NCBI RefSeq assembly: GCF_006874625.1
Contig: NZ_CP030034.1
Span: 1,054,001-1,118,000 of the forward strand
Reading direction: 5' to 3'
Length of the DNA: 64,000 nucleotides
Origin: Bdellovibrio sp. NC01
GTDB taxonomy: Bacteria; Bdellovibrionota; Bdellovibrionia; Bdellovibrionales; Bdellovibrionaceae
Shown here: positions 1-64,000 of the stretch, piece by piece
Numbering within the stretch: the first letter of the stretch is position 1
Layout of the letters: every line of letters starts with the position of its first letter
The notes under the pieces: generated by a model
What the model was told of the DNA's origin: nothing
What the model saw: the letters and a program-made list of their open reading frames with translations, nothing else
The model's database searches: none
Program-made: the position numbers and the translations under genes

Positions 1-1005
1 TTTAGCGGTGACACTTGGACGTTGTTGTTACGTACGCCGACAAAAGCGGTTATGGCGGGCGTACAATCGATGATCTGGACACAAATCATGATCGCGCTTG
101 CAGGCACATTGATTTTGCTTGCGGCAGTGATGTTGATGGCAAAATATATCGCGAAATCAATTGGTAAACTTTCAAGTCGTTTGCATGAATCAAGCGAACA
201 CGTGACTTCGGCAATCTTCCAATTGTCACAAGCAGGTCAAAATCTTTCAGAGTCAGCATCATCTTCAGCGGCGTCGCTTGAAGAGACTGTTGCTTCGCTG
301 GAAGAAATGAGTTCGATGGTAAAAATGAATTCTGAAAATGCAAAACAAGCGTCAGCGCTTTCGTCTGCGTCTTCAGAATCAGCAGTCCGTGGCGAACAAG
401 AGATGCAGGATCTTTTGCGTGCGATGGAAGAGATTTCTCAATCGTCTAAGAAAATTGAAGAGATCATCACAGTGATTGACGATATTGCGTTCCAAACAAA
501 CTTGTTGGCACTGAATGCTTCTGTCGAGGCGGCACGTGCGGGTGAGCATGGTAAAGGTTTCGCCGTAGTTGCAGAAGCGGTTCGCACACTGGCACAAAGA
601 TCTGCGGTTGCTGCGAAAGACATCACGACATTGATCAAAGAATCAGTTGAAAAAATTGATCGTGGTACGACAAAAGCCGATCGTTCTGGCGAAGTTCTTA
701 AATCAATTGTTCAGTCAGTTAAAAAAGTTTCTGATTTGAATCAAGAGATTTCAACTGCCAGCGAAGAACAATCAGCAGGTATCGCGCAAATTTCTAAAGC
801 CATGAACCAATTGGATCAATCGGTGCAAACAAATGCGGCGTCTTCAGAAGAGATCGCAGGCACAGCTTCGGAAATTAACACTCAAGCGACAATCATGAAA
901 TCAGCAACAGATGAATTAAATGTGTTCGTGTATGGTGATCAAAAACAAAAATCACCTGAAGCTGAAATACTCGCTTTTGAGCGTGAGCATAAGAATGCGG
1001 CCTAG
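1..1005 (+). CDS. methyl-accepting chemotaxis protein, 3' part (5' end outside window)
   Basis: The frame is open from base 1, so the gene starts upstream; the first in-window start-like codon (TTG at 22) is probably not the real start. It begins with the end of a periplasmic region, then one membrane segment (about residues 18-42 counted from base 22), then a long coiled-coil cytoplasmic domain. The signalling tip is clear: the [20 protein letters not shown] core followed by a Gly-rich [12 protein letters not shown] stretch and AQRSA, which is the CheA/CheW contact hairpin of chemoreceptors. HAMP is short or absent. There is no C-terminal NWETF-type tether. The protein should sit in the inner membrane and feed CheA. 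The sensor domain is not visible here, so the ligand is unknown. The stop codon lies inside a perfect palindrome. Confidence 0.93.
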
Positions 1006-1013
1006 GCCGCATT
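994..1013 (+). terminator. perfect 20-bp palindrome spanning the chemoreceptor stop codon
   Basis: AATGCGGCC and its exact complement flank a central TA, and the TAG stop lies at the centre. It is followed by TTTCCT, a weak T-run. It is probably a terminator or a 3' stabiliser. A similar stop-centred palindrome ends the chemoreceptor at 37728-39263. Confidence 0.55.
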
Positions 1014-1099
1014 TCCTACATTAGACTTCTACAAAACATAGAGCATTTAAAAAGTGTTCGTGCCAACCTGAGCTTCCAAAAATTTATTAGGAGGTTCAC

Positions 1100-1591
1100 A
1101 TGTTCGCACGCGCACTTGTCGTAGGTCTATTAGCATTGGCCCCAACTCTTGCTTTTGCTTACCCAGCAGTGGGAGATAAAGCCGAGTGGTCAGGCTTTAA
1201 ACACAACTGGGATGGCACAGCGACACCAATGAAGGTGACAATGACTGTGACAGCTTGGGATGATGCTACGAAAACTTGGACTGTCACAAAAGACGTGATG
1301 GTTGATACAACGACAACAACAACAACGATGATGACAAAATGTTTGCCGACTCCAGAATCTGCAGCGATGATTCTTGCGAAGTGTGTAGAAATGGGTGGTC
1401 GTCTTGAGTCGGTCACAACTCCAACTGGCACATACAACACTTGCGCCGGCTTCATGGGCTCACCTGAAACAAAACTGATGAAAACATGGATGGCTGACGT
1501 TCCATTTGGCATGGTTAAAAAATGGATGTCAGATGCAACTGATTCTTCAACAACAACGATGGAACTTACCGCTGTAACTCTTGGTCAATAA
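1100..1591 (+). CDS. secreted protein of unknown function, Thr-rich
   Basis: 163 residues. The start is supported by AGGAGG seven bases upstream of the ATG. The first ~21 residues form a Sec signal peptide (hydrophobic core, cleavage near AFA-YP), so the protein should be periplasmic or secreted. The mature part has Trp-rich short repeats (a WDGT/WDDAT pattern), a run of seven Thr codons after VD (about residues 68-75) followed by two Met, and later Cys residues that could form disulfides. The ACA/ACG run is a short microsatellite and could vary in length between strains. I do not recognise the family. It is monocistronic, with its own terminator downstream. Confidence 0.8.
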   Translation: MFARALVVGLLALAPTLAFAYPAVGDKAEWSGFKHNWDGTATPMKVTMTVTAWDDATKTWTVTKDVMVDTTTTTTTMMTKCLPTPESAAMILAKCVEMGGRLESVTTPTGTYNTCAGFMGSPETKLMKTWMADVPFGMVKKWMSDATDSSTTTMELTAVTLGQ

Positions 1592-1606
1592 CATAAGTTA
1601 CATTTT

Positions 1607-1643
1607 AAAAAAGCCCTGGCTGTAGACTGTCAGGGCTTTTTTC
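1607..1643 (+). terminator. rho-independent terminator
   Basis: AAAAAAGCCCTG and CAGGGCTTTTTT form a stem closed by a short loop and followed by a T-run, immediately after the secreted-protein gene. Confidence 0.88.
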
Positions 1644-1734
1644 TTTTTGCATGATTGCAAAGCAAGTCCGATTTCATAGTCATCTATATGCAGTTGATCG
1701 AAGATCTTTATATAAACCAAACAAAGGATGTTCT

Positions 1735-2346
1735 ATGAGCCATTATTCAGTGTTATTGCCTTCATTGCTAACTTTGATGATCGGTACGTCGGCGCATGCA
1801 GCAGCATCGCCAGAGGCGGGTTCGACCTCTTCAAACGAAACTTACAAACAAACCGGTCCGCAATCGATGGAAGTTGCTTCAACTGTCGAAGCAGAAGCAA
1901 AAGTTATTTCCGTCGATAAAAAGAAAAGAACAATCAAAGTTCGTGATGAAAATGGTGAAGAGCTGACAATGAATGTCGGTCCTGACATTCGTAACTTCGA
2001 TCAAATAAAAAAAGGGGATTCGATCCACGTAAGCTACATCGAATCACTTGCTTGGGAGCTTAAAAAAGGCAGTGATGCACCCATCACTGTGACTGAAAGT
2101 TCAGACATTGAAAGAGCAGCCCCAGGGCAAAAACCAGGTGGCTTGGTCAGAAACAAAGTGACTGCAACCGGCGTAGTGACAGCGGTTGATAAAGATAAAA
2201 AGCATGTGACTGTGAAAGGCCCACGTCGTTCTGTGGTGTTGCAGGTTCCAAAAACGGAAGTGCTAAATAAAATCAAAGTTGGCGACAAAGTAGAAGCGAC
2301 TTACACAGAAGCCTTAGCAATCTCTATTAAACCTGAAGTTAAATAA
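1735..2346 (+). CDS. secreted protein with two tandem OB-like domains
   Basis: The ATG at 1735 is chosen over an upstream in-frame start at 1651. It has AAAGGA seven bases before it and begins directly with a signal peptide (cleavage near AHA-AA), giving 203 residues. The mature protein carries two similar ~65-residue beta units. Each starts with a V-x-A/T-x-V-I/V-x-V-D-K-x-x-K pattern and ends with a KxGDxVxxxYxEAL pattern (about residues 50-110 and 140-203), like small periplasmic OB-fold or metal-chaperone-like domains. The linker between them is Pro/Gly-rich. The function is unknown. It converges on the KH-protein gene, with a shared hairpin between them. Confidence 0.8.
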   Translation: MSHYSVLLPSLLTLMIGTSAHAAASPEAGSTSSNETYKQTGPQSMEVASTVEAEAKVISVDKKKRTIKVRDENGEELTMNVGPDIRNFDQIKKGDSIHVSYIESLAWELKKGSDAPITVTESSDIERAAPGQKPGGLVRNKVTATGVVTAVDKDKKHVTVKGPRRSVVLQVPKTEVLNKIKVGDKVEATYTEALAISIKPEVK

Positions 2347-2361
2347 TCAGGACGAGATAAT

Positions 2362-2405
2362 AACCGAAGCTGGCGCCCGATAAAGAAGGCGTCAGCTTTA
2401 CGGTT
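2362..2405. terminator. bidirectional terminator-like hairpin
   Basis: AACCG-AGCTG-CGCC pairs with GGCG-CAGCT-CGGTT across the gap between two convergent genes. It overlaps the stop codon of the minus-strand KH gene. The T-runs are weak, so it may act as a boundary rather than as a strong terminator. Confidence 0.55.
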
Positions 2406-2748
2406 AATCAAAATCATCCCACGCTTTTAATGGCGAGTACGGAATCTCAATAATCGCGCGAACTCCGGTGCGGGCCATCTTGGCAGCTAATAACGTGCGA
2501 ATACACGTGATCATTTTACCTTTTGCCCCAATCAACTGACCCAAGGCCTTCTTGTTACAAGTCACTTTATAGATCGTCGTTTGTGGGCCGATAGAGTAAT
2601 TAATCGTGATATCTTCAGGATGCGGCAAGATCTCTGTCAAAACATTGTAAAGAAATTTCTTGGCGCTTTCGCGGGCATTCTCTTGTTCTGCGGCTGTTGT
2701 AGTTTTGTGCATGCACACATGATGAGGCCGAAAAAAAGGAGAAGTCAT
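2404..2748 (-). CDS. KH-domain RNA-binding protein, KhpA-like
   Basis: 114 residues from the ATG at 2748; an internal Met at residue 13 (ATG ending at 2712) is an alternative start. The C-terminal ~80 residues form a single KH domain with the RNA-binding loop IGAKGKM (GAKG at about 74-77), preceded by the beta strand that reads IYKVTCNKKALGQL. KhpA proteins are ~75-80 residues, so this one has a ~30-residue N-terminal extension. KhpA binds RNA, often with KhpB, and influences translation and cell-envelope growth. It lies 50 bases after the PPDK regulator on the same strand and could be the last gene of the nrdR operon. Confidence 0.82.
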   Translation of the reverse strand: MTSPFFRPHHVCMHKTTTAAEQENARESAKKFLYNVLTEILPHPEDITINYSIGPQTTIYKVTCNKKALGQLIGAKGKMITCIRTLLAAKMARTGVRAIIEIPYSPLKAWDDFD

Positions 2749-2797
2749 TGAACAATAACTTCTCCTGTCCTACGAATCGAACGCACATGTAACGCGA

Positions 2798-3646
2798 TCA
2801 GAAGATCACAGAGTCTGGCAAACCAAGGCGGGCAGCGATGATGCGGACGATCTCGCTGGCAGTTTCTTCAAGTGCTCGTTCTGTCACGTTGAAGACTGGC
2901 CATCTGCGATTTACTTTGAACACGCCTTCGGCATATTCAATTTCTTTAGCGATGTGGGACATCGAAGCGTATTCGCCGCCAGGATCTTGACCAAATTTTT
3001 CAAGACGGCTTTTGCGAATACGCTGTAGCGAATCCATATCAATGATCAAGCCCACAATACGACGTTGATCGATTTTGAAAAGCTCTTCCGGCAACGGTGT
3101 ATTTAACACCATGGGCACGTTTGCGACTTTCCAACCTTTGTGACTTAAGAAAATCGAAAGGGGAGTTTTACTTGTACGTGAAATACCCACCAGCACGATG
3201 TCGGCTTTATCCAGTTCGGCAAAAGTTTTTCCGTCATCGTGTTTAACTGTGTATTCAATTGCTTCAATACGTTTGAAGTAACGTTCATCGACCGCACGCA
3301 AAGCGCCGACTGTCGATTCGGAATGTTCACCAAAGAATGTATCCAATGTGCCTAACAACGGTCCCAACAAGTCGTAATAAGGAATGCCTTTGCCTGAAGC
3401 GTGTTCACGAATTTTATTTCGTAAGGTTTCGCTGGCAACCGTATATGCCAACATCCCGCGACGTTCGAAGCATTCTTCGATGACCGCTTCCGCTTGCGCT
3501 TCTGTGCGCACGTTTTTACAACGAATGATGTTGATGTCTTTATTTGAGTATTGCACAAGGGCCGCACGAATCATCGTCGCAGCCGTTTCACCGGTACTGT
3601 CTGAAAGGATATAGACGGTGTAGGTTTTGTTTTCCGCCGCAGTCAT
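2798..3646 (-). CDS. ppsR: pyruvate, phosphate dikinase regulatory protein (PSRP/DUF299)
   Basis: 282 residues, full family length. The N-terminal VYILSDSTGETA signature, the P-loop-like GISRTSKTPLS (about 154-164) and the following NVPMVLNTPLPEELF segment are diagnostic of the DUF299 family. These bifunctional enzymes use ADP to phosphorylate an active-site Thr of PPDK or PEP synthase (inactivation) and use phosphate to remove it. The target is encoded in this same window at 52267-54984, where Thr480 precedes the catalytic His482. Its ATG shares one base with the stop of the upstream gene (TAATG), so translation is coupled. Choice between PPDK and PEP synthase as target is inferred from the linked ppdK. 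Confidence 0.93.
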   Translation of the reverse strand: MTAAENKTYTVYILSDSTGETAATMIRAALVQYSNKDINIIRCKNVRTEAQAEAVIEECFERRGMLAYTVASETLRNKIREHASGKGIPYYDLLGPLLGTLDTFFGEHSESTVGALRAVDERYFKRIEAIEYTVKHDDGKTFAELDKADIVLVGISRTSKTPLSIFLSHKGWKVANVPMVLNTPLPEELFKIDQRRIVGLIIDMDSLQRIRKSRLEKFGQDPGGEYASMSHIAKEIEYAEGVFKVNRRWPVFNVTERALEETASEIVRIIAARLGLPDSVIF

Positions 3647-4203
3647 TAGTCAGCAAATCCATTGATAAGAGCGCGACGAACATTTTCTGTATGCTCTTTC
3701 AACCACAGATCCGGGAGGGAAGAAAACAACAAGAACGCAAAATCCGGAGTCACTTTGATAAGCAAGCACGTCGTTTTGTTTTCAGGATCAAGATCATGCA
3801 GGTTTAATTTCTGAAGCATTGAAAAAGAATCCGTTTTCAATACCGTCATCAGGTTGGCTGCAGGAATTTTCAAAGTTGATTTCGCAGGATTTTTTAAAAG
3901 CTCTGTAACACCTTTGCTGAAGGCGGCTTGGGCTTTCCATTCGCCGTCATGATTTTCCAACAACACACCGGAATCAAATACCATCGCAAGACGTGAAAAC
4001 ACTACGATCGCACGATCCACGTGATCTTCAGGCAGACCTTGTGAAATTCCACGAACTAAAGCTTCATCTTTTGATGATTCGAATTCTTGGCGAATGCGTT
4101 CATGCTCTTCAGAATTTGGATCGAAATCATTTTCTAGAAATGATTGTAAGCGCTTTTGAAAGATTGAAATTTTCGATACTAGTGCTTGCGAAAGCTTTTC
4201 CAT
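3646..4203 (-). CDS. conserved cytoplasmic protein of unknown function
   Basis: 185 residues, no signal peptide. The start ATG has AAGGA six bases upstream. The N-terminal half is rich in charged helices (residues 1-70), and the C-terminal half is mixed alpha/beta with hydrophobic strands such as CLLIKVTPDFAFLLFSS. I do not recognise the family. Its stop overlaps the ppsR start by one base, which suggests stoichiometric co-expression with the PPDK regulator. A role beside PPDK control is possible but not shown. Confidence 0.75.
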   Translation of the reverse strand: MEKLSQALVSKISIFQKRLQSFLENDFDPNSEEHERIRQEFESSKDEALVRGISQGLPEDHVDRAIVVFSRLAMVFDSGVLLENHDGEWKAQAAFSKGVTELLKNPAKSTLKIPAANLMTVLKTDSFSMLQKLNLHDLDPENKTTCLLIKVTPDFAFLLFSSLPDLWLKEHTENVRRALINGFAD

Positions 4204-4260
4204 GCGACGTCCTTGTTGCTAACTCTACTGCTAACAACATTGTGACCGGAAAAGCCGACT

Positions 4261-4713
4261 TTAATCAAGAACGACGGTGAATTCTTCGCTGGCAGAATGG
4301 CGCACCCAGGTTTGCTGGAAGTTGCCAGCACTTTGTCCAGGTGGCAGGAAAACGCGCAAATTGGGGTTGTTCAAACCTTTCCAGATTTCGAAAACCTCTT
4401 TACCCCAAGAGCCCATGTCGTTAGCCCACGGCAGAACCACAACCCACTTATTGGGAAGCAGTTGTTCAGAGGCAATCATCAATGGAGCTGATTGAGAAAC
4501 GGGACGATAGAACTTTTCAAGCTCGGCTTCCTTCACGACCTCATTCACGAAGACCGGAGTCTGCGCTGTTTTGTGACGGGAAGCTTTGCAGATTTGGAAA
4601 TTCAAATACCAATCAAGGCGGGCTGTCCATTGTGACTTTTCCAAGTGCGGAACGATCCACAGGTCAGAACCTGGATTGAACGCGCTGGCTTGGGAAAGCA
4701 CACTCATGGCCAT
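4261..4713 (-). CDS. conserved protein of unknown function
   Basis: 150 residues. The ATG is two bases beyond the nusB stop, and a second in-frame ATG lies two codons on. It has several Trp residues, including a WVVVLPWANDMGSWGKEVFEIW segment split over residues ~92-113, and a C-terminal WVRHSASEEFTVVLD. There are no transmembrane or signal segments. The family is not recognised. Its position in the nrdR-nusB-ppsR run suggests a housekeeping role. Confidence 0.72.
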   Translation of the reverse strand: MAMSVLSQASAFNPGSDLWIVPHLEKSQWTARLDWYLNFQICKASRHKTAQTPVFVNEVVKEAELEKFYRPVSQSAPLMIASEQLLPNKWVVVLPWANDMGSWGKEVFEIWKGLNNPNLRVFLPPGQSAGNFQQTWVRHSASEEFTVVLD

Positions 4714-4715
4714 CG

Positions 4716-5123
4716 TTAGTGCGCCTTGCCGACTTGATCTAGAAGTCCGTTAACGAAACTTGCAGATTCAGAAGTTCCGTATTTTTTTGCGATCTCAACG
4801 GCTTCGTTGATCGCGATGTTTTCTTTGATCGGTTCAGAAGCGAATTTCATTTCGTAAACGGCAATACGCAAGATATTGCGGTCGATCGTTGCCATACGCT
4901 CTACTTTCCAGTGAGCGCTTGAGGCTTGAAGTTTAGAATCGATTTCTGATTTTTTTGCAGTCACACCTGTCACCAATGCATCGGCATAAGTGATCACTTC
5001 TGGATCAAGACTGTGTTCAAACACAGAAAGAAAAGTATGAATGCTAATTTGCGGCGCAAACTCAGTTTGAAATAGGATTTGTAACGCGAGTTCTCGGGCT
5101 TGGCGTCTTGCTGTCAGTTTCAT
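4716..5123 (-). CDS. nusB: transcription antitermination factor NusB
   Basis: 135 residues from the ATG at 5123 (MKLTARRQARELALQILF). This is a typical NusB N-terminus, so it is preferred over an upstream TTG at 5150. The family pattern of seven helices is visible, ending in INEAVEIAKKYGTSESASFV and VNGLLDQV, the conserved C-terminal signature. NusB pairs with S10 (NusE) on boxA RNA for rRNA antitermination. Its first 62 bases lie inside the 3' end of nrdR in another frame, so it is likely coupled to nrdR translation. No strong ribosome-binding site is seen, which agrees with coupling. Confidence 0.93.
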   Translation of the reverse strand: MKLTARRQARELALQILFQTEFAPQISIHTFLSVFEHSLDPEVITYADALVTGVTAKKSEIDSKLQASSAHWKVERMATIDRNILRIAVYEMKFASEPIKENIAINEAVEIAKKYGTSESASFVNGLLDQVGKAH

Positions 5124-5646
5124 GATTTGGCTTTTTCTCGCTTTCAACAAAGTTCATCGCTGTGAGGCTTAATTGTGGATTATTTGCATCGACAAAATCA
5201 AGTAGTTCGGTGTCTTCCAGTGTCTCCACAAATTCCTGAACGTCTTTGAAGGTACGATAAACGCTGGCGAAGCGAATATAAGCTACGTCATCCAATTGCT
5301 TAAGTTCAGCCATCACCTTTTTGCCGATCAAACGCGAAGAGATCTCACTCTCGCCACGGTTGATAACCCAGGCAGAGATTCTTTCTACCACGGCATCCAA
5401 CTGAGCCAAGCTCACAGGACGCTTTTGGACAGCGGCTTGAAGTCCTTTTGCGATTTTCTCTTTCGAGTAAGGTTCGCGGCGTCCATCTTTTTTGATGATG
5501 AACGGGTAAGCAAGCATGATAGTTTCAACAGTCGAAAAACGAGCCTTGCACTCAAGGCATTCGCGACGGCGGCGGATGCTGCCATCTTTCTGCACTCTCG
5601 TATCTAATACTCTGTCGTCGGCGTGGCCACAAAAAGGGCATTTCAT
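5062..5646 (-). CDS. nrdR: transcriptional repressor NrdR with C-terminal extension
   Basis: 194 residues. The N-terminal zinc ribbon has Cys3, Cys6, Cys30 and Cys33, with the RVQKDGSIRRRRECLEC signature between and around them. An ATP-cone follows (about 46-136: FIIKKDGRREPYSKEKI and RFASVYRTFKDV). NrdR senses ATP/dATP and represses ribonucleotide reductase genes. Typical NrdR proteins end near residue 150-160. Here ~40 extra polar residues follow (NNPQLSLTAMNFVESEKK onward), rich in Thr/Pro/Ser and overlapping nusB. No NrdR boxes were identified here. It heads the minus-strand operon. Confidence 0.94.
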   Translation of the reverse strand: MKCPFCGHADDRVLDTRVQKDGSIRRRRECLECKARFSTVETIMLAYPFIIKKDGRREPYSKEKIAKGLQAAVQKRPVSLAQLDAVVERISAWVINRGESEISSRLIGKKVMAELKQLDDVAYIRFASVYRTFKDVQEFVETLEDTELLDFVDANNPQLSLTAMNFVESEKKPNHETDSKTPSPRTRVTNPISN

Positions 5647-5755
5647 GATTGGATTTCCTTAGGTCTTAAGTCGGTTCCCAAAGCTAGCCGGAGATTATGG
5701 ATCGGGCCCTCCAGAGTCAACGAGTCCAGGCTTAATTGCTATGCGCGTCATTGGG

Positions 5756-5785
5756 TTAACTTGCGAATAAAAACCTGGTTACAAT
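5756..5785 (+). promoter_or_regulatory. candidate sigma70-type promoter
   Basis: TTAACT, an 18-base spacer and TACAAT lie just upstream of the barrel-protein gene at 5801. The match is partial and no start site is known. Confidence 0.35.
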
Positions 5786-5800
5786 AGGGGACATATTGAG

Positions 5801-6454
5801 GTGCGTGTGAAGACTATTTTTTCTGCATTATTGTCAGCCCTAACTGCTTCTACTTTGCTTTCTGGCGCAGCCTTCGCGCAAGAAGCCCAACCCCGTGTCG
5901 GCCGTGCTGCCGCTGCAAAATATTTTCAAAAAAATGGTGAAGAAGAAGGTGGCGCCGGTTCTAAAATCCAAGGGGCCAGTGATCACTATTTAGCTCTTTC
6001 AGTTGGCAATTACGTGTCGTCGCAGTCGTACGATTGGGGTCAGCACGGGCAACAAAACGGCGTAGGCGGAATGGGAGTCGATGTCACTTACCGTGTGGGC
6101 GAGTGGTATAAGTCGATGGATTTGAATTTACGCATTGGCTACAACCAATACGATGTCGGTGGCGAGGATGCTTCGAAGCTTTCGTTCATGCCGATGATCA
6201 CCTTCCCAGATGCGGGCTCACGTTTTCCTTTGTACTTCGGTGCGGGCGCGGGCTTGGGGGTGTTCCTAAAGCAAGCTAATGGAAAATCTCCTCTGTCATT
6301 GGATTATCAATTGGTCGTAGGTGCGAGATTTTTCGATATCTTTGAAAACACTGGATTCTTCATTGAGGCTGGGTTAAAAAACCACCTTCTAATTACGAGC
6401 TCTGGTCAGTTGAACGGTACCTTTTTGGCTGGAGGGCTTGTCTTTACATTCTAA
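5801..6454 (+). CDS. probable outer-membrane beta-barrel protein
   Basis: 217 residues from GTG 5801. A GTG at 5807 is equally possible and has GAGG five bases before it. A signal peptide (cleavage near AFA-QE) is followed by a ~45-residue polar region and then alternating amphipathic strands (DLNLRIGYNQYDVGG, YFGAGAGLGVFL, SLDYQLVVGARFFDIF). The protein ends in aromatic Phe (LVFTF), the usual BAM recognition end. It resembles small 8-strand barrels, and no specific family is recognised. The rsmB-like gene follows after 11 bases, so the two may be co-transcribed. Confidence 0.78.
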   Translation: MRVKTIFSALLSALTASTLLSGAAFAQEAQPRVGRAAAAKYFQKNGEEEGGAGSKIQGASDHYLALSVGNYVSSQSYDWGQHGQQNGVGGMGVDVTYRVGEWYKSMDLNLRIGYNQYDVGGEDASKLSFMPMITFPDAGSRFPLYFGAGAGLGVFLKQANGKSPLSLDYQLVVGARFFDIFENTGFFIEAGLKNHLLITSSGQLNGTFLAGGLVFTF

Positions 6455-6465
6455 GAGGCCCCGTT

Positions 6466-7662
6466 TTGAAAATTCACAGACATCTCGCAGAAGCAGTCAT
6501 TGTCGCACTTGAAGAGATCTTCTTCGATAACAAATACGCCGACAAAGTGATTCAAAAAAATCTAAAGTCCCATTCTAAATGGGGCTCTAGAGATCGCAAA
6601 TTCTTCGCTGAAACAATTTATGAAGTCGTTCGCTGGCACCGCCTTTTAAAATTCATCGCTAATGATGAAGATTTCTGGCGTATCGTCGGCGTGCAGTGGT
6701 TGCGCCAAGGTTTTGATCTTCCTGCATGGGAAGAATTCGAAGGTCTGTCCTACGATTTCCTTCGCGAAGGCATGGAAGAAGCCGCTGGCGATTTCCCAGT
6801 TTTAAATTCTATTCCTGATTGGATGGATGCTTACGGTCGCAAAGAATTAGGCAACGAGGTGTGGGAAAAAGTTGTTCCCGCATTGAATAAGCCTGCTGAA
6901 GTTTATTTGCGCGCCAATGCTTTGAAAGCCGATGCAGACAAAGTTGTTGAAGCGTTGAAAGCGATCGAAATTCCGGCGGTCAAAGTATCGCCTGATTTGC
7001 CGTATGCAGTGAAACTTGTAGAGCGTCGTAATATTTTTATCACCGAACCATTCCGCCAAGGTTTGTTCGAAGTACAAGATGCAGCTTCGCAAATGGTTGT
7101 GCCTTTGCTTGGCATTGAACCAGGTATGCGTGTTGTTGATGCGTGCGCGGGTGCTGGTGGTAAAACATTGCACATCGCCTCTTTGATGAAAAACAAAGGG
7201 CGCATCATCGCGATGGATATCCACGACTGGAAACTGCAAGAATTGAAAGTGCGTGCACGTCGTGACGGAGTTGATATTATCGAGCCACGCGTGATTGATT
7301 CCAGCAAAGTGATCAAGCGTTTGCACGATCAAGCAGATCGTTTGTTATTAGACGTTCCTTGTTCAGGCATGGGTGTTCTTCGTCGTAATCCCGATTCAAA
7401 GTGGAAATTGACGGAAGAAGAAATCGCACGTCTTCGTGATCTACAATACGAAATCCTGACAACGTACAGCCCGATGTTAAAAAAAGGCGGCGTGATGGTT
7501 TACGCCACTTGTTCACTTCTGCCTTCAGAAAACGAAAAGCAAGTTGAGCGCTTCATGGCCGAACACGGAAAAGATTGGACGCTGGTGAAACAGATCCATA
7601 CTCGCCCAGATGTCGAGGGCTTCGACGGCTTCTACGCAGCAGTTCTTCAAAAAAATAAATAA
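6466..7662 (+). CDS. RNA (cytosine-5) methyltransferase, RsmB/NOP2/Sun family
   Basis: 398 residues from a TTG start with AAGAGG about nine bases upstream. The SAM-binding motif is VVDACAGAGGKTLHIASL. The catalytic pair is clear: Cys299 in DVPCSGMG and Cys349 in YATCSLLPSENE, where one forms the covalent adduct with the cytosine and the other releases it. The N-terminal ~200 residues match the NusB-like/RNA-binding region only loosely. RsmB methylates 16S rRNA C967 in E. coli; the exact target here is uncertain (RsmB or RsmF type). A strong terminator follows. Confidence 0.9.
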   Translation: MKIHRHLAEAVIVALEEIFFDNKYADKVIQKNLKSHSKWGSRDRKFFAETIYEVVRWHRLLKFIANDEDFWRIVGVQWLRQGFDLPAWEEFEGLSYDFLREGMEEAAGDFPVLNSIPDWMDAYGRKELGNEVWEKVVPALNKPAEVYLRANALKADADKVVEALKAIEIPAVKVSPDLPYAVKLVERRNIFITEPFRQGLFEVQDAASQMVVPLLGIEPGMRVVDACAGAGGKTLHIASLMKNKGRIIAMDIHDWKLQELKVRARRDGVDIIEPRVIDSSKVIKRLHDQADRLLLDVPCSGMGVLRRNPDSKWKLTEEEIARLRDLQYEILTTYSPMLKKGGVMVYATCSLLPSENEKQVERFMAEHGKDWTLVKQIHTRPDVEGFDGFYAAVLQKNK

Positions 7663-7663
7663 C

Positions 7664-7694
7664 AAAAAAGGCGTCAGAACATGACGCCTTTTTT
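7664..7694 (+). terminator. rho-independent terminator
   Basis: AAAAAAGGCGTCA and TGACGCCTTTTTT form a perfect stem around a five-base loop, directly after the methyltransferase stop. Confidence 0.92.
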
Positions 7695-7843
7695 GTTTCT
7701 GTGGCTGGAAATTGTCTGTCACTATCAGAGCTAACATCGTCCCAAAGCATTCTCAGAACAGATGATTCTGTGTTTCTCAAAACGAGACGAGTTTTTTACG
7801 ACTGGCATAGTTTGCATGAGTTCTTAGTAAGGACTTTTAAACT

Positions 7844-8296
7844 ATGAAAACAGCTCTGCACAAATTCATTCTGCTTTTGATCGGTCCGCCTGTGTTGGCG
7901 ACACTGGTGGCTTGTCAGACGGCGACGACACTGAGTGGGAATTTGGGGGCGGGCACGGCAAGTTCTGATGATGCCACTTTGACTGAAAGGGCAGCATCGC
8001 TGCAAAAGAAAGTCGAAAGTGCGAAAGCGGTGCGTGATGATCTAACTGCGGCGCAAACTCAGCTTGAACTTCAAGACGTCATGAACAAAATCTATTCGCG
8101 CAATCGCGATAAAGCCTTGCTTCTTCAAGCGTTGCATCCAGAGCTCACTCAAAAACAATATTTATCGACAGAAGCTAACAATACAGATTCAAGCTTGCAG
8201 TATTCTCGCGCGACTCAAGTGCCGATGTTGTATCGAAGTTCTTTGGATAGTTCGTTCCCAACGCCAGTTCGTAATACTTACGACGGTATCCAGTAA
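7844..8296 (+). CDS. putative lipoprotein of unknown function
   Basis: 150 residues. A signal peptide ends in a lipobox (LVAC, Cys at about residue 24), so it should be lipidated by the Lgt encoded at 10.7 kb. The mature part is mostly helical and charged (residues 45-95, ERAASLQKKVESAKAVRDDL), with a polar tail. I do not recognise the family. About 180 bases of non-coding DNA precede it, with no convincing promoter found by eye. Confidence 0.75.
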   Translation: MKTALHKFILLLIGPPVLATLVACQTATTLSGNLGAGTASSDDATLTERAASLQKKVESAKAVRDDLTAAQTQLELQDVMNKIYSRNRDKALLLQALHPELTQKQYLSTEANNTDSSLQYSRATQVPMLYRSSLDSSFPTPVRNTYDGIQ

Positions 8297-8387
8297 TAAA
8301 GTCCAGTGCTCCAGGGTGTTCTTAACAATCAAAGTTGTAATAGAGTCCTGGCCTCTAAGAATGAGACAAGATCCCGATAAGTTTTGT

Positions 8388-8945
8388 ATGAGATTCTTGG
8401 TCTTGCTAACTATTATCTTAAGCGTTTCTTCACAGGCCCGTGCAGGTATTTTGCTTGATGTAGGTGGCGTCTATCTTTCAGATACTCTTTCAGCGTCTGC
8501 GAATTCAAGTTCAACGAAATATTCTTATAACATTGGTGCGCTCTTTAATATCTCAAAAACACTTTGGGGTGGCTGGAGTTATTTAGGCATTTCACACACG
8601 GAAACCGCTTCAGGTACGACGACTTCTTATGCGTCGATGGATACGGGGCCGACGTTGAAGTGGCAATTTGGAAAAAGTCAGAATTACAGTTTGAGTGGTA
8701 CTGTGAACATTATTTCGCGTGCGACTTATTCAAGCGGCAGCGGGTCTTCCGAAAAATGGGAAGGTATGAGTTACTGGGCAGCCTTTGGATTCATGCCCGA
8801 AGTCAGCGAAGGTTTCCATCTTGGGTGTTCCATTAACTACTTTATGGCAAGCTACACAAAAAAGACCGTCAATAACACCGAATCCAGCGCTTCCAATTCG
8901 AAGAGTTGGATCTTCCCAATGTTAAGTCTTACTAAGTCTTGGTAA
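8388..8945 (+). CDS. probable outer-membrane beta-barrel protein
   Basis: The ATG at 8388 is chosen because it opens directly into a signal peptide (cleavage near ARA-GI), giving 185 residues. In-frame codons upstream to 8316 are not signal-like. The mature part is Ser/Thr/Gly-rich with alternating strands (WGGWSYLGISHTETASG, SYNIGALFNISKTL) and ends in Trp (SLTKSW), consistent with a small barrel inserted by BAM. The family is unknown. Confidence 0.74.
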   Translation: MRFLVLLTIILSVSSQARAGILLDVGGVYLSDTLSASANSSSTKYSYNIGALFNISKTLWGGWSYLGISHTETASGTTTSYASMDTGPTLKWQFGKSQNYSLSGTVNIISRATYSSGSGSSEKWEGMSYWAAFGFMPEVSEGFHLGCSINYFMASYTKKTVNNTESSASNSKSWIFPMLSLTKSW

Positions 8946-9015
8946 CACGTCGCATTTGAATTTGAAATTACCAAAACCGCCTTGTTACAACTTTGTGGCG
9001 ACAAGGGGGTCCGCA

Positions 9016-9756
9016 ATGATTCGTTCTTTAATGTCTTTAGTATTGGCATTGGGTGTTTCTTCTTCTGCATGGGCTATGGATAAAGCCTATTTCGATATCA
9101 AAAAAGTGACTGTGACTGACGTGACTGAACAACAACCGGAATTGACTGCGGGTCAACGTACAGGTTTGTTGGACGATTGCTCTGCGCAAGCACCACAACA
9201 AGGGATTCTTATTTCTCGCACGGGGGATCCAGCAGTTGTTGGTTTGAATCCGTTGGATCAATTGCAAGTGTGGGTGGATCAAATCATCAACATCGGTAAA
9301 AAAATCTGGGCAATCGTTGAAGCTGGTAAGCCCGTTGTAAATATCAAATTGGATACAGCAAATGCCCTTCCAAAAGGTGTGCGCTGCTGGACAGACATGC
9401 AAGGTTGGGCAATGCCACAATCTAAAGTGTACAGAGTTCAATACGAAAATGCTTACGGCATGACAGTTGTTGATTTCTCTTACCGCTTGATGTTCACAGC
9501 AAACGGTAATGTGGATGGCGTTGGTAAATACATCACGAACGCAACTTTCCAACCGGCGAACTTGTCAGTAGGTTGGGGCTTCCGTTTCGACGCAACAGCA
9601 GCGATCCCTGCGGTATTCAACCAAGGAACGAAACAAGATCCTGTAGCAGGAATGCAAATGAACATGGCGTGGAGAGTGGATTCACCTCTAGCACATGAAG
9701 AATCAACAGAAAGCTACTTCGTAACTGGCGATAACAAGCTTGTAAAAATGAAGTAA
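9016..9756 (+). CDS. secreted protein of unknown function
   Basis: The ATG at 9016 has AAGGGGGT seven bases upstream and begins a signal peptide (cleavage near AWA-MD), giving 246 residues; an upstream in-frame start at 8956 lacks this. The mature protein is beta-rich with few Cys. One segment reads LNPLDQLQVWVDQIINIG, which looks like an amphipathic helix near residue 70, and the C-terminal half has strand patterns (VVDFSYRLMFTANGNVDG). Closely related proteins seem common in Bdellovibrio-type genomes, but I cannot name the family. A bidirectional terminator follows. Confidence 0.75.
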   Translation: MIRSLMSLVLALGVSSSAWAMDKAYFDIKKVTVTDVTEQQPELTAGQRTGLLDDCSAQAPQQGILISRTGDPAVVGLNPLDQLQVWVDQIINIGKKIWAIVEAGKPVVNIKLDTANALPKGVRCWTDMQGWAMPQSKVYRVQYENAYGMTVVDFSYRLMFTANGNVDGVGKYITNATFQPANLSVGWGFRFDATAAIPAVFNQGTKQDPVAGMQMNMAWRVDSPLAHEESTESYFVTGDNKLVKMK

Positions 9757-9780
9757 TACAAAGTTTGAAAAGCTAAAAAG

Positions 9781-9811
9781 AAAAAGCCTGGGCAACAACC
9801 CAGGCTTTTTT
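9781..9811. terminator. bidirectional rho-independent terminator
   Basis: AAAAAGCCTGGG and CCCAGGCTTTTT around CAACAA, lying between two convergent genes, with A and T runs on both sides. Confidence 0.9.
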
Positions 9812-9832
9812 GTTATTAAAAACCTTCTAGTC

Positions 9833-10600
9833 TTAGAAGAAGATTTTAATACCTGACCGGACCCCAGAGCGTTCAGTGAGTGTTTCACTGGTCGCTGCCG
9901 GAGTTTGATTTTTTTGGTTCTCCTTGTACCAAGCACCGAAGATGCGCAGGGCTTTGAAGTCTATGAAAGCTCCCACCTCGGTGTAATCTCCCTTCACATC
10001 TCCTAAATCATCGTTAGAAGTGGGAAGGAAATAACGATATTTTCCGTTAACTCCGAAATACTTAAAAATATAGAGTAGCAACTCGGCCTGACCGAATTGT
10101 TGGGCCAATTTGGTTTCAACAGGTTCGGTCATTTCGCGCGTGCGTAGACCGTAAGACAAAATCAACGCCGAGTTCTGCACGGAATTTCCGAAGACACGCA
10201 GATTAAATAAGCCCGTCAAATCAGTGAAATGATCTGCGGCGTTGTGTTCGTATTCGGCACTTAGGCCCACTAATTGCGCCCAGCCTGCGATCTCGCCTGA
10301 ATAGGAGATATGCGAAGTTTTGTCGGTGCCGTCGTGAAGATCAGTTTGATAAGAAAGGTAAGAGGCCCCAAGCATAAACTCAAATGGAGACGGAGAGTTC
10401 ATGGAAAGCCACATATCCATTTGGCGATTGCGGTCTTTTATCGCAAGCCAATCTGAAAGCGACCATCTGCCTTGTTCTCGAGCAGCGGTCCGTTTGGTGA
10501 AGTCATAGTCCGAAATCCAATGGCTCGAGCTTCCAGCGGCCGCTGGCAGGGCCAAAAAGACGATAATGCATGACAGAAGCAGGGATGAAAATCTGGACAT
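9833..10600 (-). CDS. probable outer-membrane or periplasmic barrel protein
   Basis: 255 residues. A signal peptide (cleavage near AAA-GS) is followed by a polar segment and then repeating strands (FEFMLGASYLSYQTDL, AWAQ-type and LRIFGAWYKENQ segments), ending in Phe-Phe (GIKIFF). This fits a beta-barrel outer-membrane protein. It is divergent from lgt and the two starts are only ~80 bases apart, so their promoters must overlap. The family is not recognised. Confidence 0.74.
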   Translation of the reverse strand: MSRFSSLLLSCIIVFLALPAAAGSSSHWISDYDFTKRTAAREQGRWSLSDWLAIKDRNRQMDMWLSMNSPSPFEFMLGASYLSYQTDLHDGTDKTSHISYSGEIAGWAQLVGLSAEYEHNAADHFTDLTGLFNLRVFGNSVQNSALILSYGLRTREMTEPVETKLAQQFGQAELLLYIFKYFGVNGKYRYFLPTSNDDLGDVKGDYTEVGAFIDFKALRIFGAWYKENQKNQTPAATSETLTERSGVRSGIKIFF

Positions 10601-10683
10601 AGTCCCATTTTCCGTCTTTATTGGGGCATCGTCTAAAACTTCCCATTTTGATACGGGAAAATTGTCTCAAAGAGGTATGGACT

Positions 10684-11742
10684 GTGGTTCATGATTTAGA
10701 TCCATTTGCACTTAGAATTTCCGGCGACTTTGGTATCCGTTGGTACGGATTATCTTACATGATGGGCTTCATTTGTGCCTATCTTATGATCAAGTGGTTG
10801 GCATCGAAGCAACGCTCTGGTCTGACGCCGCAAATGGTTGGCGACTTTGTTACTTACGGTGCGATCGGCACTTTGGTGGGCGGTCGTTTGGGTTACGTGA
10901 TTTTCTACGGCCCGGATCTTTTCTTGAAATTTAAATCAGCGTTCCCATTCTGGGGTGTGCTTGCAGTCAATGAAGGCGGCATGGCCAGCCACGGCGGTAT
11001 GATCGGTATCGTGGTTGCGTGTTTGTTGTTCGCGCGTAAGTACTCTGTGAATGCTTTGTACTTGTTTGACTTGGTTGCTGTATCAGGTCCTATCGGTGTG
11101 TTCTTTGGTCGTATCGCAAACTTCATCAATGGTGAACTTGTCGGTCGTCCGTGCGATCCTTCATTCCCGTTGGCTGTGAAATTCCCACAAGACATTTACT
11201 TGTGGCCAGCACAAGAGTTCAATCGTTTGGGTGAACTTTCTTCTGTGACTGAAAAAATCGGAATCTCTCGCGATCAATGGTTAGAGCTTGTTGGCAAATT
11301 CCATTTGGATAACGGCGCACGCGAAACTGTGTATGCAACTTTGAACAAAATCGTTGAAGCGATTCAAAACGGCAACACGGCAGCGAAGGAAGCGATTGCT
11401 CCACTTCTAACTCCACGTTATCCGTCGCAATTGTTTGCGGCCGTGGGCGAGGGTTTGTTTGTATTCTTGTTCCTGTTCATCTTGTGGAGAAAACCCCGTA
11501 AGCCAGGATTCATCGCAGCGACTTTCGTTTTGTTGTATGCCATCGTTCGTATCGTGGATGAACACTTCCGTATGCCTGATGCACAAATCGGTTTCCAATG
11601 GTTGGGACTGACTCGTGGTCAGTGGTTAAGTGCCGCGATGTTTGTCGTCGGTTTGATTTTAATGTTCGTTTGGACTCGTGCATCTTCATTGAAGATCCCT
11701 GGGTGGGGACGCGGGCAAAATATCAAATTAAATAGAAAGTAA
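10684..11742 (+). CDS. lgt: prolipoprotein diacylglyceryl transferase Lgt
   Basis: 352 residues from GTG 10684, which has AGAGG eight bases upstream and begins VHDLDPFALRISGDFGIRWYG, the usual Lgt N-terminus. Upstream in-frame codons to 10621 are unlikely to be translated. The inner-membrane enzyme transfers diacylglycerol to the lipobox Cys. Signature motifs are present: GGMASHGGMIG (with the essential His) and GRIANFINGELVGR. Lgt is normally 260-300 residues. Here a ~65-residue polar helical insertion lies between the WPAQEFNRL segment and PRYPSQLFAAVGEG (about residues 180-245). Several lipoproteins in this window are its likely substrates. Confidence 0.95.
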   Translation: MVHDLDPFALRISGDFGIRWYGLSYMMGFICAYLMIKWLASKQRSGLTPQMVGDFVTYGAIGTLVGGRLGYVIFYGPDLFLKFKSAFPFWGVLAVNEGGMASHGGMIGIVVACLLFARKYSVNALYLFDLVAVSGPIGVFFGRIANFINGELVGRPCDPSFPLAVKFPQDIYLWPAQEFNRLGELSSVTEKIGISRDQWLELVGKFHLDNGARETVYATLNKIVEAIQNGNTAAKEAIAPLLTPRYPSQLFAAVGEGLFVFLFLFILWRKPRKPGFIAATFVLLYAIVRIVDEHFRMPDAQIGFQWLGLTRGQWLSAAMFVVGLILMFVWTRASSLKIPGWGRGQNIKLNRK

Positions 11743-11750
11743 TTCGGCGG

Positions 11751-11801
11751 TAGCCGGCAGAGCTGGAGCGCCGGAAGGCGCGCAAGCTGAAGCATCGGCT
11801 A
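11751..11801 (+). promoter_or_regulatory. nested hairpin leader before a periplasmic binding protein gene
   Basis: Three nested stems are visible: TAGCCG with CGGCTA outside, AGCT with AGCT, and GCGCC-GGAA-GGCGC inside. The structure ends nine bases before the ATG at 11810. It could control translation, end the lgt transcript, or be a REP-like repeat; there is no T-run. Confidence 0.5.
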
Positions 11802-11809
11802 GGGAAGTC

Positions 11810-12565
11810 ATGATTCTTAAATATGTGTTAATAGTTTTTATTTTCGCCGCAAGCTCGTCAGCGTTTGCATTGAAAAAAGAGTTAAAAGCCATCGTTTATA
11901 ATTTCCCTCCACACATCTATGCGGAAAATGCAGATGGCAGCAGCGCCGTTCCAACGGGTGCAAGTGTCGACTTCTTTAATCAGTATTTAAATTCTAAAAA
12001 GAAATTTGAAGTGAAGTGGGTAGCGGCACCCTTTGCACGCGTGATAGCCGACCTTGAGCATAACAAAGCCGATATTGCCTTCGTGATCGTGAAAGATGCA
12101 GAACGAGAAAAGATCATGCGTTTTTCATCGGTGGGTTTAGCAAAATCTCATCCTGCTGTTGTGGTTATGAAGAATTCCCCACTAAAAGAAATCAAATCAA
12201 TGTCGGATCTAAAAGGGTGGACGTTGGGTTACACAGCCCTTGTCCATGTTCCTTCAGTGTTTAAAGAGATGGGTGTGAAATTCGATGCCCTGACTGGTAC
12301 GGATTCGCGCGAGCGTAATTTGGAAAGATTGCGTTTAAAGAAAATCGATGGCGTTTATGTTCCGACGTCGTATGGGGCAGAGGAATTGCTGCGCTCGCTT
12401 GATCCCAAAGATGAATTCCGCGTGGTGCCCGTGGCTCGAGAAGTTGAATTGTACGTGGCCTTCAGCAAAACACTGGATGAAGAAACTTATCAGCACTTAA
12501 ATAAGTTGATTGAGCAACATCACGACGACTATCAAGCTCTGCTGCGTAAATACAGTACGCCATAA
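11810..12565 (+). CDS. periplasmic substrate-binding protein (SBP_bac_3-like)
   Basis: 251 residues with an N-terminal signal peptide (cleavage near AFA-LK). The fold pattern matches family 3 solute-binding proteins: KAIVYNFPPHIYAEN, then ASVDFFNQYL, the DLEHNKADIAFVIV segment, and a hinge-like DLKGWTLGYTALVHVP. No ABC permease or ATPase lies beside it, so it may serve a distant transporter or act as a sensor. The ligand (amino acid or other small molecule) cannot be read from the sequence. It has its own terminator. Confidence 0.82.
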   Translation: MILKYVLIVFIFAASSSAFALKKELKAIVYNFPPHIYAENADGSSAVPTGASVDFFNQYLNSKKKFEVKWVAAPFARVIADLEHNKADIAFVIVKDAEREKIMRFSSVGLAKSHPAVVVMKNSPLKEIKSMSDLKGWTLGYTALVHVPSVFKEMGVKFDALTGTDSRERNLERLRLKKIDGVYVPTSYGAEELLRSLDPKDEFRVVPVAREVELYVAFSKTLDEETYQHLNKLIEQHHDDYQALLRKYSTP

Positions 12566-12598
12566 AAAAAGAGCAGCTTTAGGGGCTGCTCTTTTTTT
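12564..12598. terminator. bidirectional terminator between convergent genes
   Basis: AAAAAAAGAGCAGC and GCTGCTCTTTTTTT form a 7-bp GC-rich stem with A and T runs on the two sides; it lies between the binding-protein gene and hisS. Confidence 0.9.
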
Positions 12599-12620
12599 GA
12601 AAAATCTGAAATTTTAAAAA

Positions 12621-13865
12621 CTAAAATTTGTACGTAAGCAATTCTGCGCGAGGGATGACGACTTGTTCGCCCGTGCCGAAGTTCTTCACTGTGATTTGCG
12701 AAGCTTTCACTTCAGACTCACCTAAGATCAAAGCGTAGTTCGCACCCAGCCTATTTGCTTTTTGCATTTTCTTGCCCATTTTACCTGACAAGATATTTTC
12801 GGCTTTGATTCCACGAGAACGAATTTCGTGAGCGACTTTGACACTTTCAGTTTCGCCAGCATCATCCGCACCGATGATTGCAATCATCAGTTCTTGCTTG
12901 ATCGCCAATTCTTTCGGAGTCAAATCAGCCAAACGATCAATACCCGCAGCCCAACCCACGCCCGGAGTTTTCGGACCACCCATTGTTTCAATCAAACCAT
13001 CGTAACGACCGCCCGCAAGCACAGTGCCTTGCGCGCCCAATTTCGTTGTCGTGAATTCAAAAACAGTGTGGCAGTAGTAATCAAGACCACGCACCAAGTG
13101 CGAGTTCACTTTGTATGGAATGCCTAGGCGCTCAATACCCGAGATCACTTGATTAAAGAAATTTTTAGAAGTTTCGTTTAAGTACTGCTCAAGTTTGGGA
13201 GCATTTTCATTCAGCTTCTTATCGCCTTCATCTTTTGAATCTAAAATGCGCAGCGGATTTTTTTCTAAACGCATTTTGCTGTCGGCAGACAACTGTTCTT
13301 GATGAGCAGAGAAATAAGCAACCAAAGCGTCACGGTAAGCGGCACGGCTTTCCGCATCGCCCAGAGTGTTGATTTCAAGAGTGCACTCGGAAGAGATACC
13401 GATCTTTTGTAACAGGTCCCACGCAAGCGCGATGCACTCGACGTCAGCCAAAGGGGATTCAAAACCTAGACATTCTGCGCCTAATTGGAAGAATTGGCGG
13501 TAGCGACCTTTTTGCGGTCTCTCATATCGAAACATCGGTCCAGAATAGTAGAATTTTAATGGAAGCAACTGGCTCATGCCTTCAGAGATAAATGCGCGAG
13601 CCACACCCGCTGTGCCCTCAGGTCTGAGAGTTAAGCTTTCGCCGCCACGATCTGTAAAATCGTAAGTCTCTTTATTCACAACATCGGAAGTTTCGCCTAA
13701 AGTGCGGTGAAAAACGTCAGAAAATTCAAAAATCGGGGTTTCAATTTCACCGAAACCGTAAAGCAAGGCTTTCTCATAGGCTGATTGTTCGACAAAACGG
13801 AAAACAAGATTGTCTTCTGGTAGAAGGTCTCTTGTGCCACGAACTTTTTGAATTTTCCCACTCAT
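12621..13865 (-). CDS. hisS: histidyl-tRNA synthetase
   Basis: 414 residues from the ATG at 13865 (AAAGGG upstream, beginning [19 protein letters not shown]). Class II motifs are present: motif 2 [15 protein letters not shown], the histidine-specific [15 protein letters not shown], and motif 3 [12 protein letters not shown]-terminal anticodon-binding domain follows (about 325-414). It charges tRNA-His in the cytoplasm. It is divergent from the zinc-cluster genes and has no close operon partner. Confidence 0.97.
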
Positions 13866-13976
13866 AATTTGCACCCTTTATGGTTCGACTCTCTAGGTAT
13901 AACAGAGGACTCTTTATCAGGCAAAGCTATTGCCAAAGGGGTTGCAAATGCAGGCCCGCAGGTTTTAAATAGATAT

Positions 13977-14426
13977 ATGAAGAATTGGCTTATCGGTGGT
14001 ATTTTCATTCTTGCTGTGGTTCTTGGCGCAGTGATCTATCAAAACTTTGGTGGCTCGACAGCAGTGCTTTCGGGTGCAGAGTTGGATTGGCGTCAATTAA
14101 GCGAGATGGACTACATCACGGGGAAAGCTCCGAAAGAACTGGAAGCCTTGAACGGCAAGCCAGTAAAAATCCCGGGTTTCATGGTGCCGCTGGAAGATGA
14201 TCAACGCGCGGTCACAGAGTTTTTATTGGTACCGAATGCACAAGCTTGCATTCACGTGCCTCCTCCACCTCCGAATCAAATGGTTTATGTGAAAATGAAA
14301 AAGGGCACGGCATCGGTTGTGGAACCGATCTGGGTTTATGGCACTTTCAATATAGTTACGAAAAATTCTCAGTATGGTGACGCATCTTTCGAAATTATCG
14401 GGGAAGGCGTCGAACTTTATAAGTAA
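13977..14426 (+). CDS. DUF3299-type membrane-anchored protein of a zinc-uptake-like cluster
   Basis: 149 residues from the ATG at 13977, which opens directly into a transmembrane or signal anchor (NWLIGGIFILAVVLGAVIY). In-frame codons further upstream overlap the hisS start region and are less likely. The soluble part has the pattern seen in DUF3299 proteins: a central LNGKPVKIPGFMVPLEDD, then the NAQACIHVPPPPPNQMV segment with one Cys and His, then a WVYGTF strand. It is followed by a ZrgA-like protein, an ABC ATPase and an ABC permease, the company DUF3299 proteins keep in the vibrio Zrg zinc system. A role as a periplasmic accessory in metal uptake is inferred. Confidence 0.78.
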   Translation: MKNWLIGGIFILAVVLGAVIYQNFGGSTAVLSGAELDWRQLSEMDYITGKAPKELEALNGKPVKIPGFMVPLEDDQRAVTEFLLVPNAQACIHVPPPPPNQMVYVKMKKGTASVVEPIWVYGTFNIVTKNSQYGDASFEIIGEGVELYK

Positions 14427-14446
14427 CATTTAGCACGGAGGGTCTT

Positions 14447-14935
14447 ATGCTTTTAAAAGCATTTCTTTTCTCGGCCATGGCATTGGCGGCAGGGCGCGAA
14501 GAAAAAGCACACGTTCACGGGGCCGCTCATCTAGGTATTGCACTCGAAGGCAAAAACGGCAAAATTGAATTCCATGTTCCAGCATCATCGATATATGGCT
14601 TCGAATATGCTGCTAAATCGGCTGCTGATAAAAAGGCCAAAGAGAAGGGCCTGCAAAAGTTTGAAGATAAAATCGCGGAGATGATTGTTTTTGATCCCAC
14701 ATTAAAGTGCGAGATCAAAAAAGACATGTACGAAGTCGATCAACGCGATAATCACGCAGACGTCGAGTACGAATTCCGCGTAACTTGTGAAAAACCGCCG
14801 ATGGGGACAAGTGTAATGATTGATGTTGCCAAAGTATTCCCGCGCATCAAGGCAGTTCAGGTTGACGTTTTGGGTGATGGAGTTCAAAAATCGGTAGAGA
14901 TCAAGAAAAGTGGAGAATCTATTGAGCTCAAATAA
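14447..14935 (+). CDS. ZrgA-like zinc-binding protein (DUF2796)
   Basis: 162 residues with GGAGGG six bases before the ATG. A short signal peptide (about residues 1-16) is followed by the DUF2796 pattern: a His motif KAHVHGAAHLGIALEGK near the N-terminus, then HVPASSIYGFEYAAKSAADK, and a second His motif NHADVEYEFRVTCE. In vibrios ZrgA is the periplasmic zinc-binding part of an ABC-type uptake system. The His motifs here fit metal binding. It overlaps the ATPase gene that follows. No Zur box was recognised upstream. Confidence 0.82.
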   Translation: MLLKAFLFSAMALAAGREEKAHVHGAAHLGIALEGKNGKIEFHVPASSIYGFEYAAKSAADKKAKEKGLQKFEDKIAEMIVFDPTLKCEIKKDMYEVDQRDNHADVEYEFRVTCEKPPMGTSVMIDVAKVFPRIKAVQVDVLGDGVQKSVEIKKSGESIELK

Positions 14936-15614
14936 CGCCCTGATTGAAATTAAAGATCTGCACTTCACTTACGATGGGCAGTCCAAGCCTACGTTAGCGA
15001 TTCCAGATTTTTCTGTTTCAAAAGGCGAAGAGCTTTTCCTTTATGGTCCGAGTGGTACCGGTAAGACGACTTTGCTTGAATGTCTTGCTGGAGTATTGAA
15101 ACCTACTTCCGGTTCTTTAAAAATTCTTGGTCAAGAGATGACATCCATGTCGTCTGCGGCACGCGATGCCTTCCGTGCGCAACACATGGGCTATGTCTTC
15201 CAAAGCTTCAATTTAATTCCTTATCTTTCTGTTCGCGAAAACATCGAGTTGCCACTTCATCTAAGTGCTGCGCGCAAAGCCCGCTTGGGCAGTGTGGATA
15301 CAGAGATGGTGATCCGCGCTTTGTGCGGCAATCTTGGCATCGGCGATTTGCTGGAAAAGAAAGTGACTGAATTAAGTGTGGGTCAACAACAGCGTGTCGC
15401 GGTCGCGCGGGCGCTATTGGGTAAGCCCGATCTATTGCTTGCGGATGAACCTACATCGGCATTGGATGCCGATCACCGCGAGAAGTTTTTAAAATTGTTA
15501 TTTGAGTTAGCTGAATTGTACGGAACGACTGTTGTGTTTGTCTCCCATGATCGCAGCATTGAAAATCTCTTCTCTAGAACTCTTTCTTTGCAAACAATCA
15601 ACAGGACCCAGTGA
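14922..15614 (+). CDS. ABC transporter ATP-binding protein (MacB/LolD type)
   Basis: 230 residues from TTG 14922, chosen because GGAG lies six bases upstream; a GTG at 14910 gives four extra residues. Walker A is GPSGTGKTT, the Q-loop is near YVFQSFNLIPYLS, the signature is LSVGQQQRVAVARAL, Walker B is LLLADEPTSALD and the H-loop is VFVSHD. This is the MacB/LolD class of ATPase that drives FtsX-type permeases. It pairs with the permease whose start overlaps its stop. The upstream ZrgA-like gene overlaps it by 14 bases, so the set is one translationally coupled operon. Confidence 0.92.
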   Translation: MSSNNALIEIKDLHFTYDGQSKPTLAIPDFSVSKGEELFLYGPSGTGKTTLLECLAGVLKPTSGSLKILGQEMTSMSSAARDAFRAQHMGYVFQSFNLIPYLSVRENIELPLHLSAARKARLGSVDTEMVIRALCGNLGIGDLLEKKVTELSVGQQQRVAVARALLGKPDLLLADEPTSALDADHREKFLKLLFELAELYGTTVVFVSHDRSIENLFSRTLSLQTINRTQ

Positions 15615-16879
15615 TGGTTTTATTCAATCTTGCTCTTAAATCTTTGAAAAACCGCGCTTTCGCTACAACTTTGACGGTGATCTCGATCGCCCTCAGTGTG
15701 GCGCTTTTGATTTCTGTTGAAAGAGCAAAACGTGCGGCGGAAGAAGGTTTCACACAAACCGTGAGCAAGACCGATCTTATCGTGGGCGCACGAAGCGGTT
15801 CATTGCAACTGCTTCTTTATACTGTGTTCAACATGGGAACTGCGACAAACAACGTGTCGTGGGAATCTTATCAAGAAATTAAGAAAAATCCTGCGATTGA
15901 GTGGACGATTCCTTATTCGTTAGGTGACGCCCATAAAGGTTTCCGCGTTGTCGGAACGACAGAAGATTTCTTCAGACACTATCACTATCGCGGCAGCCGA
16001 AATGTTGAGTTGCAAGCGGGCCACGGACTGCAAGGCCTGTGGGATGTGGTGATTGGTTCTGATGTGGCTCGTTCACTTCGTCACTCGATTGGTGATCGCA
16101 TTGTGATTTCCCATGGTGTGACAAAGGGTGAAGGTGTTGTCGATCATGAAGACAAACCGTTTGAAGTCGTTGGTATTTTGGCGCCAACGGGCACGCCACT
16201 AGATCGTGCGGTTTATATTTCTCTTGAAGGTATGGAAGCTTTGCACATTGATTGGCAAAACGGTGCGATGCCGACGAAAGCCACGATGATTCCTGCTGCG
16301 CAGATCAAAAAAGAAGACTTAAAAATCCATGCGATCACTTCATTCTTTGTCGGCGCAAAATCACGTCTGGATACTTTGAAGCTTCAACGTCAAATCAATG
16401 ACTACAAAGACGAGCCATTGATGGCGATCATTCCAGGTGTTGCGTTAAGCGAACTGTGGGGCGGTCTTTCTTACGCAGAAAATGTGTTAAGAATTGTTTC
16501 GTGGATGGTTGTGCTTGTTGGTTTCATGGCGATGTTGATCGCGTTGACAACGACATTGAACGAACGCCGTCGTGAAATGGCGATCTTGCGTGCCGTTGGT
16601 GCGAAGTCGTCACATATCTTAGGTCTTCTGGTTTTTGAATCGGCATTGTTGACGGTCTTGGGAATTGCACTAGGTATTGTCATTTCAGTGGGCGCGATGG
16701 CGATTTTGAAGCCGTGGATCGAAAACGAATTTGGTTTGTACCTATCAGGTCCGGTGATGACGCACACAGAATGGTTGTTCATTGCGATTACTTTCGTGGG
16801 TGGAACAGTGATCGGTTTGATTCCAGCGTTGCGTGCGCAGAAGCTTGCGTTGAAAGATGGTCTTTCTGTAAAACTGTAG
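15614..16879 (+). CDS. ABC transporter permease (MacB/FtsX type)
   Basis: 421 residues. The ATG at 15614 (TGATG overlap with the ATPase stop) has AGGA about seven bases upstream; a GTG three bases earlier is possible. An N-terminal membrane segment (about 15-35) is followed by a ~240-residue periplasmic domain (KTDLIVGARSGSLQLLLYTV) and three C-terminal membrane segments (about 290-420) with the FtsX-like LNERRREMAILRAVGAK motif. With the ATPase it should form a mechanotransmission ABC complex. The neighbouring ZrgA-like and DUF3299 proteins suggest zinc, while lipoprotein or drug export are alternatives for this class. Confidence 0.9.
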   Translation: MVLFNLALKSLKNRAFATTLTVISIALSVALLISVERAKRAAEEGFTQTVSKTDLIVGARSGSLQLLLYTVFNMGTATNNVSWESYQEIKKNPAIEWTIPYSLGDAHKGFRVVGTTEDFFRHYHYRGSRNVELQAGHGLQGLWDVVIGSDVARSLRHSIGDRIVISHGVTKGEGVVDHEDKPFEVVGILAPTGTPLDRAVYISLEGMEALHIDWQNGAMPTKATMIPAAQIKKEDLKIHAITSFFVGAKSRLDTLKLQRQINDYKDEPLMAIIPGVALSELWGGLSYAENVLRIVSWMVVLVGFMAMLIALTTTLNERRREMAILRAVGAKSSHILGLLVFESALLTVLGIALGIVISVGAMAILKPWIENEFGLYLSGPVMTHTEWLFIAITFVGGTVIGLIPALRAQKLALKDGLSVKL

Positions 16880-16908
16880 TCGGGATTTGCTCCTGCCTCT
16901 GTCGACCC

Positions 16909-16936
16909 TTAACACAACCCTGACATTTTCCTAACA
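16909..16936 (+). promoter_or_regulatory. Pho box: three direct hexamer repeats with an 11-bp period
   Basis: TTAACA, CTGACA and CTAACA are separated by five bases each, exactly one helical turn apart, in the pstS leader. This fits PhoB/PhoP binding sites, which are direct repeats with an 11-bp period. The gene served is the phosphate-binding protein. Confidence 0.75.
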
Positions 16937-17003
16937 CTTCGTGAATTTGCTCTCTTATCCTAACTCTTGTTACGTTTCCTTCATAAAGAGGAGAGATAAG
17001 CTC

Positions 17004-17993
17004 ATGAAGTTCGTTCTTAGTTCATTACTAGTTCTAGCAGCGGTTTCTGCACGTGCAGAAAATCTAATTAAAATTGACGGTTCAAGCACAGTGTTTCCTG
17101 TGACTGAAGCCGTTTCTGAAGAATTTCAAACTTTCACTAAAGGTGCGACGAAAGTAACTGTAGGTGTTTCGGGTACTGGTGGTGGTTTCAAAAAATTCTG
17201 CCGTGGTGAAACGGATGTTCAAGATGCTTCTCGCCCTATCACAAAAGAAGAAATGGCTTCTTGCCGCGAAGCTAAAATCAATTACTTTGAATTGCCAATC
17301 GCTTTCGACGCGATCGCAATCGTAGTAAACCCAAAAAACAATTGGGTTAACGAAATCACTCGTGAAGAGTTGAAAAAAATGTGGGAACCAGCAGCTCAGG
17401 GCAAAATCATGACTTGGAAACAAGTGAATGCTAAATGGCCTGACGAAAAGTTGTCTTTATTTGGTGCAAGCACTGACAACGGAACTTTCGACTACTTCAC
17501 TGAAGCTATCGTAGAGAAATCTAAATCTTCTCGTGGTGACTACACGGCAGCGGTTGATCACAACACGCGTGTTATGGGTGTGAACTCACAAAAAGGTGCG
17601 TTGGGTTACATTCCGTTTGCATACTACGTAGCTAACAAAGACAAATTGAAATTGTTGGGCGTCATCGGTGGCGACAAAGCTCCTTCGAAAAAAGCAGTTC
17701 TTCCAAGTGAACAAACTGTGATTTCGGGAACTTACTTCCCATTGTCTCGTCCAATCTTCATCTACGTAAACCAAGCTTCTATGAACAAACCAGAAGTGAA
17801 ACAATATGTTGAGTTTTACTTGGATAAAGCGGCTGAAATGTCGAAACAAGTTCAATACATCCCACTTCCAGCAAAAGCTTACACGACAGCGAAAGAGCAT
17901 TTGAAAAAACAAAAATTGGGAACTGTATTCGGTGGCGAAGCTCAAGTGGGTATGACTATCGATCAGATCTTGAAAAAAGAAGCTACATTCTAA
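17004..17993 (+). CDS. pstS: phosphate ABC transporter substrate-binding protein PstS
   Basis: 329 residues from the ATG at 17004 (AGAGGAGA upstream), starting with a signal peptide (cleavage near ARA-EN). Phosphate-binding motifs of the PstS family are present: KIDGSSTVFPVTEAV and VGVSGTGGGFKKFCRGETDV. It binds phosphate in the periplasm and hands it to PstCAB, which is not in this window, so here pstS is a single-gene unit with its own terminator. The Pho box upstream indicates phosphate-starvation control. This is the longer PstS/SphX-like class. Confidence 0.94.
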   Translation: MKFVLSSLLVLAAVSARAENLIKIDGSSTVFPVTEAVSEEFQTFTKGATKVTVGVSGTGGGFKKFCRGETDVQDASRPITKEEMASCREAKINYFELPIAFDAIAIVVNPKNNWVNEITREELKKMWEPAAQGKIMTWKQVNAKWPDEKLSLFGASTDNGTFDYFTEAIVEKSKSSRGDYTAAVDHNTRVMGVNSQKGALGYIPFAYYVANKDKLKLLGVIGGDKAPSKKAVLPSEQTVISGTYFPLSRPIFIYVNQASMNKPEVKQYVEFYLDKAAEMSKQVQYIPLPAKAYTTAKEHLKKQKLGTVFGGEAQVGMTIDQILKKEATF

Positions 17994-18015
17994 TTTGTAA
18001 CTTCCTGCATACTAA

Positions 18016-18053
18016 AAAATCAAAGCCCATCGCGGAACACGATGGGCTTTTTT
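18016..18053 (+). terminator. rho-independent terminator of pstS
   Basis: CAAAGCCCATCG and CGATGGGCTTTTTTA form a strong stem around CGGAACA, with a T-run after it. Confidence 0.9.
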
Positions 18054-18110
18054 ATTTGGTAAACGGGCAGGGAAGGCCTATAGTCTGTGGATCTAGGAGA
18101 AAGGCTTTAT

Positions 18111-18779
18111 ATGGCTTACCACAAACACAGCGACGTTCCTGAATTTGATTTGATCATTGGCGATAAAACTTTTTCTTCATGGTCAATGCGTGCGTGGTTA
18201 GTAGCTGTACAATCGGGCCTGCCGTTTAAAGAAATCTGCATCAAGCTTGATCAGAAAGACACAGCGGCGAAAATCGCAAAGTATTCCCCTTCAGGAAAAA
18301 TCCCAGCTTTGCGCCAAGGTAAAAGAATCATCTGGGATTCTTTGGCCATCGCTGAATATCTAAATGAACTTTCACCGGAAGCAAAGTTGTGGCCTGAAGA
18401 TGCTGGCACGCGTGCGCTGGCGCGCAGTTATGCTTCTGAAATGCATGCGGGCTTTCCGATTCTACGTTCGCAAATGAGCATGGATTTAAGCCTGCGCACA
18501 GAGATTCATCATCTGTCACACGGTGCGATTCATGAAATCAATCGTATTCTGGAAATGTGGAAGACCGCTTTGAAGGTCAGTGAAGGGCCCTACTTATTTG
18601 GTGACTTCTGTATCGCGGACGCGTTCTTTGCGCCGGTGGTGTTCAGATTTATTTCATATGGAATTAAGATCAAAGATCCAATGATTCGCGCCTACATGAA
18701 GAACATCGAAAACCATCACGGTGTGATGTTCTGGGTGCAAGACGCGAAATCTGAAAAACCGAAAGCAGCCGTTTTTTAA
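18111..18779 (+). CDS. glutathione S-transferase family protein
   Basis: 222 residues from the ATG at 18111, which has TAGGAGAAAGG before it. The N-terminal thioredoxin-like domain has SSWSMRAWLVAVQSGLPFKE (a Ser-based glutathione site) and SPSGKIPALRQG with the cis-Pro, followed by WDSLAIAEYLNE for the gamma-Glu contact. A helical C-terminal domain begins near residue 90. It could be a detoxifying or maleylacetoacetate-isomerase-like GST; the substrate is unknown. Its stop overlaps the stop of the convergent cyclase gene by 4 bases, with no terminator between. Confidence 0.9.
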   Translation: MAYHKHSDVPEFDLIIGDKTFSSWSMRAWLVAVQSGLPFKEICIKLDQKDTAAKIAKYSPSGKIPALRQGKRIIWDSLAIAEYLNELSPEAKLWPEDAGTRALARSYASEMHAGFPILRSQMSMDLSLRTEIHHLSHGAIHEINRILEMWKTALKVSEGPYLFGDFCIADAFFAPVVFRFISYGIKIKDPMIRAYMKNIENHHGVMFWVQDAKSEKPKAAVF

Positions 18780-20596
18780 GCGGCGTCCTTCTGAATCTTC
18801 ACTTTATCAGCGGCTTCTGCTTCATAGTCAGAATAAGGAGTTTTGACTTCGACGTAAGAGCCGTCGGCTTCGCGATATGCGCGCACTTTGTACATCTTAA
18901 TTGCTTCTGAACGTCCTTTGACTTCCGCCGCACCGGCTAGTTCGACTTTGAAATCTTCGCCGACTTTTTCGATAACTGAATCCGTTACCAGCAAATCCGC
19001 GCCGAAAGCTTTTGTTGAAGCTTCGATACGGGAAGCGGTATTCACGGTGTTACCGATAACCGTGTACTCCATACGCTCGTCAGAACCAATCGTACCAGAA
19101 ATTGCTTTACCAGCATGCAAACCCATACCGATGTTAATCGCCGGTTGACCGCGAGCAATACGTTTTTCATTTAAAGCATCCAGATTGCGACGCATTTCCA
19201 AACATGCACGAACCGCATTGTGGGCATCACGATCCGAAGAACGTGGGGCACCCCAAACAGCCATGATCGCGTCACCGATAAATTTATCGACGACACCGCC
19301 ATGTTGATTGATGATTTTAACCATCACACCAAAGTATTCATTCAACATCTCGACAACTTCTTCTGGCGAACGTTTTTCAGAAAACGCCGTGAAACCACGA
19401 ATGTCCGAGAAGAAAACCACAACGTCTTTATTTTGACCACCGACACCGATGTCTTTGCCGATCAAGTCTTCCGCAACCGAAGAGCCATGGAATTTCGAGA
19501 ATAAGCTTTTAACTTTATCGCGTTCCTTCAAACCTTCAGTCATGTGGTCAAAGGCTTCGGCCAAGTCACCCACTTCGTCATGCGAACGCACTTTCGCGCG
19601 GGCTTTTACGTCGAAGTTACCTTTAGAAACCATCTTGATCATTTCCGCCAATTTTTCAATCGGCGAAGTGAGTGTCATAGAGAACAAAAAGATAAAGAAG
19701 ATCGCCATCGAAATGGCAGAGCCCGCAACGAAGATCGCTCGGCGTTTCACCTCGTTCGATACTTCTAGGATCGCTGCTTCCGACGTTTGCGATACGATCG
19801 TCACGCCATAAGAAGTTTTAACAGAGGCACCAAAATAGTTTTCGCCAGTATCAGAATCTTTAAACTTCGTTTGGAATTGCGGAGACTTCTGCGCCAAAGC
19901 CTTCATCACGAATGGTGATGTCGCCATACTTAAACGAGAAATCGCTTTTTGTTCTTCTTTATGAGCAAGCAATTCGCCCTGACGATCAATCAAGTACTGC
20001 GTGCGTTCTGAAGGATCGGTAAATGGTTTTTCAAGGGGAGCCAGTGCTACGTCAGCTAAAACCACGTGTGTGATTTTACCTTGAGCATCGCGCACCAAAG
20101 GCAAACCAATTGTGATCATCGCAGGAGCTTTTGGGTAAGAGGCATTTTTAATTTCAATGCTACCTTGAGCCACCGTGCGGATTGGGAATTTCTGCCACGC
20201 ACGAACATTCACCAGGTAAGCACCTGTCAGGCTGTAAGGTTTAAAAACGTCTTCTTTCACTTTGCGCGCCACTGTTTGCACAGTACTGCCATCAAGTTTC
20301 AAAACTTCCAAAGCAATAAAGTTTTTATCCTTAGAGAAGTTGAAATCAAGGTCTTCATTCGCAGAAGCACCTTTCATCAACAGGGAACCAGACACGCGGG
20401 CTTTATCGACCAGGGAAGCGATGATGTTATCAACTTCTTTGGCTTTCGCCGCAGCAGATTCCAAGTTCGAAATGTCGACTTGCTCTGAAGACTTCTTTTC
20501 AAAGTATTTTGACGAGATGTAAGTGATCGTGCTGGTAGAGGCTACCAGAATCAGGATCGTCACCGTGATGAGTTTTGTTGAGATAGGAATTCTCAT
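18776..20596 (-). CDS. membrane-bound class III adenylate cyclase with Cache-type sensor and HAMP
   Basis: 606 residues. The ATG at 20596 overlaps the upstream stop (TGATG) with GGAG seven bases before it; an ATG at 20608 adds four residues. Order: membrane segment (~8-28), a ~250-residue extracellular dCache-like sensor, second membrane segment (~285-305), HAMP (~305-360), linker, and cyclase domain (~385-570). The metal Asp residues are in VVVFFSDIRGFTAFS and FIGDAIMAVWGAP. The Lys before FIGD and the Thr in YTVIGNTVNTASRIEA are adenine-specifying positions, so the product should be cAMP. It is the last gene of the coupled FecR-Fn3-cyclase operon. Confidence 0.93.
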   Translation of the reverse strand: MRIPISTKLITVTILILVASTSTITYISSKYFEKKSSEQVDISNLESAAAKAKEVDNIIASLVDKARVSGSLLMKGASANEDLDFNFSKDKNFIALEVLKLDGSTVQTVARKVKEDVFKPYSLTGAYLVNVRAWQKFPIRTVAQGSIEIKNASYPKAPAMITIGLPLVRDAQGKITHVVLADVALAPLEKPFTDPSERTQYLIDRQGELLAHKEEQKAISRLSMATSPFVMKALAQKSPQFQTKFKDSDTGENYFGASVKTSYGVTIVSQTSEAAILEVSNEVKRRAIFVAGSAISMAIFFIFLFSMTLTSPIEKLAEMIKMVSKGNFDVKARAKVRSHDEVGDLAEAFDHMTEGLKERDKVKSLFSKFHGSSVAEDLIGKDIGVGGQNKDVVVFFSDIRGFTAFSEKRSPEEVVEMLNEYFGVMVKIINQHGGVVDKFIGDAIMAVWGAPRSSDRDAHNAVRACLEMRRNLDALNEKRIARGQPAINIGMGLHAGKAISGTIGSDERMEYTVIGNTVNTASRIEASTKAFGADLLVTDSVIEKVGEDFKVELAGAAEVKGRSEAIKMYKVRAYREADGSYVEVKTPYSDYEAEAADKVKIQKDAA

Positions 20597-22209
20597 CAGA
20601 AGCTCCATTCCGCGAAAATGTTAAGGTAGTTACCGACGATCGTTGATTCATTCACGTCGCCATCCACGGCAAAGTTCGTTGTACTTGGTACGGCTTTGTA
20701 GGAAAGCTTGTCTTCGCGACGAGCATAACCCACAAGACCTGTGAACGTTTGTGTGAAGCGGTAGCTTCCTAAGAAACCAAATTGAGTCGACATTGTCGGT
20801 TGCAGCGGTTCTCCGTTCGGAGTGCTGATCTTCATCAACGCCGTGTAAAGGTGAGCATTGACCTGCACACCAAATTTCGGAGTGATCGAATACCAATATT
20901 CGGCGCCACCATGGGCACCGGCTGCACTGATCGTCATGCTATCTGAAGAGGCGGTGAATGGATCACCGATTGTTTCTGGCAGTTCCTTATAGTAAGGACC
21001 GACTTGGAAACGAACCTCACCACGATCGCCCAGTTCTTTTTTGTAAACCGCATTCATTTCAGCAGAAGCAAACGTGCGAGTTGTACCTTTAATCGTAAAA
21101 CCACTCATGTCGATGATCGACAAAAAGCCCCACGGAGTATCTTTATTAAACCAACCCAAGCCCACACGTGCTGTACCACCCAAAGCAGAATAACCAACTT
21201 TTGAGTTGTGTTCTGGATTTACACCCGAGAACTGCATTTGTGTCACAAGATACGAACCGATCGCGTACCAACCGCTTAGGCGTTCAATGGAACGACGAAC
21301 CAAAGCTGTATATTCCGCAGCCGGGGAGCGATCACCGCTACGCACGCTGAAGTTTTCTTTTGCCAGTTTAGAAGACGGGCGCAAGTTTGATTTTGCGCGA
21401 ACAAAAACTTGGTATTTACCACCTGGCCAGCCAGAATCGAATGCCAAGGTGTCATCTTGATAGTTCTCTAGAACTTTTAGTTTCTCCCACTTTTTATTTT
21501 CAGGAGAATAGCGCATAACATAAACGTCAAACGCAGACACATTGTCTGGACGTTCCCATTTTACTTCGCGCACGAATTCAGATTCGGGTTTATCGATTTT
21601 CACTTCTGGAATCGGTTTACCAAGAACAGTGAACTGACCCAATGAAACCGCATCACTGGCGATACCTTCTTCATTTGTGGCAGAAACTTTCCAAGTGTAG
21701 TTTTGCGCGACCGGCACTTTTGTTTTGAAAGAAGTCTCTTTCAAATCTTCACGAATTGTGGTTTTGCCGTCTTCAGATGTTAATTCGAAGTGATACTTTT
21801 CAGCACCGCCCACTGGCGCCCACACGAATGTCATTTCAGTCGAGGATTCATCTTTACTTGCGATACGTGCTTTTTGCGCAGGGAATTTCAACACCGCTGA
21901 TTCAAGGCCGACGTTAAAGTCACTTGGTGGAGACCATTCACCAGGCACACCACGATAGTCACGTGAACGCAGGCGCATGATGTACTTACCAGCGCTCAAA
22001 CGACCATTCCATACAGCGTCTGGAACTTTGAAAGTAAAGGTCTTGCCTTCGCCTTTTTCTTTAACTTGTTTCAATTCAATTTCATAAGACTTCGCACCTT
22101 CGATGGCTTCCCACTCAAAGTTTACAAGACGACGATACGGCGCTGCGAATGCAGGCTCGATCGCCATCCAGAAACACACAGAAAGAAGCAAGGCGAAGAT
22201 TCTTATCAT
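20596..22209 (-). CDS. secreted Fn3-like repeat protein with C-terminal barrel-like domain
   Basis: 537 residues from the ATG at 22209 (TGATG overlap with the FecR-domain gene; AAGGTG upstream). A signal peptide (cleavage near AFA-AP) is followed by three Fn3-like units (about 25-105, 115-195, 200-290), each with a WExx..A..YxxEL pattern and a GKYxxRxR strand. The C-terminal ~240 residues have alternating strands (RVGLGWFNKDTPWGFLSIID, YSITPKFGVQVNAHLYTAL) and end in Trp-Ser-Phe, which looks like an outer-membrane barrel. It may link an outer-membrane sensor to the inner-membrane cyclase downstream. The function is inferred from coupling only. Confidence 0.85.
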   Translation of the reverse strand: MIRIFALLLSVCFWMAIEPAFAAPYRRLVNFEWEAIEGAKSYEIELKQVKEKGEGKTFTFKVPDAVWNGRLSAGKYIMRLRSRDYRGVPGEWSPPSDFNVGLESAVLKFPAQKARIASKDESSTEMTFVWAPVGGAEKYHFELTSEDGKTTIREDLKETSFKTKVPVAQNYTWKVSATNEEGIASDAVSLGQFTVLGKPIPEVKIDKPESEFVREVKWERPDNVSAFDVYVMRYSPENKKWEKLKVLENYQDDTLAFDSGWPGGKYQVFVRAKSNLRPSSKLAKENFSVRSGDRSPAAEYTALVRRSIERLSGWYAIGSYLVTQMQFSGVNPEHNSKVGYSALGGTARVGLGWFNKDTPWGFLSIIDMSGFTIKGTTRTFASAEMNAVYKKELGDRGEVRFQVGPYYKELPETIGDPFTASSDSMTISAAGAHGGAEYWYSITPKFGVQVNAHLYTALMKISTPNGEPLQPTMSTQFGFLGSYRFTQTFTGLVGYARREDKLSYKAVPSTTNFAVDGDVNESTIVGNYLNIFAEWSF

Positions 22210-24062
22210 CAATTCACCTTGATCTTTTTAAGAGTAGGGGCACGAACGCCCGATTTATCTGGAACCAAAAGTTTTCTTGGCGCAGACGTTTCACTCATAC
22301 GACCATAGGAATCGACGGCAGAGATCTCGACATCGTAATCGCCAGGCAATAAATTGCGTAAAGCTGTTGAAGTGCCGTTGTATTTGCTGCGTTTTAATTC
22401 TTTACCGTTTTTGCGAACGACTAACCAATATTCTTTGGCGCCATCAATCGCAGTCCACTCAAGCATCGAGCGGCCATCTGTGCCTGCTTGCAAAGAGCCT
22501 TCTGCTGGTAAGAAGCCTGGTGCACGCAAGATCGGCAGTGGTGCAACGTCCACGGGTTGTGATGTTGTGGTGCCAAGAACCTGACCTTCTTTATCTAGTG
22601 CTTCAATCGATGCAATGTAACGACCTGGTTTTGACACCGGAGCTGTCAATTTGTTGTCTTTGACATCAACCGGATTCACGTAAGATGGGTCTTCACTTTG
22701 TTCATGAAGTTTTACGCGATAAGAAGCCACAGATTCTGACTTGTCAGTATTCCACGTCAATGCGACTTGTGGCTTATCTAAATAGTATTGCGGTTGATTC
22801 GGCGTTGTGAACGCCACATTCACTGGCACCACTGGAGCTTTCACAGCTTCCACATGAACTTGCTCAACCGGTTTTACAGAGAACTTTTGGATTTTACCCA
22901 AAAGTGGTTTGTCAGAGTCCACATAATATGAACTCATGCGCCAGTAGTAAGTTCCACCTTTTAACGCCGGAAGAGTGTAAGCATCTTCAGACGAGAATGA
23001 TTTGCTTAATAGTTTTGTTTTTAAAGTAGGATCTGTCCAAACTTCCAAAGTCACAGAGCGAGTGTCATCACCTTTTTCCCACTTGAAACTCATATCAAAT
23101 GAATTTGAACTTGCTGGAATTTCGGCATCAGCTGTTGGGAAGACAACTGTTGGAGCGTAACGTGCCAAAACTTCTGTGCGGTACACAGGAGATTCGCCAA
23201 TAACTTGACCTTGTGGAGTTGTCGCAACCAATTTCCAGTAGTGTTTACCGAATGGCAGCTTCGCAGCTAATTCCGATTTGCCAGGAAGAGCTTTGGCATA
23301 AGCCTGCATTTCTTTACGAGTAGGGCCCACCCACAACGAAACTTCACTGTTCGTCGGGAAACCAGTCCATTGGAAAGGAATGTCTTTAACATTCTCTGCA
23401 TCCATAGCGATCGGTTTGTGTGGAAGTGGAGTGATGATTTTCAAATTATTTTTATTGAACTCAAGACCAGCAGCACCCAATGCGCCGAAGGAACCTGTCG
23501 TCAACTCTTTGCTTTGACCGTCTTTGCCTTGGATCGAAGCTTTACCTTCTAAGACTTGGACATCGACAGCGTTGCCGCGGCCTTTAGAAAGGGAAGCCGA
23601 TGCATTGGAAAGATCGACTTTACCATTCGCAGATGAAAGTACTAGGCCTGGAGCTTTGCCATCTTGTTCAGTGCTTCCGGCTTTTGCGTTAACGAAAAGA
23701 CTACCTTCCATCAAATCAAGGGCGATTTCGCCTTCTGATTTTTTGATGACGATCAATGATTCCGGTTCAAGATCAAGATAACGATCTGAATCGGTGAATT
23801 GGATACGAACCTCACCACGCTCGGAAGTACGCACAGCTTCACCGTTGTACAACGGCTCGCCAGTATTCACGAGTTGCCACAACAAGCGCGCAGCGGGACG
23901 ACGTTGAATATCATCAACAACTTTTCCGACGTACGCTAAGGGCTTTTCATTGCCATGGGAATATTTAGAAAGATCTGTGGACGTATACCAATAATAAGTG
24001 CCGGCAAAAACTGATGACGAGCATAACGCTGCAACAAACAATCGTAACCACTGTTTTTTCAT
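22209..24062 (-). CDS. FecR-domain periplasmic protein with Fn3-like repeats
   Basis: 617 residues. The ATG has AGGAGG six bases before it. An N-terminal signal anchor (about 8-27) is followed by a FecR-type domain (about 40-190) with VGKVVDDIQRRPAARLLWQL and the GEAVRTSERGEVRIQFTD core. Several beta-sandwich units of the Fn3 type follow (about 210-600), with repeated FxWTG/W..G.Y patterns. FecR domains in this arrangement are common beside membrane cyclases in delta-proteobacteria-like genomes. Its last bases overlap the start of the Fn3/barrel gene. It is divergent from greB. Confidence 0.9.
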   Translation of the reverse strand: MKKQWLRLFVAALCSSSVFAGTYYWYTSTDLSKYSHGNEKPLAYVGKVVDDIQRRPAARLLWQLVNTGEPLYNGEAVRTSERGEVRIQFTDSDRYLDLEPESLIVIKKSEGEIALDLMEGSLFVNAKAGSTEQDGKAPGLVLSSANGKVDLSNASASLSKGRGNAVDVQVLEGKASIQGKDGQSKELTTGSFGALGAAGLEFNKNNLKIITPLPHKPIAMDAENVKDIPFQWTGFPTNSEVSLWVGPTRKEMQAYAKALPGKSELAAKLPFGKHYWKLVATTPQGQVIGESPVYRTEVLARYAPTVVFPTADAEIPASSNSFDMSFKWEKGDDTRSVTLEVWTDPTLKTKLLSKSFSSEDAYTLPALKGGTYYWRMSSYYVDSDKPLLGKIQKFSVKPVEQVHVEAVKAPVVPVNVAFTTPNQPQYYLDKPQVALTWNTDKSESVASYRVKLHEQSEDPSYVNPVDVKDNKLTAPVSKPGRYIASIEALDKEGQVLGTTTSQPVDVAPLPILRAPGFLPAEGSLQAGTDGRSMLEWTAIDGAKEYWLVVRKNGKELKRSKYNGTSTALRNLLPGDYDVEISAVDSYGRMSETSAPRKLLVPDKSGVRAPTLKKIKVN

Positions 24063-24200
24063 CAGTTCCTCCTGCTCATTTTTTCGGAATAATTGTCGGT
24101 TTATTTTACGGAGCGAAAGTCTAGGATGCTTAAAGAACTGTTAAAGAGAATTCATAAACGCAGTGGATTCTTTCGCGGTTTTAGTCTAGAGTCTCGACCT

Positions 24201-24677
24201 ATGGACAACACAAAAAACTACATCACACCTGAAGGCCTGGCGAAATTGAAAGCTGAATACAACGAGCTGATGCACGTTGAGCGCCCGAAGCTTGTGGAAG
24301 TCGTTGCGTGGGCCGCCTCGAATGGTGATCGTTCCGAAAATGCTGACTATCAATACGGGAAACGTCGTCTGCGTGAGATCGATCGTCGCGTGCATTTTCT
24401 GACGAAGCGCCTAGAAGACGCTGAAGTTGTTGATCCAAAACTCATGAAGGGCGAGAAAGTTTTGTTTAGTGCGACCGTGACGTTGTCGACTGAAGAAGGC
24501 GATGAACTTGTTTATCAAATCGTGGGTGAAGACGAGTTTGACGTGAAACAAGGGAAGATTTCTTGGAAGTCTCCGGTTGCACGTGCGTTATTAGGAAAAA
24601 AAATTGGTGATGAAGTAAAACTCGTCAAACCGTCGGGCGAAGACTTCGTAACTATTGAGAATGTCGAATTTAAGTAA
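24201..24677 (+). CDS. greB: transcription elongation factor GreB
   Basis: 158 residues from the ATG at 24201 (NYITPEGLAKLKAEYNEL), the standard GreB N-terminus. In-frame starts at 24093 and 24126 add a region unlike the family. The coiled-coil hairpin carries the catalytic acidic pair in GDRSENADYQYGKRRLREID, with the GreB-specific Tyr-Lys/Arg pattern. The C-terminal FKBP-like domain runs from about residue 80. It restarts backtracked RNA polymerase. Its promoter must lie in the 130-bp gap with the divergent FecR operon. Confidence 0.93.
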   Translation: MDNTKNYITPEGLAKLKAEYNELMHVERPKLVEVVAWAASNGDRSENADYQYGKRRLREIDRRVHFLTKRLEDAEVVDPKLMKGEKVLFSATVTLSTEEGDELVYQIVGEDEFDVKQGKISWKSPVARALLGKKIGDEVKLVKPSGEDFVTIENVEFK

Positions 24678-24811
24678 AAATTACAGACTTGTTAAGACTG
24701 TAGACGCATCTATTCGTTTTACGAAATCCATTATTCATAACAGTATTATTATTTGTCTTTGTCCGCACATTTGATAAGACGTTGGCCATCACTCATCTGG
24801 AGGGGGATCCA

Positions 24812-25339
24812 ATGAAAGTTTTGGGCAAAGTAGCGTTCCTAGTTCTGACTCTTACTCTGACAATTTCAACTGCGGAAGCGAAACGTAGATCGAACAATGA
24901 AGTTTACGATCCACGCACAAGCAACGAAGGTTTCCGTGATAAACACAACTATCCAAATGATGGCCAACAACAACAAGTCGTTGATTCATCTGCAGGTGAT
25001 GCTGATATCGTAAGAGCTGTGAATGCTCAAAAACGAGTGAACTTCGTAGAAGGTTCGGGCATGGTTGTGATTAAAGTCTTGCCTGATGACAACGAAGGTT
25101 TGAAACACCAAAAATGGATCGTACGTCTTTCTAATGGCAAGCAAATGCAAGCTGTGTATAATTCAGATGAAGACTTGTGCCCACGTATTCCAATTAAAGT
25201 TGGCGACGTCGTAGCAATGGGTGGCATGTTCTTGTGGACGAACCAAGGTGGTTTGCTTCACTGGTTGCATCACGATCCGCGCGGTAATCGTCCAGACGGT
25301 TACGTGCAATTAAATGGAAAGTTCTATTGCAAAGACTAG
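24812..25339 (+). CDS. secreted DUF3465-domain protein
   Basis: 175 residues from the ATG at 24812 (CTGGAGGGGGA upstream). A signal peptide (cleavage near AEA-KR) is followed by a ~45-residue polar linker, then a DUF3465 domain (about 70-175) with HQKWIVRLSNGKQ, DLCPRIPIKVGD and GLLHWLHHDPRGNRPDGYVQ. The family has an OB-like fold and an unknown role; it may bind nucleic acid or small ligands. Its 3' end overlaps the hydrolase gene by 13 bases. Confidence 0.88.
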   Translation: MKVLGKVAFLVLTLTLTISTAEAKRRSNNEVYDPRTSNEGFRDKHNYPNDGQQQQVVDSSAGDADIVRAVNAQKRVNFVEGSGMVVIKVLPDDNEGLKHQKWIVRLSNGKQMQAVYNSDEDLCPRIPIKVGDVVAMGGMFLWTNQGGLLHWLHHDPRGNRPDGYVQLNGKFYCKD

Positions 25340-26307
25340 ATCTTATTTCATTACAAGCTCCGTTCTGGGCCGCTAGCGGTCACGGACAGACATTGTGGGG
25401 GCATTTTTTAAAATCCCCTATGCTTGATGAACTTGGACAAAATTTAGAAGTCGATCTTCCTGACGGGGATCGACTTTTTTGTTTTTATCATCAGGGCCAT
25501 ACGAATGTTGTGGTCAGTCTTTACCACGGTTTGAGTGGTGACGTTTACGCCGATTACATGCAAAGAACAGCGATCTTGTGTCGCAAGCTTGGGCACACCG
25601 TTGTTCTAGTGAATCATCGCGGTGCCGGTCACGGTGCTGCGCACGCGCGACATCCTTATCACTCGGGTCGCAGCGAAGATGTCTCTGAGGTTTTAAAAGT
25701 TCTTCGTCAAAAGTTTCCAGGCAAAAAACAGATCGCGATCGGCTATTCGATGAGTGCCAACATTTTGTTGTGCCTGGTCGGTGGTTACAAGGGTGACGAA
25801 AAACCTGATGGTGCAATCACGGTGAATGCGCCGCTGAACTTGTTGCAAGGTGCGAAACTTTTGAAAACAGGCTTGAATCGTATTTACGATATTCGTTTCG
25901 TGAATCGCTTGCGTGAAAATATTGAATACAAATATAAGAATGGTTTGATTTCCAAACGCTATGAAATTCCGCGTTTCGCTTCGATTTGGGATTTCGACAA
26001 TATCTACACAGCAGACGCTGCGGGATTTAAAGATCGCGAAGATTATTATCAATCATGTTCTGCTAAATTTTATCTTTCCAATATCACGACACCGACCTAC
26101 ATGCTGACAGCCGCCGATGACCCCTTTGTATCAGTGGTCGATTATCGTGAAGCGGTTCTGCCAAAGAACGTGCACTTGCATATCGAAAACAGTGGTGGGC
26201 ATTTGGGTTATCTGACAAGCAAGCCAACACCATTAGGATCAAATCGTTGGCTTGATTACTATTTGCATGAAGCAATTAACGGAATGACTCAGACGTTGGG
26301 AGTTTGA
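25327..26307 (+). CDS. alpha/beta hydrolase of the YheT type
   Basis: 326 residues from a TTG inside the 3' end of the DUF3465 gene. The family pattern is present: HGQTLWGHF near the N-terminus, SLYHGLSGDVYADYM (the oxyanion region), VVLVNHRGAGHG, the nucleophile elbow IAIGYSMSANIL (Ser in GYSMS), a late Asp in TAADDPFVSV and the His in NSGGHLGYL. These are the parts of a Ser-Asp-His triad. YheT-like hydrolases act on esters; the substrate is unknown. It overlaps the convergent glycosyltransferase-like gene by 19 bases at the 3' end. Confidence 0.9.
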   Translation: MQRLDLISLQAPFWAASGHGQTLWGHFLKSPMLDELGQNLEVDLPDGDRLFCFYHQGHTNVVVSLYHGLSGDVYADYMQRTAILCRKLGHTVVLVNHRGAGHGAAHARHPYHSGRSEDVSEVLKVLRQKFPGKKQIAIGYSMSANILLCLVGGYKGDEKPDGAITVNAPLNLLQGAKLLKTGLNRIYDIRFVNRLRENIEYKYKNGLISKRYEIPRFASIWDFDNIYTADAAGFKDREDYYQSCSAKFYLSNITTPTYMLTAADDPFVSVVDYREAVLPKNVHLHIENSGGHLGYLTSKPTPLGSNRWLDYYLHEAINGMTQTLGV

Positions 26308-27059
26308 GTTTTCTCTGCCGAATCTGACTGGGCATTTGCTTGACGCATAAGATGCCAGCGCTCGATCCATGTGGAATAAGAATGCGACATCGCACCTGAA
26401 TCAAAAATCGGGACTTCAATGACATTCAATTTATGAAAGCTTGGGCAGCGCTGCAAAGCCGGGCTTAAATACCAACCACGAACGGCCCCTAAGCTGATCT
26501 CGTGATAAATTTTCTGCCATGCTGTTTTCTTAATCGCCAAAACTTCACACAATGGATCTTGAATGGCTTCCGGCTCTTTGCTACGCATGATGTTGTTAAA
26601 GAAATGCTCTGTGCGCACGCGTGGACTTGCCGACGTCATGAACGGCGAATCTTTTTTGCTGTAGCGATTGCCCCAGGTGATGTCGACTTGCTCTTCAGTG
26701 ATCAGATGCTGCCATAATTTAAACACATCGCCCAGAGGTGAGGCCATTTCTGCATTCACAATCAGCATCGCGGGAGCAGTCGCTTCCGAAAGCCCGCGGA
26801 TCAGGCTTTTTGCGCGCCCTAGTTTTTTAGTGTTTTGTTTAATGACGATGCGTTCTTTTTCGGATGATAATGCACTTTCCTCTGTGATGGCTTGCAGGCT
26901 TAGTTTTGCACCTTTTTCGACTATCGCGATCACTTCATAGTTTACCGGGAATTTACCAAAGAAACTGCGCAAATCACGCATGAAGGTCTTTAGCAAATCC
27001 GCGTCTTTCGCAAGATAGATGATTAATGAGCAGTGAGGGGTTGACACAGTGGTTTCCAT
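26289..27059 (-). CDS. family 2 glycosyltransferase-like protein
   Basis: 256 residues from the ATG at 27059; a start at 27086 is possible but would overlap the divergent gene's start. The N-terminus has a GT-A-like strand (HCSLIIYLAKDADLLKTFM), then EVIAIVEKG, and LGRAKSLIRGLSEATAPAMLIVNAEMA, where the expected DxD is replaced by NAE. Later AIKKTAWQKIY and GWYLSPAL resemble the acceptor region of dolichyl-phosphate-mannose-synthase-like enzymes. The missing DxD leaves activity uncertain. It lies head to head with a GT-C-like gene, suggesting a polyprenyl-sugar donor and user pair. Confidence 0.7.
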   Translation of the reverse strand: METTVSTPHCSLIIYLAKDADLLKTFMRDLRSFFGKFPVNYEVIAIVEKGAKLSLQAITEESALSSEKERIVIKQNTKKLGRAKSLIRGLSEATAPAMLIVNAEMASPLGDVFKLWQHLITEEQVDITWGNRYSKKDSPFMTSASPRVRTEHFFNNIMRSKEPEAIQDPLCEVLAIKKTAWQKIYHEISLGAVRGWYLSPALQRCPSFHKLNVIEVPIFDSGAMSHSYSTWIERWHLMRQANAQSDSAEKTQTPNV

Positions 27060-27076
27060 CCATACGATAAGTAACA

Positions 27077-28600
27077 ATGAAATCATCTCAGGTCACGAAA
27101 ATCTCTCAATATGGTCTTTGGCTTGTCATTCTTCTGTTGGCGTTGGTCAGTCGTTTCTATGATATCACGAATAAGCCACTGCATTTCGATGAAGGCATAA
27201 ATGGTTGGTTCGTTTTGCAAATGGCGAAGATGGGTTTCTACAAATACGATCCGGTCAATTATCACGGGCCCATGTATTTCTATATGTTGCAGTTCTTCGA
27301 GTTTTTGTGGGGGCGTAGTATCGCAACCCTTCGAGCCTTGCCTGCGACATTCTCGGTTTTGGCGGTGATGATTTTTACCTTTAGCTTCCTTCGTTCGCGC
27401 GCTATGCAGTGGATCATGGTGGGCTTTGTGATGATCAGCCCGGCATTTCTATTTTTCGGCAGATCGGGAATTCATGAAATGCCGTTCGTATTTTTCCAAT
27501 TGTTATTTGCATTGGGAATTTTGCGTTGGGGTGAAGAGCAAGATAATAAATCTTTAGATCTGTTGCTTGTTGGTTTATTTGGCATGATGACGCTGAAAGA
27601 GACCTGGGTTTTGACGGTTGCCTCATTCGTCGTCGGTATTTTGTTCTTAGGTCCCAAAGAGTGGCGTGAGCAATTGTCTTTTAAAAAATTGAAAGCGGCG
27701 TGGTCGCAAGGCACGACGGCGTTGCTCGTGTTTTTGCTGATTTTCTTTATCGCCTTTTTCACAGGTTTCTTGCGTAATCCTTCGGGCCTTTTTGATTTTG
27801 TAAAAGCCTTCTTGCCGTGGATGAAGACGGGTGTTGGCGAAACCGGGCACAACAAAGAATTCATGTATTGGCTTAAAACTCTGTTTGTTGCAGAGCCCTT
27901 GGTGCTGATCGGTGTTGTGATGGCGTTCGCGGGTTTGATGATGAAAGAAAGCGCACTGCGTTTGATGAGTGCCTATTCTTTGACGCTTTTATTGTTGTAC
28001 TCGCTGATTCCTTACAAAACGGTGTGGTGCATTCTTTCGATTGTGTGGGGCTTTTATTTTGTCCTCGCCATGTGGTTGGTAAAAATCTTTACCATGAATC
28101 ATCGCCCGGCGTTACGTTGGGTGGCGGTTGCGGTGGTGATTGCCGTTTTACCATTGCAAGTGCGTAGCGATTATTTGGGCGTTTATCGAAATCCGATCTC
28201 GATGGAACACCCTTACGTTTACGTGAATTCCACTTACGAGCAAAAGCATATTCAAGAACTGATTTTAGAGACGCTTAAAGCTCAGCCAAAGCTGCAAGAC
28301 GAGCTTATTCAAGTCGGCATGAAGGAGCAATGGCCATGGCCGTGGGTTTTACGCTTCTTGCCGGGCGTTCGCTATGATCTGTGCGGAAAAAACTTAGTTG
28401 CAAATGCTCTGGTTTATTTTTGTGATATGAAAGATGCCACAGACGTGGAATCGCAGTTGGACCATCCTTACATGCGTATCACTATGCCGATGCGTCAATC
28501 GAAGGAGTTTTCTTTGGTCTACTTACGAAAAAATATCTTTGACGGAAAGTACGACGGACAGTACGACCTTGTTGGACCTGATGAGGGAGACAGCGAATGA
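27077..28600 (+). CDS. multi-pass GT-C glycosyltransferase (Agl23/TIGR03663-like)
   Basis: 507 residues with ~11 membrane segments. The first periplasmic loop has HFDEGINGWF, the acidic catalytic motif of GT-C enzymes, followed by YHGPMYFYMLQFFEFLWG, characteristic of the TIGR03663 group. A soluble C-terminal tail starts near residue 380. GT-C enzymes transfer sugar from a polyprenyl-phosphate donor on the outer face of the inner membrane. Its stop overlaps the start of the Slt-like gene (ATGA), so wall-hydrolase and glycosylation genes are coupled. The acceptor is unknown. Confidence 0.85.
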   Translation: MKSSQVTKISQYGLWLVILLLALVSRFYDITNKPLHFDEGINGWFVLQMAKMGFYKYDPVNYHGPMYFYMLQFFEFLWGRSIATLRALPATFSVLAVMIFTFSFLRSRAMQWIMVGFVMISPAFLFFGRSGIHEMPFVFFQLLFALGILRWGEEQDNKSLDLLLVGLFGMMTLKETWVLTVASFVVGILFLGPKEWREQLSFKKLKAAWSQGTTALLVFLLIFFIAFFTGFLRNPSGLFDFVKAFLPWMKTGVGETGHNKEFMYWLKTLFVAEPLVLIGVVMAFAGLMMKESALRLMSAYSLTLLLLYSLIPYKTVWCILSIVWGFYFVLAMWLVKIFTMNHRPALRWVAVAVVIAVLPLQVRSDYLGVYRNPISMEHPYVYVNSTYEQKHIQELILETLKAQPKLQDELIQVGMKEQWPWPWVLRFLPGVRYDLCGKNLVANALVYFCDMKDATDVESQLDHPYMRITMPMRQSKEFSLVYLRKNIFDGKYDGQYDLVGPDEGDSE

Positions 28601-30837
28601 TTTCAGCACTTTTATTAAGCCTCATGACAGCTCATGCGGCGCCGGCTGCGCCATCGGCAGCATCATCGACGAAGCCTGTGCAAAAAGTTGATCTTGAAAA
28701 AGATTTGAAGTCATCAGGCTTCATCAATCTTTACGATACAGCGGCCATCAAAAAGGGCACAAAGCTTTCACCATTGGCACAACTAAAAAGTTATGAAATC
28801 CAATTGAAGTGGAGTCAGTGTTCTGAAGCCGCACCCAAAGTTTTCAATTCGCACAAAGACGTGCGCGGTTGGATCGCTTTGACGTGGTTGCACTGCTTGA
28901 CTCAAGAAAAATCTGAAAACTCGGCGGCTGAAGAGCGCGCTTTGAAAGTCATCGCAAAAAATCCTGAACTTTTCAGAGACGGCCCGTGGGCCAATGATTT
29001 GTGGCAAGCGTGGGTTGCAAAAGAATTAGATCGTCTTGAAACAGCGGTGAAAGCGAAAAAGAAAGTCGATTCTGAAATTGAACTTCTTTTGGATAGTCCC
29101 AACGAATTAAGCAAAGAACAAAAGTCTGAAGCCTATCAATTGCTAGGTGATCTTGCGATTGCCCGCAATGACTACAAAGAAGCAAAATTCCTTTTTGAAG
29201 AAGCGCAATTTCAGAAAGATTCAAAATATATTTCGGATCGCCTGGAATTTTTGGCGAAGACTCAAGGTTTAACGACTCCGGCGAAAGCCACAACTTCAGG
29301 AATTGAAGCAGCGGGCGAGGATGGGAAACTTGAAGAGCGCATTCGTTTGTCACTGAAGCAAAACGATTTAATTCCAGCATTGAAAGATGTGATCGCGTTA
29401 TTAAATCAATACCCAGCATCGCGTGCGGCTCGCCGTATGAAAGATAAGCCGCTTGAGATTTACAATTCTGCAAGCACAGAGGTGGTGCAACAAAAAGCAC
29501 TTCATGAAATGCAAGATGCGGATGCTTCACGCCTTCTTGATTGGGCGCAAAACCTGCATCGTAAATTGGATTACGAGGGCGCGTTGGCTCTAGCGCAAAA
29601 AGCTTACGAAAAAAATCCGCAAGCTCCGACAGTGACAAGCAGCTTGTGGGTTGCAGGTCGTTCGGCGCATTTTTTGGGTAAGTATGATTTGGCTTTGGAC
29701 CTTTACAGCAAGCTTTTCACTTACAATGCGGGCTCAGATGAAGCAGCGGAAGCGTTGTTCCGCTCCAGTTTGATTTATTATCGCAAAAAAGATTTTACAA
29801 CGGCGTCAGCATTGCTTGAAAGATTGTTACAGCAATCGCGTGATCGTTACGATCTGAATGGTCAGTATTGGTTAGTGCGTGCGCTTGAGCAGTCGAATAA
29901 AGAGCGTGCTCAGAAAACCGCGCAAACTTTGATCGATAAATATCCATTTTCATACTACGGCATGCGTTTGCGTGCGGAAGCGAATGGTGGAAAGCTCGTG
30001 TGGCCGGAACAACCTGAAAAAGCTCCTGAGCTCGCAAATGAGCTTTATCTTGTTGGTGGTCAGAAAAAAGCATGGGCTCGTTTCAATACTTTGTCTGAAG
30101 CGGGATGGACGACAGAAGCTCACGCAGAAGTGCAAGAGGGTCCGTACATCAAAGATCCAACTTTGAAAGTGCGCTTTGCACAGAAGTTAGCGGAACGTCA
30201 TCAATATTTCACTGCGATCAAAATGTTGAACGATGCTTTGGAAAATGATCCAACTTTGCGTCGCCAAGAATTTTTGAAAATCGGTTATCCGAATGTATTC
30301 GATTCTCTTTATGCGAAAGAATCTTCACGTTATGGCGTTGATGCGGTTTTGCTGAAAAGTCTGACTCGTCAGGAAAGTGGCTTTAATATGCGCGCAGTTT
30401 CAACTTCGAACGCATTGGGCTTGATGCAAATGATTCCGCCCACAGCGCAAGAAGTGTCGCGCAAATTGGGCATTCAAGTCAGTCTTCCAGACGATATGTT
30501 CCGTCCTGAAGTGAATATCCCGATGGGCTCGTTCTATGTTTCCCAGATGTTAGACCAGTTCCAAGGAAATGTGCCATTTGCACTCGCAGCTTATAATGCA
30601 GGACCCCATCGTTTGAAAACGTGGATGAGTGCGCGTGAAGAAGTGCAAGCTCTTGTCGCTCAACCCTCGAGTTCTCCAGAGAACGAGTTGTGGTTTGACG
30701 AGTTGCCTTGGAATGAGACGAGCTTCTATGTGAAGGCGATTTTGCGAAACGTCCTTATTTATCGCATGCTCGGAAAAGATTCTTACGCCGTTGGTCCAGT
30801 ACTTTGGCAGGATTTGCTGTCTAAAAAGGCAAAATAA
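28597..30837 (+). CDS. soluble lytic murein transglycosylase, Slt70-like
   Basis: 746 residues. A signal peptide (about 1-14) is followed by a long all-helical superhelix of TPR-like pairs (about 40-560), as in the U-domain of Slt70. The C-terminal SLT catalytic domain (about 565-710) has LTRQESGFNMRAVSTSNALG with the catalytic Glu, LMQMIPPTAQEV and FALAAYNAGPHRL. It cleaves glycan strands of peptidoglycan to anhydro-muropeptides in the periplasm. In a predator this could serve self-growth or prey-wall opening; the sequence does not tell which. A second transglycosylase follows. Confidence 0.94.
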   Translation: MISALLLSLMTAHAAPAAPSAASSTKPVQKVDLEKDLKSSGFINLYDTAAIKKGTKLSPLAQLKSYEIQLKWSQCSEAAPKVFNSHKDVRGWIALTWLHCLTQEKSENSAAEERALKVIAKNPELFRDGPWANDLWQAWVAKELDRLETAVKAKKKVDSEIELLLDSPNELSKEQKSEAYQLLGDLAIARNDYKEAKFLFEEAQFQKDSKYISDRLEFLAKTQGLTTPAKATTSGIEAAGEDGKLEERIRLSLKQNDLIPALKDVIALLNQYPASRAARRMKDKPLEIYNSASTEVVQQKALHEMQDADASRLLDWAQNLHRKLDYEGALALAQKAYEKNPQAPTVTSSLWVAGRSAHFLGKYDLALDLYSKLFTYNAGSDEAAEALFRSSLIYYRKKDFTTASALLERLLQQSRDRYDLNGQYWLVRALEQSNKERAQKTAQTLIDKYPFSYYGMRLRAEANGGKLVWPEQPEKAPELANELYLVGGQKKAWARFNTLSEAGWTTEAHAEVQEGPYIKDPTLKVRFAQKLAERHQYFTAIKMLNDALENDPTLRRQEFLKIGYPNVFDSLYAKESSRYGVDAVLLKSLTRQESGFNMRAVSTSNALGLMQMIPPTAQEVSRKLGIQVSLPDDMFRPEVNIPMGSFYVSQMLDQFQGNVPFALAAYNAGPHRLKTWMSAREEVQALVAQPSSSPENELWFDELPWNETSFYVKAILRNVLIYRMLGKDSYAVGPVLWQDLLSKKAK

Positions 30838-30905
30838 AGACGATGTTTTATTGAAAAAATGTCGTGAGTTTTGTAGCCTGAAATCTGTGTCACAGCGGAG
30901 GACTC

Positions 30906-32477
30906 ATGAGGAGACTTTTAACATTGAGTGTGATCCTGGCCTTATTGGCAGGATGCGCCCACAAGGATTTGGGCAAAACTACAAACGCGGCGGACGCGGA
31001 TGTCGAGATTAAGGACATTAGCTCGTTCCGTTTGTCAGACCCAGAAGGTCCTAAAGTTGTTGACCAAGAGTTGGAAACTATTCCGACTGAAGTTAATCCG
31101 CTTGTTGAAAAATGGATCACTTACTTCCAAGGCCGCGGTCGCGAGCACATGGAAAAATATCTAGCACGCTCTTCTCGTTATGAAAAATTGATGAAGAAGG
31201 TTTTGCGCGACAACGGTCTTCCTGAAGATCTTTTCTACATCGCTTTGATTGAATCTGGTTTTTCTTCAGCAGCAACGTCACATGCAGCAGCAGTGGGTTA
31301 CTGGCAATTCATCCGTGGCACAGGTAAACGCTACGGTTTGGAAATCAGTCCGTTCGTGGATGAAAGACGTGACCCTGTATTCGCGACTCAAGCAGCTGCT
31401 GAATACTTCAAAGGTTTGTACAGCGTATTCGGTTCTTGGTATTTGGCGATGGCTTCATACAACGTTGGTGAAAACCGCGTAAAACGTGAAGTGATGAACC
31501 ACTACACTCGTGATTTCTGGGAACTTGCTCGTAAGAACAGACTTCCAAAAGAAACTATCAACTACGTGCCGAAATTCATCGCTGCAAAGTTGATCGCAAA
31601 AGATCCAGCTAAATACGGCTTCGAAGACATCGATTATCTTCCACCTATCGAGTTCGATCACATCACTGTAGCTAAGGCGACAAACTTGCGCCAAATGGCA
31701 GAGAAAATGAATTTGAACTACGAGGACTTCAAAGCATTGAATCCTAAGTTCAAAGGTGAAGTAGCGACATTGAAGGGTAAAGAACTTGTTCTTCGTATCC
31801 CTCCAGGAACTAACGAAGCTGCGGTTGTTGCCGCTAACGAAGCAGCTGTAAGTGATGTTCAATTCATCGCTGACTCCGGTGACACACAAAAATATAAAAT
31901 CCGTCGTGGCGATAACTTGAAAACAATCGCTCGTCGTTACCGTACTTCAGTGGCTTACCTTCGTGACCTGAACGACTTGCCTCGCAAAACTCGTTTGACT
32001 GTTGGTATGTCTATTTACGTTCCGGATCGTACTCCGCTAAAAGATCGTTCGGATCGTAAAACGACAGCAACACAAGTTGCGAAACGTGATGGTGGCAGAA
32101 CTTCTCCGGCTCCAGCAGCTGTTGATACACAAGGTGGCCGTTTCCATATCGTGCAATCGGGTGACTCTTTGTTCACGATCGCACAGAAGTACTCAACAAC
32201 AGTTTCTGAGCTTCAGTCTTTGAATAACATCAAACGCCGTAGCAAATTGAAATTGGGTATGAAGTTGAAACTGCCAGGTGCGAATTCTTCTTCATCTCGT
32301 GAAGTTGCGAAGAACAAAGTGCATGTCGTAAAAAAGGGCGAGAGCCTGACAGACATCGCATCGAAGTACAACGTGACACTGACGAAGCTTCAGGCTCGCA
32401 ATAAAATTAGAAATCCTTCCTCGTTGCTGGTTGGCGCGAGAATCATGATTCCGGTCGCAGAAGCGAACGATAACTAA
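30906..32477 (+). CDS. mltD: MltD-like lytic transglycosylase lipoprotein with LysM domains
   Basis: 523 residues with AGCGGAGGA upstream. The lipobox is LAGC (Cys about 17). The SLT domain (about 95-220) has IALIESGFSSAATSHAAAVG with the catalytic Glu and YLAMASYNVGENRV. The C-terminal half has one degenerate LysM-like unit (about 253-298) and three clear LysM units: YKIRRGDNLKTIARRY, FHIVQSGDSLFTIAQKY and VHVVKKGESLTDIASKY. LysM binds peptidoglycan and the lipid anchors the enzyme in a membrane. It is co-directional with the Slt-like gene after 68 bases. Confidence 0.95.
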   Translation: MRRLLTLSVILALLAGCAHKDLGKTTNAADADVEIKDISSFRLSDPEGPKVVDQELETIPTEVNPLVEKWITYFQGRGREHMEKYLARSSRYEKLMKKVLRDNGLPEDLFYIALIESGFSSAATSHAAAVGYWQFIRGTGKRYGLEISPFVDERRDPVFATQAAAEYFKGLYSVFGSWYLAMASYNVGENRVKREVMNHYTRDFWELARKNRLPKETINYVPKFIAAKLIAKDPAKYGFEDIDYLPPIEFDHITVAKATNLRQMAEKMNLNYEDFKALNPKFKGEVATLKGKELVLRIPPGTNEAAVVAANEAAVSDVQFIADSGDTQKYKIRRGDNLKTIARRYRTSVAYLRDLNDLPRKTRLTVGMSIYVPDRTPLKDRSDRKTTATQVAKRDGGRTSPAPAAVDTQGGRFHIVQSGDSLFTIAQKYSTTVSELQSLNNIKRRSKLKLGMKLKLPGANSSSSREVAKNKVHVVKKGESLTDIASKYNVTLTKLQARNKIRNPSSLLVGARIMIPVAEANDN

Positions 32478-32504
32478 GAAAAAGCCCGAGAAATCGGGCT
32501 TTTG
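32478..32504 (+). terminator. rho-independent terminator of the transglycosylase genes
   Basis: AAAAAGCCCGA-GAAA-TCGGGCTTTT is a perfect stem closed by a GAAA tetraloop. Confidence 0.88.
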
Positions 32505-32627
32505 TCGTTTTAGGGGCAAAGATTTTTCTTCTTTGCCCACGTTCATTAAGTCTCACAAACAAATAACGGATTGCATTATGGAACACCCTTTGCTTGGTGC
32601 CTTTCTTGGGTAACCGGAGGGAACAAA

Positions 32628-34250
32628 ATGCACCACCAAACTTTAATTAAACGCACAGGTTTGACTTTATTGTCAGTTCTATTTGCTGTGTCTTCTGCGC
32701 ATGCGGAGCCGGCTGAAAACATCAAACAACAATTGGTTCGCACAGCTTCAAGCGGACAAGTTCTATCAACGAAACTTGTCGCAAACGCTTATCGCCAAGA
32801 GCCTTATCAAGACACATATACAGTGCAAGTGCCTTATCAAGCAGAGGAAACGTATTACGAAAGCGTTCCTTATCAAGATCAAGAAGCTTACACAGATTAC
32901 GAAACGTACTATTCAAATGATTATGTCTGCCACGATTACACTGATTATGAACGTCAGTGCCGCACGGTTCGTGATTGCGACAATGTGCCAAACGTAGGTA
33001 TCCAAAAAACTGCAAACAACAGCGATATTATTTCTCGTCCACGTGATCCAGGTGGCGATCCAGGCCCAGCACCATATCCAGGTAATGGCGGAGGAGGCGG
33101 TGGCGGTCCCATCACGCCAACTCCACGTCCACCAGTTTGCCGTGACAGACAAGAATGCTACAACGTCCCTGTAACAAGACAACGTTGTGGTTATGAATCC
33201 GTTCAGCATCAACGTGCCGTAACTAAATACAGAACAGTGACTCGTTACCGTCAGGAGGCTCGCACTCGCACTGTAACAAGATACCGTGATGAAGAAAGAT
33301 GCTGCGTAACTCGTTACCACGATGTTTACGATCACCAATGGGGCGTGAACGTTCAAGTTCAATTCCCAGCAGGAACTGATTTGAATTCAGCAGAGCAAGA
33401 GAAATTCACAGTTGAATTAACTGGCACAGAAGCCGCACCAGATGCGAAGTTGACACCAGTAAGCACTATCTTCGGTTATAAAATCGCAGGTAAACAAGTC
33501 GATAAAGGAACTGTGACATTCTTGTTGGAACAAGTGGCTCGTTATAAAGCAGATGATTTGAAAGAAAAATCTTTGCAAAAATTCACAGCCGTTCCGTCAC
33601 CAGCGGGCTTGATGTACAAATTCTACGATGACGCCATCTTACCACGCGTTAGCAGCCGTCACTTGATTGAAGTTCAAGAAGCAATCACTCACGCAGTTGT
33701 AACAACAACGGAAGCTCGTCCAAACGCACAACGTGAAGTGACGGGTGATGTGAACGTTCAGTGGGATTACACAAAAAATTACGAAGTCGTTTTGAAAGTA
33801 CACCGCGAAGGTTCCGTGATCGAAAACGGTTCTGTTGATTTTGAAATTCGTCAACCATTGCAAATGGTCCTAGACATGTCTGCATTGAAAAACGAAAACA
33901 ACATCACACCAAACCTAGTTGGTACTTTGAACAACACAGTAATCAAAGTAAAAGATGCGACAATCGCATACCCAACAGTTTCAACAAGATACTACATCAC
34001 GTTGATCCGCAAAACGGTTCTAGGTAAAAACGCAGTCATCGCAGAAAAAGGCTTCTCAAGAACAAGCTTGAAAGCCGGCGACGACGGTTCATTCGCAATC
34101 AAAATTGCCGACATGGGCGCGAAGTCATCAGACATCAGCTCATACCTAAAATCAGGTTCAAAAGTACAAATCGTAGTCCAAGTAGACCGCGTAACATCTG
34201 ACAACCAAAAAATCCAATTCTGGAAGTCAGCAACAGTTGAGCTAAAATAA
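32628..34250 (+). CDS. secreted Tyr/Arg-rich repeat protein of unknown function
   Basis: 540 residues from the ATG at 32628 (GGAGGG upstream), with a signal peptide (cleavage near AHA-EP). Residues ~45-110 carry Tyr repeats of the form YxxxxYQDxxxxxVPYQ, and a Cys cluster follows (CHDYTDYERQC). A Gly/Pro linker (PGNGGGGGGG) separates it from a near mirror image: a Cys cluster and then Arg repeats (RYRTVTRYRQEARTRTVTRYR), ending in CC. The C-terminal ~320 residues are beta-rich. The Tyr and Arg arms have opposite side-chain character and flank the flexible linker, so they could pack against each other. The function is unknown. Terminator downstream. Confidence 0.82.
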   Translation: MHHQTLIKRTGLTLLSVLFAVSSAHAEPAENIKQQLVRTASSGQVLSTKLVANAYRQEPYQDTYTVQVPYQAEETYYESVPYQDQEAYTDYETYYSNDYVCHDYTDYERQCRTVRDCDNVPNVGIQKTANNSDIISRPRDPGGDPGPAPYPGNGGGGGGGPITPTPRPPVCRDRQECYNVPVTRQRCGYESVQHQRAVTKYRTVTRYRQEARTRTVTRYRDEERCCVTRYHDVYDHQWGVNVQVQFPAGTDLNSAEQEKFTVELTGTEAAPDAKLTPVSTIFGYKIAGKQVDKGTVTFLLEQVARYKADDLKEKSLQKFTAVPSPAGLMYKFYDDAILPRVSSRHLIEVQEAITHAVVTTTEARPNAQREVTGDVNVQWDYTKNYEVVLKVHREGSVIENGSVDFEIRQPLQMVLDMSALKNENNITPNLVGTLNNTVIKVKDATIAYPTVSTRYYITLIRKTVLGKNAVIAEKGFSRTSLKAGDDGSFAIKIADMGAKSSDISSYLKSGSKVQIVVQVDRVTSDNQKIQFWKSATVELK

Positions 34251-34285
34251 TTTCGATTCACCCCGGATCGAAAAGTCCAAAAGAC

Positions 34286-34323
34286 CAAAAGCGGAGCAGA
34301 CCCAAAACTGCTCCGCTTTTTTT
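34286..34323 (+). terminator. rho-independent terminator
   Basis: AAAAGCGGAGCAG and CTGCTCCGCTTTTTTT form a 13-bp stem after the Tyr/Arg-rich gene. Confidence 0.92.
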
Positions 34324-34482
34324 CAGCGAGCGCAACAAGCGCAAGCCTACAATGCTCCAACCACGCCCAGCTAGCAATGCGACAAGCTCTTAGTTATTCC
34401 TAAAGTAAGCAGATCCACCGTCGATACCCAGCTGGCATTTTACATTTATCATTTCTATTTAAATTATTTGATCGAAGAGAAA

Positions 34483-34625
34483 TTTTCGTAAGGACTTTGA
34501 TTTGCCCTACCGAAGTGAGGCCTTCGTCGGCGCATGGATGCGCGAACCACAGCGAAGCTGTGGCGACGATGAGCCACGATGGCGTGCCGAACGAAGAGTA
34601 GGGTAAAGCAAAGGCCTTACGAAAA
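34483..34625. repeat. 143-bp MITE/REP-like inverted-repeat element
   Basis: The ends are 28-bp inverted repeats identical at 25 positions: the left arm starts TTTTCGTAAGG and ends CCCTAC, and the right arm is its complement. Inside lie perfect hairpins GCGCAT/ATGCGC (34530-34543) and CCACAGC/GCTGTGG (34547-34563), and a longer CTTCGT..CGGC stem with its partner near 34590. No open reading frame is present. A small non-autonomous mobile element or a REP-type unit fits best. It sits just beyond the 3' end of the c-di-GMP RNA. Confidence 0.6.
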
Positions 34626-34663
34626 TCCCCGAACCACGACCAACCAAAATTTTAAAGGAAGTA

Positions 34664-34710
34664 AGAAAAGAAAAATGTCAGCAAGGAATCGTCTGTGATA
34701 ACTCGCTGAC
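34664..34710 (-). terminator. intrinsic terminator of the c-di-GMP RNA
   Basis: On the minus strand GTCAGC(GAG) pairs with GCTGAC and is followed by ATTTTTCTTTTC. The loop is ~16 bases. Confidence 0.78.
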
Positions 34711-34787
34711 TAAGGGGAATGAAACCAATCCTTGTATGTATTGATACCTTCCATATGCACACCTCTGATTCCTCAGGTGACTCATGA

Positions 34788-34872
34788 CCTTTGGCAACTG
34801 GCTGGCAACCTTGCGGTAAGCCCCTCTAGTTTTGCGCCCCACGATTTCCCGTGGTTTGCCTTGAGGCAAAGG
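34788..34872 (-). promoter_or_regulatory. c-di-GMP-I riboswitch aptamer
   Basis: Reading the minus strand: P1 CCTTTG pairs with CAAAGG at the far end. GGCAAACC leads into P2 CCACG-GGAAAT-CGTGG, where a GAAA tetraloop is closed by a G-T pair. This is followed by GGCGCAAAACT (consensus GGGACGCAAAGCC), and then P3 with GGCTTACC-GCAA-GGTTGCCAGCC. These are the conserved elements of the GEMM-I fold in the right order. Confidence 0.85.
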
Positions 34873-34885
34873 AAGGATCTAAATC

Positions 34886-35257
34886 CTAACGAGTATAACC
34901 CTAGGAACCTCCTTTGAGTTATCTAATCAGATCCAACCAGTTCGTCGTTCTTTATAGAGGACCGAACCAAACTCCTCTGCGTAGTAATCCTGGTGACGCC
35001 TCGTCACTTCGGTGCTTCATCATGATGGTCGTGGATACGAAACTTCATCACTGTCCTCCTGTAGCTGGCCCTAAAGCATTCACTCTCCCAAGGAGAGTCT
35101 CCCGAGCCTTACTGGTTTCAACTCTTTCAGGATGCGCGAGGCTAAATTTATTTTCAAGAGGACGCATGTCGATTCTCAATTTACTTCATTTTTGCGTTTC
35201 CACTTGAGAAAACTCAGCGCAGTTTGTTTTAGGTTGAGTCGAAATGGGCCCGGGCGT
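34886..35257. other. non-coding stretch upstream of the HlyIII gene, rich in hairpins
   Basis: No convincing long gene. On the minus strand there are perfect hairpins GTGACG-AGG-CGTCAC (34992-35006), AGAGGA..TCCTCT (near 34955-34978) and ACTCTCC-TTG-GGAGAGT (35082-35098), an AAAGGAGG tract without a start codon behind it (near 34908-34916), and a 14-codon ORF. The plus strand shows no clear promoter. It may be the 5' region of a longer form of the c-di-GMP RNA or a separate structured RNA. Confidence 0.45.
35004..35048 (-). CDS. possible 14-residue leader peptide
   Basis: ATG at 35048 has a perfect GGAGG six bases upstream. The peptide is MKFRIHDHHDEAPK, with three His, and its stop lies in a perfect GTGACG/CGTCAC hairpin. 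It lies about 120 bases upstream of the c-di-GMP RNA on the same strand. It could be a translated leader; it is too short to be sure. Confidence 0.3.
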   Translation of the reverse strand: MKFRIHDHHDEAPK

Positions 35258-35923
35258 ATGTTTCACTTCATGTCATCAGTACCAAATATTCCTTTAGTGA
35301 AACCTCTTCTTCGTGGTCATTTTCACCAAGCTGCATTCTTTTATGCGTTGGGTGCCTGCACATTATTAATCGTTCAAGCAAATAGCGTGATGCAGTTACT
35401 GGCAGCGGTGATTTATTCACTCAGTCTGTGTGGCATGTTTGGAGTGAGTGCTCTTTATCATAGAAAAAATTGGCAGCCTGAAGCCCGCATGTGGATGAAG
35501 CGACTTGATCACTGTGCGATCTTCGTGTTGATCGCGGGAACGGGGACTCCGATTTGTATGTTGGCGATTGCAGATACAGGCGGTCGCACGTTGCTTGCGA
35601 TTATTTGGGCGGCAGCGATTGTCGGTGTGTTGCAATCGTTGTTCTGGATCAAAGCACCGAAGTGGATCTCGGCTATCTTATATATAGTGATGGGATGGTT
35701 GGCAGTTCCTTATGTCAAAGAGATGTCGACCGCTTTGGGCTCTGCGAACATTGCGCTGATTCTTATCGGTGGTGTGGTTTACACTTTGGGTGCTGTGATT
35801 TACGCGTTGAAGAAGCCGAATCCTTCGCCGAAATATTTTGGCTATCATGAAATCTTTCACGTCCTTGTGATTGTCGCAGCGGTTTTACATTTTATTGTCG
35901 TGGCTCAACTTATTATTAAGTAA
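35258..35923 (+). CDS. hemolysin III / YqfA-like membrane protein
   Basis: 221 residues from the ATG at 35258; an ATG four codons on (35270) is an alternative. Upstream in-frame codons to 35132 are not family-like. Seven membrane segments of the HlyIII/PAQR fold are present. The metal-site motifs are visible: SALYHRKNW with His, KRLDHCAIFVLIAGTGTP with Asp-His, and a C-terminal FGYHEIFHVLVI with two His. Bacterial members are likely zinc-dependent membrane hydrolases or homeostasis proteins; the hemolysin name is historical. Confidence 0.88.
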   Translation: MFHFMSSVPNIPLVKPLLRGHFHQAAFFYALGACTLLIVQANSVMQLLAAVIYSLSLCGMFGVSALYHRKNWQPEARMWMKRLDHCAIFVLIAGTGTPICMLAIADTGGRTLLAIIWAAAIVGVLQSLFWIKAPKWISAILYIVMGWLAVPYVKEMSTALGSANIALILIGGVVYTLGAVIYALKKPNPSPKYFGYHEIFHVLVIVAAVLHFIVVAQLIIK

Positions 35924-36116
35924 GTTCAGACACGGACTCGCGTCCTTGTTATGAAATAAATAAATTTTCAGTGTGTCTTACATTGAGATAAAAATTTTGA
36001 TCTTCAAGAGCCCATGTAAATCTGAAAGTAAAGTTAGAAAACTTTTTTGAGACAAATGTTTTCTTGATTATCGCAAAAGTGAAGTTCTGTTTTATCGTGA
36101 GTTTCAGAGGTACTTT

Positions 36117-37625
36117 ATGAAACTTGCACGTTGGCTCCAAGGTATCCGCGGAAAGCTCGTCCTTTTAGCGATTATTCCTTTACTTAGTTTTGCCTATCTT
36201 TTCTATAAATCAGATCAAGGTATCACGAAACTTAAAGCATCTAATGAAAAAGCAAATCAGGTGCGTGGTCCGTCGCTCAACTACGCGGGACGTATGGCGA
36301 CTGACTGCGAGGCGATGCAGAAGCATTTACTGACAGCGATCTTAGATACAGATGTTTCACAACGGAATAAAGAGCTCGACAGTCTTGAAGCCGATGAGGC
36401 GTCTTTCGAAGAAGCTTATGAAGGTTATGAAAAGATTCCGCATCAGGCTTCCACGGCAGAGAAATTTAAGCAGGTCGAAGAGGACTGGCCAAAGATGCAA
36501 ACGATGATCACAGAGGTGATCAAAGAATTGAAAGCGGGCCAAGTCGATAAAGCCGAGGAACTGGCATTAGGTGACTTCCGTAAAGTTTCTAACGAAGTTT
36601 CAGACGACTTATTAGACCTTTCAAATACGCGCGTGCAGATGATGGCAGCTAGCACCAAAGAAGATGCGGAAATGGCAGCACACGTGGAAAGACAATTAGA
36701 AGAAGGCGCTATTATCGGCTTCTTATTAGTGGTGGGTCTTTCGATCTTCCTGATCAAAGAGCTTACGTCATCACTTGAAACTTCAATCACGAAGCTTTCA
36801 AAAAGTTCTGAAGACATGGCTATGGCCAGTGAACAGTTATTCGCAAGTAGCGAGCAATCGTCACAAGGTTCTACAGAGGCGGCAGCTTCAATTGAAGAAA
36901 CTGTTGCGGCACTACATGAAATCACGTCGATGGTGCAAAAGAATTCCGATGCCAGTGTGAAAACGGTCAGCATTTCCAAACAGGCATTGTCACGCACCGA
37001 AGAAGGCGAAAAAGACGTTGATCATTTGGCGGATTCAATTCGCGAGATTTCAAAAAGCTCGCAGAAAATTAAAGACATTATTCAAGTGATGGACGATATC
37101 GCTTTCCAAACAAATATCTTGGCACTGAATGCGGCGATCGAAGCGGCCCGCGCAGGGCAGGCGGGGAAAGGTTTTTCTATCGTTGCAACTTCGATGCAGG
37201 AACTGGCACAGAAAAGTGCAAGCTCAGCGAAAGACGTAGCGGACTTGATTCATGTTAGTGTTCAACAAGTTGAAGACGGTGTGAAGATCGCAGAAGAAAC
37301 GGGCGTGAAGTTTAAAGAGATTCACGACTGTGTTCGCCAAGTATCTGCGATGAGTGAAGAGGTTGCACACGCAAGCCAACAACAATCCACAGGCTTGCAG
37401 CAGATCAATCAGGCGATGACTCAATTAGATACAGCAACGCAAATGAACTCCGCTTCGTCGGAAGAGGTTTCTGCTTCCGCCGAAGACTTAACAAGATTTG
37501 CACAATCAATGCAAACCGTGGTTGGAGATCTGCGTATCGTTTTGGATGGGCGTATGGGACAGGCGCACCAGAATGTTGCTGAGATCATTCCGTTAGTTCG
37601 GAAACCTAAAAGTCAGGCAGCTTAG
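36117..37625 (+). CDS. methyl-accepting chemotaxis protein with four-helix-bundle sensor
   Basis: 502 residues (CAGAGG upstream). Membrane segment at ~13-30, a periplasmic helical bundle at ~35-190 of the 4HB_MCP type, a second membrane segment (~197-215), then directly a cytoplasmic coiled coil; HAMP is not obvious. The signalling tip is [20 protein letters not shown] with GKGFSIVATSMQELAQKSA, slightly divergent from the other receptors here. A possible but weak sigma28-like promoter (TAAAGTTA then TGAGACAA) lies at 36029-36055. The ligand is unknown. Confidence 0.93.
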   Translation: MKLARWLQGIRGKLVLLAIIPLLSFAYLFYKSDQGITKLKASNEKANQVRGPSLNYAGRMATDCEAMQKHLLTAILDTDVSQRNKELDSLEADEASFEEAYEGYEKIPHQASTAEKFKQVEEDWPKMQTMITEVIKELKAGQVDKAEELALGDFRKVSNEVSDDLLDLSNTRVQMMAASTKEDAEMAAHVERQLEEGAIIGFLLVVGLSIFLIKELTSSLETSITKLSKSSEDMAMASEQLFASSEQSSQGSTEAAASIEETVAALHEITSMVQKNSDASVKTVSISKQALSRTEEGEKDVDHLADSIREISKSSQKIKDIIQVMDDIAFQTNILALNAAIEAARAGQAGKGFSIVATSMQELAQKSASSAKDVADLIHVSVQQVEDGVKIAEETGVKFKEIHDCVRQVSAMSEEVAHASQQQSTGLQQINQAMTQLDTATQMNSASSEEVSASAEDLTRFAQSMQTVVGDLRIVLDGRMGQAHQNVAEIIPLVRKPKSQAA

Positions 37626-37661
37626 TATATAAATAAAAATTTTTTATAAACAATTGCTTCA

Positions 37662-37688
37662 TTAACTTTTGTAAAACGGCGCCGATAG
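37662..37688 (+). promoter_or_regulatory. FliA (sigma28)-type promoter
   Basis: TTAACTTT, exactly 11 bases, then GCCGATAG. This matches 6 of 8 and 7 of 8 positions of the TAAAGTTT-N11-GCCGATAA consensus, with correct spacing, ~40 bases upstream of a chemoreceptor gene, the usual FliA target. Confidence 0.72.
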
Positions 37689-37727
37689 GCATTCGTACTT
37701 TGTACTTTATTGTGAAAGCGAGAAAAC

Positions 37728-39263
37728 ATGGCTAACAGTGGCACGTGGGGACAGAAAATAAAATCACTGAAATATCAAATTTTGTTATTGTCCGCTCTAC
37801 CAATTCTTGGATTTAGTTTCACAGGATATTCTTCATATAAAGATATCCAAGGTTTAAATGCGTTGCTTGAAGGCGTGCACACGGGCCTTGTACCAACGAT
37901 TGAAAGCTTGGGTAAATTTGAACTTGCACGAGAATCTTTGAAGGGCCACGTGTGGGAAGCCATGGCTCATGAAAATGACATTAAAGATCGCACGGAAATG
38001 GCGGACGATCTTATTCATGATATTGCTGATGTTAAAGAAGGTTTAGCGGCCTATGAAAAAACGCCGCTTGATTCGTGGGAGAAAGAACACTTCCCGAAAG
38101 TAAAAAAGGCGACAGAGGAATATGCGCAACTGGCAACTCGTTTGCAGACGTTACTTCGTTCAGAAAAGGCAGCTGATTTAAAAGTAGCTAAAGAAATTGT
38201 ATACGGTCCGATGCACGAGCTTGATGGCGTACTGGGCGAATACGCAGAAACAGTGATCAAAAAAGAATACGCTGAGGCGGAGACTGATAAACTCGCAGCC
38301 AAAGCCATGGAACATAAGGCGATCACATTCTTAATCACAGTGACACTGTTGATCGGCGGCGGTGTCGCAGTCCTATTGATGGTTCTTGGTCGTCGAATCG
38401 TAAACAAAGTTTCGCACACGTCAGAGACTGTTGAGTCAGCAAGCTCACAAGTCGCAGTTGCAATCGAACAGTTATCCGCGGCAAGCACAGAGCTTGCACA
38501 TGCTTCGACAAAAACCGCAGCGTCACTTGAAGAGGCGGCCGCGACGGTTGAAGAGCTTAGCACTTTGGTTGGAACAAATTCGGCCTCGACAAAACGAGCT
38601 TCAGAATTAGCGGTGAAGACAAATCACACGGCTACAAGTGGTGAAGCAGAATTAAAAAATCTATTTACCTCGATGCAAAGTATTGCGGCGTCTTCAAAAC
38701 GTATGATTGAAATTATTGACGTGATCGACGACATCGCATTCCAAACGAATTTGTTGGCATTGAATGCCTCGGTCGAAGCGGCGCGTGCGGGTGAACAAGG
38801 TAAAGGCTTTGCGGTGGTTGCAGAAGCCGTCAGAACTTTGGCGCAGCGATCAGCGGTAGCTGCAAAAGATATCAATCAATTGATCACGCAGTCTTCAGAT
38901 GAAGTGGGTCTTGGTGTAAAAGCCAGTGAACAAAGTGGTCAGGTGTTGCGCTCGATTTTAGAAGACATCTCGAAGGTGATGACAATCAATAATGAAATTG
39001 CGACAAGCAGTGAAGAACAAGCTGCACGTATTTCGATGTTGTCCGAGGCGTTGGAAGCCCTTGATACGGCCTCACAAGGCAATGCCGCCTCAGCAGAAGA
39101 AATTTCTGCAACGGCAACAGAGATCGCTTCGCAAACGGAAGCGGTCCAAGTGCAGATTCATGATTTGGGTATTTTGATTGATGGTGGTCACGATACAGAT
39201 GCGCCGGTGCTTGTGCAACCGGCTTCACATCGTGCGCGTACGGCATTGAAAGTAGCTGCCTAG
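37728..39263 (+). CDS. methyl-accepting chemotaxis protein
   Basis: 511 residues with a first membrane segment at ~18-35, a helical periplasmic sensor (~40-195), a second membrane segment (~203-223) and a coiled-coil signalling domain with [39 protein letters not shown]. The signalling part is close to the receptor at the window start, while the sensor differs. A FliA promoter upstream ties it to the flagellar/chemotaxis regulon. The gene ends in a stop-centred palindrome. Confidence 0.94.
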
Positions 39264-39272
39264 GCAGCTACT
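39251..39272 (+). terminator. perfect 22-bp palindrome spanning the stop codon
   Basis: AGTAGCTGCCT and its exact complement meet at CCTAGG, and the TAG stop lies at the centre. It has the same design as the palindrome at 994-1013 after another chemoreceptor. A long T-run is missing. Confidence 0.55.
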
Positions 39273-39280
39273 TAAATTAA

Positions 39281-40075
39281 TTACGGAAGAATCTCGCGAA
39301 TTTTATCAGCAACTTTCATGAAGGCTTGTGCTTCTGCGCCGTTGCTATTGGCTTCAACGATTGGAATACCTGCTTCGCACGCAAGACCGACAGATGGGTT
39401 GAAAGGAATTTCACCGATCTTTGGCATGTTTTGCGATTGTGCGTAAGAATCGATTTCGCCTTTTGGGAACAACTGCATTTTTTCGCCGTTCACTGGGTTG
39501 ATCATGTAGGCCATGTTTTCAACCATACCCAATAATGGAACACCCACGCGATTAAACATGTCGACAGCTTTTTTCACGTCAACAAGTGCCACGTTTTGTG
39601 GAGTCGAAACAAGCAATGCTCCTGCAACTGGAACTTTCTGCGCCAACGTCAATTGAACGTCACCAGTTCCTGGCGGAAGATCGATCACTAGGTAATCCAA
39701 TTCGCCCCAGTTTACATCGCGTAGGAATTGATCCATCGCTTTGAACAACATTGGACCACGCCATACAACGGCGGCGTTTTCCTCAATTAAAAAACCGATA
39801 CTCATCAATTTGATACCATAGCGAACAACCGGTTCCAGTTGGTTCGTGTCTGGATTGATGGCAGGCTTTTGCGAAAGTGAGCCTAACATACGAGGAATGC
39901 TCGGGCCGTAGATATCCGCATCCAATAAGCCCACTTTGCTCTTACGACCCAAAGCCATGGCTAAATTAGTGGCAACGGTGCTCTTGCCGACGCCTCCTTT
40001 ACCCGAGCTGACTGCGATAATATGTTTCACTCCGGGAATTGGGGTCTGCTTTTCAAAAGGATTTGGTGCTGCCAT
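39281..40075 (-). CDS. Mrp/NBP35-family P-loop ATPase, lacking the CxxC motif
   Basis: 264 residues. The deviant Walker A is SSGKGGVGKST and the Mrp signature is GLLDADIYGPSIPRMLG, with VIDLPPGTGDVQLT as Walker B. It lacks the N-terminal DUF59 domain of long Mrp proteins. In typical Mrp the segment after GMVENM contains CPHC, the Fe-S cluster ligands; here it reads AYMINPVNGEK with no Cys pair. A role as an Fe-S carrier is therefore uncertain. It may be a related ParA/Mrp ATPase with another job. Confidence 0.9.
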   Translation of the reverse strand: MAAPNPFEKQTPIPGVKHIIAVSSGKGGVGKSTVATNLAMALGRKSKVGLLDADIYGPSIPRMLGSLSQKPAINPDTNQLEPVVRYGIKLMSIGFLIEENAAVVWRGPMLFKAMDQFLRDVNWGELDYLVIDLPPGTGDVQLTLAQKVPVAGALLVSTPQNVALVDVKKAVDMFNRVGVPLLGMVENMAYMINPVNGEKMQLFPKGEIDSYAQSQNMPKIGEIPFNPSVGLACEAGIPIVEANSNGAEAQAFMKVADKIREILP

Positions 40076-40125
40076 CGATGGGACTCCTTGCTAATTTTCG
40101 ACTGACAACGAATAATAGAAGTTAG

Positions 40126-40551
40126 ATGAATAGCCAAGATTTTTTGACAGTGAATATCGTGGGAGCGGGGGCTTTCATCCTGTGGTACGTTTTACAGAGA
40201 GGTGGAGGGAAACGCCCTACGCGCCTCGATATGAATGCCCAGGATAGCGCACCGCCGCTTATTACTCCCGCAGAACCAACGCCGGCCTCAAATGTTCCGG
40301 TGGGGCGCACTTCCGCTGCGACAGGCCCGGCAATTCATCCCGATCTTGCTGGGAAAAAGAGCAAATCACTCAATGTCATGTTCAATTATAACGGTCATAG
40401 CTGGGACGCGTATGAAGTCTTAGGTGTGCCCGCCGGTGCATCAATCAAAACGGTGACCGACGCTTATCAAGTGGCTTTGCGCCGCTGTGATAAAGAGTCC
40501 GTAGAGTTTTTAGAGACGGCTTATAAAGCTATTTTGAATAAAGGCAGCTAA
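40126..40551 (+). CDS. membrane-anchored J-domain-like protein without HPD
   Basis: 141 residues. One N-terminal membrane segment (about 8-25) is followed by a Pro/Ala-rich linker. The C-terminal ~55 residues start WDAYEVLGVPAGASIKTVTDAY, the J-domain opening, but the HPD motif that activates DnaK is absent: the helix II-III loop is only RRCDKES. It may be a J-like fold used for protein contact. It overlaps the convergent gene by 23 bases. Confidence 0.75.
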   Translation: MNSQDFLTVNIVGAGAFILWYVLQRGGGKRPTRLDMNAQDSAPPLITPAEPTPASNVPVGRTSAATGPAIHPDLAGKKSKSLNVMFNYNGHSWDAYEVLGVPAGASIKTVTDAYQVALRRCDKESVEFLETAYKAILNKGS

Positions 40552-41026
40552 AACCTTTTTTGCCTTCGGATACGTTCGTGTGTTCCCACAAAAATTGCTG
40601 ATTGTTATCACCGAATATCAACGTGTCTTCCGACGACGCGACGGCGACTCCGTGGAAGATATCTTTTGCGGTTTTTTTGATGTAGCGATCTTTCAATTCC
40701 ACTCGCGATGAGGTTTGTGTTTCACCTTCGACGGACATTTTGTCGCCGCGATTTAGGTGGCAGAATTTAGATGTTGTCAGTTCTTCGGTGCCTGCTCGCG
40801 GATTTAAAACGAAGCCTGCACATTGTTCAAACCAGATCACAGAAGTCGGGCAGCCTTGCGTGCCGTTGACAAGCTGATATTGGCCTTCATAAGAGGTCAA
40901 TGCCTTCATGTCGACCGGAGCTGTGGATGCAATGTCATACGCCTGCTGTGTGCGGGGTGAATGCACTGAAAGGCATGAGAGTATTAAAATGAGACAAGCG
41001 ACCACAGTCTTTAAAACATTTTCCAT
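40529..41026 (-). CDS. secreted protein of unknown function
   Basis: 165 residues from the ATG at 41026, which opens a hydrophobic signal segment (TVVACLILILSCLSV); an upstream in-frame start at 41128 is less signal-like. The mature part has four Cys residues and an internal WFEQCAGFVLNPRAG segment. It has a beta-rich look (FCHLNRGDKMSVEGETQ). The family is not recognised. The 3' end overlaps the J-like gene in opposite orientation. Confidence 0.7.
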   Translation of the reverse strand: MENVLKTVVACLILILSCLSVHSPRTQQAYDIASTAPVDMKALTSYEGQYQLVNGTQGCPTSVIWFEQCAGFVLNPRAGTEELTTSKFCHLNRGDKMSVEGETQTSSRVELKDRYIKKTAKDIFHGVAVASSEDTLIFGDNNQQFLWEHTNVSEGKKGFSCLYSK

Positions 41027-41251
41027 TCTTAATTTTAAAGCAAAGACAGTGCTTACGACAAAGTCCGTATTTTTTAGCTGAGTTCGTGTTTCCAAGAATG
41101 AGATGTCGCTTTTTTTTGAATGTGCCAAATTACGCAGGACTTATGTGAGTGCGAGGGCGGGGCAGACTGCGACTTAGCAACGCAAATTAAAATCTGTTGT
41201 GGGCATTGTCATCGCTCCTCAGAATAAGAGGTACATCAACTAGAGGGGCCT

Positions 41252-42670
41252 ATGAAATCAATAATCGCAAGATTCTTGTTTGTTCCTTTGTTCGCGTCTT
41301 GTTTCACGAATCTCGTTGTGTCGTCAGCGTTCGCGCAAAAAGACGAACCATCATCAATGCCAGCGCAAGTCACAGTTCCCAACGACAAAGAAGTGATAGA
41401 TGCCTATCATTATTTCTTAGGTCGCATGCTGATACTGCGCCAAGAAATTTTGGATTTTAAGGCGGGCTTTAAGTGGAATCAGATGGTCCCACGAAAAGTT
41501 GGTGAAGTCGCATGGGCCAATCCAAATTTGGATGTGGCTTACGGTGAAGCCTGGCTGGGCATCAATAATAAAACTTGCGCCTTAGTGACTATTCCTAGAA
41601 TTCAAAATCGCTATTATACTTTTCAAGTTTTAAATAGTTGGGGTGAAACCGTATCGAATATCAATGAACGAAATTTTCCGCAAAAACCTTTCGGTAAATT
41701 CGCTTATTGCACGAAAGATTCGACTGTAAAAACCGCACCTGACGTAGAGCGAATTTCTTTGGATGGTCACAAGTTCCGCGTTCTTTCCAGAGTCGAATTA
41801 TCAACCACTCCCAAAGATGCAGAGCGCTTGCAAAAACAAATTAAAGTCAGCACCGTGGGCGCTCCGATCGCCATAGAGAAGCCGGTGCAGATCGCGATGT
41901 TTACCAATAAAGATCTTCCGGGTGTTGAAATTTTTGATCACGCCGAACAAATTTTAATGAGTGAACCTGACATCAATCCTGGAATGGAGCCATTGCAACA
42001 GTCGGTCATGCGCATCACTCAAGCGTTGCGTAATAAAGAGTTTAAAAATAAGGCCGACCGCTTGATTCGTGAAGAAGCGATTCCAGAATTTAACAAAGCT
42101 TTCGCAAGTAATGGCGACATCAAAAACTCATGGTTTCGTCCTAAAACCATTGGCAATTACGGCAGCGATTACTTAAGTCGCACAATGATTAATTATGGCG
42201 GCATCTGGGCGAACAACACCAACGAAGCTGTTTATTTCAAAACAAACTTGGACGGCGAAGGCAGGCCTTTGAATGGGTCCAGCGTCTATACGATGCATTT
42301 CGCGAAAGGGGACAATCCTGCCTCTCACGCAAAATATTTCTGGTCTATCGTGGCCGTGGATGGGGAAAAGTTTAATGTCATTCCCAATCCTAAAAAGAAA
42401 TACATCATTAACAACAACACTAAAATTTCTAAAAACAAAGACGGTTCTTTCACTCTCGTTTTTGCAAGTAAGCAGCCCAAAGGGGTTGCCTTGGGGAACT
42501 GGATGCCAACCCCTGACGATAAGAATTATCATCTGACGTTCCGTTTTTATGGGCCGGATGATGCCGTTCGCACGGGGGACGCGTTCCCTCCTCCATTGGT
42601 ATTAAAGACAGCAAATGAGAAGCTATCGCTTTTAGAAAACGATTACGTTGAAGAAGAAGTGATACGCTAA
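41252..42670 (+). CDS. secreted DUF1254/DUF1214 protein
   Basis: 472 residues with a signal peptide (cleavage near AFA-QK). The N-terminal half has the DUF1254 pattern (NQMVPRKVGEVAWANPNLDVAYGEAWL, split over residues ~80-107, and RYYTFQVLNSWGETV), and the C-terminal half the DUF1214 pattern (GDNPASHAKYFWSIVAVDGEKF). Such proteins occur in many environmental bacteria and have an unknown role. The next gene follows closely on the same strand. Confidence 0.88.
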   Translation: MKSIIARFLFVPLFASCFTNLVVSSAFAQKDEPSSMPAQVTVPNDKEVIDAYHYFLGRMLILRQEILDFKAGFKWNQMVPRKVGEVAWANPNLDVAYGEAWLGINNKTCALVTIPRIQNRYYTFQVLNSWGETVSNINERNFPQKPFGKFAYCTKDSTVKTAPDVERISLDGHKFRVLSRVELSTTPKDAERLQKQIKVSTVGAPIAIEKPVQIAMFTNKDLPGVEIFDHAEQILMSEPDINPGMEPLQQSVMRITQALRNKEFKNKADRLIREEAIPEFNKAFASNGDIKNSWFRPKTIGNYGSDYLSRTMINYGGIWANNTNEAVYFKTNLDGEGRPLNGSSVYTMHFAKGDNPASHAKYFWSIVAVDGEKFNVIPNPKKKYIINNNTKISKNKDGSFTLVFASKQPKGVALGNWMPTPDDKNYHLTFRFYGPDDAVRTGDAFPPPLVLKTANEKLSLLENDYVEEEVIR

Positions 42671-42735
42671 GCAGAATGTTCAAAAAAAGGGGAAGCTCCT
42701 TGAAAAAGGGGCGTTCCCTTCGTATTAAATGGGGC

Positions 42736-43257
42736 ATGAAAAGCTTCATCTTGATTCTTATTTCGATCATCTCTGTCCAAAGCCAAGCGGCTATTTTGAA
42801 CTTCTTCAGCAACCCTCGTGTGCCGCAACCGATCTTTCATGTGACATTGGAATATAAGGGCTTCGTTTATGAAGCGGATACTCACGATGGTGGTCGCGGT
42901 CTGCCGTTAACGGCGCAAACTCCTAAGGGTGACATCCGCATTGAAATCTCTGATGACCTTATCAATGAACAAGCATTAGCAGCGCAAATGGGTTTGCCGT
43001 TTGATTATAATTTCGTGTGGGACAATCAGAAAACTTATTGCTCGAAACTTGTAGGTAAGGCGCTTGATATTCAGCCAACACCAATGGATTTTTCTGGCAC
43101 TCATTACGTGAAGTATTATCCGAACTGGATCAACAGACATGACCTGGGCTTGTCTCCTGATCAGATTTATTTCTTTGCGATGGATCATGCACTTCGTGTG
43201 TCGCGCAAAGCGGGCAGTCGTGCTCCTGAAAGAACGACTGTCGTTGTTCCGAATTAA
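42736..43257 (+). CDS. papain-like permuted amidase (YiiX-like NlpC/P60)
   Basis: 173 residues from the ATG at 42736, which begins a signal peptide (cleavage near SQA-AI); an ATG at 42676 gives a poor N-terminus. The permuted NlpC/P60 arrangement is visible: His35 in IFHVTLEYKGFVYEAD and the catalytic Cys102 in NFVWDNQKTYCSKLVGKAL. These enzymes cleave amide bonds in peptidoglycan peptides or lipids. It is directly downstream of the DUF1254 gene. Its stop overlaps the convergent cytochrome gene by 4 bases. Confidence 0.8.
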   Translation: MKSFILILISIISVQSQAAILNFFSNPRVPQPIFHVTLEYKGFVYEADTHDGGRGLPLTAQTPKGDIRIEISDDLINEQALAAQMGLPFDYNFVWDNQKTYCSKLVGKALDIQPTPMDFSGTHYVKYYPNWINRHDLGLSPDQIYFFAMDHALRVSRKAGSRAPERTTVVVPN

Positions 43258-43607
43258 TGCGCTTTATTTGAAGCCGGTTCTTTGAAGTCGGGGTGAAGCT
43301 TGCCGCGATGGCACATGTAGCACGTCGACTCTGGACCTTTTTTGCCATCAAAGCCGTTATCTTTCAGCATTTGAGTTAGCTTCATGTGCTCGAGTCCAAC
43401 CTTAAAGCTCTTTTTTTCAGCACTCGCAAAGTTTTGCACGTTATGACATTCCGTGCATGTAACGCCTAACTCGCGCGAAATCGTGACCATTTGTTCGCGG
43501 ATCTTTTCTTCTTTTGTAACGAATTTGGAAACGGATTCCGCTTCGCCTAAAGAGGCAGTGAATAGAAGGCTTCCACAGAGGAGAAATGCTTTTAAAGTGC
43601 GCTGCAT
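43254..43607 (-). CDS. small c-type cytochrome with two haem-binding motifs
   Basis: 117 residues from the ATG at 43607, which starts a signal peptide (cleavage near GEA-ES); upstream in-frame codons to 43748 are not family-like. Two CxxCH motifs are visible: CTECH at 51-55 and CYMCH at 96-100. The ELGVTCTECHNVQNF pattern resembles the reaction-centre cytochrome c-subunit-like family. It should carry haem in the periplasm and move electrons. No respiratory complex genes are beside it, so its partner is unknown. Confidence 0.85.
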   Translation of the reverse strand: MQRTLKAFLLCGSLLFTASLGEAESVSKFVTKEEKIREQMVTISRELGVTCTECHNVQNFASAEKKSFKVGLEHMKLTQMLKDNGFDGKKGPESTCYMCHRGKLHPDFKEPASNKAH

Positions 43608-43694
43608 AAACCTATGTTTCCCGAGACCCAGCCCGAGATCAAGAAGGACCCGGATTTCTTGACTGCATCTAGACCCAAGTGTAACTTTTGGCCT

Positions 43695-43767
43695 ACTCCT
43701 TTTAGGAGTGTAAACCAACATACTTCGGCAGTGCCGAGGTGCAAGCAAGACTCCGAAGCCATCGGAG
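43695..43767 (+). promoter_or_regulatory. three-hairpin leader of glyS
   Basis: ACTCCT-TTT-AGGAGT (43695-43709), CTTCGGC-AGT-GCCGAGG (43723-43739, one G-T pair) and CTCCGA-AGCCA-TCGGAG (43751-43767) precede the glyS ATG at 43784. The last stem covers the only GGAGG tract upstream, so it could limit ribosome access. No T-box or glycine riboswitch signature was seen. Confidence 0.4.
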
Positions 43768-43783
43768 GGAAAGCAGAGTATTT

Positions 43784-45133
43784 ATGAACGTCAGATATCT
43801 GGGCGACTTGAACACACTAGTGAGTCTTAGTAAACGTCGCGGTTTTGTCTTCCAATCGAGTGAAATTTACGGTGGTCTAGGTAGCTGCTGGGATTACGGT
43901 CCGTTGGGTTCTTTGATGAAATTAAACGTAAAACGCGCATGGTGGAATGCGATGACTCGCAGACCAGATATCGTCGGTCTTGATGCGGCGATCTTGATGC
44001 ACCCAATGGTGTGGAAAGCTTCAGGTCACGTGGATGGTTTTTCTGATCCATTGGTTGACTGTAAAGACTGTAAAACTCGTTTCCGTGCGGATAACACGGA
44101 ATCTTATATCAAAGATAAAAAGTGCCCTAACTGCGGTAGCAAAAACTTGTCTGAAGAACGTAACTTCAACTTGATGTTCAAAACTCACATGGGTCCGTTG
44201 GAAGACTCTGCGAGCGTTGTGTACTTGCGCCCTGAAACAGCTCAAGGTCACTTCGTGAATTTCTTAAACTGCCAACAATCGTCTCGTTACAAAATTCCAT
44301 TTGGTATCGCAGCGATCGGTAAATCATTCCGTAACGAAATCACTCCAGGTAATTTCATTTTCAGAACTCGTGAGTTCGAACAAATGGAGATGCAATTCTT
44401 CGTTAAGCCAGGCACTGACGACAAATACTTCGAAGAGTGGAAAGAGCGTCGCTGGAAATTCTATTTGAAATACGGAATCAAAGAAGAGAATTTGAAAATC
44501 CACGTTCACGAAAAGCTTGCGCACTATGCGCGTGCAGCTGTTGACGTTGAATACAAATTCCCAATGGGCTTCTCGGAACTAGAAGGTATCCATAACCGTT
44601 CTGACTTCGACTTGACTCAACATCAAAAATTCTCAGGTAAAAGCTTGGAATACTTCGATGAAGCGAACAAAGAAAAATACATCCCATATGTTATTGAAAC
44701 GGCTGTGGGTTGTGATCGTTTGTTCTTGGCGTTCATGTGCGATGCTTACCGTGAAGAAGTCACAACAGACGAAGCGGGTAAAGAAGACGTGCGCGTCGTA
44801 TTGGGCTTCCACCCAGAAATCGCGCCGTTCAAAGTTGCGATCTTGCCATTGTCGAAAAAAGAAGAGCTGACTTCAATCGCTGATAAACTTCGCGATCAAG
44901 TGGCTGAAGAATTCGACGTGACATACGACGAAGCGGCTTCCATCGGTAAACGTTACCGTCGTCAAGACGAAATCGGAACTCCGTTCTGCGTAACAATCGA
45001 CTTCGATACAATCAACGACCAAGCGGTAACTGTTCGTCACCGCGATACAATGGTTCAAGAACGTATCCCAATGAAAGATTTGAACAACTACATCGCGAAA
45101 CAAATCCGCGAATTCAAATTCGTTTCTAAATAG
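43784..45133 (+). CDS. glyS: glycyl-tRNA synthetase, single-chain (alpha2) type
   Basis: 449 residues from the ATG at 43784. A class II core has [14 protein letters not shown], a zinc-ribbon insert with CKDC and CPNCG (about 88-130), [15 protein letters not shown], motif 2 [17 protein letters not shown] and [12 protein letters not shown] near motif 3. The C-terminal anticodon-binding domain begins near 345. Most proteobacteria use an alpha2-beta2 enzyme, so the single-chain type supports a Bdellovibrionota-like origin. It charges tRNA-Gly. Confidence 0.96.
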
Positions 45134-45162
45134 TTCGTCAGTTAAAGATTAAAAAAACGAAG

Positions 45163-45195
45163 AAGGCTCTGTGATGAACAGGGCCTTTTTTATTT
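45163..45195. terminator. terminator between glyS and the fibre gene
   Basis: AAGGCTCTGT and ACAGGGCCTT form a stem with one mismatch, followed by TTTTTTATTTT; it lies between convergent genes. Confidence 0.8.
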
Positions 45196-45200
45196 TAGAC

Positions 45201-48200
45201 TTAATCCAGCGGTAAAGAGACATTGTCGAACGAGATCCACGCATTGCTGGACATACTTTCAACAAAAACTAAGCCGGTGTTTGTCACAATGACGTTTGCA
45301 ACACCCGGCGAAGAACCATTGCCAGCTCCAATAGTGAACTCTTGAGAATAAAGAGGTCTATAAGCAGCGGGGAGTGTAACAATCGCATTAGCAGAGCCAA
45401 CGCCTCCGTTTTTAATTAATCCACGCATACGTAAATTTCCCATGCTGTCGATGCGATAACCGAAGTTGCCATAATTGGAATTGCCATAGTTGATCCATCC
45501 TCCACCTAACGAAGATGGATAGTTCCAAGGCTCTTGCTCTAGTTTCGTAGTACCACCGACCACTTGTAGTTTCGCTGTGGGAGCATTTGTACCGATGCCG
45601 ACGTTTCCTGCGTTGTAATATGCCTTAGTGCCTGACTGCAGCCACTGAGCGGCCGGCCCTTTCGCAAAATTAAAGGCGTGGCCTGCCGCAATGACGTTGC
45701 TAATCGACGTTGCACAACCATAAGATCCGGATGACACGGCCATGTTGCTCGCCGCCGCATAGTAAGTGCCGTTTGAGGCATATTGGATATAGTAGTTAAC
45801 CCCGTCTATGGAATAAGCATAGGTCTGAACTCCGGTACTACCTGAAGCGGATTGCGAATGGTACATCATAAGATGATCATTCGGGGAACTTGCGCCATTC
45901 CAAGTGCACAGAATCGCATCCGGCCATCCATTGACCATTGAATTATTAAGACCTGTAGATGTCGCCGCTGAAGTTTGCACGGTGCCGTCTGGAAATTTAA
46001 TACCACCAGATGTCGACTCGATAATTCCACCGATTGAAATCGAAGCTGGTAGGCGAGCATTTGCGATTGTTCCCGAAGTGATTTTCGTAGCATCAAGATT
46101 GCCGATATCAGCACATGTCCAAGCTGCACTTGGTGAAGAGAAACTGAGTGTCTGGTTAACAGCGCAGGTTACAGGCATCATCGAAGCATCCAACTTATTT
46201 CCTAATTGAGTGGAAAGATTCGTCACTGCTGAAATCGGAAGTGCAATAGTTGTTGAAGCCGCTGCGGTGATACGACCTTGGGCATCTACAGTGATCGTTG
46301 GTACTGTCGTAGCCGATCCATAAGAACCGGCTGTTACTCCTGTGTTCGTTAAGTTCAATGAACCGCTGTTTGTGATAATGCCACCTGAAGAAGTTGCACC
46401 TGCGGTTGTGTTTAAGCCAGTCCCTGCAGAAATTTGTGTCACCGTTCCGCTACCGCCGCCACCGCCAGTTACAGCGGCTGTTGAAGTTATAGGTATGAAG
46501 CAACGATATGCAATGGAGGCGGAAGGGTTCGAGCTGTCAGCAGCACCACTTGTTGTTAAGGTACTCGCGCCGGGAGAAGAGCTTCCCCACCAGTCAGATG
46601 ATGCAGTCCACTCGGTTGTTGCGTATTTATTGCTAATGGAAAGATTATCTAAGCTCAGTTTCAATTCGCTCAACTGTGGTAAACGTCCTCCATAATTCGC
46701 GAAGCAGTTTTGATTGGCAGCAAGATGAGCGGCCGCCGCGTTCGTTGTGTTTTGAATACAACCCATAGTATTGCCATTGCTTGCGAGAGCCGTAAATCCT
46801 GAAGGACATGCGACTCCAGAAGCCGTTGCGGTCGTCATCTTCGTTCCGTCAGGGAAGATCAATCCGTTTCCTGTTCCGCTAATTTTAATATTGCCCGCAA
46901 CTTCTAATTTTTCTACCGGAGAGTTCGTACCAATTCCGACTTTACCACCAGAGGCAACCATCAAACCATTTGAGCTGCCATCGTTTGATAGATAGAAAGA
47001 TCCTAAATTAATATTTTGTGTCGCCGTATGATTACCTAAGTTATCAGCACCACCGCCGCCAGAAGCGGGACCTGACGGAACTAACTCTGTGACGATGAGA
47101 TGAGTGTTGTAGGCATTGGAAATCATACCAGTACCAATATGGTCATCCCAAATTTTTACAGAGATGACTTCATCAACAGTCGGTTTGTAAATTTCTAAAA
47201 TGGAGGCCTTCAATCCATAGCCGTTGGTTTGACCTGAATCGGTGTACGCCGTTTGACCAATGTTCGACGTACCATTGTTCAGAATATACCCTATATATTT
47301 ATAATCGTTTGTTCCGATGGTGTTTATTGAAGATTCAATTCTATAAGTGACGCCTGCTTTCAGTGCAACACCGTTACCACTTTTTGTAAGTCCGCTTGAT
47401 GCAGAGACGGTGTCAAACGCAACTGTCGAACCATTATCAACAGTCTGATAACCACTCATCGTCAATTTAATATATTTCGGAGAACCGTTAAGTGATAACC
47501 ACGCACTTCCAGCATAGTAATCGACAGTGCCATCATCGGTATTGAATATCATCATACCCGACGCCGGAGAAGGAATTGCATTTCGTTGCGCGCGAGTCAT
47601 TCGCGGTGGCAAAAATGCTTTCGAAGTCGAAGATAAATCTAACAACGCATTCGCATTCGGAGTGGTTCCAATGCCGACGTTGCCATTCAAAATTGTAGAG
47701 CCCGTACCACTCGGAGTCAGAGTGATATTTTGATTCGTTCCACCAGCAGCAAACGTCAACGCACTTGTTCCAGTGATCGAACCGTTCGCAGTGCCAGTTC
47801 CACCATTTGCAACCGGCACAATACCAGTTAACTTTGTCGAAGCATCAATACTTGGTAAATCAGCCGCATTAAAAGATATTTGTGAAGAAGTAATGGCAAT
47901 ATTTGTACACGACAAATTATCTGAAGCTGCAGTCCAAGTCAGAGTTTGCCCTGCGGTACAACCAACGCCACCAAAGGCTTGTGTGCCCGTGATGCCCGAA
48001 CGCAAATCAAACATCGAAATGAAATTTGGCATCCAACCGGTTGTCGTGTTGTAACGTAATACTTGTCCATTCGTAGTTGGCGAAGTTGAAGAAACCGCAA
48101 TGCCTTGAAGTTTTGCAACTGTTGGGTTTGGATAAGTTCCTGAAAGATCTCCACCGGCAGCGCCCGACGGAGCACTGCTGGTTGTTGCAACGGTGATCGT

Positions 48201-49850
48201 ACCCGCACCATTTGTGATTGTGATCCCTGATCCGGCTGTTAATGTCGCAGCTGTGGGTGCAGCCCCAGTTGAGCCAACTAATATTTGTCCATTCGTTAAA
48301 GCGGGAGCTTCAACGATGGCCCCTGCATTAGAAACCATGATGCGATTATTGTTCAGTGCCGTCGCGCTATTTGTACCACCATTCGCAACGGGTAAAACAC
48401 CCATCAGTGAAGTGGCACTGGTGACAGGAGTGACCCATGATAAATTTCCCGACGTATCTGACGATAAAACTTGTCCCGCTGAAGCAGCGACAGAATCGGG
48501 GAGTTTCAAAGAATAATTCGCTGTCACGGTTGCCGGAGCTGTGATCGTGACAGTTTTAGAACCAGAGTCTGTTAGCACCACGCCTTTGCCGGAAGCGAAA
48601 CTCAAATCTCCCGACATGGTGTCGCCAGTTTTTAAAACATTCAGTGCCGCTGAGCCAGAAATGTTGCCGCTGATTTTTGTGCCTGAAATCGTGCCAGAAA
48701 TATTCGTTTCCGAAATTGAAATATTAGAACAAGTCCATGAACCCGTCGGTGAAGAGAAGATCAACGTCTGACCCGCAGAACAGTTCGCAGGCATTTGACT
48801 TGCTTTGATGAGCGAACTGGCATCACTTAAATCGGCCGACGACAAAGAAGCATTCACCCATGTACCTGTGTATTTTAAAAACTGACCTGAGGTTAACGAT
48901 GAAAATGCAACACTGGCGCCCGCGATTTTTGAAACAGAAGGATTCGGATAATTGCCGGTCAAATCTCCACCGGCGCTACCGCCTGGAGTGACGCCTGTGA
49001 TTGTGACATTCGCTGCAGCAGTGAGGCGACCTTGTGCATCGACTGTGAATGTTGGAACTTGCGTCGCGGAACCATAAGAATTCGCAGACACAGTTGTATT
49101 ACTTAAACTGATTGTGCCAGTTCCCGTGATCGGTCCGCCAGTAAGACCAGTACCAGTTGCGATGTTGGTTACTGTACCGCCGATTGCGCCAGAAACACCC
49201 GAGCAACCAAAAGTTTGTGTCGAAGCATTCCACGTTAGGAAATTGCCGCTATCACAATTTGTGCTGACGCCAGCAATTTTGTTCACGTCGTTTTTCAAAA
49301 CAAAATCACTCGCGGAATTTGTTCCAAGCTTTAATGCAGACTGCGCCGCCATGGAATAAGCAGCGTAAGGCACCGAGCGAATTGAAGAGTCGGGTGAAAT
49401 CAAATTCCAACCATGACCATCATAAAAAGAAATTCTTAATTTGCGGGATTGACCGCTGGATGCGGCGTAAGTTCCTGAAGCAGCACTGCAAGAATAAGTG
49501 TTGCCTGAAGAAGAACACGTTCCACAGCTGAATGTCGAAGAGTTGTTGAAAATATCTAAAACGCTTGTGCCCGGAGACGTGGGAAATTGAATCGAACCGC
49601 TACCGATCGGAACGTCGAACACGCCTTTAGAATTGGCCATGTTCACGCCCGTCACTTGCTCTTGATAAATCAAACACAAACCAGCAGGATCGAGAATTTG
49701 AAAAAGAAATGAGACGTTTGCATACTCAAGGGGAGTGCCGTCATTTTTTATGATGCGACCTTGATACGTCAAAGCACTTGGCGATGCGTGCGCAGCCAAC
49801 GTCCCAAATAGAATCAACAGAACTAGAAAGTGCCGAACAGGATGATTCAT
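45201..49850 (-). CDS. giant secreted tail-fibre-like adhesin (MAT-like chimeric fibre)
   Basis: 1549 residues from the ATG at 49850; a GTG at 49868 adds six. After a signal peptide (cleavage near AHA-SP) comes a ~170-residue beta head with LTYQGRIIKNDGTPLEYANV. The shaft has repeated phage-fibre-type units: GGDLTGNYPNPSVSKIAG and GGDLSGTYPNPTVAKLQG, and VPTFTVDAQGRLTAAA and VPTITVDAQGRITAAA. VGIGT motifs recur (GNVGIGT, KVGIGTNS). Inside are a C1q/TNF-like domain (about 47050-47470), a Cys-containing DUF1566-like domain with EWTASSDWWGSSSPG, and a C-terminal ~110-residue beta domain. Trimeric fibres built this way are reported as prey-contact proteins in B. bacteriovorus. Base composition is Gly/Ser/Thr-codon rich. 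Confidence 0.88.
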   Translation of the reverse strand: MNHPVRHFLVLLILFGTLAAHASPSALTYQGRIIKNDGTPLEYANVSFLFQILDPAGLCLIYQEQVTGVNMANSKGVFDVPIGSGSIQFPTSPGTSVLDIFNNSSTFSCGTCSSSGNTYSCSAASGTYAASSGQSRKLRISFYDGHGWNLISPDSSIRSVPYAAYSMAAQSALKLGTNSASDFVLKNDVNKIAGVSTNCDSGNFLTWNASTQTFGCSGVSGAIGGTVTNIATGTGLTGGPITGTGTISLSNTTVSANSYGSATQVPTFTVDAQGRLTAAANVTITGVTPGGSAGGDLTGNYPNPSVSKIAGASVAFSSLTSGQFLKYTGTWVNASLSSADLSDASSLIKASQMPANCSAGQTLIFSSPTGSWTCSNISISETNISGTISGTKISGNISGSAALNVLKTGDTMSGDLSFASGKGVVLTDSGSKTVTITAPATVTANYSLKLPDSVAASAGQVLSSDTSGNLSWVTPVTSATSLMGVLPVANGGTNSATALNNNRIMVSNAGAIVEAPALTNGQILVGSTGAAPTAATLTAGSGITITNGAGTITVATTSSAPSGAAGGDLSGTYPNPTVAKLQGIAVSSTSPTTNGQVLRYNTTTGWMPNFISMFDLRSGITGTQAFGGVGCTAGQTLTWTAASDNLSCTNIAITSSQISFNAADLPSIDASTKLTGIVPVANGGTGTANGSITGTSALTFAAGGTNQNITLTPSGTGSTILNGNVGIGTTPNANALLDLSSTSKAFLPPRMTRAQRNAIPSPASGMMIFNTDDGTVDYYAGSAWLSLNGSPKYIKLTMSGYQTVDNGSTVAFDTVSASSGLTKSGNGVALKAGVTYRIESSINTIGTNDYKYIGYILNNGTSNIGQTAYTDSGQTNGYGLKASILEIYKPTVDEVISVKIWDDHIGTGMISNAYNTHLIVTELVPSGPASGGGGADNLGNHTATQNINLGSFYLSNDGSSNGLMVASGGKVGIGTNSPVEKLEVAGNIKISGTGNGLIFPDGTKMTTATASGVACPSGFTALASNGNTMGCIQNTTNAAAAHLAANQNCFANYGGRLPQLSELKLSLDNLSISNKYATTEWTASSDWWGSSSPGASTLTTSGAADSSNPSASIAYRCFIPITSTAAVTGGGGGSGTVTQISAGTGLNTTAGATSSGGIITNSGSLNLTNTGVTAGSYGSATTVPTITVDAQGRITAAASTTIALPISAVTNLSTQLGNKLDASMMPVTCAVNQTLSFSSPSAAWTCADIGNLDATKITSGTIANARLPASISIGGIIESTSGGIKFPDGTVQTSAATSTGLNNSMVNGWPDAILCTWNGASSPNDHLMMYHSQSASGSTGVQTYAYSIDGVNYYIQYASNGTYYAAASNMAVSSGSYGCATSISNVIAAGHAFNFAKGPAAQWLQSGTKAYYNAGNVGIGTNAPTAKLQVVGGTTKLEQEPWNYPSSLGGGWINYGNSNYGNFGYRIDSMGNLRMRGLIKNGGVGSANAIVTLPAAYRPLYSQEFTIGAGNGSSPGVANVIVTNTGLVFVESMSSNAWISFDNVSLPLD

Positions 49851-49984
49851 ATTTATTAGTTCGGACACTTTTTAGGTGCACTAAAATTAAGAATCTCCAT
49901 TTTCTGTTTTAAGTGAGCGCAAATTTTACGCCTATGAATATAGGACCTTTTGGGCGGCTCAATGCAGGATTTACTAACAATTGT

Positions 49985-51571
49985 TTACGCAGATTTTCGT
50001 GTCGAAATCTCCACGAAATATTGGCTCCTTTTCAATGGCGTTGATTTTGCTCCATGAATCACAGTGGTTAAATCTGTGACAGCGTCTTTCATTACGACGG
50101 CTTCTTGCTGTAATACATCTGCAGCAGCCGATGACTGTTCTGCTTGTGCGGCATTGCTTTGGGTGACCTGATCAATTTCACAAATCGCTTTGGAAATCTG
50201 CTCAACACCTTCAGCTTGTTCTTCACTGGCGACTGCGATTTCTTTATTCAGCACCACGACTTTTTCTACCGACTTTACGATTTTTTCTAAAACAATGCCG
50301 CTTTCATCGGCCAAGCGTTTGCCACTTTCAATTTTCTCGACACTATCGCCAATCAAATCAGAAATTTCGCGCGCTGAAGAAGCACTTCTTTGTGCGAGTC
50401 CGCGAACGGCTTCGGCGACGACGGCAAAGCCTTTTCCTTGTTCACCGGCGCGAGCCGCTTCGACGGCGGCGTTTAAGGCTAATAAATTGGTTTGAAAAGC
50501 AATGTCGTCAATGACCGTGATGATCTCTTCAATTTTTTTTGAACCGCGAGAAATCTCGTCGATCGCATTTAAGAGGTGACTCATTTGTTGTTGTCCGTCG
50601 CGCGCTTGATTGCAGGCAATCTCTGTCAACTTATTCGCACTTTTTGCGTTTTCTAAATTGCGATGAACGATCGAAGAAATCTCCGTGGTGACGGCGCTGG
50701 TTTCTTCTAGGGCCGAGGCGGCTTGCGTAACGGAATCTTGCAGTTCGCGACTTAATGTGGCGATCGTTGAACTTGAACCTTCAACAGCTTCACCCGAAGA
50801 TTTCAGTTGCTGGCCAATGTTGTTCAATTTTGCAAGCGGCGAGCGGACCATCCACCAAGAAAACACAAACGCGAAAATCGAAATGCCGACCGACCAAATC
50901 ATCACTTCGATAATCGCGTCTGTGGTTGCTTGTTTTACGGAGGCTAAATTCAAATCGGAAATAACTGCGAAGGCGCCATGCAATTGACCGTCTTGCCAGT
51001 TTTCCATTTGAAAACCAAGAATGTCTTTGCCATTTTTAAACGGACTTGTGGCGGGATCTCCATGGCAAGTCAGGCAACCTTGTTTTTGACTTAGGCGAAC
51101 GGGTTGATAAACGATGACGTGTTCGGAATTCTCTACCGTCAGTTCAGATAATGACGGGTCGAGTTCAAACTTCTTTAAAATCTCGGACTCCTCAACCGTA
51201 GGAGTATGATCTTTGTTGCGTGGATTTTCTGAAAAGATGCGGAAACGATAGTTTTCTTTGGCGGCATTTTCGGAGCCGACTTTCATAGCGGCAAAAATCG
51301 GAACTTGTTTTAAAACCTCCAGACGTTCTGCTTCAGGTAATTTGCCATCGGGATGTTTTTCGATGGCTCGTTCGATAGAGCCTTTTAGGCCGCCTTGATC
51401 AGCAATGAATGAACGGACGGAAGAAAGCCTGGATAACACCGCACGCGATTTTGCTTCAAGAGCAAGCACGCGTTCTTTTTTTACTTGGCGCACGGAAATG
51501 AAAGTTGTGGCAGCGGTGGAAGCTAAGCACAGAATGCCAATCATCCAGAGAATGCGAGAGTGAAAGTTCAT
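49985..51571 (-). CDS. chemoreceptor with Tll0287-like c-type haem sensor
   Basis: 528 residues. N-terminal membrane segment (~8-25), then a periplasmic domain (~30-215) with [15 protein letters not shown], a CxxCH haem c motif, in the DUF3365/Tll0287-like setting ([18 protein letters not shown] pattern at the start and [16 protein letters not shown] at the end). The second membrane segment (~222-240) leads to a standard signalling domain with [20 protein letters not shown]. It likely senses redox state or a gas through a covalently bound haem. A dyad lies upstream. Confidence 0.93.
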
Positions 51572-51596
51572 GCAACGTACCTCGTGAAAAAATTTA

Positions 51597-51617
51597 GAAT
51601 TATTTCGGAGATAATTC
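51597..51617. promoter_or_regulatory. 21-bp dyad upstream of the haem chemoreceptor
   Basis: GAATTATTTC-G-GAGATAATTC matches its own complement at 9 of 10 pairs and lies 26 bases before the start codon. It is operator-like but does not match an FNR or Fur site well. Confidence 0.45.
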
Positions 51618-51635
51618 GCATTTCAAGAGGTGGAG

Positions 51636-51680
51636 AATTTAAAAACCACCCGGCGGTGGATTGGAAATCACCACCGGGTT
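51636..51680 (-). terminator. terminator of the small secreted protein gene
   Basis: On the minus strand AACCCGGTGGTG and CACCGCCGGGTGGTT form a stem followed by TTTTTAAATT. Confidence 0.75.
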
Positions 51681-51694
51681 AGATTCCTTAAAGG

Positions 51695-52018
51695 CTAGTA
51701 AAGGTAAATACGTGTATCGTTGCCAGAAGTCGCACGATACAAAATACCAGAGATCACAGTGCCTGGAGCTTTCGTGCAAACGCCCAGAACTTTTGGGAAC
51801 GTCACACCGTTGCTGACATCATCAACATCCAAAGGGCATGTGAAGCTTGAGTTTAATTGGGCATGAGGGATTGAAAAATCCAGTTTCACCGTGCAAGTTG
51901 TCGCGTCTTCAGCGATAACGGCACCCGTCGCAGCAATCACTTGTGCTTCAAGTTGATTGCACTCTGCGTGTGCAATAGCAGCGGAAAAAAGTAGCAAACC
52001 AGCCAACAAAGTCTTCAT
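51695..52018 (-). CDS. small secreted Cys-containing protein
   Basis: 107 residues from the ATG at 52018 (AGGAG six bases upstream; an ATG six bases earlier is too close to it). A signal peptide (cleavage near AHA-EC) is followed by ~88 residues with four Cys (about 21, 43, 62 and 81), which suggests two disulfides. There are TTCTVKLDFSIP and FTCPLDVDDVSNG strands. The family is not recognised. It has its own terminator. Confidence 0.72.
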   Translation of the reverse strand: MKTLLAGLLLFSAAIAHAECNQLEAQVIAATGAVIAEDATTCTVKLDFSIPHAQLNSSFTCPLDVDDVSNGVTFPKVLGVCTKAPGTVISGILYRATSGNDTRIYLY

Positions 52019-52266
52019 GGGCATCTCCTATTTTGTGATGGGCCCTTCTACCACAGGGAAATTCAGTCGTCCGTGAGGATCTTGTTAGGATCGTAAGTAG
52101 TGAATTTTTCACCTGTTCTACGAAGTCCCACTTGCGCAGATATGTCTTGAATCAAAGCTCTATAACTCAACGCAAAAGCTTACGTTATTTTTCATTGATA
52201 TTAAGGGCTTAGAGATGTTTTATACCCTAAAGCGCATTACAAAATCTGGCCTATAAAGGGAGACTT

Positions 52267-54984
52267 ATGCACCAGACGCAAACGGCTGATAAGCCAACAT
52301 CAAAAACTCCTGTTCCGCAAAAATTTGTGTATTTTTTTGCTGCAGGTGAATCTGAAGGCAATGCGGGAATGAAGAATATCCTTGGCGGTAAAGGTGCGAA
52401 CCTTGCCGAAATGACTTCTTTGGGAATTCCAGTTCCTCCGGGCTTCACGATTTCGACAGAGATCTGCACGCACTTCTATGAAGAGGGCGGCAAACTTCCT
52501 GAGTGGGTTCGTCCTAAAGTGACTGAAGCTATGGCGAAAGTTGAAGCGAAGATCGGTAAGAAATTCGGCGATGCCAATGATCCATTGCTAGTATCTGTTC
52601 GTTCGGGCGCGCGCGCCTCAATGCCAGGTATGATGGATACAATTTTGAATTTGGGTTTGAATGATCAAACTGTTGAAGGTCTTGCGAAGTCTTCTAACAA
52701 TCCACGTTTTGCTTGGGACTCTTATCGTCGTTTCATCCAAATGTATTCTGATGTTGTGATGGGTATGAACTCATCTCTTCTTGAAGTGACTTTGGAAGAC
52801 ATGAAAGAAGACAAGCACTACAAATTGGATACAGAATTGACTGTTGATGATTTGAAACTTCTTGTGAAGAAATTCAAAGAACTTGTTTTGCAAATGACAG
52901 GTCGTTCTTTCCCAACAGATCCTTGGGAACAATTGTGGGGCGCGATCTCTGCGGTATTCCACTCTTGGAACACTCCGCGTGCGATCACTTACCGTGATCT
53001 TCACAGCATCCCAGCAGCTTGGGGTACAGCCGTAAATATTCAATCAATGGTCTTCGGTAACATGGGTGATGATTCTGCAACAGGTGTTGCGTTCACTCGT
53101 AATCCATCGACTGGTGAAAAAGCATTCTTCGGTGAATTCTTGATCAATGCGCAAGGTGAGGACGTTGTTGCGGGTATCCGTACTCCACAGCCGATCACTA
53201 AAATTGCAGCAGACTTGGCTGGTGTGAAGTCTTTGGAAGAAGCTCTTCCAGAAGCTTACAAACAGCTTGTTGAGATCTACAAAAAGCTAGAGACTCACTA
53301 CCGCGATATGCAAGATATCGAATTCACAATCGAGCGTTCAAAATTGTGGATGCTACAAACTCGTAACGGCAAACGTACTGCTGCGGCAGCGTTGAAAATC
53401 GCTTGCGACATGATCGATGAAAAGATGATTTCAGAAGAGGAAGCAATTCTTCGTCTAGATCCTTCATCATTGGATCAATTACTGCATCCAACTCTAGATC
53501 CTAAAGCACAAAAAACTTTGTTGGCGAAAGGCTTGCCAGCATCTCCAGGTGGCGTGAACGGTCAAATCGTATTCACATCTGAAGAAGCGGTTGAGTGGAA
53601 AGAACAAGGTAAGAAAGTTATCTTGGTTCGCGTAGAGACTTCTCCGGAAGACATCGCCGGTATGGTGGCTGCGCAAGGTATCTTCACTTCACGTGGCGGT
53701 ATGACATCGCATGCAGCGGTTGTTGCGCGTGGTATGGGTAAATGCTGTGTTGCTGGTTGTGCGGAAGTAGAAGTGGACTACAAAACTGAAACGATGAAAG
53801 TGAAAGGCTACGTTCTTAAGAAGGGCGATGTGATCACTTTGGACGGTTCAACAGGCGAAGTTTACTTGGGCGAAGTGAAAACGATCGAGCCAAAACTTGA
53901 AGGTACTTTCGAGCGCATCATGGAAATCGCTGACCGCGTTCGTAAATTGAAAGTTCGCACGAATGCCGATACTCCGAAAGATGCACAAACTGCGAAAAAT
54001 TTCGGTGCAGAGGGCATCGGTCTTTGCCGTACAGAACATATGTTCTTCGGCGCAGATCGTATCGACGCTGTTCGTGAAATGATCATCGCTGATAATAAAA
54101 TTGATCGCGAAAAAGCATTGTCGAAATTGTTGCCAATGCAACGTGATGACTTCTATCAATTGTTCAAAATCATGGACGGTCTTCCAGTGACAATTCGTTT
54201 GTTGGATCCACCTCTTCATGAGTTCGTTCCTCACACTGACGAAGAAACGAAGGAATTGGCGAAACGTATTCACACGGATTACGATCGTCTGCGCATGAAA
54301 GTAAAAGCGCTTCACGAGTTCAACCCAATGTTGGGTCACCGTGGTTGCCGTCTTGCGATCACTTATCCTGAAATCTATATCATGCAAGTTCGTGCGATTG
54401 CCGAAGCTGCTTGTCAGATGTTGGCTGAAGGTAAAAAACTTTCTGCTCCAGAGATCATGATTCCATTGATCGCGACTGATAAAGAGCTTGAGATCTTGCG
54501 CGGCCAAGCAGAACAAGAAGTTAAAAAAGTTCAGACAGAGAAAAACATCAAGTTCGAATACCACATCGGTACAATGATCGAACTTCCGCGCGCCGCTTTG
54601 ACTGCGGATGCGATCGCTGAACACGCTGACTTCTTTAGCTTCGGTACGAACGATTTGACACAAACGACTTTGGGGCTGTCTCGTGACGACTCGGGCCGCT
54701 TCTTGGGTTCATACGTTTCTCAAGGTATCTTGCCGAAAGATCCATTCATGTCGATCGATCAAGTGGGTGTCGGTAACTTGGTGAAAATGGGTGTGGACTT
54801 GGGTCGTCGCACGAAACCTACTTTGAAAGTGGGTGTGTGCGGTGAACACGGTGGTGATCCAGATTCTATCGAGTTCTTCCATAAGGCAGGACTTGATTAC
54901 GTATCGTGCTCGCCATTCCGCGTGCCTATCGCAAGACTGGCAGCTGCAAGAGCCGCTCTTCTTACGAAGAAACTTCATTCTTAA
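52267..54984 (+). CDS. ppdK: pyruvate, phosphate dikinase
   Basis: 905 residues, normal length with a ~20-residue N-terminal extension. The nucleotide-binding domain opens with NILGGKGANLAEMTSLGIPVPPGF. The phosphohistidine domain has GGMTSHAAVVARGMG with catalytic His482 and regulatory Thr480, the residue modified by the DUF299 regulator encoded at 2798-3646. The C-terminal PEP/pyruvate barrel has ARG-like IGTMIELPRAALTADAIAE, FFSFGTNDLTQTTLGLSRDD and GVCGEHGGDP. It interconverts pyruvate, ATP and Pi with PEP, AMP and PPi. A possible promoter (TTGATA..TTTTAT) lies near 52195-52225. Confidence 0.97.
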   Translation: MHQTQTADKPTSKTPVPQKFVYFFAAGESEGNAGMKNILGGKGANLAEMTSLGIPVPPGFTISTEICTHFYEEGGKLPEWVRPKVTEAMAKVEAKIGKKFGDANDPLLVSVRSGARASMPGMMDTILNLGLNDQTVEGLAKSSNNPRFAWDSYRRFIQMYSDVVMGMNSSLLEVTLEDMKEDKHYKLDTELTVDDLKLLVKKFKELVLQMTGRSFPTDPWEQLWGAISAVFHSWNTPRAITYRDLHSIPAAWGTAVNIQSMVFGNMGDDSATGVAFTRNPSTGEKAFFGEFLINAQGEDVVAGIRTPQPITKIAADLAGVKSLEEALPEAYKQLVEIYKKLETHYRDMQDIEFTIERSKLWMLQTRNGKRTAAAALKIACDMIDEKMISEEEAILRLDPSSLDQLLHPTLDPKAQKTLLAKGLPASPGGVNGQIVFTSEEAVEWKEQGKKVILVRVETSPEDIAGMVAAQGIFTSRGGMTSHAAVVARGMGKCCVAGCAEVEVDYKTETMKVKGYVLKKGDVITLDGSTGEVYLGEVKTIEPKLEGTFERIMEIADRVRKLKVRTNADTPKDAQTAKNFGAEGIGLCRTEHMFFGADRIDAVREMIIADNKIDREKALSKLLPMQRDDFYQLFKIMDGLPVTIRLLDPPLHEFVPHTDEETKELAKRIHTDYDRLRMKVKALHEFNPMLGHRGCRLAITYPEIYIMQVRAIAEAACQMLAEGKKLSAPEIMIPLIATDKELEILRGQAEQEVKKVQTEKNIKFEYHIGTMIELPRAALTADAIAEHADFFSFGTNDLTQTTLGLSRDDSGRFLGSYVSQGILPKDPFMSIDQVGVGNLVKMGVDLGRRTKPTLKVGVCGEHGGDPDSIEFFHKAGLDYVSCSPFRVPIARLAAARAALLTKKLHS

Positions 54985-55007
54985 TTTTTAAATTAAAGAA
55001 GAAAAGA

Positions 55008-55040
55008 AAAAGGGAGTCTGCTGAAGACTCCCTTTTTTAT
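55008..55040. terminator. ppdK terminator, shared with the convergent lipoprotein gene
   Basis: AAAAGGGAGTCT-GCTGA-AGACTCCCTTTTTT. It has the same stem sequence as the terminator at 55668-55706. Confidence 0.92.
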
Positions 55041-55043
55041 TTT

Positions 55044-55505
55044 TTAGAAAGTGGGCAGGGCAGAAGGATTGCGCTGCTTCGGAGATGATTCCGCCACTGG
55101 TAAAGCCGGATCATTCGGTATCGAGCAAAGTGGTTTTACATTATAAATTTGCGGCGGATCGTAAGTTTTATCACCATTCATATCGATCGCCATTCCGATG
55201 ATTCCACCGAACACAATATTTCCCAACACACCAGCGACTACGTCATATTTCGTTTGAATAACGCCGCTTTGAGTTTTGTCGTTGCAGGTAACGGTAATAG
55301 GAATGTCCTCTTTTGAGCGATAAACCATGACAGTGCGCTCTCCGGTGTCGGTTGTGTATTCGCCATCAGGAAGCGAAATCTTCGTCGAGCCTTTGTCGTT
55401 ACCGCCGACGAAATGAACCGGGATCTTATCTGATTTTACGATAGTTGCACATGCACCAAGAAACATCATTGAACAGATACAAGCCGCTTTTAAAAGAGCA
55501 TTCAC
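55044..55505 (-). CDS. lipoprotein with Gly-rich membrane-like segment
   Basis: 153 residues from the GTG at 55505, where GGAGG lies seven bases upstream. A longer frame to 55553 (TTG) would put the lipobox too far in. The lipobox is LGAC (Cys about 19), followed by ATIVKSDKIPVHF. The body has a PEGA-like strand set (TKISLPDGEYTTDTGERTV) and a hydrophobic Gly-rich stretch VVAGVLGNIVFGGIIGMAID that resembles the end of YajG/PEGA-like lipoproteins. The role is unknown. It lies between two terminators with identical stems. Confidence 0.78.
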   Translation of the reverse strand: MNALLKAACICSMMFLGACATIVKSDKIPVHFVGGNDKGSTKISLPDGEYTTDTGERTVMVYRSKEDIPITVTCNDKTQSGVIQTKYDVVAGVLGNIVFGGIIGMAIDMNGDKTYDPPQIYNVKPLCSIPNDPALPVAESSPKQRNPSALPTF

Positions 55506-55667
55506 TTCAGGTCCTCCTGTTGTTGCAGGACTCACATCGGAGTGTGAAGGCAAAAATAAAGCGTCTCAAACTGAGTAAACATATAAATGTTTTCTAAGTT
55601 CGTACAGTTAACTATCTTGTGAATTTACGGTGAAAATTTGCGTCGGGGAGTGGAAGTTAAAAAGTCA

Positions 55668-55706
55668 TAAAAAAAGGGAGTCTTTGCAGACTCCCTTTTT
55701 GTTTTT
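55668..55706 (-). terminator. terminator of the 51-residue-repeat gene
   Basis: AAAAGGGAGTCT-TTGC-AGACTCCCTTTTT with T-runs on the minus-strand side. Confidence 0.9.
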
Positions 55707-57099
55707 AAAGAGCTTTAATCAGTGAAGTGATGCTGTTTAAAGTTTCAGCGCCATTGTCGAAGCGGAAGCGAATCGTTCCATTCGCATAAACTCTTGAAAC
55801 AGTGCCAGGGTAATTATTGATCAAGCCACGAGTGCCGACCTTTACGCCGTTAAGACTTGAAATGATTTTTACAAGATAGTCAGTTTTCGTGTAGGCGGTT
55901 CTACCGGAATCATAACTGACAAGGACTGTTTTGTTCGCAAGCATCCAAGTAATTTTTCCTTCATAACCAGAGTACATAACAGTTTCGCCGACATAAAAAC
56001 CCTCAAGACTACGTACGATTTTTACAAGAGCGCTCAAGCTAACTATTGTCTGTGTTCCGCTTTCAAATCGGAACACGGCTGTGCCATTAGAATAAATTGA
56101 TTTAATAACACCCTTGTAGTCGCTGTAAGAAACTTCTTCACCAACAGTCCATCCACTCATCGAATTTAGGATGCGTGCAAGTGAATCGATGCTAATAACC
56201 GACACTGATCCCGATTCAAAAACAAACTCAACGGTTCTGTTCGAATAGATCGTGCGAATTTTACCTTCGTAATTGCTGTACATGGCGCGATCACCGACAA
56301 CCCATCCGTTCATCGAGCGCTCTAGACGCACTAATGAAGTAATAGAAATGACTGACTCTGTGCCGCTTTCGAATCTGAATTTGACTGTGCCATTCGAATA
56401 AATTTGCGAAATTGTTCCCAGGTAATTGCTATACATGGCTTGTTGGCCGATGTTCCAACCTTGAGATGAATTCAACAACTTCACGAATTGCGTAAGGCCA
56501 ACAACGGATTTAGTGCCGCTTTGGAATTCAATGAGGGCGCTTTCATTAGTATAAAGCTTTTTGATCGTAACTTCATAGCCCGCATATAAAACGCGTTCAT
56601 CAACGCTGAAGCCTTTTAAAGATTTTCGGGCGGCAGCTAGGTCTTTCAGTTCTACGATGGATGAGCTGCCACTTGCAAAGAGAATTCGCGCCATGCCGTT
56701 TTCATAGATCTCCATGATCTGAACGTCATAACCAGAATAGACAGCCGAATCGCCAACATGAAGAGGACGATTGAGATCATTTGCTTCAGGCGGAGCCGGG
56801 CGTGGTGGCGCGGGTTTCGGTGGAGCAGGCTTCGGCGGAGCTGGTTTCGGGGGCGCCGGCTTTGTCGGTGTTGTTGGTTTTTTCTCTTCAGCTTTTTTGT
56901 CGTCTGATTTTTTATCATCCGACTTTTTATCTTCTTGTTTTGCAGTTGCCGTTGATGGCGTCGTGTTGCCGGTCGACGTTTGCGTTGGAGTATCGAAGCC
57001 TGGTAAGTCGACAAGCGTTTCGTCGCCAGCCCAAGCTGCGTTCATAGAAAGGCTTAATAAAACAGCAGTCGCGATGTGTTTTGCGTAATTTACTTTCAT
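55705..57099 (-). CDS. secreted protein with seven 51-residue SH3-like repeats
   Basis: 464 residues. A signal peptide (cleavage near AWA-GD) is followed by a low-complexity region with KKSDDKK repeats and four to five KPAPP/RPAPP units (about 50-105). The remaining ~355 residues are seven tandem repeats of 51 residues with the consensus GWxVGxxxMYSxYxGxI, then a Y-S-N-G-T strand pair, FRFESG and a SVISI-x-SL helix. Repeats 3-5 are the closest to each other. The pattern resembles small SH3/Tudor barrels. The Pro-rich linker could cross a wall layer, with the repeats facing a partner. It follows the metallopeptidase gene after 51 bases. The family is unknown to me. Confidence 0.9.
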   Translation of the reverse strand: MKVNYAKHIATAVLLSLSMNAAWAGDETLVDLPGFDTPTQTSTGNTTPSTATAKQEDKKSDDKKSDDKKAEEKKPTTPTKPAPPKPAPPKPAPPKPAPPRPAPPEANDLNRPLHVGDSAVYSGYDVQIMEIYENGMARILFASGSSSIVELKDLAAARKSLKGFSVDERVLYAGYEVTIKKLYTNESALIEFQSGTKSVVGLTQFVKLLNSSQGWNIGQQAMYSNYLGTISQIYSNGTVKFRFESGTESVISITSLVRLERSMNGWVVGDRAMYSNYEGKIRTIYSNRTVEFVFESGSVSVISIDSLARILNSMSGWTVGEEVSYSDYKGVIKSIYSNGTAVFRFESGTQTIVSLSALVKIVRSLEGFYVGETVMYSGYEGKITWMLANKTVLVSYDSGRTAYTKTDYLVKIISSLNGVKVGTRGLINNYPGTVSRVYANGTIRFRFDNGAETLNSITSLIKAL

Positions 57100-57150
57100 A
57101 TTTTTTCTCCGGTTATTCCTGTTAAATAGTTAAAAGTTTTTTCTTCTAAA

Positions 57151-58866
57151 TTAATGACAAGTGTTTAAAGCCTTCGGGTTTTCCTGAGCCGCCAGTGACG
57201 AACAGCTTTGTGGAATGTCTTTTCCAAGCCCCAAGTGAATTTGAATCGCCCGGAACAGATCCGAAGAGTGAGGATCTGTCGATGATTCATTCTTAAGACT
57301 GAGTGTTTCGTTGGAAGCAGCAAAGAAGCAGCCGAAGTTTTGAGTCGTCACGTGATCGGTCTTTGCTAAAGCCACCATCACTTGATTCGAAAACAGGTCA
57401 GCGAAGTCCTCTGCGCCATATTTGCCTGAAGTTTGTTTGTCACGTACGCACAGCTGTTGGTTGCTCATGCTGTTGCTGAAGTTATCAACGACGTGACCTA
57501 ACTCGTGCGCTAGAATGGCCATGCCGATTTGTGGATAACGTACACTCAACCAACTGACTTTAATTGAAGTGTCTGAGGCCAGAGTAGCGTCGGACACATT
57601 CAAGTCGATCATTTCGCCACATAAGAAATTTGAATCTTGTGGAATCGCGGAATACAACACAGCCATCGTAAAAATAGTCGAGGCATCGTAAGCCGCAGCT
57701 TTTTTAACTTCTTCTGTTTCTGATTTTACACCGAGCTTCAGTGTGTTGCCCCACGCACGTGTCATTTCAGTCGGCGTTTTCGGCCAAGTAAATGTGCTGT
57801 CTTTTAACTTTGCTTTTGCTGGATCTGAATCGGGCAGAAGACTCATAGCTCTTTGACGAACGAGTTCTGCTTTTTCTTTGAAAGCTGTCAAAGTTTGTTC
57901 TTGAGGATACAAATTCAAAGTTTGGTAGTAGCGCTTTTCACACTTATCAATCAAAGAGTCTTGGGCCGCCATACGTTGTTTGAATGTGTTTTTAACTTTT
58001 GACCCATTATAAAGCTTTAAAAGATCAGAGGTCTGAAGTTTTGCCTGTTCTAAAACAGCAGCGCCTTTTCCGCGAATGAAGAAATCAAATAAGGCAATGC
58101 CATAAGCGGAGCTTGAAAGGGCCTCGATCTCTTCATTATCAAGGGCTTCTTTTTTTAAAGCTTTTGTCGCAATTTCTTCTGACATTGTCAGAAGTGGTGA
58201 ACCGAGTTGTTCATTCAGAATTTTTTGGGTTTCAAGCGCTTTATTTGCAACCTCATATGTCGCTTCAACAACTGAAACATTTGGATAAAGGGTTTGCACA
58301 TAAGTCGCACCTTTTTTAATTCCAAATTTGCCGCTGGCTTTATAAACGTCAGTCTGAGAAAGCGCAGTGATGCCTTGCAAACCCACCTCATGCGGCAGAC
58401 TATCACTGCCAGTTAAAAGCATGATGGCTTTCACTGCTTTTTCTTGAGCTGGATTCAAGCGAATTGCCGCGAACCCAGGTTCTTCAACCTCGATACGACT
58501 TAAAAGTATTTTTGCCATCTCTTGAGTGACCGCGACTTTTTGATTTAAAAGCGGACGGAGATTTTTATCGAAGTAATCTTTCATGCCCGGGCCCGGCGTT
58601 TGTTTGCTTTCAAGTAAAGACACCAGCTCGGGAATCGTTGTGTCTTTGCAGAGATCATTGAAGCATTGATCGGCAAGAGAACCGCTGTTGCGCGCGTTTG
58701 ATACCGGGCGGGCATCCGCATCAGTGATTGCAGTTTTCGTAGCCGCAGCAGCCTTGGCCTTATCTGTAGGCGGAGCTGTGCGCTCGCCTTCGTTTTTACA
58801 CGCGCTCAAAGTAAGAACGGTTGTCGTTAGCAAGCCCGTGATAAATGCAAAGCGGCTGTGTTTCAT
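57151..58866 (-). CDS. putative zinc metallopeptidase lipoprotein (HExxH)
   Basis: 571 residues from the ATG at 58866 (AGGAG upstream); a GTG-type start at 58893 adds nine. The lipobox is LSAC (Cys about 23). A ~420-residue helical region follows. The catalytic segment is AILAHELGHVVDNF with HELGH at 454-458, and the downstream GAEDFADLFSNQVMVAL could supply the third zinc ligand, as in DUF4344-like peptidases. The C-terminal region is Cys-rich (about six Cys), probably disulfide-bonded. It may process envelope or prey proteins. It likely shares an operon with the repeat protein downstream. Confidence 0.82.
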   Translation of the reverse strand: MKHSRFAFITGLLTTTVLTLSACKNEGERTAPPTDKAKAAAATKTAITDADARPVSNARNSGSLADQCFNDLCKDTTIPELVSLLESKQTPGPGMKDYFDKNLRPLLNQKVAVTQEMAKILLSRIEVEEPGFAAIRLNPAQEKAVKAIMLLTGSDSLPHEVGLQGITALSQTDVYKASGKFGIKKGATYVQTLYPNVSVVEATYEVANKALETQKILNEQLGSPLLTMSEEIATKALKKEALDNEEIEALSSSAYGIALFDFFIRGKGAAVLEQAKLQTSDLLKLYNGSKVKNTFKQRMAAQDSLIDKCEKRYYQTLNLYPQEQTLTAFKEKAELVRQRAMSLLPDSDPAKAKLKDSTFTWPKTPTEMTRAWGNTLKLGVKSETEEVKKAAAYDASTIFTMAVLYSAIPQDSNFLCGEMIDLNVSDATLASDTSIKVSWLSVRYPQIGMAILAHELGHVVDNFSNSMSNQQLCVRDKQTSGKYGAEDFADLFSNQVMVALAKTDHVTTQNFGCFFAASNETLSLKNESSTDPHSSDLFRAIQIHLGLGKDIPQSCSSLAAQENPKALNTCH

Positions 58867-58985
58867 TTTGAGAAACTCCTTTTTAGGGCACACCAGTGTC
58901 TAACTATTGACTACTAAACCTCGCTATATTTTCAGCGAAGCTTCGTGCGTGAGCCTTTGTAAGGAGTGGAGCAGAAGAAATGCCA

Positions 58986-59009
58986 AGTTCGGAGCAAAAC
59001 GCTCCGAAC
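58986..59009 (-). terminator. perfect 10-bp-stem hairpin after the small membrane-protein gene
   Basis: AGTTCGGAGC-GTTT-TGCTCCGAACT on the minus strand, followed by TGGCATTTCTTC. The T-run is weak, so it is a probable terminator or mRNA 3' stabiliser. Confidence 0.6.
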
Positions 59010-59030
59010 TGAGCGCAAAACGCAAGACGA

Positions 59031-59159
59031 CTATTTCACAAAGTAGGTAACAAGAATCGTGAAGACCATTGATGTCAGCATGATTTTGAAAGCGATTTCG
59101 GCACCTGTAACAACTCGGCGTTGCGCGACAGGCTCGATCTCTATTTTCTTATATTGCAT
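59031..59159 (-). CDS. 42-residue single-span membrane protein
   Basis: A small gene missing from longer ORF sets. The ATG at 59159 has GGAGG seven bases upstream. The sequence has a polar, basic start (MQYKKIEIEPVAQRRVVTG) and then a hydrophobic segment of ~20 residues (AFKIMLTSMVFTILVTYFV) before the TAG. This is the form of a small N-in membrane peptide. It is the last gene before the smc upstream region and has its own hairpin. The family is unknown; toxin-like or regulatory small membrane proteins are possible. Confidence 0.7.
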   Translation of the reverse strand: MQYKKIEIEPVAQRRVVTGAEIAFKIMLTSMVFTILVTYFVK

Positions 59160-59360
59160 GGCAACCTCCTGATTTAGAAAGTTACTCTTCGTGGGATCAA
59201 GGCCGCCTCAAGACTCATTCATGACGCATAAAGAAAAAGTAAGTATTTGACGCGACTGCGCCAGTATAGACAGATCTGCTTAAGTTTTCAGCGAATCGCC
59301 TTCTTTTAAAACGCTATGGTTGACATAAATAACGAACGTGGCGAGATTGAAATGGCCTTT

Positions 59361-59374
59361 GGTCTAGCTAGACC
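59361..59374. promoter_or_regulatory. 14-bp perfect palindrome upstream of smc
   Basis: GGTCTAGCTAGACC, inside a larger imperfect dyad CCTTTGGTCTAGC/GCTAGACCTTTGG, lies 32 bases before the smc start and downstream of a TTGACA hexamer. It is operator-like, or a hairpin in the smc leader. Confidence 0.5.
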
Positions 59375-59405
59375 TTTGGCTTGATCGTTATGAGGGGAAT
59401 ATACC

Positions 59406-62400
59406 TTGAGAATTAAGAAAATTGAACTCGTAGGTTTTAAGTCATTTAAGGATCGTACAGTTATCCAGTTTGATGCTGGTATCACTGGTATCGTCGGACC
59501 AAATGGTTGCGGTAAATCGAACATCGTCGATGCGTTGATGTGGGTCATGGGGGACCAATCAGCGAAAGATCTTCGTGCGTCGCAAATGACAGACGTTATC
59601 TTCGGTGGTGCTGAAGGTTACGCTCCACTTGGTATGTGTGAAGTCTCTTTGACCCTTGAAAATGATGGTGGCGCGTTCCCAGCTAAATACATCAAACACG
59701 CAGAGATCATGGTGACTCGTCGTCTTCACAGAAACGGTGAAGGTGAATACTTCATCAATAAAGAACCAGCTCGCTTGAAGGACTTGCAAGAGATCTTCAT
59801 GGATACGGGGGCGGGCTCTAAAGGTTTCTCTATCATCGCTCAAGGTATGATCGGTAAGATCATCACTGCGAAACCTGAAGACCGTCGTATGCTTATCGAA
59901 GAAGCTGCGGGTATTACGAAGTTCAAAGCTCGTAAAAAAGAATCACAACGTAAGTTGATTTCAACAGATCAAAACTTGGTGCGTTTGCAAGACATCATCG
60001 GTGAATTAAAACGCCAAATCGATTCATTGCAAAGACAAGCACAACGTGCAGAACGCTACCGTAACATCAAAAACCAAATCGAAGATTTGGATTTGTGGGT
60101 GTCGACGGCTCAGTACGTTGAATTGAAGCGTGCGGCTGATGAAGCGCAAGCGATCTTCAACGAAGCACAAAGCATGGAAATCGAAGGTGAGTCGAACCTT
60201 TCTACTCTTCAAGGCCAATTGGAAGTTTTGAAACTTCAAATCCTTGAAAAAGAGAAAATGGTTGAAGAACACCAAACTCTTCACTTCGAAAAACAAAGCA
60301 CTGTTCAAAAGAAAGAGATGGAGATTCAAGAACTTCGTTTCGAAATTGAACAAGCTCGTCGTAACGAACAAATGACTGGTACGATCTTGCAAGAACAGCA
60401 AGCGCGCCAAGAATTGCTTGCTCGCGACAAAGCTGCTCTTGAAGAACAAGTGACTGAGTTGAAAGAAGAAGCTGAAACTTTGACAGCAACTTTCACAGAG
60501 AAAAACGACATCTTCCAAAACTTCAACTCTCGTATTGGAACTGTTGATGAAGATTTGACAACAAAACGCCGCGAATTGTTCGCTGTGGGTCAATCAGAGT
60601 CTTCTTTGGATGCTCGTGTAAATTCATTGTCAGCACAAATCGCTGATTTGACAGATCGTCAAGACAACGAACAACAAGTGTTGAACGAACTTCGTGAAAA
60701 ACAAGTTGAGTTCGAAGCGCGCCGTAAAAAAGTGACGAACGAACTTGATAAAGAACGCCAAATGCAATTGGACTTGGCTTCTGACGTTGATTCATTCGAA
60801 GCGAATAAAAAAATCCTTACTGATTCATTGAACGAGAAAAAAGCTGAAGTTGAATCATTCAAAGATTCTTTGAATGAAGTGGCTTCACGTTTGTACGGTC
60901 TTGAAAATTTGCAAAACAACTTCGAAGGTTTCCAAGAAGGTGTGAAGCAAGTGATGTTGTGGCAAAAAACTCGCACTCAAGAGTTGATGGCTGACGGTTC
61001 AGTTGTCACTCACTTCCAACCAGTTTCTGAAGTGGTTGAAGTTCCAGCTGAGTACGAAGTGGCTATGGAAGCGGCATTGGGCTCACGCCTGCAAATGCTT
61101 TTGTCTTCTGATGCAAACATTGCTGTAGACGCTGTTTCTCATTTGAAAGAACAAAAATCAGGTCGTTCAAGCTTCATGTCTGCGAACGATCAAGTTTTGG
61201 CTTACAACCGTTCTGAAGCTCCAATCGGTCAAAATGGTGTGCAAGCTATTTTGAAAGATGTTGTTAAAGCGGCTGATAAATTCCAAAACGCAGTCACTTA
61301 TATGTTGGACGGTGTTGCGATCGTCGATTCAATCCGCACGGCTTTGAATCTTCGCGCGACGTACACTGGTTGGACATTCGTGACTCTTGACGGTGACACT
61401 TTGACTGCTGACGGTGTTTTGACGGGTGGTTCATCTGAATCTGCTGATTCAGGTATGCTAAAACGTCGCCGTGAGATCAAAGAGTTGTCAGAGAAAAAAG
61501 ACGAATACGCTGGTAAATTGAAATTGGCTCAAATGACTTTGAAAAAAGTTGAAGAGCAATTGGCGAACGTTCTGAACGATTTCGAAGGTGCTCAAAAACG
61601 CAAAATGGATCAAGAGATCAAAGTTGCGGAATTGAGAAAAGACCTTGAGCGCGCGGAAAACGAAGTTCAAAACGCACAAGCTGCGGTTGAACGCCAAGAA
61701 CGCGAAGTTAAAAAACTAACTGAGCAACTTGAAGTTCAAGAACAGAAAATGGAAGAGTTGAACCAAGCTTTGATCGAAGCTCGCGAGAAGAAAGTTCTTC
61801 TTGAAGGTGAAGTCGAAACTTTGAACTCTGAATTGAACTCTGTTCGTTTGGGCTTTGATGGTCTTCAAGCTGAAGTGACAGATCTTCAAGTAAGATCAGC
61901 TTCTAAAACTCAAGAATACACGGGTGTTCTAAGACAGCTTGAAATGGTGACGAAGTCATTGGCAGACCTTGAAGCGCAACTAGCTCGTATGAGCGAAGAA
62001 GCTGAAGGCTACAACTCTCAAATGACTGAGAGCCAAGTGACTTTGGAAGAAAAGAAAATCGAATTCGAACGCCTTTTGGATGAAGTTGAGCAATTGAAAT
62101 TGCAAGCAGCTCGCACAAAAGACGAATACGAAGTGATGTCTGAATCAATTCGCGCTATCGAAGACGAAGCTTCGGCTTCTCAACGTGCACGCAATGAACG
62201 TCAGCACAAAATGAACGACTCTCAATTGAAGCTTGAACAAGCTAAGATGAAAGAGCAGTACTTGATCGATTCTATCCGCGAACGTTACATGTTGAACCTT
62301 CCGGACGTTATCGAGAAGTACATCAATAAAGAAGGCGACTTCTTGCAAGCTGATGCTCAACTAAAAGATCTTCGCGAGAAATTGGCGAAAATCGGTGAAG

Positions 62401-62993
62401 TTAATTTGTCAGCGATTGAAGAGTACGAAGAAACAGCAACTCGTTATGAGTTCTTGACGAAACAACACGCAGATTTGACGGAAGCGAAAGAACAACTTCG
62501 TAAAGTTATCGATCGTATCAACAGAATCTGTTCAAAACGTTTCAAAGAAACATTCGACTTGGTTAACGAACGTTTCACTCGCGTATTCCCAGTACTATTC
62601 GGTGGTGGTGAAGCGTGGTTGGAACTTGTTGAAGAGACAGAAAAAACTGAAGCGGGTATCGAAATCATCGCACGCCCTCCAGGCAAAAAGACTCAAAACG
62701 TGTCTTTGATGTCGGGTGGTGAGAAAGCGTTGACTGCGGTAGCGTTAGTATTCTCGATCTTCCTTGTGAAACCTTCTCCATATTGCTTACTGGATGAGGT
62801 TGATGCGCCACTTGATGACGCCAACGTATTCCGTTTCAACGACTTGGTTCGTGAGATGGCAAAACGTTCGCAAATCATCGTTGTTACGCATAACAAACAC
62901 ACGATGGAAGTAGCGAAGAAACTTTACGGCGTGACTATGCAAGAGCGTGGTGTATCGACGATGGTTTCCGTGTCTCTACAAGACATCAAGTAA
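59406..62993 (+). CDS. smc: chromosome segregation ATPase SMC
   Basis: 1195 residues from a TTG with GAGGGG eight bases upstream. The N-terminal head has Walker A GPNGCGKSNIVDALMWVMG (about 31-49). Two long coiled coils (about 170-500 and 680-1010) flank a hinge (about 520-660) with YEVAMEAALGSRLQML and TLTADGVLTGG. The C-terminal head has the signature LMSGGEKALTAVALVF and the Walker B region CLLDEVDAPLDDAN. It forms condensin with ScpAB (not in this window) for chromosome segregation. A terminator follows. Confidence 0.97.
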   Translation: MRIKKIELVGFKSFKDRTVIQFDAGITGIVGPNGCGKSNIVDALMWVMGDQSAKDLRASQMTDVIFGGAEGYAPLGMCEVSLTLENDGGAFPAKYIKHAEIMVTRRLHRNGEGEYFINKEPARLKDLQEIFMDTGAGSKGFSIIAQGMIGKIITAKPEDRRMLIEEAAGITKFKARKKESQRKLISTDQNLVRLQDIIGELKRQIDSLQRQAQRAERYRNIKNQIEDLDLWVSTAQYVELKRAADEAQAIFNEAQSMEIEGESNLSTLQGQLEVLKLQILEKEKMVEEHQTLHFEKQSTVQKKEMEIQELRFEIEQARRNEQMTGTILQEQQARQELLARDKAALEEQVTELKEEAETLTATFTEKNDIFQNFNSRIGTVDEDLTTKRRELFAVGQSESSLDARVNSLSAQIADLTDRQDNEQQVLNELREKQVEFEARRKKVTNELDKERQMQLDLASDVDSFEANKKILTDSLNEKKAEVESFKDSLNEVASRLYGLENLQNNFEGFQEGVKQVMLWQKTRTQELMADGSVVTHFQPVSEVVEVPAEYEVAMEAALGSRLQMLLSSDANIAVDAVSHLKEQKSGRSSFMSANDQVLAYNRSEAPIGQNGVQAILKDVVKAADKFQNAVTYMLDGVAIVDSIRTALNLRATYTGWTFVTLDGDTLTADGVLTGGSSESADSGMLKRRREIKELSEKKDEYAGKLKLAQMTLKKVEEQLANVLNDFEGAQKRKMDQEIKVAELRKDLERAENEVQNAQAAVERQEREVKKLTEQLEVQEQKMEELNQALIEAREKKVLLEGEVETLNSELNSVRLGFDGLQAEVTDLQVRSASKTQEYTGVLRQLEMVTKSLADLEAQLARMSEEAEGYNSQMTESQVTLEEKKIEFERLLDEVEQLKLQAARTKDEYEVMSESIRAIEDEASASQRARNERQHKMNDSQLKLEQAKMKEQYLIDSIRERYMLNLPDVIEKYINKEGDFLQADAQLKDLREKLAKIGEVNLSAIEEYEETATRYEFLTKQHADLTEAKEQLRKVIDRINRICSKRFKETFDLVNERFTRVFPVLFGGGEAWLELVEETEKTEAGIEIIARPPGKKTQNVSLMSGGEKALTAVALVFSIFLVKPSPYCLLDEVDAPLDDANVFRFNDLVREMAKRSQIIVVTHNKHTMEVAKKLYGVTMQERGVSTMVSVSLQDIK

Positions 62994-63021
62994 GCCGTTC
63001 AAAATATTGACGCTTAAAACG

Positions 63022-63060
63022 ACCCTGGTGGCTTCCGGCCATCAGGGTTTTGCTTTTTTT
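63022..63060 (+). terminator. smc terminator
   Basis: ACCCTGGTGGC-TTCC-GGCCATCAGGGT followed by TTTGCTTTTTTT. Confidence 0.88.
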
Positions 63061-63152
63061 CAGGGTCTTGTTAGGATTGGCGCTCTAATATTCCGTTTCT
63101 AGTTCAGTTCTGATAATTTCCCGCGCGAACAATAAACGGAAGGAAATCCCCC

Positions 63153-63497
63153 ATGAAATCCCTAGTTATTACAGCGATCACATTCGCTTCATTGTCATCA
63201 TTTGCAGGAACTAAAACCTCAATCACATGTGCTAACAATTCAAATTCAGATTTGATGATGGACATCATTGTTGATTCAGGAACTGTTGTTGGTGCTTCAT
63301 TATACAACGTTGATTGGAGCCAAACTCCTGAAGCGACATTTAAGAAAGTTGCCGCTGCTGGCGTACCAAATCCGGTAAAAGGCATGGAAATCGTTCTTGA
63401 AGATGGCAACACAATCGCTATTGAATGGTCCGTTTTCAACCCAGGCCACAACGGCGAAGTTCTTTTAAACGGCAAAGATACATATCATTGCTTCTAA
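63153..63497 (+). CDS. small secreted protein of unknown function
   Basis: 114 residues (AAGGAAA upstream). A signal peptide (cleavage near SFA-GT) is followed by two Cys residues, near each end of the mature part (TSITCANNSNSD and DTYHCF), which could form a terminal disulfide. The beta pattern LMMDIIVDSGTVVGASLYN suggests an antiparallel sandwich. The family is not recognised. Confidence 0.72.
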   Translation: MKSLVITAITFASLSSFAGTKTSITCANNSNSDLMMDIIVDSGTVVGASLYNVDWSQTPEATFKKVAAAGVPNPVKGMEIVLEDGNTIAIEWSVFNPGHNGEVLLNGKDTYHCF

Positions 63498-63514
63498 TTT
63501 CTAACGAGTTCCGA

Positions 63515-63536
63515 TCGGGGCCCACGCAGGCCCCGA
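63515..63536. terminator. 8-bp GC-rich hairpin between convergent genes
   Basis: TCGGGGCC-CACGCA-GGCCCCGA; there is no T-run. It may be a bidirectional barrier. Confidence 0.5.
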
Positions 63537-63561
63537 CAAGATTTGATTCACAAAGCTAAAA

Positions 63562-63948
63562 CTACATCGGCCAAGAGTTGTTATAGAATACAACTCGATA
63601 TCCTTCGAAGTCCTCAAAAGTCACGCCACCACGATCCCAATACGGATTAAACGAAGTCACTGGTTTGAAACCATTTTTCTTCATGCGATTTAAAGCTGCC
63701 TGATAGGCTGTCGTATCGGGAAGATAAAAAACAATCAGATTATCTTGCGATGGCGCCGCTGGCACCTGGTGTCCCACTTTTTGAGTGAACTCAAAATGGT
63801 AGGGGGCGCCTTTCTTACCAAGCATGACTCCGTTAAATCCTAAGTGCGCGTTGAATTTATAAATCACTTCAAACCCTAAACCGTCCCGGTAAAATTTCAA
63901 AACTTTGTCCATGTCATTTGTAGGGCGGGCGACCCGTAAAGTCGGCAT
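63562..63948 (-). CDS. VOC/glyoxalase-fold protein (start may lie beyond the window)
   Basis: 128 residues if it starts at the ATG 63948 (PTLRVARPTNDMDKVLKFY), a typical VOC N-terminus. The frame stays open to the window edge and the upstream residues (VPALAKQSWPPEA) could be the end of a longer N-terminus. Two beta-alpha-beta-beta-beta modules are visible, with LRVARPTNDMDKV, FNGVMLGKKGAPYHFEFTQ (a His and Glu that may bind metal) and GVTFEDFEGYRVVFYNN. Members include dioxygenases, glyoxalases and drug-binding proteins; the activity is unknown. Confidence 0.82.
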   Translation of the reverse strand: MPTLRVARPTNDMDKVLKFYRDGLGFEVIYKFNAHLGFNGVMLGKKGAPYHFEFTQKVGHQVPAAPSQDNLIVFYLPDTTAYQAALNRMKKNGFKPVTSFNPYWDRGGVTFEDFEGYRVVFYNNSWPM

Positions 63949-64000
63949 GTCGTTCGCTTCAGGCGGCCAAGATTGTTTCGCCAAAGCGGGAACAGTCAAA

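Follow-up and report, generated by a model that had tools for sequence, protein, structure and literature searches.

Twenty-one mosaic adhesive trimer (MAT) proteins have been published for Bdellovibrio bacteriovorus HD100, in which a head sits directly behind the signal peptide (PMC10769870). Of the six MAT tips that have been solved, two are TNF-like domains and one is a C-type lectin; the other three are a beta-helix of the S74 type and a pair of beta-sandwiches not characterised before (PMC10769870). A second reference is provided by siphophage receptor-binding proteins (RBPs). Their solved heads are trimers, carried on the baseplates of phages whose binding targets are saccharides of the cell wall (PMC7291167). 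Here we compare with both systems a fibre gene from Bdellovibrio sp. NC01, located in a 64,000-nucleotide stretch (the window) of a genome of 3,975,853 bases.

The open reading frame of the fibre gene occupies positions 45201..49868 of the window on the minus strand, where all the parts of the protein described below are also encoded. The frame has 1555 codons from a GTG and 1549 from the ATG at 49850, from which translation most likely starts, in agreement with the 1549 residues claimed by the sequence-only reading. A classical signal peptide was recognised by eye after this ATG, MNHPVRHFLVLLILFGTLAAHA/S (49785..49850, residues 7-28 of the 1555-codon frame). That reading had also described repeated phage-tail-fibre motifs, and each of them was indeed found twice, GGDLxGxYPNP at residues 300 and 572 and VDAQGRxTAA at residues 276 and 1194, and neither of them turned up when the protein was shuffled 2000 times. 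At 0.469, versus 0.452 for the window, the gene has an ordinary GC content that does not point to recent transfer.

Right behind the signal peptide lies the conserved beta-rich head of around 130 residues that marks the MAT superfamily, presumed to be the anchor on the predator surface (residues 29-175, 49344..49784). The NCBIfam model NF053851 (Bdello_MAT_N) matched residues 17-193 with an E value of 1.8e-63 and 213 bits (cut-off 60), and 33 of the 34 other MATs match this head. The shaft is kin to the solved MAT beta-helix units, in such a way that residues 959-1051 matched the crystallised MAT Bd2133 (PDB 8ond) with an E value of 9e-7, and shaft matches were found in up to 34 MATs. Members of the superfamily end in S74 or in a swapped adhesive tip; a search for the S74 domain (PF13884) in the fibre protein gave no match, and its C-terminus is instead a tip of a predicted RBP-head class. 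Because of the curated head model, the 33 other MATs with the same head and the match to a solved MAT shaft, the protein is, by homology, a non-S74 member of the MAT family. With NF053851, 30 MAT heads were detected in its own genome, the highest number among 24 Bdellovibrio genomes, the others being 3-29 in 22 genomes and 21, equal to the published number for HD100, in a genus-mate genome that we take to be B. bacteriovorus HD100, whose GlyS protein is 86% identical to that of the genome studied here. S74 is carried by 23 of these 30 own-genome MATs, the fibre gene being among the seven without it; judging from their positions, the S74 domains of the genome, 23 in number, all fall in frames with a MAT head.

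The comparison with known MAT proteins, proposed earlier as a check, thus found similarity in both head and shaft, and the mosaic plan claimed together with the MAT identity is supported as well, by nearest relatives that are specific to each segment. The head is closest to the MAT L150 (76%). Shaft A, with VDAQGR and GGDLxGxYPNP units (residues 176-420, 48609..49343), is closest to L159 (68% over residues 228-386), and shaft B, with the second GGDLxGxYPNP (421-680, 47829..48608), to L154 (66% over 430-666). An AFLPPRMT module that leads into the first inserted domain, or bead (681-795, 47484..47828), has 52-67% identity to L179 and L180, the MATs of genomes G003 and G006; for bead and stalk, the nearest relatives are the 1069-residue MATs of these same genomes (51-68%). 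The ADNLGNH stalk with its GKVGIGTNSP beta-helix (936-1017, 46818..47063) has matches in 23 other MATs, besides that in the solved Bd2133. Shaft C, delimited by segment comparison with other MATs, contains the second VDAQGR unit, the GIKFPDGT motif and a beta-helix (1131-1300, 45969..46478), and a GNVGIGTNAP beta-helix or linker (1413-1441, 45546..45632) with matches in 19 other MATs leads to the tip. Since the nearest relative changes from segment to segment, the fibre protein is a mosaic as judged by this comparison. The DNA identity of the gene to other MAT genes is mostly 63-83%, so that very recent exchange is not visible. Among the MATs of its own genome, the fibre protein is the one with the most sequence lacking a paralogous counterpart, in three stretches, versus two at most in any other.

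Between head and tip, three domains interrupt the shaft and, at the level of sequence, are real departures from it. The sequence-only reading had noticed two of them, and both are present, although neither of the names that it gave them found support in sequence profiles. The bead (residues 796-935, 47064..47483), described as C1q-like, had sequence relatives only in L179 and L180 (51%); it showed no Pfam match to PF00386, a genus-wide family search was negative, and hhalign gave a probability of 0.1% against one C1q-matching MAT tip. The four-Cys domain (1018-1130, 46479..46817), described as DUF1566-like, gave similarly negative results with Lcl_C, as there was no match to PF07603, the genus-wide family search was negative, and the hhalign probability was 2% over 16 columns around GG..LP..EL; no relatives of this domain were found at an E value of 1e-3 in MATs or in the collections searched. 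The third, domain X (1301-1412, 45633..45968), was absent from the earlier list of domains; it has a WPD motif and one Cys pair (C1321/C1385), and its nearest relatives, at 35%, are in the MATs of genomes G005 and G018. No match was obtained by tblastn of bead and four-Cys domain against GenBank phages, nor in viral scans with bead, four-Cys domain and X. An AlphaFold2 model of residues 720-1130 from single-sequence input reached a pLDDT of 34, and domain X had low confidence in the run made for the tip. As other MATs have different domains just before the ADNLGNH stalk, this position looks like a site of exchange.

Genuine C1q and fibrinogen-like domains are present in other MATs of the genus. 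One MAT of the same genome (L155, 1310600-1315400) has a tip matching C1q (PF00386, E 6e-9), and one MAT each of G018 and G017 (L125 and L126) has a fibrinogen C-terminal-like end, with an E value of 2e-9 to PF00147 for L126. The multi-domain MAT of G005 (L183) contains a bead, an X-like domain, an internal RBP-head-like domain and then a terminal tip, which by eye resembles that of Bd2133. In contig 2 of G023, two open frames, 3689 and 3367 residues long (L135, L144), contain MAT-stalk-like sequence.

A distinct C-terminal tip had been proposed, and it is present at residues 1442-1555 (45204..45545). Its nearest relative is the internal domain of the G005 MAT (36%), the terminal tips of the G003 and G006 MATs being at 21-23%. 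The tip matched a PHROG family of minor tail proteins with an E value of 5e-9, one of its relatives giving a stronger PHROG match, and a profile of four tip sequences recovered 150 related viral stretches from IMG/VR. The best 80 of these 150 were kept for further work, and in many of them the domain ends a few residues from the stop codon. These relatives place the last ~115 residues of the fibre protein in a family that is common in phage tail proteins. None of 31 members of the family is covered by Pfam, and tblastn of the tip against GenBank phages gave no match. Matches of the tip profile to PDB sequences were 28-residue hits to designed "Pizza" repeat proteins, which were judged spurious. 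In 66 Bdellovibrionaceae genomes the profile detected four copies, in four genomes, each in a MAT frame, and did not detect the class in the genome assigned to HD100. A tree of the tips did not distinguish between a single capture by MATs and several (AU p 0.37).

To model the tip, AlphaFold2 was run with 55 relatives, leaving out of the input the loci fetched from genome searches, and the model obtained had block-mean pLDDT values of 89-98. In structure comparisons, it superimposed on gp15 of Listeria phage PSA with a Z of 13.4 (2.1 Å over 103 residues), on the Pa223 tail needle with a Z of 13.5 and on the RBP heads of lactococcal phages TP901-1, p2 and bIL170 with a Z of about 9, with lower values (4.4-6.7) for the fibre heads of adenovirus and reovirus. 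A Foldseek search of the predicted viral proteins in BFVD recovered minor tail, baseplate and BppU proteins. The predicted model thus has the siphophage RBP head fold, which strengthens the earlier suggestion that the tip probably sets specificity. The MAT family is already known, and on the basis of this model the RBP-head class of tip is outside the six solved MAT tips, the comparison being with solved tips only.

From these likenesses we infer that the fibre protein is a trimer displayed on the cell surface, that it binds glycans and has a role in predation, and, by analogy, that it makes contact with the prey. The simplest reading would put the head on the predator, the shaft as a spacer and the phage-type head outward. 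The protein would be secreted and its conserved head would anchor the fibre on the predator surface; the long shaft of phage-fibre-type units would join three chains and bear the three inserted domains, and the trimeric head of siphophage-RBP type at the outer end would bind a prey surface glycan during contact. We consider it probable that the protein is such a secreted, non-S74, trimeric prey-contact MAT fibre with a phage-type saccharide-binding head. A more ambitious version, in which it is a multivalent "beaded" trimeric adhesin where up to four binding domains follow one another along the fibre (the bead, the four-Cys domain, domain X and a phage-RBP-derived head), is put forward only tentatively; if true, a single fibre could bind successively to different layers of the prey surface or to different kinds of prey. 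When MATs of HD100 were deleted singly, the phenotype was weak or absent, so the fibre protein may also be redundant.

The timing and the target of binding admit other readings. Some HD100 MATs localise to the invasion vesicle, or are seen in the bdelloplast only at a late stage (PMC10769870), as could be expected of a MAT fibre that acts after entry by holding the deposited vesicle or by resealing the prey envelope; nevertheless, all the C-terminally mCherry-tagged HD100 MATs tested are displayed on the attack-phase surface (PMC10769870) and phages are known to use a head of this type for first contact, which makes such a role rather unlikely here. With respect to the target, the computed evidence links the tip no more to prey than to other surfaces, and it could bind the predator's own, a sibling or an abiotic surface in a protein serving biofilm or defence. 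This we regard as improbable in view of the family precedent of MAT Bd2439, which binds prey LPS glycans (PMC10769870).

In its genomic setting, the gene has glyS on one side and housekeeping genes (of the pyruvate phosphate dikinase type and SMC) on the other, and a scan of the neighbours showed none that code for phage structural proteins. This, together with the presence of a signal peptide and of the curated MAT head, makes it highly improbable that the phage-like shaft motifs and tip belong to a prophage or tailocin tail fibre and not to a cellular adhesin. The gene for this putative adhesin converges with glyS on a hairpin (45159..45191) that folds on both strands (z of -6.0 and -3.7) and is likely their shared terminator, although it is missing from the output of a simple scan for terminators. 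On its other side is a chemoreceptor gene (49985-51571, minus strand) for a methyl-accepting chemotaxis protein with a Tll0287-like sensor. Eight related genomes have both glyS and the gene of pyruvate phosphate dikinase type on the fetched stretch, and in all eight the interval between these two contains neither the fibre gene nor the chemoreceptor gene. In G023, glyS is less than 100 bases from the homologue of a 109-residue gene, and a similar hairpin stands behind glyS, where the fibre gene is missing. From this site comparison and the hairpin counterpart in G023, the fibre and chemoreceptor genes are most likely an addition at the glyS site in the own lineage. Elsewhere in the window, a c-di-GMP-I riboswitch aptamer was detected at 34790-34870 on the minus strand (60.7 bits versus a gathering score of 35).

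A predator fibre with a siphophage-type host-recognition head would be a direct case of parts common to phages and predators, and the tip, as a small (about 115 residues) and confidently modelled domain, leaves its glycan specificity open to direct testing. Among the systems compared, L179 and L180 share with the fibre protein the head, shaft, bead (51%), ADNLGNH stalk and a related tip; whereas they pass from the stalk straight into the tip, the fibre protein has ~430 extra residues between both, corresponding to the four-Cys domain, shaft C and domain X. With the HD100 non-S74 MATs (Bd2133, Bd1334, Bd2439, Bd2734 and Bd2740; PMC10769870) it has in common the signal peptide, the conserved beta-rich head, a fibre shaft with beta-helix units and a swapped non-S74 tip, and it differs from them in having three additional domains, foreign to the shaft, inserted on the way from the head to the tip. 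Finally, the predicted fold of its C-terminal head is that of the siphophage RBPs PSA gp15, TP901-1, p2 and bIL170, and the domain is C-terminal as in many of its phage tail relatives; however, the identity of the tip to the solved RBP heads is only 8-21%, and it is borne by a bacterial secreted fibre instead of a phage baseplate.
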